The notes beneath the pieces are model-generated. The model was not told the DNA's origin, ran no database searches, and saw nothing but the letters and a program-made list of their open reading frames with translations. From Deltaproteobacteria bacterium (GTDB taxonomy: Bacteria; Desulfobacterota; Desulfomonilia; Desulfomonilales; Desulfomonilaceae): a stretch of DNA of 36,483 bases. Both the position numbers and the translations under genes were made by a program. Location: contig JAMCYH010000029.1 of the NCBI GenBank assembly GCA_023474025.1, forward strand, positions 1 through 36,483, in the 5' to 3' direction. Below are positions 1 to 36,483 of the stretch, piece after piece (the stretch's first letter is position 1; each line of letters begins with the position of its first letter).

Positions 1-161
1 GACAAATTCGCGTCAAGCTTTCCCGATGCGCACAGCTCGGATAGATGTTCTACGACGTGGGTTTGAGGGGTTATCGGATAGGCCGCAACAACGTCAACAT
101 CGCAAAGGCCCACGGCGTCGGCCGCCGCGATCGAAACTTCAATACCTACTTTACGGCCCAT
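1..161 (-). CDS. porA: Pyruvate:ferredoxin oxidoreductase alpha subunit, N-terminal part (cut by window edge)
   Basis: Only the first 53 codons are inside the window; the gene runs off the left edge. The visible product starts MGRKVGIEVS and contains AYPITPQTHVVEHLSE, the conserved N-terminal pyrimidine-binding segment of the alpha subunit of pyruvate and 2-oxoacid:ferredoxin oxidoreductases. The enzyme oxidatively decarboxylates pyruvate to acetyl-CoA and CO2 and reduces ferredoxin in the cytoplasm. The ATG at 159-161 lies two bases after the porD stop and is preceded by a purine-rich GGAGGAGG ribosome site inside the end of porD, so translation is probably coupled. The order gamma-delta-alpha is that of four-subunit enzymes (porCDAB), so a beta subunit is expected just outside the window. 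A related 2-oxoacid oxidoreductase cannot be fully excluded from this fragment. Confidence 0.9.
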   Translation of the reverse strand, partial: MGRKVGIEVSIAAADAVGLCDVDVVAAYPITPQTHVVEHLSELCASGKLDANL

Positions 162-163
162 AT

Positions 164-454
164 TTAGTCCTCCTCCATGGTGATGGCTTTTACGGGACAT
201 TCATAAGCGCAAATACCACAACCTTTGCAATAGTCATAATTCCAAACAAAAATATTTTTTTGGAAATCCGGTGAAATAGCAGCGTCAGGACACATCACAA
301 AACATCTCCAACACCTTATGCAAACACTGCTATCATAGTTGGGTCTTTGTGATCGCCATGTTCCTGTATGATAACAAGACGCGTTTCCTGGTTCGGTTAT
401 AACAGCGCCGGCTTCAATCTCTTGCCAGCTGATCTGATCCATGGGTTTGGTCAC
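164..454 (-). CDS. porD: Pyruvate:ferredoxin oxidoreductase delta subunit (2x[4Fe-4S] ferredoxin)
   Basis: A small ferredoxin-like subunit of about 96 residues. Two complete cluster motifs are visible, CIRCWRCFVMCP and CKGCGICAYECP, each of the CxxCxxCxxxCP type that binds a [4Fe-4S] cluster. In this enzyme family the subunit carries electrons from the thiamine-diphosphate site to external ferredoxin. It lies between porC and porA on the same strand. I prefer the GTG at 454 because GGAGG sits five bases upstream (460-464); an ATG at 466 in the same frame would add four residues and has a poorer ribosome site. About 60 bases separate it from porC. Confidence 0.92.
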   Translation of the reverse strand: MTKPMDQISWQEIEAGAVITEPGNASCYHTGTWRSQRPNYDSSVCIRCWRCFVMCPDAAISPDFQKNIFVWNYDYCKGCGICAYECPVKAITMEED

Positions 455-516
455 AATTGCCTCCATTAAAAGACACTCTAATGCGATAGTTATTTAATCT
501 TAACAGGAAGATTCAA

Positions 517-1068
517 TTATTTTTCAAAAACTTTTGTTTCTTCGAATGCCCTTTTCATGGCTTCGATATTTCTGCTGGCAATTTTGCCGAAACGCTTGTT
601 GAACGGTTCTATGAGGGCATCGATTGATATAACACCCGCCGCTTTGACAAGCGCTCCTACCATAGTGGTGTTTGTTATCGGTAATCCTAGGACTTCCTTG
701 GCGATCTTGGACGCGTCAGTAATCGCTAACCGTCCGTCGAAAGAAACCTGTTTTCGAATCGTTTCCGGATTTTCTGAAGAGTTGATAATTAGAATTCCGT
801 CCTTATGCAGCCCTTCTGCAGGACTTGCAATTTCAAGAAGCGATGGATCAAGAACAACTACCACATCCGGATTATAAATCTTGGACCTCATTCGGATGGG
901 TTTATCATCCATCCGCGCAAAAGCTACTACCGGCGCTCCTCGACGTTCTGGGCCGAAACTAGGAAAGGCTGTGGCAAATTTTCCAATATTAATGGCGGCC
1001 TGAGCGACCAGTTCTGCGCATGTTACTGCGCCTTGCCCCCCCCTGCCATGAAATCTCATCTCAATCAT
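517..1068 (-). CDS. porC: Pyruvate:ferredoxin oxidoreductase gamma subunit
   Basis: The product of 183 residues matches the gamma subunit (POR catalytic domain III) of 2-oxoacid:ferredoxin oxidoreductases in length and in its N-terminal signature MIEMRFHGRGGQGAVT, followed by FPSFGPERRGAPVVAF. This domain contributes to CoA binding and subunit assembly in the heteromeric enzyme. An AAGGAG ribosome site precedes the ATG with good spacing. It is the first por gene in the run and lies 12 bases after the stop of a small HTH protein, so the two are likely on one transcript. Confidence 0.93.
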   Translation of the reverse strand: MIEMRFHGRGGQGAVTCAELVAQAAINIGKFATAFPSFGPERRGAPVVAFARMDDKPIRMRSKIYNPDVVVVLDPSLLEIASPAEGLHKDGILIINSSENPETIRKQVSFDGRLAITDASKIAKEVLGLPITNTTMVGALVKAAGVISIDALIEPFNKRFGKIASRNIEAMKRAFEETKVFEK

Positions 1069-1080
1069 GCTGTCTCCTTC

Positions 1081-1485
1081 TTAGTCAAACTCCGGATCTT
1101 CGTGCAGTTCGTTTTCTTTGATATCAAAATATCTAAACTGTTCATTCAGGATTTCTATACAACTTATAATGTTTAATTTTGCTTGTGAAAGTTCCAGGAT
1201 CTCGGACGGCAATAGTTCTTTCCTTTCCAGATGGGCCTCAATTCGGTCGTTAAGCATGTTCAAATGTCTCATATCAATTTCCAGGAAATCTTTCTCTTCA
1301 GGCTGGGAGTGGTTTTTGTCAGTTATATTTTGAATTAATTTCAGGTCCCATTCGTCTACCTTTTTCCAACGAGCAATTGTAGCTGGATGCACCCCCAATT
1401 TTTTTGCCATTTCTTTGTTGGTAATTCTTCCACTATCCTTCAGGAAAACTTTCTCAGCGTTTTTCCGGTCCTGATTTTTTTTCAT
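1081..1485 (-). CDS. Small HTH protein resembling phage terminase small-subunit N-terminus
   Basis: The product has 134 residues. Residues about 20-48 (ITNKEMAKKLGVHPATIARW and onward to EWDL) form a homeodomain-like helix-turn-helix of the kind found at the N-terminus of phage terminase small subunits and some transposase-like proteins. The rest is acidic, charged and probably helical (DRIEAHLERKELLPSEILEL), with no further domain that I recognise. No other phage genes are nearby. It ends 12 bases before porC, so it probably shares the por transcript and might act as a regulator, though that is inference from position. A domesticated phage gene is the alternative. Its DNA-binding role rests only on the HTH pattern. 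Confidence 0.7.
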   Translation of the reverse strand: MKKNQDRKNAEKVFLKDSGRITNKEMAKKLGVHPATIARWKKVDEWDLKLIQNITDKNHSQPEEKDFLEIDMRHLNMLNDRIEAHLERKELLPSEILELSQAKLNIISCIEILNEQFRYFDIKENELHEDPEFD

Positions 1486-1768
1486 TTTAGTCCCAGAGCC
1501 TTATTGTTGGCACTTAATGTCGTACGCCAAACATATATTATTATCAGAAAATCATACTTCTTATCAATTCAATATTTTCAGTCCAGAGTTGGATGGTTCG
1601 CAAGATTCTCTATATAATTACTTGTTTTTCTTCCTTTGTGGACTATTGAAAAATCTTGGGGATAAACGATATTGTTAGAACACGTCCCCGATGAATTTGA
1701 CTGTTGTTTTGGAATCATCTTTTTTATTCTAATTACGCGCTTCAATTACAATAGATGGTTAGAATCTG

Positions 1769-3598
1769 ATGCCATTAGATGAAACATTTCTCAAGAATCT
1801 GCCGACGGACCCAGGAGTTTATCTCATGGAGGACCGAAACGGAAAAGTTATTTACGTTGGAAAGGCTGCCAACCTCAGAAACAGGGTCAGGAATTATTTT
1901 TCAAAGAGTGGAGATGAACGTCCAAAGATACGATTCCTCGTACAACATATCTCAAGTATCAAAACAATTGTTACAGAAACAGAAAAAGAAGCGCTTCTTC
2001 TGGAAAATAACCTTATCAAAAAACATCGGCCGAAATACAATGTAAGCTTACGGGATGACAAGTCTTTCTTTTCGCTCAGACTCAACGTGTCTCATGATTA
2101 TCCCCGTCTTACCTTAATAAGAACCCAAAAGATAAAACCTGACAACGAGAAGTATTTCGGTCCATATTCTTCAGCCCGTGACGCCAGAGTAACTCTACAC
2201 CTTATTCGAAAGATTTTCCCGCTCAGACAATGCTCCGACCGGCAGATAGCTACAGCAAAACGACCGTGTCTGAATTATCAGATGAACCGATGCATGTGTC
2301 CATGCGCAGGGAAAGTAGATCCAAAAGAATATCGGAGGATGGTTGAAAGTGTGATTCTTTTCCTGGAAGGGAAAAGTGAAGAATTGACGAATAACCTCAA
2401 GAAAGAAATGGAAAAGGCGTCAAAGGAGCTACAATTCGAGGAAGCAGCTCGCCTAAGAGATCAACTATATGCTATAGAACGTACATTACAAAAGCAGAAT
2501 GTGTCTTTTTTCCATTTCAAGGACCAAGACGTTTTTGTGGTCCTGGAACTCCCTGAAAATGCATATGTTGTCGAGATATTATCCTTTAAAAAAGGAAATC
2601 TTCTGGCTGAGGAATCTTATATTATTAAAAATTCAACTCTTGATGAACATGAAATTTTGACTTCTTCTATAAAGCAGTTCTACGACGATACTACATATGT
2701 ACCCCCTGAAATCATTGTTCCCAGACGGTTGGAAAGTGAGGAAATAATAGAATCCTGGTTATCAGATCTTAGGGGTTCCAAAGTAAATATTAGTACAGCC
2801 TTAAGAGGGCCGAAAGCGCGGCTCATTCAACTAGCGTTAAAGAACGCTTATGTGGCCTCAGAACGAGAAAAACAAAGGAAATCAAAAGAAAACGCCCTGG
2901 ATCGCCTGGCAGCCAAACTTAGACTCGACAGTCCTCTCAAGTTATTAGAATGTTATGACATCTCAAATATCAGTGGAGTGGAACCAGTAGGAGTGAAAGT
3001 GGCGTTTATGGATGGAAAACCACTACGGTCTGCTTACAGGAAATTCAGAATACGCGATTTCGATGATCAGGACGATCCTGGAATGATTTATCAGGTTATT
3101 TCAAGAAGAATCACCCATCGGGAGGATGATATACTAGGTGATTTACTGGTTATCGACGGCGGCAAATCTCAGCTAAACGCGGCTATGGAGGCTTTGAAAA
3201 ACCTTCCTGAAGGCCAAAGGCCACCTGTCATTTCTATAGCCAAGGGTCGAGGTCCGGATGATATCGATAAAATATACTTGTACACCAGAAAAAATCCCCT
3301 TACCCTTCCGAAAGGAGATGGTTGCCTGTTGGCCATCATGAAGATCCGGGATGAAGCTCATAGGTACGCTCACTCATTCCACACCAATCGAAGGATTAAA
3401 TCAGTTATTCGTTCCGATCTTGTTGACGTGCCAGGGATAGGCCCAAAAAAAGGCGCTGCCCTGTTAAACATTTTTGGAAGCCTCAAAGGCGTATTAATGG
3501 CTACCGAAGAACAACTGACTGGTGTTCCGGAAATTACTTCAAAAGATGCGCGGCAAATCATTGAATATTTTAAAAGAGCTAACGCCTCAGAATCATAA
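1769..3598 (+). CDS. uvrC: Excinuclease ABC subunit C
   Basis: The product of 609 residues is a full-length UvrC, the dual-incision nuclease of nucleotide excision repair. Visible in order: the GIY-YIG nuclease (GVYLMEDRNGKVIYVGKA, residues about 16-33) that makes the 3' cut; a cysteine cluster near residues 150-180 (QCSDR, RPCLNY, RCMCPCAG); a UVR motif for UvrB contact (QFEEAARLRDQLYAIE, about 222-237); an RNase H-like domain for the 5' cut with CYDISNISG and DGGKSQLNAA; and C-terminal helix-hairpin-helix repeats (VPGIGPKKGAALL). The ATG at 1769 fits the family start, although the ribosome site is weak. It is a single gene on the plus strand, divergent from the por run across a 283-bp A+T-rich gap in which I see no other feature. 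Confidence 0.98.
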   Translation: MPLDETFLKNLPTDPGVYLMEDRNGKVIYVGKAANLRNRVRNYFSKSGDERPKIRFLVQHISSIKTIVTETEKEALLLENNLIKKHRPKYNVSLRDDKSFFSLRLNVSHDYPRLTLIRTQKIKPDNEKYFGPYSSARDARVTLHLIRKIFPLRQCSDRQIATAKRPCLNYQMNRCMCPCAGKVDPKEYRRMVESVILFLEGKSEELTNNLKKEMEKASKELQFEEAARLRDQLYAIERTLQKQNVSFFHFKDQDVFVVLELPENAYVVEILSFKKGNLLAEESYIIKNSTLDEHEILTSSIKQFYDDTTYVPPEIIVPRRLESEEIIESWLSDLRGSKVNISTALRGPKARLIQLALKNAYVASEREKQRKSKENALDRLAAKLRLDSPLKLLECYDISNISGVEPVGVKVAFMDGKPLRSAYRKFRIRDFDDQDDPGMIYQVISRRITHREDDILGDLLVIDGGKSQLNAAMEALKNLPEGQRPPVISIAKGRGPDDIDKIYLYTRKNPLTLPKGDGCLLAIMKIRDEAHRYAHSFHTNRRIKSVIRSDLVDVPGIGPKKGAALLNIFGSLKGVLMATEEQLTGVPEITSKDARQIIEYFKRANASES

Positions 3599-3672
3599 GT
3601 TGATTGCTTAACAATTTTGGTGGAGCCAGTTTGTTTTCGTAAAAACGTTCGTATCTTTTTATTGATTTTTGG

Positions 3673-3742
3673 ATAATTGGAGTATTGACCGTCAGGTTGA
3701 ACTGACGGTATCGCCTAAACAGATTTTTGATTATCCAATTAT
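3673..3742. repeat. Nested inverted repeats downstream of uvrC
   Basis: An inner perfect 8-bp palindrome, accgtcag (3688-3695) and ctgacggt (3702-3709) with a 6-base loop, is enclosed by a second 8-bp pair, ataattgg (3673-3680) and ccaattat (3735-3742). The element lies in the 205-bp gap between uvrC and the response regulator gene. It could be a transcription terminator for uvrC (a short T run follows at about 3724-3728) or an operator for the next gene. The T run is not directly after the stem, so the terminator reading is weak. Confidence 0.35.
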
Positions 3743-3803
3743 GGACTATTATCTAGTGGCTGTTCGAGACTTCATTTTGCCTTTGTAAAAGGAATTAAAC
3801 AAA

Positions 3804-4721
3804 TTGAAAATCCTTTTAGCCGAAGACGATGTCATAACTCGTCGCCTCCTGGAGGTTCAACTCAAGAACTGGGGACACGAGGTGGTTGTATGCTCAGATG
3901 GCGCACAGGCCTGGGAGAAATTGAACGCCGATGAATCTCCAAAACTCGTTGTACTTGATTGGATGATGCCGGGAATGGATGGACTCACTTTAAGCCGTGA
4001 AATACGCAAGATGGAAACCAAACCGTATACATATATAATACTGTTAACAGCTAGAAGTAGTAAGGAAGACATCATTGAAGGGCTGGAAGCCGGGGCGGAT
4101 GACTACATCACCAAGCCTTTTGAGCCTCAGGAGCTTCGTGTAAGGATTAGAGCGGCCACAAGAATTGTTCAGCTTCAGGAAGATCTGTTAAAGGCATTGG
4201 AGAAATTTGAGTTTCAGGCTAGTCACGATTCTCTTACCGGTCTTTGGAACAGGTATTCAATTTTGAGTATCCTTCATAGGGAGCTAGCGAGGGGTCGGCG
4301 AGAAATGACCCCGGTGGCCATCATTATGGCGGATGTCGACCATTTCAAAGAGATTAATGACACTTACGGTCACCTTTGTGGAGATGAAGTTCTAAGACAA
4401 ACAGCAACTAAATTTAATTTATCGGTAAGACCCTATGACGCGGTAGGAAGATATGGAGGAGAAGAATTTCTCCTTGTACTTCCAAGTTGTAACACTCATG
4501 AGGCTTTAAAGGTTGCTCATCGATTGAGATCCTCTTTTGAGGACAACAAAATCAACAGTGTTGAAATTTCACCACACGTGACTTTAAGTTTTGGGGTTGT
4601 GACTGTTAACTCAAATGAGCGAAAAAATATTGACGATGTAATCAACACAGCCGATGAAGCCCTTTACAAAGCCAAAAACCTTGGTAGGAACAGAGTTGAA
4701 TTCGGAGGTGAAATCCATTAG
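3804..4721 (+). CDS. Response regulator with GGDEF domain (diguanylate cyclase, PleD/WspR-like)
   Basis: The product of 305 residues has an N-terminal receiver domain (acidic pair D8/D9, phosphoacceptor D52 in VVLDWMMPGMDG, T82, K104 in TKPFEP), a short linker and a GGDEF domain. The signature is GGEEF at 218-222, a catalytically competent form. An RxxD inhibitory site (RPYD, 209-212) lies five residues before it, suggesting product feedback by c-di-GMP. The protein should turn two GTP into c-di-GMP on phosphorylation. The start is TTG at 3804 with AAAGGA upstream; no ATG fits the receiver N-terminus. No partner histidine kinase gene is adjacent. Confidence 0.93.
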   Translation: MKILLAEDDVITRRLLEVQLKNWGHEVVVCSDGAQAWEKLNADESPKLVVLDWMMPGMDGLTLSREIRKMETKPYTYIILLTARSSKEDIIEGLEAGADDYITKPFEPQELRVRIRAATRIVQLQEDLLKALEKFEFQASHDSLTGLWNRYSILSILHRELARGRREMTPVAIIMADVDHFKEINDTYGHLCGDEVLRQTATKFNLSVRPYDAVGRYGGEEFLLVLPSCNTHEALKVAHRLRSSFEDNKINSVEISPHVTLSFGVVTVNSNERKNIDDVINTADEALYKAKNLGRNRVEFGGEIH

Positions 4722-4782
4722 TGAGACGGGCCTCGCATACCCTTTTCGTAATTTCCATGATCGTCACTTAGAAAAATTTATC

Positions 4783-5553
4783 TCATAGACTGTTTAAAAA
4801 CTTCTGGGTCGCTTCGTTAAATTCATTTGGCCTTTCCAGCATTACCAGGTGCCCAGCGCCAGGGATGATAACCAAATTTGATCTCTCGATTTTTTCAGCT
4901 AGAAATCGCGAATACTTCACCGGCGTGAGCTGATCCTCTTGGCCAACAACAATTAAAGTTGGGACGGAAACTCTATGGACAGTGTCCATAACGTCAAATT
5001 GATCGCAAGCGCTTAGGTCTCCATGAATAATCATGGGGTCGGAATTTCCATATTTTTCTTCAATTGATCGTCTTAGTGAGTCAGCGCAGGAACTTGACAG
5101 ACAGTGAGATGCCAGCGATTGTAATGCCTTGGAGGGTTCATTTATAAGTCCATCCAGTAAAGACGGCAATACCCTTAACCGGGCCCCAGAGCCAATTAAA
5201 CCGGCTGCGACTAGCCACGACTGGGGATGAAGAGCCATCCATTGAGTGATGGCGCTGCCGAGAGAACATCCCATCAAGACTACTCGTTTGAGTCCCAGGT
5301 TAGTCACAAACAATTCCACCCATCGCGCATAACCAGAAATCGACTGTTCTCCAGGGGGATCAGATTTGCCATGGCCAGGTAGCTCAATGGCCATGACAGC
5401 GCCAGGCGCGGTTAATCCATCAAGCTGGAAGCGCCAGTCCTCTCTGTCGCCGCCTGATCCATGTATAAACAACAACGTTGTCTGGGAAGCGTCAAAATTG
5501 CTACGTGAACATCCATATCCGATGCGTCTTCCCTCTATAATTAGCTCATCCAT
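4783..5553 (-). CDS. Alpha/beta-hydrolase fold protein
   Basis: The product of 256 residues is a typical single-domain alpha/beta hydrolase. Visible elements are the oxyanion-hole segment LLFIHGSGGDREDW, the nucleophile elbow GCSLGS (serine in GxSxG), the acid in VVGQEDQLTP, and the catalytic histidine in IPGAGHLVMLERP, so the Ser-Asp-His triad is complete. There is no signal peptide, so it is likely cytoplasmic. The substrate cannot be deduced; the family includes esterases, C-C hydrolases and lactonases. It follows glgC on the same strand after 81 bases and may be the last gene of that transcript. Confidence 0.88.
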   Translation of the reverse strand: MDELIIEGRRIGYGCSRSNFDASQTTLLFIHGSGGDREDWRFQLDGLTAPGAVMAIELPGHGKSDPPGEQSISGYARWVELFVTNLGLKRVVLMGCSLGSAITQWMALHPQSWLVAAGLIGSGARLRVLPSLLDGLINEPSKALQSLASHCLSSSCADSLRRSIEEKYGNSDPMIIHGDLSACDQFDVMDTVHRVSVPTLIVVGQEDQLTPVKYSRFLAEKIERSNLVIIPGAGHLVMLERPNEFNEATQKFLNSL

Positions 5554-5634
5554 ATTTAAACGCCTTTAGCTCTCTAATGAGTTTGACCGCCATATTTTGA
5601 GGATATCTAGCCAGTTCAAGGGACTTGTTCGAAA

Positions 5635-6879
5635 TTATTCAAGACTCATGCCTCTCGGAACAACAACCACTCCCCCGGGCGATATAGTAAAACGCTGTCG
5701 ATCCTGATTATGATCATAGCCAATTATAGTCCCATCAGGTATATAAACTTCATGATCAATAATTGCCTTCTTGATTTTAACGTCTCTCCCGATCTGGCAC
5801 GTATCCAACAAAACGGAGTCTTCAATTATACTTCCTTCGCCAACTAAAACGCCATGAGAAAGAACCGATCGCACAATTCTTGCTCCATAAATCAGGCAAC
5901 CTCCGGAAATTATGCAGTTTACAGTTTCCACTCCTCTGGAGACTGAACAATTGGACAAATAAGACGTTACGATTTTAGCTGGAGGAACCTGCTCCTGATA
6001 AGTCCTTATGGACCAATCCTGATCATAAAGGTTACATAACGGCTTTTCCGAACACAGGTCTATGTTTGCCTGCCAGTACGCGTCAAGCGTTCCGATATCT
6101 CTCCAATAATTCCCAGATTCATTGTTCGCCTCTCTAAAACTATGAACATAGACTTTGTTCGATTTTATCATTTTGGGGACGACGTCTTTACCGAAGTCAT
6201 GAGAGGAATTAGCGTCCTTAACATCGTCGATTACATTTTTTACCAGACATTCAGTATTGAAAATGTAGACCCCCATTGAGACAAAAGACCTGTCCGGTTT
6301 ACCAGGAACAGATTTCGGGTTGGCAGGTTTCTCTTCCCAGTCAATGATGCGGAAATTGTCGTCGCATCCTATAACGCCAAAGGCCTTGGCTTCATCCCTT
6401 AAAGCCTCTACTCCGGCAACGGTAAGATCTGCTCCCTTTTCTATGTGGTAGGCCAACATATCGTTGTAATTCATCTTATAAACGTGGTCTCCGGAAAGAA
6501 TCAGTACTCGTTTCGGACGCTCCCTCTGGAGAATATATATATTCTGGTAAATACTGTCCGCTGTTCCCCTGTACCACCGGTCCACGTTTCTTTGCTGAGG
6601 TGGAACACATTCAATAAACTCATCTAACTCATGATTAAAAATGTTCCAGCCTAAACGAATATGACGGTCCAAAGAAACTGAGCGGTATTGGGTAAGAACA
6701 TAAATTCTTCTAATATCTGAATTCAGGCAGTTGGAGAGGGTGAAATCAACTATTCTGTAAATGCCACCGAATCTCACTGATGGTTTAGCCCTGGCTTTGG
6801 TTAACGGATAGAGACGTTCTCCTTTACCACCTGCCATCAGTATACATAAAGTCCCCTTCATTTCGTTTTTGAGATTCAT
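5635..6879 (-). CDS. glgC: Glucose-1-phosphate adenylyltransferase (ADP-glucose pyrophosphorylase)
   Basis: The product makes ADP-glucose from glucose-1-phosphate and ATP, the committed step of bacterial glycogen synthesis. Visible are the nucleotide-binding start LCILMAGGKGERLYPLTKAR with AKPSVRFGG, YRIVDFTLSNCLNSDIRRIY, WYRGTADSIYQN and ILSGDHVYKMNY, and a C-terminal left-handed beta-helix region (ISGGCLIYGARIVRSVLSHG). Length is 414 residues, as usual for GlgC. The reading frame is open further upstream, but the family start and the ATGA overlap with the preceding regulator stop (6876-6879) favour the ATG at 6879 and translational coupling. No other glycogen genes are in the window. Confidence 0.95.
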   Translation of the reverse strand: MNLKNEMKGTLCILMAGGKGERLYPLTKARAKPSVRFGGIYRIVDFTLSNCLNSDIRRIYVLTQYRSVSLDRHIRLGWNIFNHELDEFIECVPPQQRNVDRWYRGTADSIYQNIYILQRERPKRVLILSGDHVYKMNYNDMLAYHIEKGADLTVAGVEALRDEAKAFGVIGCDDNFRIIDWEEKPANPKSVPGKPDRSFVSMGVYIFNTECLVKNVIDDVKDANSSHDFGKDVVPKMIKSNKVYVHSFREANNESGNYWRDIGTLDAYWQANIDLCSEKPLCNLYDQDWSIRTYQEQVPPAKIVTSYLSNCSVSRGVETVNCIISGGCLIYGARIVRSVLSHGVLVGEGSIIEDSVLLDTCQIGRDVKIKKAIIDHEVYIPDGTIIGYDHNQDRQRFTISPGGVVVVPRGMSLE

Positions 6880-7229
6880 TCTTTTAACAACCTTTTGATT
6901 TCTGCCTTCAATCTGGATGTATCGGATGATTTTATTACGTATGCGTCGGCTCCCCACGTCGTAAAATCGTCCTTGTAATGACTGTAAGCAGTGTTGAGAA
7001 TTATTGGAATCCCTTTGTCTTTACCTAATAATTTTTCTAGTGTTTCCACCCCATCCATTCCCGGCATTTGTATATCCAGAACAATTAAATCAGGAGGGGC
7101 GTCTTCTACCTGTTGGAGAGCCTCCAGGCCTGAATGAGCAAGAGTAACTGTATACCCCTCGTCTTCAAGTTCCATCTTGTAAAGGTCACAGATATGTTTT
7201 TCGTCGTCAACAACCATTATGCGTTTCAT
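6876..7229 (-). CDS. Receiver-only response regulator (CheY/Spo0F-like)
   Basis: The product of 117 residues is a lone receiver domain with all phosphorylation residues: D8/D9 in MVVDDEKH, D52 in LIVLDIQMPGMDG, T80 and K100 in YVIKSSD. There is no output domain, so it should act by protein contact or phosphorelay. The ATG at 7229 has GAGG about seven bases upstream; a TTG at 7247 in the same frame would add six residues. Its TGA overlaps the glgC ATG by four bases, the only direct clue to function: it may be tied to control of glycogen synthesis. No sensor kinase is adjacent. Confidence 0.92.
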   Translation of the reverse strand: MKRIMVVDDEKHICDLYKMELEDEGYTVTLAHSGLEALQQVEDAPPDLIVLDIQMPGMDGVETLEKLLGKDKGIPIILNTAYSHYKDDFTTWGADAYVIKSSDTSRLKAEIKRLLKE

Positions 7230-7295
7230 TTCTCGCCTCGCGCTCAATGTTATAATAATACCATGAGCATCCCGTGTGAAACTACGGACTGATAA

Positions 7296-7931
7296 TTATA
7301 GATTTCTTTTGATCGCTTTCCTTATATCGTTCCTTAACTGTTGAGATAGTTCCCTTGCTCCTTTATCCAAAGCCTTTACCAATGATTTGGAACTGGTATC
7401 GTCACTTCGAACTTCTAAGGCGTAATCCTTTTTCATCAGTTGGTTTTGGCCAGCAGTGCTGGGCTCAAAGTCTATTAGTCTGATTTCCGCCTCAAGCAAA
7501 CCTGAGCCTTTGGAATTATTAACGATGCCCTGAAATTTTTTGATCGTTCCTTCCAAAGCATATCTATAAGGGACATTACTTGTTTGATCAACTGCCTTTT
7601 GGAATACACCCGATGTTTCCAGGTCCCTGATGACCAATTCGGTAAGCATTGCCGACGGATCTGAGGGCCAGGCGTAATTGCTGACAACCTTTGTCTTCGA
7701 ATTTTGATCGGAGATCACGAGATTGTGCGTATCAACCGAAGAATCCATCAGAAATCGATACACCATTATAGTTTCAGGGATTGTCAATTCCGCTGTTTTC
7801 TCGGGAACTGGGTAATTTATTGCGTGAAATACGATGGCGTCTTTGTTCCAAAGCCCGCAACCATATGACGTTATAGTCGCCATAGATAGACATATAACAA
7901 GAAAGTTCCAACTCATTGGAAATTTCAGCAA
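7296..7931 (-). CDS. ABC-transport auxiliary lipoprotein, PqiC-like (DUF330 type)
   Basis: The product has 211 residues. The N-terminus is a lipoprotein signal: a hydrophobic stretch (WNFLVICLSMATI) ending in SYGC, so lipidation at about C25 is expected. The pattern YRFLMDSS...NYAWPSDPSAMLTELVIRDLETSGVF resembles the DUF330/PqiC family, outer-membrane lipoproteins that work with MCE transporters. It is downstream of mlaEFD on the same strand, which supports the call. The start is a TTG at 7931 with a GAAAG site; an ATG at 7916 is the alternative and still leaves a signal peptide. A 192-bp gap to mlaD holds a small palindrome but no gene. Confidence 0.75.
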   Translation of the reverse strand: MLKFPMSWNFLVICLSMATITSYGCGLWNKDAIVFHAINYPVPEKTAELTIPETIMVYRFLMDSSVDTHNLVISDQNSKTKVVSNYAWPSDPSAMLTELVIRDLETSGVFQKAVDQTSNVPYRYALEGTIKKFQGIVNNSKGSGLLEAEIRLIDFEPSTAGQNQLMKKDYALEVRSDDTSSKSLVKALDKGARELSQQLRNDIRKAIKRNL

Positions 7932-7955
7932 TTTTTCTTTCAGCCTAAATTTTCA

Positions 7956-7972
7956 TTCCAACTAGGTTGGAA
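7956..7972. repeat. Short perfect palindrome between mlaD and the lipoprotein gene
   Basis: The arms ttccaac (7956-7962) and gttggaa (7966-7972) pair perfectly around a 3-base loop, 25 bases upstream of the lipoprotein start. It could be an RNA hairpin that sets relative expression of the genes on either side, or an operator. There is no following T run in the reading direction, so it is not a clear terminator. Confidence 0.3.
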
Positions 7973-8123
7973 CCATATCATACCGGCTATTAGAGTGGAA
8001 AAAAAATCACTGCCAGAGCGTGTTTGGATCGTTAGATTCCTTTGTGCGTCACGGATTGATAAAAAATGGATCAAATAATTCGCAGCCAAGGTCGCTTGCT
8101 GGAACAATGAAAATTGTTAGAGC

Positions 8124-8996
8124 CTATCTGCCTTCACCTGATTTTTCACCAGGCCCAAAAATGATGCTGGATGGTTTGTTCTTGATCATTCTGGTGAAAT
8201 CAATGAGATTATCGGCGCTCCTGTCCAATTTCTGGGTCAACAAACTAATGTTGTTGTCAGTTCTTCGTATCATTCTGTCCGCATTCCTCATTGTTTCCGT
8301 ACTGACCTGGAGGAACTCATTGGTTTTATCTATAGTTTTGGTCAAAGACTTTCCCAGTTGGACTTTGGACAAATCGTCGTTAATTTTTCGGGCTGTTTCC
8401 TTTATTTCACGAATTGCGTCTGCAGTATCGGCTCCGATGGAATCCACTTTCGAATTCGACAGGATCTCGTCCAACTTGGACGAAACTTTTAAGAAATGAT
8501 TTGAGATTCTTTCTATATCCAGCGCTTTGAGTTTCTGGAATACGTTTTCCAGGGCGGCTCCGATTTCTTTTATATCAGAAGAGTACGTAGGTATGACCCT
8601 ATATCGGGGCTTAAAATCGAGTTCAATCGGCTCTTTATATTGGTCCTTGCTGAAAGAATCCATTTCCAGATACTTTAGACCTGTAAGTCCCAGCAAGTTC
8701 ATTTTGACCCCCAGGTCATCAGTAACTTTAAAATTTCTATTAAGCCCCATTACAACCTCAATTAATCTGCCGTCAGGAGCCATACGAATTTTTTTCACAC
8801 GCCCCACAGGCACACCTCTAAATTTAACAGGGCTGTCTGACTCCAGACCCTGCACACTCTCAGAAAAATATGCCACTACAGTCTGTGAACCTTCAAAATA
8901 CCTTGAAGCCCCCAACCAGATTAGAATGGTGACAGTCAACATAAAGACCAATATCAGAAACAGACCTACTTTAAATTTTGTTGACTGCTTATACAT
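8124..8996 (-). CDS. mlaD: MCE-domain lipid-transport protein (MlaD-like)
   Basis: The product has 290 residues. A short basic N-terminus precedes one membrane helix (GLFLILVFMLTVTILIWLG), then the MCE domain with SVQGLESDSPVKFRGVPVGR and a following beta-rich segment. The C-terminal half is a long predicted helix or coiled coil rich in charged residues (residues about 150-270). MlaD-type proteins sit in the inner membrane, face the periplasm as hexamers and carry phospholipids between membranes. I chose the ATG at 8996 because GGAG lies six bases upstream; ATG 9008 and TTG 9011 are in frame. It is the third gene of the mlaE-mlaF-mlaD run; no MlaC-like periplasmic carrier is present. Confidence 0.92.
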   Translation of the reverse strand: MYKQSTKFKVGLFLILVFMLTVTILIWLGASRYFEGSQTVVAYFSESVQGLESDSPVKFRGVPVGRVKKIRMAPDGRLIEVVMGLNRNFKVTDDLGVKMNLLGLTGLKYLEMDSFSKDQYKEPIELDFKPRYRVIPTYSSDIKEIGAALENVFQKLKALDIERISNHFLKVSSKLDEILSNSKVDSIGADTADAIREIKETARKINDDLSKVQLGKSLTKTIDKTNEFLQVSTETMRNADRMIRRTDNNISLLTQKLDRSADNLIDFTRMIKNKPSSIIFGPGEKSGEGR

Positions 8997-9140
8997 TTCA
9001 ATCTCCATCAAACCAATTAAGCGTCAAAACTCCAGTGGCGCGTTTTGGCATCATTGACACATGAAATTGACAGAAGTCAAATACACTTGGACCATTTGAA
9101 ATTCCAATTTATTTTCGACAAACACAAAAAGACGTTTGTT

Positions 9141-9902
9141 TTAGCCTCCGTGTCCCTGAAAGAAATTACGTACTCGTTGATCCGTAGAACAATCCCTGAG
9201 TTCTTGGGGTGGGCCTTGAGCTATTACCGTTTTGTCTACCGGATCCAGTAAAATAGCGCGGTCGGCAATTGCGAACGCGCTCCTGAGTTCATGAGTTATA
9301 ACCACAATTGTTGTTCTAATTGATGAATTTATATTGAGTATCGTTTGATCAAGCTCAGCGCTGGTAAGCGGGTCTAGACCGGTCGAAGGCTCATCAAAAA
9401 AAAGAATTTCAGGGTCCAGGGCCAGGGCCCTTGCTAAGGCCGCCCTTTTCTTCATACCTCCACTCAGTTCATCAGGCAACTTCCTGGCTGAATCACTCAA
9501 ACCAACCAGGTCCAATTTCAAATAAACCAGTTCTTTTATGACATCTTTAGATAAAGAGGTTAACTGTCGCAATGGCAAAGCGACGTTATCGGCTATCGTC
9601 ATTGAGCTGAAAAGCGCCCCACCCTGAAAGAGAACACCCAGTTTTCGTAAAATACCTAATTGCGGGTTTTCAGAGATCGGCTCCATTTTCGAGGCGCCAT
9701 AATAAATTTCCCCCTTTAATGGTTTAAGCAAGCCCACCATGACTTTAAAGAGAGTTGTTTTCCCGCATCCTGAACGACCCATTATAGCAAAAACTTCCCC
9801 TTTAGGGATCTCAAATGAAATATCACGAATCACTATCTGTTCAGCATAGCCCGCTGAAATGTTACGAGCCGAAATTGCCGAGACTGATTGTTTTTCCGCC
9901 AA
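9141..9902 (-). CDS. mlaF: ABC transporter ATPase, MlaF-like
   Basis: The product of 253 residues is the ATPase of the Mla-type lipid transporter. Visible are Walker A GRSGCGKTT (42-50), Q-loop LFQGGALF, signature LSGGM (146-150) followed by KKRAALARAL, Walker B ILFFDEPSTGLDP (167 onward) and the switch histidine in VVITHEL (H204). The FQGGALF form of the Q-loop region is typical of MlaF. It lies between mlaE and mlaD on the same strand. The start is TTG at 9902 behind a G-rich site (GGGGCGG). Confidence 0.95.
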   Translation of the reverse strand: MAEKQSVSAISARNISAGYAEQIVIRDISFEIPKGEVFAIMGRSGCGKTTLFKVMVGLLKPLKGEIYYGASKMEPISENPQLGILRKLGVLFQGGALFSSMTIADNVALPLRQLTSLSKDVIKELVYLKLDLVGLSDSARKLPDELSGGMKKRAALARALALDPEILFFDEPSTGLDPLTSAELDQTILNINSSIRTTIVVITHELRSAFAIADRAILLDPVDKTVIAQGPPQELRDCSTDQRVRNFFQGHGG

Positions 9903-9953
9903 AGCCGCCCCTTAAAGCTTAGACATCACACGTTAAACAATGTGTTTAAAAAA

Positions 9954-11090
9954 CTAAAATGACCAGATTCTTGGGAAATAGTAAAACAGAACAGCGAACA
10001 CCGCGTTTGTTACTGTCAAAACGAATATACACGTTACTACAGCAGATGTAGTAGCTGCCCCGACACTTTCAGCCCCGCCCCTAACCTGAAAACCCCTGAG
10101 ACAACCAATACCTGCAATTTGGATCCCAAAAATGAAGCTTTTTGTCAGCCCTTTTAATACATCACTTATTTCCAAAACTTTTTTCACCTGATTGAAATAA
10201 GTAGCGGGTGTGACATCCAGGGAAAATCCTGCCACAAGGCATCCACCTATTATTCCCATAACATCAGCAAGCAGTGTCAGGCATGGCGCTGCAAGGGCTA
10301 CAGCGATGATTCTAGGACAAACAAGGTACAAGACAGGATCTATTCCCAACACCCGTAAAGCGTCGATTTCTTCTGAAACCTGCATAGAGCCTATGTGCGC
10401 GGCATATCCGGCCCCCGAACGCCCAGACATGATCAGAGCTGTCAGTAGAGGCCCCATCTCAAGACAAATGGAAAGACTTACCAAATCGGCCACAAATATA
10501 TTGGCCCCAAATTTTCTCAATTGTATGGCAGCCTGGAACGCAAGTATCGCCCCCATGAGCAGGCTCAGAATCACTACTATAGGTACAGCGTCAACCCCGG
10601 CCTTTTCAAAAATTCTGGTGAACCCGTCCCATTTGATAGAAGCTGAACGGCGAAATCCCGTCACAAACGCTTCAATTACGGCTCCCAGAAAGGTTATTAT
10701 ATCGTAGGCGCTCTGCTTTAGAACCAGTAGCCCCTGACCGACCTGTTCAGAGAAATCCGGTTCATCTATTCCCTCCAGTATGCTTGTACTTTCATTGATC
10801 TGGCATTGTTTCGTTTCGAGAAAACGTTTTGCCTCGGCAGGAACATTTGACAAGGTCACCGTATTCCTGAGCATGTTTGAATTGCGGACAAAGTTTCGAA
10901 TTACAGCTATTCCTGAGCCGTCCAGATAGTTTATTCCAACAAGGTCTAGCTCCATGTTTTTCAGAGGTTGAGACTCGAGTATTCTTGTTAGTTCATCGTT
11001 TACAAAAGCCGCGTTTTCTACCGAAATACTTCCTTCAATTTCGATAAGTAGTTCATCAAAGGACTTTTGTTTGGATTTAATTTGAAACAT
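9954..11090 (-). CDS. mlaE: MlaE-like permease with fused N-terminal STAS (MlaB-like) domain
   Basis: The product has 378 residues, about 120 more than a stand-alone MlaE. Residues 1 to about 110 look like a STAS domain (ELDLVGINYLDGSGIAVIRN, LSNVPAEAKRFLE), the fold of MlaB. Residues about 125-375 are the permease: FEKAGVDAVPIVVILSLLMG, QAAIQLRKFGANIFVADLVS, MSGRSGAGYAAHIGSMQVSE, EEIDALRVLGIDP and several hydrophobic helices. It should form the inner-membrane channel of the phospholipid transporter with MlaF and MlaD. It is the first gene of the mla run, 63 bases after the dinG-like gene. The ribosome site at ATG 11090 is poor. Confidence 0.93.
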   Translation of the reverse strand: MFQIKSKQKSFDELLIEIEGSISVENAAFVNDELTRILESQPLKNMELDLVGINYLDGSGIAVIRNFVRNSNMLRNTVTLSNVPAEAKRFLETKQCQINESTSILEGIDEPDFSEQVGQGLLVLKQSAYDIITFLGAVIEAFVTGFRRSASIKWDGFTRIFEKAGVDAVPIVVILSLLMGAILAFQAAIQLRKFGANIFVADLVSLSICLEMGPLLTALIMSGRSGAGYAAHIGSMQVSEEIDALRVLGIDPVLYLVCPRIIAVALAAPCLTLLADVMGIIGGCLVAGFSLDVTPATYFNQVKKVLEISDVLKGLTKSFIFGIQIAGIGCLRGFQVRGGAESVGAATTSAVVTCIFVLTVTNAVFAVLFYYFPRIWSF

Positions 11091-11153
11091 AAGATTATTT
11101 TAATCCAAAATCGCCGGAAATAGGAGCTACGCCAAAAACATGCATGCAATAAC

Positions 11154-13112
11154 TTATGCGCTTGTTGTCCCAAAGAACGATTTCACAACGTCCAATGATC
11201 TCGTAAAAGGGCTTTTATCAAGACTTTCCAAAAAGATTTTACCGTAGCTTTTGGTCAAAATTCTCGTGTCCATAACGCACAGCGCCCCGTGATCAGTCCG
11301 GTTCCTAATTAGCCTGCCAAGACCTTGTTTCAAGGCGATGACCGCCATCGGGACCTGCAACAGGAAAAACGGATTCTTCCCCTTGGATTTTATAAGTTCA
11401 ACCCTGGCCGAGAGGATCGGATCGTCAGGTGGAGCAAAAGGTAATCGATCGATAATCACGCATGACAAAGCGTCTCCCTGAACATCCACCCCTTCCCAAA
11501 AGGAGGATGTTCCAAAGAGAACCGCCCCCTTGTTTTTCTTGAATTCTTCTAGAAGTTTCGTTTTGGGCTTTGTGCCCTGAAGCAGAAGAGGAAACGGCAG
11601 TCTGTCCTTCAAATGACGAAAAACCAGATCCATGTTCCTGTTCGAAGTGAATAGCACAAAAGCCCTGCCTTTTGTCACCAAAACGATCTCTTCGATCTTT
11701 TGGTTCAGGATGGATGTGAATTCTGGGGAATTAGGTTCCGGAACCGATTCAGGAATGTAGAAGAGCGTTTGCGCTTTATAGTCGAATGGACTGTCCAGAA
11801 TCTGTTCCATCGGAGGCAAGCTTCCGTTGAGTCCTATACTTGATTTGAAATATTCAAAAGATCCAGCGGTGGCAAGGGTAGCAGAGGTGAACACTATCCC
11901 AGGGACTTTTTCGTAAAGCCTGGATCTAAGAGCTGTGCCTATCTCAATGGGACAAGCGTGAGCTGCGACCATTCGACCTCTTTTTTCTACCCACGTCGCG
12001 TAGCCGCCTCCGGATACTGGACCAAATATGGTGTCTATTTCAATACATAATTCCTGCGCTCGTTTGGCAATATTTTTGAGTTCTTCACTCTGTTTGGAGA
12101 CCGCTCCCAACATCGAAAAAAGTCCGTTCAGCGACCGGGTAAGATACGATCTGGCTTCTACAACACGAGGGTCAGTGGGGTCTATCCTGATTCTTGATTC
12201 TGGTTTTTCCTCAAAAACAGCAAACAGAATTTTCGTGTGTTCTTCAGACCTTCGGAGTTCCTTGTCAAACTTCTCTTCTTTTATTTCCGCCTGGGCAAGT
12301 TGAAACCTGCAATCTTTTATAAATTTCCTGATCTTGTAAACTCCGCAATGGAAACCGAAATGTTGTGTCACCGCTTCTTCGAAGGCGTGCGCTTCGTCCA
12401 CTATAAGCGCGTCAAACCGCGGAATAACCCCACCCCGACCACTAGCCTTCACAGCCAGGTCAGAAGCCAGAAGGCTATGATTAACGACCAGCAAATCAAC
12501 TTCAGCCGCTTTGGACCTCATTTTTTGCACGAAGCATCTCTCAAAGTCGAAACAGTTACGTCCGACACACGTTTCAGCCGTGGAGCAAATTTCAGACCAG
12601 AGTGGGCTTTCATCTGGTAGATCGTCTATTTCAGATCGATCTCCTTCCCCATTGGCAATGGTGATTTGGTACCATTTGACAATGCTTTCAAGAAGTTTCT
12701 CTTCCCACTGTTCATAAAAACTTGGCTGTCGAAGATAATTTTTGAACCTTTGATGACAAATGAAGTTGCCTCTGCCTTTTAAAAGAGCAGCTTTTAGATT
12801 CGGGAAAATGGCCTTTTGGATGAAGGGAATATCCTTGAAGAAAAGCTGTTCTTGCAGGTTTTTCGTTCCAGTAGATATGGTGACCTTCTTGTCACTCAGC
12901 GCGGCAGCGACCAGGTAAGCCAAAGTTTTCCCTGTTCCTGTAGGGGCTTCAATTATTAGAGTATCTTCGGCAAGTAGCGCTGAAAGCGCTGCTTCAGCCA
13001 TGATTATCTGTTGTTCCCGGTATTCATATCCTGGAATAGTCCTCGCCATGATTCCTTCGGGACCTAAAATTTCCTTAATTTTCAGCCTTAAAGATACGAT
13101 AGAATTTTTCAA
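11154..13112 (-). CDS. ATP-dependent DNA helicase, DinG/YoaA (XPD-like) family
   Basis: The product of 652 residues is a superfamily 2 helicase. Visible are Walker A APTGTGKT (56-63), DEAH box VDEAH (238-242), the family segment LLVVNHSLLASDLA, and C-terminal motifs VLFGTSSFWEGVDVQG and KQGLGRLIRNRTD (motif VI). Cysteines at about 119, 182, 187 and 193 (ETCVGRNCFDFERCF) match the [4Fe-4S] cluster of the XPD/DinG group. Such enzymes unwind damaged or R-loop DNA. The start is TTG at 13112, chosen because the segment before the internal ATG (codon 22) is conserved in the family. It lies 34 bases after a cbiA-like gene. Confidence 0.93.
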   Translation of the reverse strand: MKNSIVSLRLKIKEILGPEGIMARTIPGYEYREQQIIMAEAALSALLAEDTLIIEAPTGTGKTLAYLVAAALSDKKVTISTGTKNLQEQLFFKDIPFIQKAIFPNLKAALLKGRGNFICHQRFKNYLRQPSFYEQWEEKLLESIVKWYQITIANGEGDRSEIDDLPDESPLWSEICSTAETCVGRNCFDFERCFVQKMRSKAAEVDLLVVNHSLLASDLAVKASGRGGVIPRFDALIVDEAHAFEEAVTQHFGFHCGVYKIRKFIKDCRFQLAQAEIKEEKFDKELRRSEEHTKILFAVFEEKPESRIRIDPTDPRVVEARSYLTRSLNGLFSMLGAVSKQSEELKNIAKRAQELCIEIDTIFGPVSGGGYATWVEKRGRMVAAHACPIEIGTALRSRLYEKVPGIVFTSATLATAGSFEYFKSSIGLNGSLPPMEQILDSPFDYKAQTLFYIPESVPEPNSPEFTSILNQKIEEIVLVTKGRAFVLFTSNRNMDLVFRHLKDRLPFPLLLQGTKPKTKLLEEFKKNKGAVLFGTSSFWEGVDVQGDALSCVIIDRLPFAPPDDPILSARVELIKSKGKNPFFLLQVPMAVIALKQGLGRLIRNRTDHGALCVMDTRILTKSYGKIFLESLDKSPFTRSLDVVKSFFGTTSA

Positions 13113-13146
13113 ATCAAATTCCCGCCCTTTGAGGTTAGCCTCTTTT

Positions 13147-14574
13147 TCAATTTTGTACGTTTTTACTGATGATTGAGCCGGATTTTCTCGCTTTATTATA
13201 TCTCGCAGCCAGTTTTAGGACGTTCGGAGCCCATTCCCTCGTCCCCAAAGCGTGTAGATGTAAGTATGTTCCCAGAGCGTTGTTTCGGAAAATACCATCA
13301 TTTTTCCCCCTCGGGTCCGTGCTTATTAAGACCTTAAAAGCATACAAGTTTTGATCGGGTTTGCTCGAGCATATGTATGAATAGTGAAATTCGTGTCCAG
13401 TAAGCACGGACCCGAGGGGGAAAAATGGATTAGCGGTGGTTACTTCAACTGTCATATAACCATGCCCTTGAGGCGTTCTTTCCAGAACTGCGCTTACGTC
13501 AAAGACCCCAACCATGGGAAATGTCGCATGGTCGATAGTCAGTTCTCTAGCGAGGTACATCAATCCCCCACATTCAGCATAAACCGGGAGCCCGGATTCA
13601 ACTGCTTCATGAAGCGATTTCTTAAATATAGTGTTGTTTGCCAACCGCTCCGCGTGCGTTTCTGGAAAGCCGCCGCCTATATAAAGAGCATCGACTCCGG
13701 GAAAAGGTTTTGCGTCAAGCGCGGTAATTTCAATTAACCTGGCTCCAGTAGCCTGCAAGGCGTCCAAGTTTTCCGGATAGTAGAATTGAAAAGCGGAATC
13801 TCTTAGTACCCCTATCTTTAGATCGGCGTGCGTGGGATTAACTATTCCCTCATTCCCGATCAAATCCTCGCAGGCAAAGGGGGACGCCGAACTCGCTATC
13901 TCTACCAGCCTGTCAAGGTCCACTGATTGTTCGGCAACCCGTGCTGATTGAACTATTAAATCATTGGCGCTACCGTGCTCAAAGAGCGGCAAAAGCCCGA
14001 GATGCCTTTGGGGGAAATTGTCCAGCGACAGTTTGTGAACACACCCAATAACGGGAATCGAACAATAATCCTCTATGGACTGACGTAAGGTTTTTTCATG
14101 TCTTGCCCCAGAGACCTTGTTCAGTATCACGGCTTTTATCAATATCGAAGGGTCTAGAAGTTTGCATCCGAGCACCAAGGCCGCCGCTGTGCGAGTCATT
14201 TTCGACGCGTCAACCACGAGCACGACAGGACAATCCAAAAGCTTTGCGAGTTCGGCCGAACTATACTCTCCCGACGCGTTCACACCATCGTATAAGCCTC
14301 TGTTACCCTCGATTATAGCCATGTTCGAGCCGGAGGAACCGACACAAAATGAGCTCTTGATAGTGATTGCGTCAAAAAGATAAGAATCAAGGTTGTGACA
14401 TTTACTTTGCGCAGCCTTGCCTAACCACCCGGCGTCGATATAATCGGGTCCCTTTTTGAACGTGGCTATAGACAACCCCCGATCTCTTAAAGCGGCTGTT
14501 ATTCCAAGAGTGAGCAGTGTTTTTCCAGCGCCGCCTCTAAGGGCGGCAACCATGAACCTCGGGGATTTTTGCAT
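13147..14574 (-). CDS. Cobyrinate a,c-diamide synthase family (CbiA/DsrN-type), second tandem copy
   Basis: The product has 475 residues: an N-terminal ATP-binding P-loop domain (LRGGAGKT, 12-19; KKGPDYIDAGWL; EGNRGLYDGV) and a C-terminal class I glutaminase-like domain with nucleophile C335 in YAECGGLMYLA and GGGFPETHAERL. The family amidates two acetate side chains of a tetrapyrrole using glutamine and ATP. It is a close paralogue of the gene just upstream and overlaps its 3' end by 38 bases, so the two are co-translated. Next to dsrAB the likely substrate is siroheme (DsrN role), but cobyrinate for B12 is equally possible. The substrate cannot be read from sequence. Confidence 0.9.
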   Translation of the reverse strand: MQKSPRFMVAALRGGAGKTLLTLGITAALRDRGLSIATFKKGPDYIDAGWLGKAAQSKCHNLDSYLFDAITIKSSFCVGSSGSNMAIIEGNRGLYDGVNASGEYSSAELAKLLDCPVVLVVDASKMTRTAAALVLGCKLLDPSILIKAVILNKVSGARHEKTLRQSIEDYCSIPVIGCVHKLSLDNFPQRHLGLLPLFEHGSANDLIVQSARVAEQSVDLDRLVEIASSASPFACEDLIGNEGIVNPTHADLKIGVLRDSAFQFYYPENLDALQATGARLIEITALDAKPFPGVDALYIGGGFPETHAERLANNTIFKKSLHEAVESGLPVYAECGGLMYLARELTIDHATFPMVGVFDVSAVLERTPQGHGYMTVEVTTANPFFPLGSVLTGHEFHYSYICSSKPDQNLYAFKVLISTDPRGKNDGIFRNNALGTYLHLHALGTREWAPNVLKLAARYNKARKSGSIISKNVQN

Positions 14575-15985
14575 TTCTCGTGTTTTCGTTATGAAGTATT
14601 TTGGTAAGTTGAAATTCTCGAGCCTTTCGAATCATCGCATCAGCCCAACCTGGTTCCCCCAAAGCATGAACGTGTGTGTATAACCCGAGCGTATTTTTCA
14701 CGCTTAGGCCATCATGATTGCCATCAATACCATGTCCTCTCAAAACGTCAAATGTCTGGAGAGAATTCTTATTGTCATGAATTACCATTGTGGAATAGTG
14801 GAATTCATGCCCTTTTAATGTTTTCCCCAACTTGAAGAAAGGGTTGTTAAATCTGGCTTTCAGTTCGACGTATCCTAATCCTTGAGGTTTTCTGTTCAGT
14901 ATGGAGCTCGCAGAGAAAGCGCCAACCATGGGAAATTTTTTGTGATCTACCACCAAATCTCGAGCCAGGAACATGAAACCACCACATTCAGCATAAACCG
15001 GGCCACCTGATTCGACAAAAGACTTGACTGAAGCCAGAAACGGCCTGTTATCCGAAAGACGATCAGCATTTGTTTCAGGAAATCCACCGCCAATATACAG
15101 AGCGTCAATATCGGGTAGGGATTTTGATTCTAGAGCGCTGATTTCAGTTACGTAGGCGCCACGGGATACGAGGGCTTCTATATTCTCAGGATAGTAGAAA
15201 TGAAAAGCCGAATCACGAAGGATCCCTATTGTCACACGTGGTGAACAGCAAAGATCATTTTGGTTTTTGAGCGAGTCTAAAATCGGGCGCAGGGTTTTGG
15301 CTGTTTGCGCCACCTTTATAATTTGATCAAGTTCGAGATTATTTTCAGCTATAATTTGCGCTTCATCTATAAACTTCACTGACGCAGGATGTTCATGTAT
15401 AGGTAACAATCCGAGATGCCTCTGCGGAAAATTTTTCAATGACATGCCGGGCATAACTCCAAGAACTGGAATATCACAAATGCGTTCAATAGATTGTCGG
15501 ACGACTTTCTCGTGTCGTAAACCTTTTACACGGTTAAGAATTATGCCCGCCAGTGGAAGTTCCGGATCAAACTGAAGGCATCCTTTAACCAGGGCGGCTG
15601 CTGTTCCTGTCATTTTTACGCAATCGATTATAAGGATTACCGGACTTGAGAGTAACTTTGCCAGTTCAGCGCTGCTATACGACCCCTGATTGTCGACCCC
15701 GTCAAAAAGGCCTCTGTTACCTTCTACGACAGCGATCCCCGAACCTTCTGACCGCATCATAAACGATCCCAGGACAATGTCCCGATGACACAGATATTGG
15801 TCCAGATTGTAGCACGGTCGTTTTGCGCCCATACTAAGCCAGCCGGAATCTATATAATCCGGGCCTTTTTTAAAAACGCTTGGGCACAACCCTCGTCTTC
15901 GCAAGGCTGCAACTAACCCTACAGTCACCAGGGTCTTACCGGATCCACCTTTTAGAGCGGCTATAAGAAGTCGAGGAATGTTCAT
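14537..15985 (-). CDS. Cobyrinate a,c-diamide synthase family (CbiA/DsrN-type), first tandem copy
   Basis: The product of 482 residues has the same architecture as its downstream neighbour: P-loop LKGGSGKT (11-18), KKGPDYIDSGWL, EGNRGLFDGVDNQGSYSSAE, then an amidotransferase domain with GGGFPETNADRL and nucleophile C334 in YAECGGFMFLA. It should carry out glutamine- and ATP-dependent amidation of tetrapyrrole carboxylates. Both copies share FPQRHLGLLP, LRDSAFxFYYPEN and GHEFHYS, which points to an old tandem duplication. It lies 34 bases after an unknown gene that is divergent from dsrA. In sulfate reducers and sulfur oxidisers such a gene beside dsr is named dsrN; which copy has that role is open. 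Confidence 0.9.
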   Translation of the reverse strand: MNIPRLLIAALKGGSGKTLVTVGLVAALRRRGLCPSVFKKGPDYIDSGWLSMGAKRPCYNLDQYLCHRDIVLGSFMMRSEGSGIAVVEGNRGLFDGVDNQGSYSSAELAKLLSSPVILIIDCVKMTGTAAALVKGCLQFDPELPLAGIILNRVKGLRHEKVVRQSIERICDIPVLGVMPGMSLKNFPQRHLGLLPIHEHPASVKFIDEAQIIAENNLELDQIIKVAQTAKTLRPILDSLKNQNDLCCSPRVTIGILRDSAFHFYYPENIEALVSRGAYVTEISALESKSLPDIDALYIGGGFPETNADRLSDNRPFLASVKSFVESGGPVYAECGGFMFLARDLVVDHKKFPMVGAFSASSILNRKPQGLGYVELKARFNNPFFKLGKTLKGHEFHYSTMVIHDNKNSLQTFDVLRGHGIDGNHDGLSVKNTLGLYTHVHALGEPGWADAMIRKAREFQLTKILHNENTRNAKIPEVHGCRP

Positions 15986-16019
15986 TTATTAAAAATTACT
16001 TTAATCAAATTAGGCGCTT

Positions 16020-17195
16020 TTAGTCTTTGGTCATCAATTCCTGACAAGCCTGGTATACATCAAAAACATGATCTACCAAATTGCTTTTGATTGTTCCAAA
16101 GTCCGGAGCTCTGCTGTCATAGGATTCGATTGTGTCGATGAGCAGTTTAGCCCAGTCTTGCACACTCAATGCGCCCAAAGTTTTAATAAATTTTTTCTGA
16201 AAATCATAGTTACCATCACTCTTGACCCTTTTTGCTGTCATGGATTTCAGAAATCCCGCCAAAACCGCTTTGACAAATTTTCGACCCTTCAACCAGGTGA
16301 ATTGTCCAGTGCCGTCTACCCTGTCGATTCGAGCTCGGATGGTGAGATTGGCCAAAAATACCAATAGCGCATGAGTCAAATTTTCGTCAGAATAATCCGG
16401 AAATGAAACACGGGGTTGGTATTGCCTTACCGATATCAACTTTAAATCAACAACGGGGTCCAGTTGGGCAATAAAATCACCTGCAGCGTGATGCCATGGA
16501 TATATCTCCTGAAATGTCTCCAGATTAAAAAAAGAGCTTAAAACATAAGCTACTTGTTCCATGAGTTCAACAGCAATCGATTCTGGAAATTCAAAAAAAC
16601 CATGGTCTGTATCCCACAAACTAAAAAGAGGACTGTCATCTTTGACTGAATCGGTAACGTGAAATTCGTAATATCCCCTAAACCACTCAGCAAGAAAAAT
16701 CCGGTTTGGCTGTTCTGTACATGATGAACTGGGGTCTCCGCTTGAATTAATAAAAAATACCTGGGGTAAATATTTTTCCGTGAATTTGTGCCCAAGAAAC
16801 TTTAGTAAATCATAATCCTGCCTGATCCTGGACAATCCCCGATCTGTAAGAGCCACATTTGCGGCGAACCAAAACTCACCGTCAATCGTAATAACTCTCA
16901 CAGAGGCGGGGAAATAATCAGCGCCACGTTTTTCGGCTACCAAATCTATTAATTTTATTGACGCGTTGTAGCCGGCTCTCTGAGAAACCATGTAATAGAG
17001 ACCTTCAAGGTTTTCCAAGACGAAGGTTTTTATGGCCTCCATATATCGTAAATAGGTAATAGGATGTGAGTCTGACGAACAAAATTCGTCCCTTGACAGG
17101 ACTATGGGACGCAGGAGGTCTCTCGAATCCATGACCCCGGGATTACCATTGGGAGCATAATTCATGAATCTAAATCTAGGCTCGTTGAATGGCAT
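16020..17195 (-). CDS. Conserved-looking protein of unknown function, weakly kinase-like, divergent from dsrA
   Basis: The product has 391 residues, no signal peptide and no clear membrane helix. I do not recognise a named family. Some segments are arranged like the aminoglycoside-phosphotransferase/protein-kinase fold: RIRQDYDLLKFLGHKFTEKY (N-lobe helix), FLAEWFRGYYEFHVT (hinge-like), YPWHHAAGDFIAQ (catalytic-loop-like HxxxxD) and VDLKLISVRQYQP (metal-loop position). This is a weak pattern-based inference. A good AAGGA site precedes the ATG at 17195. It lies 34 bases before the first cbiA/dsrN gene on the same strand and is divergent from dsrA, so a link to sulfite reductase or its cofactor is suggested by position only. 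Confidence 0.75.
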   Translation of the reverse strand: MPFNEPRFRFMNYAPNGNPGVMDSRDLLRPIVLSRDEFCSSDSHPITYLRYMEAIKTFVLENLEGLYYMVSQRAGYNASIKLIDLVAEKRGADYFPASVRVITIDGEFWFAANVALTDRGLSRIRQDYDLLKFLGHKFTEKYLPQVFFINSSGDPSSSCTEQPNRIFLAEWFRGYYEFHVTDSVKDDSPLFSLWDTDHGFFEFPESIAVELMEQVAYVLSSFFNLETFQEIYPWHHAAGDFIAQLDPVVDLKLISVRQYQPRVSFPDYSDENLTHALLVFLANLTIRARIDRVDGTGQFTWLKGRKFVKAVLAGFLKSMTAKRVKSDGNYDFQKKFIKTLGALSVQDWAKLLIDTIESYDSRAPDFGTIKSNLVDHVFDVYQACQELMTKD

Positions 17196-17517
17196 GTGCT
17201 GTTCCTTATAAAACGAAGACTACCCTGTTTAGCGTGTCATCACAAGCTCAAGCCGACATAATTCTAGAAGATGTTATTTACTAAAACTCTTGGATTTTTT
17301 CCTTGACTTGACAGATACATTTGCATTAAGTTTTTAAGAATCTTCAATTCGGTGGCCTTTTTCATTCATGCTCAATAAATTCGCCTGTTTGACTAAATTC
17401 TAATCAGCTCAACAAGCTTGAAAAGTCGGGTAGACCGGCGTTTTTTGTTTCTGGCCACTGGAATAGATCACGATCACTCGAATCGCAGAAGACCTAAGTA
17501 GAGAGGAGGAACCTTTA
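17196..17517. promoter_or_regulatory. Divergent intergenic region carrying the dsr leader and promoter
   Basis: This 322-bp gap has no credible gene. It must hold the promoter of dsrABD on the plus strand and that of the kinase-like/cbiA run on the minus strand. Two overlapping -35-like boxes, TTGACT (17303-17308) and TTGACA (17308-17313), are followed by an A+T-rich stretch with a poor -10 candidate TTTAAG (17333-17338) at a long 19-base spacing, so the promoter call is tentative. A terminator-like hairpin follows at 17421-17446, and the dsrA ribosome site GAGGAGG lies close to the end. Confidence 0.5.
17421..17446 (+). terminator. Terminator-like hairpin (possible attenuator) in the dsrA leader
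   Basis: gtcgg (17425-17429) pairs with ccggc (17435-17439) around a 5-base loop, with one G-U pair. The stem can extend by AAAA against the following T run past a bulged G. Six T residues follow at 17441-17446. This is the shape of an intrinsic terminator, yet it sits about 72 bases before the dsrA start with no plus-strand gene upstream. Attenuation of dsr transcription is one reading; a chance structure is the other. Confidence 0.4.
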
Positions 17518-18807
17518 ATGGGAAAACACAATACCCCTATGCTTGATGAATTAGAAAAGGGGCCGTGGCCTAGCTTTGTGTCTGATATCAAGCAGCAGGC
17601 GGCAAAAGGAAAACACATTCTCAAAGACGCTCCTGAAGACTTGTTGGGAGTAATGGAATTATCCTACGAGGACAAGGTCACGCACTGGAAGCATGGTGGT
17701 ATCGTTGGCGTATTCGGTTACGGCGGTGGCATCATTGGACGCTATTGTGACCAACCAAAGATGTTCCCCGGTGTGGCTCATTTCCACACCGTCCGAGTAA
17801 ACCAACCATCGAGTAAATTTTATACTACGAAATTCCTGAGAAGCCTTTGTGACCTATGGGAACATCATGGCAGCGGGCTCACCAACATGCACGGTTCCAC
17901 TGGTGATATCGTTTTCCTCGGCACAACAACTGATCACCTTGAGCCTCTATTCTTTGAAATGACTCATGAGTTGAATCAGGACCTCGGGGGATCCGGATCA
18001 AACCTCAGAACTCCTGAATGCTGTCTGGGGCAGTCCCGATGTGAATTCGCATGCTATGACACCCAGGAAGCCTGCGATAATCTAACTCATGAATATCAGG
18101 ACGAACTTCATCGCCCGGCGTTTCCTTACAAGTTCAAATTCAAGTTTGACGGTTGTCCTAACGGTTGCGTGGCGTCTATCGCCCGTTCCGACATGTCTTT
18201 TATTGGAACATGGAGAGATGACATTCGTATAGATCAGGCTGCGGTAAAGGCTTATGTAGGTGGGGAATTGGCGCCTAACGCCGGAGCTTATTCAGGTAGA
18301 GATTGGGGAAAATTCGACATTCAAAAAGAAGTTATTGACCTTTGCCCAACCGGTTGTATTCGTTGGGATGGATCAAAGCTCGAAATCAACAACAAGGAAT
18401 GCGTCCGCTGTATGCATTGCCTAAATGTTATGCCTCGAGCTCTGAGAAAAGGTCTGGATACTGGCGCGTCCATTCTGTTCGGCGCAAAAGCCCCTATCCT
18501 TGAAGGCGCCCAAATGGCCACACTGACGGTTCCTTTCATGAAAATGGAATCCCCCTTTGATGAAGCAAAAGAGCTTGTTGAGAAAGTTTGGGATTGGTGG
18601 ATGGAAGAAGGCAAAAACAGGGAGCGTCTTGGTGAATTGATTCAAAGGAAATCCTTCCAGGAATTTCTCAGAATCTGCGAACTTGATCCTGATCCAAGAA
18701 TGGTTGATGAGCCAAGATCCAATCCATACATTTTCTGGAAAGAGGAAGAAGTTGAGGGCGGATGGACCCGAGACATCGAAGCTTTCCGAGCGAAACATCA
18801 GAGGTAA
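17518..18807 (+). CDS. dsrA: Dissimilatory sulfite reductase alpha subunit
   Basis: The product of 429 residues is DsrA, which with DsrB reduces sulfite in the last step of sulfate respiration, in the cytoplasm. The siroheme-[4Fe-4S] motif Cx5C...Cx3C is present (C169/C175 in CLGQSRC, C213/C217 in CPNGC). The inserted ferredoxin domain has CPTGC (276-280) and CVRCMHC (295-301). Family blocks such as [20 protein letters not shown] and [18 protein letters not shown] are intact. GAGGAGG lies about eight bases before the ATG, a very strong ribosome site. It is followed by dsrB after 15 bases. The reductive bacterial type is indicated by the adjacent dsrD. Confidence 0.99.
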
Positions 18808-18822
18808 AGGGAGGTCAACAAG

Positions 18823-19941
18823 ATGCCTTACGATCCCAGCGAACCGTTGAAAGATAGAATTACTGATATCGGCCCCAGACATTATGGGGAATTCCTACCA
18901 CCTGTCGTCCAAAAGAACAAAGGGAAATGGCTTTATCACGAGATTCCGCAACCCGGAGTACTCGTTCACGTGGCTGAATCTGGAGACAAGCTTTGCTCCG
19001 TCCGAGTTGGCGGTTGCCGTTTGATGAGTGTCGAGCACCTCAAAGAAATCTGTGACATAGCCGACAAATATTGTGAAGGCTACCTGAGGTTCACCACCAG
19101 AAACAATATTGAGTTCCTAGTGTCTGATGAATCTAAGGTTAAGCCTCTAATCGACGATCTTAAAAGCCGCAAGTTCCCTGGTGGTTCAAACAAGTTCCCT
19201 ATTGGTGGAACCGGCGCAGGCGTGACCAACATAGTCCATACCCAGGGATGGGCGCATTGCCATACACCTGCCATTGACGCTTCCGGTGTCGTAAAAGCGG
19301 TCATGGATGGAATTTATGAGGAATTCGGCCACATGAGGCTACCGGCCCCTGTGCGCGTGTCTCTAGCCTGCTGCCTCAACATGTGTGGCGCAGTCCATTG
19401 TTCTGACATAGCTATCCTCGGGATCCATCGAAAACCGCCCATGGTGGACGGTGAGTGGATCGATAAACTCTGCGAGTTGCCTCTTGCCATCGCCGCATGT
19501 CCTACCGGAGCCATCAAACCTGCAAAAACAGCGGATGGCAAAAAATCATTGGAAGTTAACGCAGAACGATGCATGTTCTGTGGAAACTGCTACACCATGT
19601 GCGCCGCAATGCCGTTGGCAGATGAGGTCGGGAGTGGAATAGCTATTCTGGTTGGTGGAAAATTATCCAACCGTATCAGTAAGCCTAAGTTCTCGAAGGT
19701 TGTTATCCCGTTTATTCCCAACGAGCCGCCAAGATGGCCTTCAACCGTGGCCGCAGTCAAGAACATTCTAGATGTTTACTCCAAGGACGCCAACAAGTAT
19801 GAGAGACTTGGCGACTGGGCCGAAAGGATTGGATGGGAAAGGTTCTTTGAGAAAACCAATATTCCATTCACCCATCACCTGATTGACGATTACCGTTTTG
19901 CTTATACCACGTGGCGGCAGTCTACCCAGTTTAAGTTTTAG
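18823..19941 (+). CDS. dsrB: Dissimilatory sulfite reductase beta subunit
   Basis: The product of 372 residues is DsrB, partner of DsrA in the alpha2beta2 sulfite reductase. Siroheme-cluster cysteines are visible in WAHCHTPA (C146) and [14 protein letters not shown] (C183/C184, C188). The ferredoxin domain has CPTGAIKP (C226) and [11 protein letters not shown] (250-260). Other signatures are [13 protein letters not shown] and [19 protein letters not shown] precedes the ATG. It is 15 bases after dsrA and 20 bases before dsrD, so the three genes form one operon. Confidence 0.99.
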
Positions 19942-19945
19942 TCGG

Positions 19946-19963
19946 TGGAAAGGAGCTTTCCAT
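19946..19963 (+). promoter_or_regulatory. Hairpin covering the dsrD ribosome binding site and start codon
   Basis: ggaaag (19947-19952) pairs perfectly with ctttcc (19956-19961) around GAG. The stem can extend by T19946 with A19962, the first base of the dsrD start codon, and by a G-U pair. The AAGGAG ribosome site (19950-19955) is thus partly in the stem and loop. Translating ribosomes leaving dsrB, whose stop ends at 19941, would be expected to influence it, which could couple or limit dsrD translation. Confidence 0.5.
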
Positions 19964-20204
19964 GACCGAGGAAGAAGCGAAAAAATTAATTCTTGAGACG
20001 CTGCAAGGCAAATCAAAGGCCAAGTCTAAATTTTATCTCAAAGATTTCTACGCGATGATTCCTGATATGAAGAATCGGGAAGTAAAAAACATTGTGAACA
20101 GGATGGTTTCCGAGGGGTTACTGGAATATTGGTCCAGCGGAAGCACAACTTTAATCGGTTTGAAAGGAATGGGCAAACAGCACGGTGAGGAAGACGAAGC
20201 CTAA
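19962..20204 (+). CDS. dsrD: DsrD, small winged-helix partner of DsrAB
   Basis: The product of 80 residues matches DsrD in size and sequence (KSKFYLKDFYAMIPDMKNRE, VKNIVNRMVSEGLLEYWSSG). DsrD has a winged-helix fold and is known to act as an allosteric activator of DsrAB rather than as a DNA-binding protein; it is found in organisms that run the pathway in the reductive direction. The C-terminus is acidic (GEEDEA). It follows dsrB after 20 bases and ends the operon before a strong terminator. Confidence 0.97.
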   Translation: MTEEEAKKLILETLQGKSKAKSKFYLKDFYAMIPDMKNREVKNIVNRMVSEGLLEYWSSGSTTLIGLKGMGKQHGEEDEA

Positions 20205-20244
20205 TCCTTATAAACTTGCCAAAGAAATTTGAATAGCCGCCAAT

Positions 20245-20275
20245 AGTGGGAGATCATAGCCAATGATCTCCCACT
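20245..20275. terminator. Strong hairpin terminator between dsrD and prmA
   Basis: A perfect 12-bp stem, agtgggagatca (20245-20256) and tgatctcccact (20264-20275), encloses a 7-base loop. It lies 40 bases after the dsrD stop and 15 bases from the end of the converging prmA-like gene, so it probably serves both directions. The following T tract is broken (TCGTTTGCT), so efficiency is uncertain, but the stem is the clearest in the window. Confidence 0.8.
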
Positions 20276-20290
20276 TCGTTTGCTATCCCC

Positions 20291-20950
20291 TCAGCAGGAT
20301 TTGAAAATAAATCCGTTCCATTCGTTTAGACTAAATGTTTGTTCCTCACGCATCCCCGAATTCAAAAAAGTCTTCTCCACCAGCTCGAACATCGAATCCG
20401 GTATTCCTGATAGAATTAGATAGCTTCCAGATCTGCAGATTAGATCGTATTTTAATCTTACCAGGACAGGAGCAGCCAGATTGGCGATCACAATATCAAA
20501 AGTTGATGGCGCTACACTAACTTCACCTACAAAATAGGAAATTTCCAACTTTGATTTCGGGTACAACTTTGAATTAAGATCCGTATTTCTTTGAGCTAAA
20601 TGGATAGCGCAAGGATCCGTGTCACAGGCAGCGACAAAATCACACCCCAAAATTTTTGCCGCTATAGCTAACACACCGGTCCCTGTCCCAATGTCAAACA
20701 GGGAAATTTTTCCAGAGAAGTTGGCTAAATTATTTAATGTTTCCTCCAGAAGTCTTAGCGCGATTATCGTAGTAGGATGGTTGCCTGCCCCAAAAGAAGC
20801 TCCTGGATCGATTATCACATCATGTCTTTCAGATCCGGGACCCCGATCTTCCCAGTAAGGGACAATTCGCAAGGTCTCCCCGACATCAACCGGAACTATC
20901 CCTCCAGTCCACCATTTTTCCGGAGACCTCCATTTGGAAAGCTTTTTCAA
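20291..20950 (-). CDS. prmA: PrmA-like ribosomal protein L11 methyltransferase, short form
   Basis: The product of 219 residues has the SAM-binding core of PrmA: DPGASFGAGNHPTT, DIGTGTGVLAIAAKILG and the IVIANLAAPVLV motif. Typical PrmA has about 290 residues with a separate N-terminal L11-recognition domain; most of that domain is missing here. The TTG start at 20950 has an AAGGAA site, and an in-frame TAA lies 15 bases upstream, so the N-terminus is truly short. It may still methylate L11 or act on another protein. It is 68 bases after the RNase G gene, on the same strand. Confidence 0.82.
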   Translation of the reverse strand: MKKLSKWRSPEKWWTGGIVPVDVGETLRIVPYWEDRGPGSERHDVIIDPGASFGAGNHPTTIIALRLLEETLNNLANFSGKISLFDIGTGTGVLAIAAKILGCDFVAACDTDPCAIHLAQRNTDLNSKLYPKSKLEISYFVGEVSVAPSTFDIVIANLAAPVLVRLKYDLICRSGSYLILSGIPDSMFELVEKTFLNSGMREEQTFSLNEWNGFIFKSC

Positions 20951-21018
20951 GTAGTTTCCTTTTTATTCGATAAATCTTGATTGTCCGAGGCGAGCATGAC
21001 GAATCAGGGGCCAGGGAT

Positions 21019-22551
21019 TTAACCGTTTATGATTTCATATTGTTCCTGATGCAAATTTGGGTCAGGGTTGAGTTGAACAGTCGCTCGGTGTTTCTTCTGT
21101 ATCTCTTCGATTTTCTCGCTCTCTTGTTCGAAAAGTAATTTTACAACTTCCGGATGAGCTGTAACCTTTATGTCCCGAGAACATCCGTCAGAAATTTGCC
21201 TCGCTATAGCTCTCAATATTTCGTAGCAAACAGTTGTCTGAGATTTTAGGAAACCCTTACCCTCGCAGTACGGACAGTGTTCGCAAAGAGTTCGGGTTAA
21301 ACTCTCCCGGGTTCGTTTCCTGGTCATTTGGACCAGTCCAAGTTCTGAAATCTTAAGTATATTGGTTTTTTGCTTGTCTTTTTTTAGGGCCTCCTGAAGC
21401 GCATTGGTAACCTTTTCCCGGTCTGCAGGCCTGTCCATGTCTATGAAATCTACGATTATTATTCCACCTATGTTTCTTAAGCGCAGTTGATAGGCTATTT
21501 CTTTCGCTGCCTCAAGATTGGTCTTAAGTATTGTCTCCTGCAAATTTCGTTTACCGACGAATCTGCCTGTGTTCACATCAATAGCAACAAGAGCCTCAGT
21601 AAAGTCGATGTTGATGTATCCACCTGATTTCAGCCAGACTTTTCTCCCCAAGGCCTTGTTTAGTTCCATTTCTATGCCAAAATGATCGAAAACCGGTTCT
21701 TCACCATCATACAACTCCACGCAGGGTTTGAGTGATGGCATGAAAGTATCCATGAAATCAAGTACCCTTTGGCAAGTTTCAGATGAATCTACAACCAGTC
21801 GTGTTACATTTTCCGTAAAAAGATCTCTTACCCCTCTAAGGCAAAGATCAAGGTCCTCATATATCAAAGATGGAGCACGGGCCTGATTCTCCTTTTCCAT
21901 TATTAGCTGCCAGGTTCCCTCAAGAAAGCCAAGGTCAGCTCTTAATTTTTCCTCATTTTCATGCTCGCTGACCGTCCTGACAATCAGTCCGCACGACGGA
22001 GGTTTTATATTCAATATAATTTCCTTGAGTCTCTGCCTTTCGGCTTCGTTTTCTATTCTGCGAGAGATCCCAATATGATCAACGGTGGGCATAAATACCA
22101 GATGCCTTCCCGGGATGGAAATGTGTGAAGTTACGCGAGCCCCTTTGCTTCCCAGGGGTTCCTTTGATATTTGGACTAAAATGTCCTCTCCTTCTTTGAT
22201 CAATTCTTCTATCGGAGTGATAAACTCCAATCCATCTTCAATTCCTTCCTGCAATGAAATTTCTTCGTGTTTTTCAGGATCTTCTTCACCTTCTTCGTGG
22301 ACCACGAGGCCAATATTCTGGGGATGCTGATTGACATCCCCGACGTACAGAAATGCCGCCCTCGGTAACCCAATGTCAACAAAAGCCGCCTGCATTCCCG
22401 GGAGAACTTTTATGACTCTGCCTTTATATATGTTGCCTACTATCCCTCTTTCGCCGCGACGCTCGAGATGAATTTCCGCCACCTGCCCATCTTCAATTAG
22501 AGCGAGACGGGTTTCTCTGTCAGTCACGTTCATTATTATTTCGTTACCCAT
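21019..22551 (-). CDS. rng: Ribonuclease E/G family protein (RNase G)
   Basis: The product of 510 residues is an RNase G-length member of the RNase E/G family, without the long scaffold tail of RNase E. The S1-domain region shows GNIYKGRVIKVLPGMQAAFV and LPRAAFLYVGDV; the catalytic region has FTEALVAIDVNTGRFVGKRN and GGIIIVDFIDMD with Mg-binding aspartates, and the zinc-link follows in CEHCPYCEGKGF. The enzyme cuts single-stranded, A+U-rich RNA in rRNA and mRNA processing. The ATG at 22551 has AAGGGA upstream and overlaps the end of the radical SAM gene by eight bases; a GTG at 22566 is in frame. The pairing of these two families is common in bacteria. Confidence 0.95.
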   Translation of the reverse strand: MGNEIIMNVTDRETRLALIEDGQVAEIHLERRGERGIVGNIYKGRVIKVLPGMQAAFVDIGLPRAAFLYVGDVNQHPQNIGLVVHEEGEEDPEKHEEISLQEGIEDGLEFITPIEELIKEGEDILVQISKEPLGSKGARVTSHISIPGRHLVFMPTVDHIGISRRIENEAERQRLKEIILNIKPPSCGLIVRTVSEHENEEKLRADLGFLEGTWQLIMEKENQARAPSLIYEDLDLCLRGVRDLFTENVTRLVVDSSETCQRVLDFMDTFMPSLKPCVELYDGEEPVFDHFGIEMELNKALGRKVWLKSGGYINIDFTEALVAIDVNTGRFVGKRNLQETILKTNLEAAKEIAYQLRLRNIGGIIIVDFIDMDRPADREKVTNALQEALKKDKQKTNILKISELGLVQMTRKRTRESLTRTLCEHCPYCEGKGFLKSQTTVCYEILRAIARQISDGCSRDIKVTAHPEVVKLLFEQESEKIEEIQKKHRATVQLNPDPNLHQEQYEIING

Positions 22552-25051
22552 ACTGGTTCCCTTCACCTAAAATGGATCCCGAATCAAATTCGATTTCTTT
22601 CTTGGTTATTTTCAATGACCTGGCCTGTTCCTGAGATATACAAAGCACGGCCCCTATAGCTTCAAAAGGATTGACTGAGCCGGACTGGGTCATTTTTATC
22701 TTTAATGTGATGGTTTGCCCCGACAAGCTGATCGAGGAGACGTATTGCTTGAGGTCCCTAACTTTTCTATTCGATTCAGGACCAAATGAGATTATCAGAC
22801 TTTCTTTCTCCAGAAATTGAGTCAGCTTATTCCTTATATCATTTTCATTGAAATCTATATCTAAAAGAGTTTCGTAGACTACCGTCCGAATTTTAGCAGA
22901 CAAGTCAGCTTCATTCAATGACGTTTCGTATATTTCAAGAGGCTTTAATCCGTTCGGGAGAGCGTTCTCGAGAGTTTCAAAGATGTCTCCAATTTCCATA
23001 CCGCAATTTCTTAGATCAAAATCCAGATATTCGACGAAACTTTCGATCCCCAATGCGGTAGGAAGTGAAAACCTTAATTTAGGATGTGGATGGAACCCAT
23101 GAGAATAGTCCGGCTCCAAATCAGCACGACGAAACGCCCTCTCAAAACATCTCATGATGTCGTGATGTCCAAGGAATTTCATCATTCCTGATTTTGAATA
23201 CCTTAACCTGAATCTTCTCACCTTCGTTTGAGGCTTGAACTCACCATCTACCTCCGGTTGATTTGGAACTTTCTGTACCGAGATTTCGTGAATTACCGGA
23301 GCCACCTCCCTGAAATCGCAAACTCCACACCCCGAACATGATCCCAAACGGCAATCAACGGTCAATTCACTTTGCATGGCCCTCGTAAATTCGTCCAACA
23401 GGTATGACTTCTTTACACCTGATTGAATCGGATCCCATGGCAAAGGTTCAGTAAACGATCTTTGTTCCAGGTACCGGTTTGGGTTAAGGCCCGATTCCTC
23501 AAAGGAATCCATCCACAATTGAAAATTCAGTAACTCATCCCAACCATCAAGTCTTGCCCCCTTTTTAAAGGCGGTTTCAATTACCAGACCTAGCTCTCTG
23601 TCACCGCGCGCGAAAATTCCTTCCAAAAAACTAATTTTTGGGTTGTGAAATTTTAGGGACGTCGACTTTTTCCTGATCATGCTCCTTATAAATTTTTGAC
23701 GGCTGAACGTTTCTTCCAGGGATATCTGACCAACCCATTGGAATGGAGTATGGGATTTTGGAACAAAGGTTGAAATGGAAGCTCGAATTTGTCCAGCCCT
23801 CCCCCATCTGGAGGCTTTGAAAATTAGATCGGCGATTCCTTCCAAATCCGCTTCAGTTTCAGTTGGCAGGCCAATCATGAAATAGAGTTTTACCGCTTTC
23901 CAGCCAAGTCTGAAGGCAGATATTATGGCAGATTTTAAATCCTCTTCGGAATTCCCCTTGTTGATCACACGTCTTAAACGCTCTGTTCCGGCTTCGGGAG
24001 CAAGAGTAAAACCAGTCTTTCTAACTTTTTTTATTTCAGCCGCCAAATCGGAATCAAAGGTATCTGTCCTGAGTGATGGGAGGGATATTGCGACCTTGCC
24101 GTCGGAAAAATCATGCGTCAAACGTTTAACCAAATAACTAATTGAGGAATAATCACCGGAGGATAACGATAACAACCCTATTTCATTCCATCCCGTAGAT
24201 TTTAATAAGTCTTTGCTCAGACTTAACAACTCTTCCACTTTTCGTTCTCGGACCGGTCGGTAGATAATTCCGGCCTGACAAAAGCGACATCCTCTAGTGC
24301 AACCTCGAGCTATTTCTATACCCACCCTATCGTGGGTTATATCGCAAAAAGGCACTACAAAACTGTGAGGAAACCCCACCTTGTCAAGATCAGACACGAT
24401 TCTTTTGTTTACGGTCTCTCCGATATCGTGAAGCGTAGGAACAAATACGCCTCGTATTTTCTTAAGTTCCGATAACAGGTCAAGCCTTTCGCCACCGTGA
24501 TGTTTCCATGATTTAACCGTGTTACATATTTCAACAATAGCTTCTTCACCATCTCCTATCAGGAATGCATCAAAAAAGTCCGACATCGGCATTGGATTAA
24601 AACATACAGGTCCTCCGGCCAGTACTAGAGGATCATTGTTCGATCTTTCACTCGAACGAAGAGGAATACCCGCTAAATCCAGGATTTGTAAAACAGTTGT
24701 GGCGCAGAGCTCATATTGTAGGGAAAATCCAACAATATCCATTTTACGAACTTCGCAGCCTGTTTCAAGAGTCCCCAGCGGTATTCCCCTTTTCCGCATC
24801 TGTTGTTCCATATCGGGCCAAGGGGCAAAAACCCTTTCTGCAAAAATATCTTCGTTAGAATTAAGTATATTGTACAGGATCTTAAGCCCGAGGTGAGACA
24901 TTCCCACTTCATACACATCCGGAAAAGCTAGGGCTACACGTAGACGGGCCTTTTCAGGATCTTTTACTACAGCGTTGAGTTCGCCACCAATGTAGCGCGC
25001 TGGCTTCCTGATTGTGGAAAGAATGTCAGAATTGATTTTTAAATCAATCAT
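22544..25051 (-). CDS. Radical SAM protein (TIGR03960-like) fused to DUF2344 (TIGR03936-like) domain
   Basis: The product has 835 residues. Residues about 20-180 resemble the B12-binding-like N-terminal domain of this group (LAFPDVYEVGMSHLGLKILY). The radical SAM core starts with ARGCTRGCRFCQAG (cluster cysteines 251, 255, 258) and includes YFMIGLPTETEADLEG. A cysteine-rich bridge follows (CRLGSCSGCGVC). Residues about 613-835 match the DUF2344 domain (RFRLRYSKSGMMKFLGHHDI, YSHGFHPHPKLRFSLP). In many bacteria the two parts are separate neighbouring genes next to rng. The reaction is unknown; an RNA- or ribosome-related modification is suggested by the constant rng link. TAGGA precedes the ATG. 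Confidence 0.92.
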   Translation of the reverse strand: MIDLKINSDILSTIRKPARYIGGELNAVVKDPEKARLRVALAFPDVYEVGMSHLGLKILYNILNSNEDIFAERVFAPWPDMEQQMRKRGIPLGTLETGCEVRKMDIVGFSLQYELCATTVLQILDLAGIPLRSSERSNNDPLVLAGGPVCFNPMPMSDFFDAFLIGDGEEAIVEICNTVKSWKHHGGERLDLLSELKKIRGVFVPTLHDIGETVNKRIVSDLDKVGFPHSFVVPFCDITHDRVGIEIARGCTRGCRFCQAGIIYRPVRERKVEELLSLSKDLLKSTGWNEIGLLSLSSGDYSSISYLVKRLTHDFSDGKVAISLPSLRTDTFDSDLAAEIKKVRKTGFTLAPEAGTERLRRVINKGNSEEDLKSAIISAFRLGWKAVKLYFMIGLPTETEADLEGIADLIFKASRWGRAGQIRASISTFVPKSHTPFQWVGQISLEETFSRQKFIRSMIRKKSTSLKFHNPKISFLEGIFARGDRELGLVIETAFKKGARLDGWDELLNFQLWMDSFEESGLNPNRYLEQRSFTEPLPWDPIQSGVKKSYLLDEFTRAMQSELTVDCRLGSCSGCGVCDFREVAPVIHEISVQKVPNQPEVDGEFKPQTKVRRFRLRYSKSGMMKFLGHHDIMRCFERAFRRADLEPDYSHGFHPHPKLRFSLPTALGIESFVEYLDFDLRNCGMEIGDIFETLENALPNGLKPLEIYETSLNEADLSAKIRTVVYETLLDIDFNENDIRNKLTQFLEKESLIISFGPESNRKVRDLKQYVSSISLSGQTITLKIKMTQSGSVNPFEAIGAVLCISQEQARSLKITKKEIEFDSGSILGEGNQYG

Positions 25052-25158
25052 ATTGTCCTACTTATCATATTGATATTATGTATCATTACGCCATTAACGC
25101 CTATCTCTCTTTTTCAAACACTGTTACTTTCCCGCAAAAAAATGTTAACATACTATGC

Positions 25159-25425
25159 ATGAGAAATGATCTTTCGGCTCCAATATTGATTGGCGCAATT
25201 GTTGCCATAGGTTCCTTCTTCGCTACAATGGCGAGTTTTTACCACGATAATTTTCTCGAGAGCGGTTACGGGATCGTCTGGGTTTCCTTAATCATCGGAC
25301 CCACAGCGATGGTATCAAGCATGTTGGGCTACGCAGCCTGGTGGTTTGCGAAATTCCTGATAGCTCTTGTGTCAAAACAAAACAGGCGCGGGCCCGGGGA
25401 AATTGATGGTCCACCGGATAAATAG
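25159..25425 (+). CDS. Small two-helix membrane protein, unknown
   Basis: The product has 88 residues from the ATG at 25159. Two hydrophobic segments are clear, SAPILIGAIVAIGSFFATMA and GIVWVSLIIGPTAMVSSMLG with YAAWWFAKFLIALV, followed by a basic and glycine/proline-rich tail (SKQNRRGPGEIDGPPDK). I recognise no family. The frame is open back to an ATG at 25078, which would add 27 less convincing residues; neither start has a good ribosome site. The end lies about 80 bases before the acyl-CoA synthetase start on the same strand, so they may be co-transcribed. Confidence 0.5.
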   Translation: MRNDLSAPILIGAIVAIGSFFATMASFYHDNFLESGYGIVWVSLIIGPTAMVSSMLGYAAWWFAKFLIALVSKQNRRGPGEIDGPPDK

Positions 25426-25505
25426 GTATTTGCGAAAATACTGACATGCCTAAAACAAACCGGAGTCATAATTACGAAAGATTTGAAATTCCCAAGGAGA
25501 AGTTC

Positions 25506-26957
25506 ATGAACGATCTCGAAAACCATCCTTTATATAAAATAATGCATCCGAAGAATATCGCCTTTTGGGGCGCGTCCAGCAATCCCATGTCAATGGGCAG
25601 CATTCAGTTGTCGAGTTTGTTGATGCTTGGCTTTGAGGGCCAAGTATACCCGATTCATCCCAGAGACAAGGAGATTAAAGGTTTAAAGGCCTACTCCAGA
25701 ATTGAGGATGTACCCGAAAAAGTTGATCTGGCAATACTCGTAATTCCCACAACTATTGTAGCCGATGTTTTGGAAGATTGTGGAAAAGCCGGGATTAATA
25801 GAGCAATTATCGTTTCAGCGGGTTTTTCCGAAAAAGAGGGTGACGATGGAAAAGATTTACAGGCAAAAATAATACTTATAGCCCAGAAGTACGGGATCCA
25901 ATTTATTGGTCCGAACTGCATAGGTGTCGTCAATTCCCACATAAAACTTAACACAACTTTTAATCCTTATGAAGCTTCGGCTGGTTTTATTGGGATGGCT
26001 TCCCAAAGTGGTAGTTTCATTACCCAAATGTTCGGTCATCTGTCAAAATTTGGGCTCGGTTTTAGTCAGGCTTTTAGTCTGGGAAATGAAGCAATGATCG
26101 ATTTGTGCGACTGTATAGAATATTTGGCCCTTTGCCCGGAAACTAAAGTAATTGGTCTGTATATAGAGGGTATCCGAAGAGGGCGATTTTTTCTGGAAGT
26201 TGCCAAGAAGGTTTCAAAAATTAAACCAATAGTCGCCTATTATGTAGGGGGGTCAAAGGCAGGAGGACGCGCCGGGAAGTCACACACTGGCGCTCTGGCC
26301 GGTCCTGATCGTTTATATAATGGGGTCTTTAATCAGTGTGGAATAATTAGGGCCCAATCGATTGAGGAACTTTTTGATTTTTGTTATGTACTGGGGACTC
26401 AGCCCCTGCCCAAAGGAAACCGGCTTGGGATCCTTACTCATTCAGGTGGTCCAGGCGCTGCGGCGGCTGACAGATCGGAGAGGTCCAGCCTCGAACTTTC
26501 CGAGTTGGCGCCTACCACACTGGAGGCCCTTGCGCCTTTGCTCCCCCATACAGCCAGCGTCAAAAATCCTGTGGATCTGACATTCGCGAGAAATCTAAAT
26601 GATTACATGTCTACCTTACCAAGAATATTACTTAAGGACGACAATATCGATCTGTTGTTTCTCTACACTTTAATGCCCCAACAACGCGTGATGCAGGGAG
26701 TAGTGGAATCCGGTCAGGGTTCTGAGCAGGCGAGTCAATTCGTTCATGCCTATATAAAGGAACAAGCCGCCGCGGCGGCTGACTTGCTCAGTGAATTTGG
26801 AAAACCTACGATAGGTGGAACTTTTTGTGACAGGTCAGAATTGTTTGTCCGGGAATTGCAAGACCATGGTATGACAGTATTACCTAGCCCTGAGCGAGCT
26901 GTGACCGCTCTAGGGGCCCTGTGCCGTTATGCCCGCTGGAGAAGAATTTTTTCTTAG
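25506..26957 (+). CDS. ADP-forming acyl-CoA synthetase, alpha subunit (CoA-binding/CoA-ligase domains)
   Basis: The product has 483 residues. It has the N-terminal CoA-binding Rossmann-type domain (NIAFWGASSNPMSMGS, GPNCIGVVNS), then succinyl-CoA-synthetase-like ligase domains (MASQSGSFITQM, GRAGKSHTGALAG). The latter contains the phosphorylated histidine of this family, about H260. It corresponds to the alpha part of acetyl/acyl-CoA synthetase (ADP-forming), which makes ATP from an acyl-CoA, ADP and phosphate, or the reverse. No ATP-grasp beta domain is present here or next door, so the partner must be elsewhere. The ATG at 25506 has AAGGAG seven bases upstream; an ATG at 25446 in frame lacks one. 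Confidence 0.88.
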   Translation: MNDLENHPLYKIMHPKNIAFWGASSNPMSMGSIQLSSLLMLGFEGQVYPIHPRDKEIKGLKAYSRIEDVPEKVDLAILVIPTTIVADVLEDCGKAGINRAIIVSAGFSEKEGDDGKDLQAKIILIAQKYGIQFIGPNCIGVVNSHIKLNTTFNPYEASAGFIGMASQSGSFITQMFGHLSKFGLGFSQAFSLGNEAMIDLCDCIEYLALCPETKVIGLYIEGIRRGRFFLEVAKKVSKIKPIVAYYVGGSKAGGRAGKSHTGALAGPDRLYNGVFNQCGIIRAQSIEELFDFCYVLGTQPLPKGNRLGILTHSGGPGAAAADRSERSSLELSELAPTTLEALAPLLPHTASVKNPVDLTFARNLNDYMSTLPRILLKDDNIDLLFLYTLMPQQRVMQGVVESGQGSEQASQFVHAYIKEQAAAAADLLSEFGKPTIGGTFCDRSELFVRELQDHGMTVLPSPERAVTALGALCRYARWRRIFS

Positions 26958-27007
26958 AGTGTAAATAAACTTAGCGGAAAGGATCACATGATGGTCGAAT
27001 ACGACTT

Positions 27008-27970
27008 TTAGTCTCGGGGAAGGCCATATCCATTAGGACATCCCTTAATATGCCATGACCATAGAGCTTTCCAAACCTCGAATTTGGCGTGAAGTTTTTC
27101 GAAAAGGCCAAGGGTAATCAGATTTATACCACCATAAGCTATAAAGTTTATTCCCAAATTCAGCATTACGACTGTTTTCAGAAAACGCTTCGCCATAGAT
27201 CCATAAAACTTTTCGAAAAAGATATAACGTGAACGGTAGAACTCTATTCTGGCTGCAGAAGCATAGGACTTGGCAGAGCCCCCTTGAAGATGAACAGCCC
27301 TGGCCTTGGGTTCATGTGTGACCCTCCAGCCAGCCAAACGCAGCCTAAGGGCCAGATCTGTTTCTTCAAAAAAGAAAAAATAGCTGGGATCAAATCCTCC
27401 TACCTCATTGAACGCTCTTCGCCTGACCAGCATTACCGCGCCAATTATTGTTTCAACATCTTTGGGGTGGCTGAGACGCTCGTTTTTCCCTGGATAACGT
27501 TTGGGGAATATCCTTTTAAGAAGGCTCCTGTTTGTAGTTTCCGTAACCAGAGTGGGAGTTGCTTCGAAAGAAGTCTGATTTGTTCCATCCTCGTTTAATA
27601 ATTGAGGACCAACAAGGGCGATGCTTTCGTCGGACTTTACCAGATCCAGCATCCTCGATATGCAGTGTTTATCCAATAGGGCATCAGTGTTGAGCAGTAA
27701 TACAAAATCACCCGTACTCATCGAGAAACCCAGATTGTTTGCTGAGGCAAAACCCAAATTCCTGCCAGCCTCAAAAACAAGAACATCCGGAAATAACTGT
27801 TTGACCCGAGCAACTGAATCGTCGGTCGAACCATTGTCGACAATTATTATCTCCAATGGTTGTTTAATTTCCGATTCCTTGACCCTTGACAAACACTGTA
27901 TTAAAAGGACAGAGGTATTTCTGTTAACAATTATTACTGTTAATTCAGGATTAAATTTGGATTTAGACAT
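27008..27970 (-). CDS. Family 2 glycosyltransferase (rhamnosyltransferase-like)
   Basis: The product of 320 residues is a GT-A fold glycosyltransferase: LTVIIVNRNTSVLLIQCL, IIIVDNGSTDDSVARV, GRNLGFASANNLGF, the NTDA metal site (LLLNTDALLD), and a later FFFFEETDLALRLRLAGWRV segment with the catalytic acidic residues. A C-terminal hydrophobic region (VVMLNLGINFIAYGGINLIT) may attach it to the membrane. It probably adds a sugar to a lipid-linked envelope polysaccharide; donor and acceptor are unknown. It lies 39 bases after moaA on the same strand and converges with the acyl-CoA synthetase gene. Confidence 0.92.
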   Translation of the reverse strand: MSKSKFNPELTVIIVNRNTSVLLIQCLSRVKESEIKQPLEIIIVDNGSTDDSVARVKQLFPDVLVFEAGRNLGFASANNLGFSMSTGDFVLLLNTDALLDKHCISRMLDLVKSDESIALVGPQLLNEDGTNQTSFEATPTLVTETTNRSLLKRIFPKRYPGKNERLSHPKDVETIIGAVMLVRRRAFNEVGGFDPSYFFFFEETDLALRLRLAGWRVTHEPKARAVHLQGGSAKSYASAARIEFYRSRYIFFEKFYGSMAKRFLKTVVMLNLGINFIAYGGINLITLGLFEKLHAKFEVWKALWSWHIKGCPNGYGLPRD

Positions 27971-28009
27971 TCTGTAACTTTACTGTTGGCAAACCCCGTG
28001 ACCATATGA

Positions 28010-28999
28010 TTAACCGCCAATCGTGTTCATACCCACATCGATTTTTTCAATGTTTGAAAAGCGGCTAGCAGGTTTCATCAAGACCGCTGCCTCCAAAAAT
28101 GATTCCATTTGGCTATCATCCGGGGAAGTTCTTAAAAATGTCCTGACGTCAATTTCAAGAGGATTCAAGAGGCATGGTCTTAAGAAACCTTTCGCAGTCA
28201 ATCTCATACGATTACATTTCCCACAGAAATGGCCCGACACAGGATCAATGACACCAATTTGTCCCAGGGCCCCATCGAGTTTGAACATTGTTGCCGGACC
28301 GTCCAATTTGGATCGTTCGACAGGATTCAATTTGCCAAAAGCGCTTTCGATTATCTTTAATGTGTCTTTAGCGCTGAAAGAATCAGGTGAATTTGGAGGA
28401 GGGATCTCGGCTCCGAACGGCATCCTCTCGATAAACCTGACATCAACTGGTTTATCTATAGTTAACCTTGCAAAATCAGGAACGTCCCGTTCATTAATTC
28501 CTTTGAGCAAAACAACATTTATCTTGATTGGATCAAAACCAACGTCAAGGCTGGCCTCAATTCCTTTCAGGACGCGATACAATTCATCAGCGCCAGTAAT
28601 TGAACGAAAACAGTCACGTCTGAGTGTGTCCAGACTGATGTTTACTCTTTTCAAGCCGGCCTTGCGAAGGGACAAGGCCATATCCTGAAGCTTGGACCCG
28701 TTGGTGGTCAGCGCCACATCTTCAAGTCCCGTTTCTGAAACCAATCTGGAGATAAAATCCAGTACCCCTCGTCTTACAAGAGGTTCGCCTCCGGTAATAC
28801 GAACTTTACGCATTCCAAGGTTTTTAGCCACTTTGGCTATTCTGAGAATTTCTTCATATCTCAGGATATCGCTGTGGGAAACTAGGGGCACTCCCTCGGC
28901 GGGCCTACAATAAATACACCTGAAATTGCAAAGATCTGTAATTGATATACGAAAATAATCAATTGTCCTTCCATGGAGATCAATAAGTTTCGATTGCAT
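28010..28999 (-). CDS. moaA: GTP 3',8-cyclase (molybdenum cofactor synthesis protein A)
   Basis: The product of 329 residues is MoaA, the radical SAM enzyme that rearranges GTP in the first step of molybdopterin synthesis. The N-terminal cluster motif is CNFRCIYC (C24, C28, C31), the SAM site follows in RITGGEPLVR, and the C-terminal GTP-binding cluster cysteines are in CGKCNRMRLTAKGFLRPC. The chain ends in Gly-Gly, the conserved C-terminal tail needed for activity. I chose ATG 28999; a TTG at 29011 would add four residues. It follows the thiD-thiN fusion after about 140 bases and precedes the glycosyltransferase. Confidence 0.96.
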   Translation of the reverse strand: MQSKLIDLHGRTIDYFRISITDLCNFRCIYCRPAEGVPLVSHSDILRYEEILRIAKVAKNLGMRKVRITGGEPLVRRGVLDFISRLVSETGLEDVALTTNGSKLQDMALSLRKAGLKRVNISLDTLRRDCFRSITGADELYRVLKGIEASLDVGFDPIKINVVLLKGINERDVPDFARLTIDKPVDVRFIERMPFGAEIPPPNSPDSFSAKDTLKIIESAFGKLNPVERSKLDGPATMFKLDGALGQIGVIDPVSGHFCGKCNRMRLTAKGFLRPCLLNPLEIDVRTFLRTSPDDSQMESFLEAAVLMKPASRFSNIEKIDVGMNTIGG

Positions 29000-29138
29000 A
29001 TCTTGAACCAAATGTAGAGGATTTTAGACGCCGTAATGAAAAAATTTAATGTATTTAAATTAAATCGTTTCATTCTAATAGGCAAATTTCATCGGAACAT
29101 GGGAAGCTCGTAACTCGTTTAAGAGACCTTTCTCCTAA

Positions 29139-30461
29139 CTACAACTTTGCTACCAAATCTACGATTGAGGACGGGTCCTTACCAAATAGTCTTATGAGCG
29201 GGACTTTTCCGACAGATCCTTTATCAAAAATGGCGTCAGGCACCTTACCGAGTTCTTCCATGACATCCTGGACTCCCCAAGCCAAGGTACTACCTTCTTC
29301 ACTTTGCAAGTCAGGTGGTGTCCTGCTTCTGTCAAATTCGGCAACCTGAAATCCTAACGAGCGGATTCTCTTCACCAGAGTTTTGGAATAACCTATTGTC
29401 ATTGCAGCCCGGCGATCAGGATCGTATTCCATAGCAGCCAGAACAAGATGATGAATCTGACGGGAAGCCCCGAATCGTGCGCTTTTTAAGGTATCGATCG
29501 TATTGATCAATCGGACTATTCTTCCTGGAAATGAAGCCACATCGTTGACGGTCTCCGCATACGGGATCGCATAAGCCAGATTGGACTGCACTTCGGGTAT
29601 AAGGTGGCCGATATTGAGGCGTTTCAGTCTCTCCAAAGCCTTGTCCAATTCCTCTATTACACGGGTTCTGGCGGTCTCCCGAGCTATGGAGGCATAATGG
29701 TTCAACGGCCCTATTCCCTTGCCAATACCCAATGAAAATCTCAATGCCCTGTAAAGATACCTCTTGGCCTTATCAATGCACTCCATTACAGGTAACCCTC
29801 TTGCCAGGAATGTTGATATCGCTGCGGACAAAGTACAGCCGGTACCGTGGGTATGTCGGGTCCGAACTCGTGACGTCTCGAATTCATAGTAATGCTGCCC
29901 GTCATGGAGAACATCTACAGGAGCGTCTTTCAAATGCCCTCCTTTGACCAGTACGAACTTGGGACCCATTTTTTGTAATTTTTTGGCAGCTTTCTTCATG
30001 TCATCGATGTTTTTTATTTCTTTCCCAAAAAAAATTTCGGCTTCAGGGATATTGGGGGTGAGCAAATAGCAAATAGGAAACAGTTTAGCGACCATTGCTT
30101 CCTGGCCTGATTCATCCAGCAAAGTTGAGTTTGTTTTGGATTTCATTACAGGGTCAACTACCAGCTTTGCAACCTTATGTGTTACCAACTGGTTTGCGAC
30201 GGCTTTTACTATTGCTCCATTTCCAAGCATTCCGGTCTTTACACAATCAGCGCCTATATCACTAAGCACAGCATCAATTTGTCTGGCCACTAACTCCGGA
30301 TCTACGAGCTTGACAGAGTGCGCGCCCAACGTGTTCTGAGCGGTAATGGCGGTGATAGCGCTCAGGCCATACCCCCCTAGCGATAATATGGTTTTGAGGT
30401 CCGCTTGTATCCCCGCTCCTCCCCCCGAATCCGATCCGGCTATTGAAAGGATCTTGTTCAT
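29139..30461 (-). CDS. thiD: Fused hydroxymethylpyrimidine (phosphate) kinase ThiD and thiamine-phosphate synthase ThiN
   Basis: The product of 440 residues joins two thiamine-synthesis enzymes. Residues 1 to about 262 are ThiD (ILSIAGSDSGGGAGIQADLK; anion-hole segment HTHGTGCTLSAAI), which phosphorylates HMP and HMP-phosphate. Residues about 270-440 are a ThiN domain (GRIVRLINTIDTLKSARFGA, MEYDPDRRAAMTIGYS), a thiamine-phosphate synthase not related to ThiE. AGGGA stands seven bases before the ATG at 30461; a longer frame to 30542 has no support. The 5' half lies in the duplicated 1,853-bp unit, and this is the intact copy. I found no TPP riboswitch motif upstream. Confidence 0.95.
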   Translation of the reverse strand: MNKILSIAGSDSGGGAGIQADLKTILSLGGYGLSAITAITAQNTLGAHSVKLVDPELVARQIDAVLSDIGADCVKTGMLGNGAIVKAVANQLVTHKVAKLVVDPVMKSKTNSTLLDESGQEAMVAKLFPICYLLTPNIPEAEIFFGKEIKNIDDMKKAAKKLQKMGPKFVLVKGGHLKDAPVDVLHDGQHYYEFETSRVRTRHTHGTGCTLSAAISTFLARGLPVMECIDKAKRYLYRALRFSLGIGKGIGPLNHYASIARETARTRVIEELDKALERLKRLNIGHLIPEVQSNLAYAIPYAETVNDVASFPGRIVRLINTIDTLKSARFGASRQIHHLVLAAMEYDPDRRAAMTIGYSKTLVKRIRSLGFQVAEFDRSRTPPDLQSEEGSTLAWGVQDVMEELGKVPDAIFDKGSVGKVPLIRLFGKDPSSIVDLVAKL

Positions 30462-31651
30462 TTCGTTCCCTAACTTTGCGTCCCTTATTTTTTTAGTTAA
30501 TTGGATGATTGAAATTCTATCAACTGAAGGCAGTTTTCCCAATAAAACAATACAAAATTTTTCTTGAGGTTTGGGAAATAAAATTTACTTTGATAGTATA
30601 TCATGGTTTGATGAATCAAAGGAACAATCTCGGAGATTTAGATTTGAATGAAAATTTAATAAACAAAATGAAACCGGCGCCTATACTTGTCGTTGGAGAT
30701 GTGATGGTGGATGAATATGTTGTCGGCGAAGTTGAAAGAATTTCCCCTGAATCTCCCGTGCCGGTTTTGTTGGCTAAAGACAGACACAGACGCCTTGGAG
30801 GCGCTGGGAACGTTGTCAGAAACGTCGTTTCCATGGGTGGGAATGTGGCTCTGTTTGCCACTATCGGGGGTGACGCCGCAGGAGAATGGTTTAAGAAACA
30901 TTGCGGTGAAATTGGCGTGGACACTTTCTGGCTAAAAACGGAGAGATCAAGGCCAACTACTATCAAAACTAGAATAGTCGCCAGGAATCAACAGATAGTA
31001 AGAATTGACGAAGAATATGTTGGACAAATAGCTTCAGAGATTGAAAAAAAAGTCCTTGACGATATCAGATCAGTTACTCCTCAGGTAAAAGCAGTGATAG
31101 TCTCTGATTACGGGAAAGGCTTTCTGTCTGATTTAATTCTCAACAATCTGTTTGCGATGGCTCATTCCGAAGGTGTTCCATCTCTAGTGGATCCCAAAGG
31201 GTTTGATTTTACTAGATATCGTGGCGCAACTTACGTGACACCGAATATAAGGGAAGCGTCTTTGGCCTCTGGCGTAGAAATAAAAAATGCCAACACTCTT
31301 GAAAAGGCCGGAAGGATACTGCTAGAGCAGACTCAATCCGAAGGTGTAGTCGTTACCCGTGGGAAAGACGGAATTACTCTCATCACCAGGAACAAAATCC
31401 AGGATTTTCCTGTAAAACCTGTTGAGATCGTTGATGTTACAGGCGCAGGGGACACTGTAATCGCAACCCTTGCTCTTGCCGTAGCCAGTGGACTGTCAAT
31501 AGAAGAAGCCGCCCAGATGGCCAACCTGGCTGCTTCGCTGGTCGTTGCCCGTTTTGGAGCGGCTTCCGTGACTCTCGAAGAGATGCTTAATTCCCTCCGC
31601 AACTGGCCCCTTGGTCGAAAGATAATTGCCCGAGACGAGGTAGAACGGACC
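29797..31651. repeat. Tandem duplication, left copy (1,853-bp unit)
   Basis: This stretch is repeated directly at 31650-33504 with an offset of exactly 1,853 bases. All positions that I compared, and all translated segments, are identical. The unit starts inside thiD-thiN, spans the divergent thiD/hldE promoter region, and ends in the linker of hldE. The copies abut with a two-base CC overlap at 31650-31651. No terminal inverted repeats or transposase are seen. Confidence 0.95.
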
Positions 31652-31669
31652 TCTTGCCAGGAATGTTGA
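30611..31669 (+). CDS. Truncated HldE: heptose-7-phosphate kinase domain only (duplicated copy)
   Basis: The product of 352 residues equals the first 347 residues of the full HldE downstream, then ends in five new residues (SCQEC) where the duplication junction at 31651 cuts the gene. The whole ribokinase-type kinase domain is kept (VVGDVMVDEYVVGEVERISP, GGAGNVVRNVVSMGG, DVTGAGDTVIATLAL). The nucleotidyltransferase domain is lost. The product could still make heptose-1,7-bisphosphate, as monofunctional HldA does. It has its own copy of the promoter region, so it may be expressed. Whether it folds and is kept by selection is unknown. The start is placed as in the full gene. Confidence 0.8.
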   Translation: MNQRNNLGDLDLNENLINKMKPAPILVVGDVMVDEYVVGEVERISPESPVPVLLAKDRHRRLGGAGNVVRNVVSMGGNVALFATIGGDAAGEWFKKHCGEIGVDTFWLKTERSRPTTIKTRIVARNQQIVRIDEEYVGQIASEIEKKVLDDIRSVTPQVKAVIVSDYGKGFLSDLILNNLFAMAHSEGVPSLVDPKGFDFTRYRGATYVTPNIREASLASGVEIKNANTLEKAGRILLEQTQSEGVVVTRGKDGITLITRNKIQDFPVKPVEIVDVTGAGDTVIATLALAVASGLSIEEAAQMANLAASLVVARFGAASVTLEEMLNSLRNWPLGRKIIARDEVERTSCQEC

Positions 31670-32314
31670 TATCGCTGCGGACAAAGTACAGCCGGTACCG
31701 TGGGTATGTCGGGTCCGAACTCGTGACGTCTCGAATTCATAGTAATGCTGCCCGTCATGGAGAACATCTACAGGAGCGTCTTTCAAATGCCCTCCTTTGA
31801 CCAGTACGAACTTGGGACCCATTTTTTGTAATTTTTTGGCAGCTTTCTTCATGTCATCGATGTTTTTTATTTCTTTCCCAAAAAAAATTTCGGCTTCAGG
31901 GATATTGGGGGTGAGCAAATAGCAAATAGGAAACAGTTTAGCGACCATTGCTTCCTGGCCTGATTCATCCAGCAAAGTTGAGTTTGTTTTGGATTTCATT
32001 ACAGGGTCAACTACCAGCTTTGCAACCTTATGTGTTACCAACTGGTTTGCGACGGCTTTTACTATTGCTCCATTTCCAAGCATTCCGGTCTTTACACAAT
32101 CAGCGCCTATATCACTAAGCACAGCATCAATTTGTCTGGCCACTAACTCCGGATCTACGAGCTTGACAGAGTGCGCGCCCAACGTGTTCTGAGCGGTAAT
32201 GGCGGTGATAGCGCTCAGGCCATACCCCCCTAGCGATAATATGGTTTTGAGGTCCGCTTGTATCCCCGCTCCTCCCCCCGAATCCGATCCGGCTATTGAA
32301 AGGATCTTGTTCAT
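31496..32314 (-). pseudogene. Truncated thiD running into antisense hldE sequence
   Basis: The first 222 residues are identical to ThiD of the intact thiD-thiN gene, up to STFLARG. At the junction (31650) the frame passes into the reverse strand of the truncated hldE and adds about 50 unrelated residues before a stop at 31496. The C-terminal part of the kinase fold and all of ThiN are missing, so activity is unlikely although the anion-hole segment HTHGTGCT remains. It is convergent with, and overlaps, the truncated hldE by 174 bases. It keeps the AGGGA site and the ATG at 32314. Confidence 0.85.
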
Positions 32315-33504
32315 TTCGTTCCCTAACTTTGCGTCCCTTATTTTTTTAGTTAATTGGATGATTGAAATTCTATCAACTGAAGGCAGTTTTCCCAATAAAA
32401 CAATACAAAATTTTTCTTGAGGTTTGGGAAATAAAATTTACTTTGATAGTATATCATGGTTTGATGAATCAAAGGAACAATCTCGGAGATTTAGATTTGA
32501 ATGAAAATTTAATAAACAAAATGAAACCGGCGCCTATACTTGTCGTTGGAGATGTGATGGTGGATGAATATGTTGTCGGCGAAGTTGAAAGAATTTCCCC
32601 TGAATCTCCCGTGCCGGTTTTGTTGGCTAAAGACAGACACAGACGCCTTGGAGGCGCTGGGAACGTTGTCAGAAACGTCGTTTCCATGGGTGGGAATGTG
32701 GCTCTGTTTGCCACTATCGGGGGTGACGCCGCAGGAGAATGGTTTAAGAAACATTGCGGTGAAATTGGCGTGGACACTTTCTGGCTAAAAACGGAGAGAT
32801 CAAGGCCAACTACTATCAAAACTAGAATAGTCGCCAGGAATCAACAGATAGTAAGAATTGACGAAGAATATGTTGGACAAATAGCTTCAGAGATTGAAAA
32901 AAAAGTCCTTGACGATATCAGATCAGTTACTCCTCAGGTAAAAGCAGTGATAGTCTCTGATTACGGGAAAGGCTTTCTGTCTGATTTAATTCTCAACAAT
33001 CTGTTTGCGATGGCTCATTCCGAAGGTGTTCCATCTCTAGTGGATCCCAAAGGGTTTGATTTTACTAGATATCGTGGCGCAACTTACGTGACACCGAATA
33101 TAAGGGAAGCGTCTTTGGCCTCTGGCGTAGAAATAAAAAATGCCAACACTCTTGAAAAGGCCGGAAGGATACTGCTAGAGCAGACTCAATCCGAAGGTGT
33201 AGTCGTTACCCGTGGGAAAGACGGAATTACTCTCATCACCAGGAACAAAATCCAGGATTTTCCTGTAAAACCTGTTGAGATCGTTGATGTTACAGGCGCA
33301 GGGGACACTGTAATCGCAACCCTTGCTCTTGCCGTAGCCAGTGGACTGTCAATAGAAGAAGCCGCCCAGATGGCCAACCTGGCTGCTTCGCTGGTCGTTG
33401 CCCGTTTTGGAGCGGCTTCCGTGACTCTCGAAGAGATGCTTAATTCCCTCCGCAACTGGCCCCTTGGTCGAAAGATAATTGCCCGAGACGAGGTAGAACG
33501 GACC
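31650..33504. repeat. Tandem duplication, right copy (1,853-bp unit)
   Basis: This is the second copy of 29797-31651 in the same orientation. It contributes the truncated thiD and the 5' two thirds of the intact hldE. The lack of visible differences means the event is very recent, or the sequence is an assembly artefact. The two-base junction overlap fits illegitimate recombination rather than recombination between pre-existing long repeats. Confidence 0.95.
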
Positions 33505-33945
33505 ATAAGAAATCACAGACTGCAGGGTCAGTCTATAGTATTCACTAACGGCTGTTTCGACCTTTTCCATGTAGGACATCTCGAGTTACTCCGTAAGGCC
33601 TCTACGTTTGGAGACGTATTGATAGTGGCTGTGAACTCCGACAAATCCGTGCAAAAAATCAAAGGGGACCAACGACCAATAGTCTGTGAAAAAGATAGGT
33701 TGGAACTTGTGTCAGCCTTAAATTTTGTTGATCATGTGGTTGTTTTCGATGAAAATACTCCTTACAGCCTTATAAAAGAGATAAAACCGGACATTCTGGT
33801 TAAGGGAGAGGACTGGAAAGGAAAAAGAGTAATCGGGGAAGATATTGTAAACGAACGAGGGGGTAGAGTTCAATTTGTAGAACTTGTCAGCGGAGTTTCT
33901 ACCAGTTCCATAATAGAAAAAATTGTTACTAAAAACTCCGGATAG
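32464..33945 (+). CDS. hldE: Bifunctional heptose-7-phosphate kinase / heptose-1-phosphate nucleotidyltransferase
   Basis: The product of 493 residues supplies activated heptose for the LPS inner core. The N-terminal kinase (residues about 17-335; VVGDVMVDEYVV, RISPESPVPVLL, DVTGAGDT) phosphorylates the heptose at C1. The C-terminal adenylyltransferase (about 355-490) has the nucleotidyl-transfer signature GCFDLFHVGHLELLRKA and VKGEDW. Between the two steps a GmhB phosphatase is needed; none is in the window. The open frame reaches back to 32362 but the ATG at 32464 fits the family length best; ATG 32521 is another option. No strong ribosome site is visible at either. Its 5' part is in the duplicated unit. 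Confidence 0.95.
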   Translation: MNQRNNLGDLDLNENLINKMKPAPILVVGDVMVDEYVVGEVERISPESPVPVLLAKDRHRRLGGAGNVVRNVVSMGGNVALFATIGGDAAGEWFKKHCGEIGVDTFWLKTERSRPTTIKTRIVARNQQIVRIDEEYVGQIASEIEKKVLDDIRSVTPQVKAVIVSDYGKGFLSDLILNNLFAMAHSEGVPSLVDPKGFDFTRYRGATYVTPNIREASLASGVEIKNANTLEKAGRILLEQTQSEGVVVTRGKDGITLITRNKIQDFPVKPVEIVDVTGAGDTVIATLALAVASGLSIEEAAQMANLAASLVVARFGAASVTLEEMLNSLRNWPLGRKIIARDEVERTIRNHRLQGQSIVFTNGCFDLFHVGHLELLRKASTFGDVLIVAVNSDKSVQKIKGDQRPIVCEKDRLELVSALNFVDHVVVFDENTPYSLIKEIKPDILVKGEDWKGKRVIGEDIVNERGGRVQFVELVSGVSTSSIIEKIVTKNSG

Positions 33946-33982
33946 GTTCTTGAAAACTATGCGTTCAATATTGGTTTAAGCA

Positions 33983-36022
33983 TTATCTGCGAACCCTACG
34001 TTGTCTTGGATTTCTTCGTTCCCGCTGGTTTTGCTGTTGTTCTTGAGGCCTGTTCACGCGCGGGGGCCGTTTGAGATCTTCCAGAGCGACACCCAGCGGG
34101 CCACCTGGAACCACGGTTGTGGTCAATTCATTATTGTTCATAACACTTAATGTGACTTGTGGACTTCTAGTGTATTCTTCCACCAATTTCTTGAGGCCGG
34201 CCACTCTCAAACCTGTCTCGCCGGCATATTCCACCAGGACATCTCCAGGTACTATGCCGATTCGATCAGCGATACTGCCTTTTTGGACTTCAACAACTTT
34301 TACACCGGGTGAGGTCCCTAATTCATTTAAACGGGCAAGAATGATCTTTGCGTTGATCGAATCACCCATTTTCCTAAATTCTGACAAAGCCTGAGTGTAT
34401 AGTTCCTTGCTCTTGAAGGTTCGGTTTCTTTCGGCATAAATCCCCGCAAGTGTGGCCTTTACTCTCGCTATCCATTTAGGGTCCTGTCTTTTTTCATAAA
34501 GCTTCAATGCTTTTTCCAAGTCTTGTGTCGCATTGTCCCACTGTTGTTGCTGAGCGGCGAACATTGCCTGACGGAAAAGAGCGACTCCATCTTCTTCACT
34601 AGGTGGCATACCTGAATCAGAAACAGCTTCCGAATTCGGCCGATTTGCTTTCTTGCCCTTTCCTGCCAACGTTGAATCATCAATAGCTGAATTCTCCTCC
34701 CTGACAACCCTGAAACCCAAATTCCAAAAACTCATGGTTTCGCCTGAAAAGCCCCGGAAGGCGCAACGGCAATCAGCCGGACTGGCAAACCAGTTACCCC
34801 CTTTGTTTACTCTACCCGAACCAGTAGCCGGGCCCTTAGGATCATCGATTGGAGAGTTCTCATAATAATTACGGTCGTAATAATCCTGGACCCATTCCAT
34901 GACATTTCCGTCCATATCATACAGCCCAAACCCGTTGGGCGGGTAGCTACCAACTGGAGCTACATGCTCATAACCATCATTTACTGTGGTTAAACTCTCG
35001 GGCAGCCTGGGATTACCATCTCCGAAGTTTGTGTCTCTATCTCCGGGAAGTTTGTTTCCCCAGGAATATCTTGCCCAAACCGCGCCACCGCGGCACGCCA
35101 TTTCCCATTCAGCTTCCGTTGGCAACCGATAGGTTCTCTTTTCCTTACGGCTCAACCACTTGCAGAAAGCCTGCGCGTCGTTCCAGGAAACAAAGACTAC
35201 CGGCTGATCATCTGCTATGCGCCAAGGGACAGAATCCCATTTCATATTCTTCTGCGCGACCCATCTATTCTCCGTGTTGCTGAATATCATACCACCATCA
35301 CCCTTTTCAGCATCGGTTTTATATTTTGTGTCATTAACAAAATCTCTGAATTCCTTGACTGTGACCTCATAGGCTCCCATATAGAAAGGTTTCGTTATAC
35401 GAACAGGATGCAGAGGGGTTTCGTCTTGAAACCACTGTTTGTGACCTTCCCGCCACGTTTTCCGAAAAGTAAGTCTTAACCAGTCTAATTCCTTCTTAGG
35501 GCTGCCCATCATATATTCACCGGCAGGAATCCTCACGAGCTTCATTGCTAAGGTGTTAGTTGCAGTGATCAGTTTTTTCGGTGTTTCCAACATCATATTC
35601 AGACCTTGAAGAGGTCTTAGCCATTTCGAGCAATCATGGCTTTCGCCGTCCGTTCCCTGGCATTCCTTTAGGGCTTGGCGCAGGAGTTCTGTAGCCCTCA
35701 CTGTGTCTCCGTTTAACGCAAGTTGACCAGCTTTACGAACCAACCGAGCTATTGAATCGTCGCGAACAACACCCTTTTCCTGATCAGAAGCATGGCCGAC
35801 CCGACCCGAAGAGTTGCGCGTAGACGTATCGTTCAGAGCATTTGATATAGAACCTTCCGATCGAGTTGACGAGCCGGCTTTCTGGGGGTTGGCTACTCCT
35901 TGTGACAGATCCGCGGTGGGGGGCTGCTCGGGCAGATTGGATGGGGCATTTTGATCCGGCGCCGCGTAAACATTGACGACACATAGAAAAACAACGACAA
36001 ATATACGGTAACCGGATTTCAT
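33983..36022 (-). CDS. Secreted SUMF1 (formylglycine-generating-enzyme-like) protein with TPR and PDZ domains
   Basis: The product has 679 residues. Residues 1-20 are a signal peptide (MKSGYRIFVVVFLCVVNVYA), then a low-complexity Ser/Asn/Pro-rich stretch and a short helical segment (90-120). Residues about 157-442 are an FGE-sulfatase/SUMF1 domain (MKLVRIPAGEYMMGSP, YRLPTEAEWEMACRGG, GLYDMDGNVMEWVQDYY, NLGFRVVRE). Residues about 478-555 look like TPR helices and 572-650 a PDZ domain (GSIADRIGIVPGDVLVEY). The tail is basic (QRERRNPRQRRVRR). Most such SUMF1 proteins are not sulfatase-activating enzymes, so catalysis is not assumed. ATG 36022 with AGG upstream is chosen because the signal peptide starts there; the frame is open to 36394. 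Confidence 0.85.
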   Translation of the reverse strand: MKSGYRIFVVVFLCVVNVYAAPDQNAPSNLPEQPPTADLSQGVANPQKAGSSTRSEGSISNALNDTSTRNSSGRVGHASDQEKGVVRDDSIARLVRKAGQLALNGDTVRATELLRQALKECQGTDGESHDCSKWLRPLQGLNMMLETPKKLITATNTLAMKLVRIPAGEYMMGSPKKELDWLRLTFRKTWREGHKQWFQDETPLHPVRITKPFYMGAYEVTVKEFRDFVNDTKYKTDAEKGDGGMIFSNTENRWVAQKNMKWDSVPWRIADDQPVVFVSWNDAQAFCKWLSRKEKRTYRLPTEAEWEMACRGGAVWARYSWGNKLPGDRDTNFGDGNPRLPESLTTVNDGYEHVAPVGSYPPNGFGLYDMDGNVMEWVQDYYDRNYYENSPIDDPKGPATGSGRVNKGGNWFASPADCRCAFRGFSGETMSFWNLGFRVVREENSAIDDSTLAGKGKKANRPNSEAVSDSGMPPSEEDGVALFRQAMFAAQQQQWDNATQDLEKALKLYEKRQDPKWIARVKATLAGIYAERNRTFKSKELYTQALSEFRKMGDSINAKIILARLNELGTSPGVKVVEVQKGSIADRIGIVPGDVLVEYAGETGLRVAGLKKLVEEYTRSPQVTLSVMNNNELTTTVVPGGPLGVALEDLKRPPRVNRPQEQQQNQRERRNPRQRRVRR

Positions 36023-36468
36023 AAGACCTAAAATTGGAGACAAGGAACATGAGAATTGAAGACGAGCAGTCCTTACTTGACGAGACAGAAATGCTTTTGT
36101 AATGCACTTACTTAGTACTATGATATTAGCTAGATACTTAATTATACTATTATTTAATATTACTATTTTAAAATGTATTTGATGAATAAATCTTCTTATT
36201 ATTTTAATTTCATATTTTGAATTAATCATATTAAAATTTCCTTGACAAAAAGTCAGATTCAGGAGAATTGTAGCAGAGAAAAGGGGTGAGTCAAGTAAGG
36301 ACTGAGAGAATTGGCTTGGGTTGGTTCGGTATCTTACGATAAACGAGAAAAAGATTGACAACTTTAAACAAAAGTGATACCGATTAACAAACATTTATTT
36401 GACTTATTTAGGGAGCAACTGTTTTCGATTAGAGAACAGCGAATTTATTCTCGTTTCATCAGGAGGTA
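36023..36468. other. A+T-rich divergent intergenic region
   Basis: This 446-bp gap has no convincing gene; the upstream extension of the SUMF1 frame through it reads as low-complexity Ile/Asn/Phe-rich sequence. From about 36110 to 36240 it is markedly A+T-rich with short runs such as TTTAATATTACTATTTTAAA. TTGACA hexamers occur at 36242-36247 and 36355-36360, but good -10 boxes at normal spacing are lacking. It should hold promoters for the SUMF1 gene (minus) and for the gene starting at the right edge (plus). Confidence 0.5.
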
Positions 36469-36477
36469 ATGATTTCA

Positions 36478-36483
36478 ATGAGA
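36478..36483 (+). CDS. Start of a plus-strand gene cut by the window edge
   Basis: A perfect AGGAGG (36461-36466) is followed by two in-frame ATG codons at 36469 and 36478. The first is too close to the ribosome site (2 bases), the second is 11 bases away, so the second is preferred. Only two codons (ATG AGA) are inside the window. The product cannot be identified. Confidence 0.4.

Follow-up and report, generated by a model that had tools for sequence, protein, structure and literature searches.

What does a gene of no named family do between the genes of the dissimilatory sulfite reductase DsrAB and a pair of amidase genes? DsrAB drives sulfate reduction worldwide, and to our knowledge little is known of its assembly and control beyond DsrN and DsrD. 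In the window, the whole stretch of 36,483 nucleotides of Deltaproteobacteria DNA that was analysed, the gene (here called X) is divergent from dsrA across 322 bp, and its stop codon is followed after 34 nt by the first of two overlapping genes of the cbiA/cobB type. This is the arrangement that a first-pass annotation had described, a 391-residue frame divergent from dsrA and leading a cbiA/dsrN-type pair. The locus reads as follows:

13147..14574, minus strand: CobB/CbiA/DsrN-type amidase 2 (TIGR00379), overlapping amidase 1
14537..15985, minus strand: CobB/CbiA/DsrN-type amidase 1 (TIGR00379), 34 nt downstream of X
16020..17195, minus strand: gene X, for a 391-aa soluble protein of a dsrAB-linked family, with a predicted atypical kinase-like fold
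17196..17517, no strand assigned: divergent intergenic region of X and dsrA, where both promoters are presumed to lie
17202..17207, minus strand: AAGGAA, likely ribosome-binding site of X
17518..18807, plus strand: dsrA (TIGR02064, 614.8 bits), starting at 17518
18823..19941, plus strand: dsrB, by its position after dsrA and by tblastn to other dsrB loci
19962..20204, plus strand: dsrD (PF08679)

One of the two tandem amidase genes is presumably DsrN; the two (13147-15985) are about 51% identical to each other, and the pair also recurs across the window's family. A promoter consensus scan of the intergenic region did no better than it did on shuffled sequences, and an Rfam search gave no match. 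Elsewhere in the window, an exact 300-nt direct repeat (29797-30096 and 31650-31949, 1853 nt apart) is accompanied by two PfkB-type ORFs (30509-31669 and 32362-33945) spaced like the repeat copies, an arrangement that resembles either a tandem duplication of the segment or an artefact of assembly.

The X frame (16020-17195, minus strand) begins with ATG, and the AAGGAA read directly from the sequence lies 6 nt before it. The 391-residue protein has no strongly hydrophobic stretch, and the family has no conserved cysteine. Relatives were confirmed at 346 encoding places in the GTDB species collection (the best 80 of the 346 were viewed), and comparison of X with a 62%-identical homologue gave a pN of 0.23 against a saturated pS of 0.78, indicating purifying selection. 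These results confirm that X is a real, conserved gene and not a chance open reading frame. Apparent X fusion proteins in three genomes (G291, G234 and G394, with 600-aa frames in the first two) were rejected: each is an ordinary X preceded by GC-rich sequence that is read through.

Searches of Pfam, NCBIfam, PHROGs, PADLOC and the PDB sequences found no family that X matches, in agreement with the first-pass annotation, which had seen no named family, and the same remote sequence searches returned nothing meaningful for 81 homologues. That annotation had also placed X near the aminoglycoside phosphotransferases (APH). Membership in that family was not borne out by Pfam: X had no match to PF01636 at the curated cut-off, and PF01636 was absent among the matches listed for the 81 homologues. 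When the X family was aligned by hhalign in local mode to 12 target families, APH came out first (probability 20%, P 0.001, over the alpha-C/beta4 region), and Pkinase, at 0.7%, scored no better than the decoys. A literature search whose reach took in few subscription journals found no description of X.

The kinase-like fold proposed for X is supported by structure prediction. AlphaFold2 with an 81-row alignment gave a model with pLDDT 90.6 and pTM 0.90, and a second run, queried with another member of the family, reached 92.4 and 0.91; the two models are not fully independent, because their alignments have most sequences in common. In both, the order of elements is beta1-3, alpha-C, beta4-5, hinge, helix, beta6, loop, beta7-9 and a helical lobe. 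Foldseek against the PDB returned only kinases and pseudokinases among the top 50 for each model, with probabilities of 0.98-1.00 and a best E of about 3e-5. The TM-scores of 0.25-0.48 lie below 0.5, suggesting that the kinase relation is distant. By its predicted bilobal topology, X probably belongs to the protein-kinase-like fold superfamily as a remote member. It resembles NahK, which is of the APH type, and the pseudokinases MLKL, JAK2 JH2 and CASK in the order of strands and helices, but differs from all four in these low TM-scores and in lacking any family-level sequence match, and it differs from known kinases in carrying a beta-hairpin where alpha-D would be.

We then placed the conserved residues of X on the kinase fold, in a register inferred from the secondary structure of the predicted models. 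Conservation was taken from the 81-row set and checked on about 70 more rows, duplicates among them. The segments concerned are:

16905..16934, minus strand: EKRGADYFPA, residues 88-97, beta1/beta2 loop at the glycine-loop position (EKHGxxYHPA in the family)
16785..16844, minus strand: alpha-C-like helix, residues 118-137, with the conserved E/D127, within the region aligned to APH by hhalign
16659..16688, minus strand: EWFRGYYEFH, residues 170-179, hinge and start of the beta-hairpin that replaces alpha-D, with invariant W171, E177 and H179
16473..16499, minus strand: PWHHAAGDF, residues 233-241, at the catalytic-loop (HRDxKPxN) position in the inferred register
16419..16442, minus strand: KLISVRQY, residues 252-259, at the beta8/DFG position, with invariant R257
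16305..16331, minus strand: RIDRVDGTG, residues 289-297, with invariant R289, D291 and G295

Thirteen residues are invariant in the 81 rows (K89, G91, W171, E177, H179, W194, W234, G239, D240, R257, R289, D291 and G295) and almost invariant in the further rows as well; one distant member outside the set has R at 89. PWHHAAGDF, singled out earlier as a possible catalytic loop, does appear to occupy that position. Within it, the nearly invariant H235 would stand at the catalytic Asp position (R or S replaces it in a few of the about 70 further rows) and the invariant D240 at the kinase Asn position. The alpha-C Glu position seems to be kept, with Glu in 69 and Asp in 12 of the 81 rows at residue 127. 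The other positions that mark an active kinase appear to be lost: the DFG metal-binding Asp is S, T or A at 255, and the beta3 Lys is N113 in 77 of 81 rows, the invariant lysine being instead K89 in the beta1-beta2 loop. With the catalytic Asp, DFG Asp and beta3 Lys replaced and another set of residues near-invariant, ordinary phosphotransfer by X is unlikely, so that the kinase chemistry implied by the earlier proposal probably does not hold. The pattern suggests a rebuilt active site with an invariant set of its own, by which X would differ from known kinases.

A canonical small-molecule kinase (APH/choline-kinase type) with siroheme or one of its precursors as substrate is thus a highly improbable reading of X. 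The predicted fold, the rank of APH among the hhalign targets and the place of X at the head of dsrN-type genes in the window speak for such a kinase; the three replaced positions and the absence of an APH match in Pfam speak against it. A neighbourhood survey found no tetrapyrrole gene recurring near X except the general dsr partner dsrN, and the synthesis of siroheme amide has no phosphorylated step that we know of, which also counts against it.

An enzyme with a kinase fold and non-canonical chemistry could act on a protein of the Dsr pathway such as DsrC, DsrD, DsrAB or a TPR partner; it might transfer AMP, for instance, or carry out phosphotransfer by way of a lysine that has moved. Such an enzyme would explain why the near-invariant residues are polar and seem to lie at cleft positions (K89 in the glycine loop, E/D127 in alpha-C, D240 at the Mg-binding Asn position and R257 at DFG). 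Precedents for altered chemistry on kinase folds exist: SidJ is a glutamylase (PMC6858067), and SelO and others are kinase-domain AMPylases (PMC12409994). We nevertheless regard this reading as unlikely, given that H235 is replaced in a few members and that the register was inferred without coordinates.

Does the family follow dsrAB? Among 394 Desulfobacterota genomes, with dsrA counted above the profile cut-off, X was found in 64 and dsrA in 193. DsrA was encoded in 63 of the 64 X-bearing genomes, as against 130 of the 330 without X (Fisher p = 3e-21, in a test that ignores kinship). In Nitrospirota X was found in 4 of 148 genomes, all four with dsrA (one copy truncated at contig ends). X therefore occurs with dsrAB. 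The reverse does not hold: about a third of dsrA-bearing Desulfobacterota have X and two-thirds lack it, showing that X is optional, and a strict requirement of DsrAB for X was rejected. In the exceptional X-bearing genome, G132 (99% complete), dsrA and dsrB were both searched for and neither was found; X there adjoins a gene whose match to radical SAM is weak. The dsrD search returned not a single match anywhere, hence none in G132 or G244 either.

On the DsrA tree the presence of X needs 13 changes, compared with 38 in shuffles, suggesting that X is clustered on the tree with several losses or gains. Tree distances of X and DsrA were correlated (r = 0.71; permutation maximum 0.25), in part as expected from common descent. 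The end branches of X are about five times as long as those of DsrA, which fits accessory status but also a different client.

X is also encoded beside dsrAB: of the 57 genomes listed, 42 have X no more than 6 kb from dsrA, with exceptions in several families and some lineages in which X is far from dsrA. Homologues thus co-occur and cluster with dsrAB, and the dsr link suggested from the position of X in one genome is upheld. Loci with X and dsrA show three geometries: co-directional in 47, with X upstream of dsrA and a gap mostly of 200-500 nt; divergent in 14, as in the window; and convergent in 15. A regulator of dsr transcription, also raised earlier, would suit the divergent arrangement of the window's family, but X is co-directional or convergent at the other loci, and profile searches with X and its homologues matched no DNA-binding domain. 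Nothing positive points to this role, and we give it very little credence.

A TPR gene lies directly upstream of X in 50 loci, with a median gap of 61 nt, and several loci remote from dsrA also keep the two side by side; in the window's own family it is missing from the X locus. Genes for a CxxCxxCC protein and a HEAT/zinc-ribbon protein (DVU0298_fam) also recur near X. Like X, these TPR, HEAT and CxxCxxCC genes are recurring, unexplained dsr neighbours, often adjoining it; unlike X, their products have other folds and are found in X-less dsr loci too. The DVU0298_fam HEAT proteins were rejected as a marker of X, being common in X-negative genomes. In G190 (L238) the TPR-dsrA order is retained and X is missing, which, together with the X-less two-thirds, suggests that DsrAB in general does not need X.

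Could the link be mainly one of ancestry, X being an old sulfate-reducer gene that does not work on DsrAB? Away from dsrAB, L138, L139, L141 and L142 keep either TPR with X or all four genes, the TPR, HEAT and CxxCxxCC genes accompanying X in the first two; G132 carries X without dsrAB, and the Fisher test ignores kinship. On the other side stand the three geometries, the adjacency that most lineages keep and that extends to a second phylum, and the near-total co-occurrence, which make chance retention of X near dsrAB hard to sustain. We find this explanation rather doubtful.

Because its relatives are found almost only in DsrAB carriers and usually beside the dsrAB genes, X is probably an optional helper of DsrAB. 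Our preferred reading, which we hold at about even confidence, is an accessory factor that serves the assembly or the activity of DsrAB, with a kinase-like fold and a TPR-protein partner. X and the TPR protein that most lineages encode beside it would most likely form a complex; the old kinase cleft of X might hold a nucleotide or some other ligand, and such binding might help DsrAB assemble or set its activity. A bolder version, to which we allow a small but real chance, sees in X a repurposed enzyme of kinase fold whose active site is new and which, together with a TPR protein as dedicated scaffold, would modify DsrAB or assemble it. An accessory X would resemble DsrD and DsrN, whose genes also lie beside dsrAB in sulfate reducers and which are not part of the catalytic core; it has no sequence relation to either and is optional, occurring in roughly one in three of the sampled Desulfobacterota that carry dsrA.

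If the bolder version is true, dissimilatory sulfite reduction would include a maturation or control step not yet described, present in about one third of the sulfate-reducing Desulfobacterota. Conserved, undescribed, almost confined to genomes with dsrAB and usually adjacent to it, X offers a direct genetic handle on DsrAB assembly and control, and it would enlarge the kinase fold by a family whose invariant site is unusual.

Several gene arrangements were seen around X in passing. In L149 (4182-7785), L164 and L140 a dsrA-dsrB-dsrD-TPR-CxxCxxCC run is convergent with HEAT/zinc-ribbon-X; we found no description of this gene set, which is partly present where X is missing. In L141 (G232) the TPR-X pair (8777-10959) adjoins two MamK-like actin genes, 31 kb from dsrAB, possibly a magnetosome-type cluster. 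In Desulfobacterales (L036:7927-8973, L041:5371-6159, L031:15472-15921), dapA-type and CxxCxxCC genes recur just upstream of TPR-X-dsrAB, and a class III cytochrome c gene lies just downstream of the same runs.
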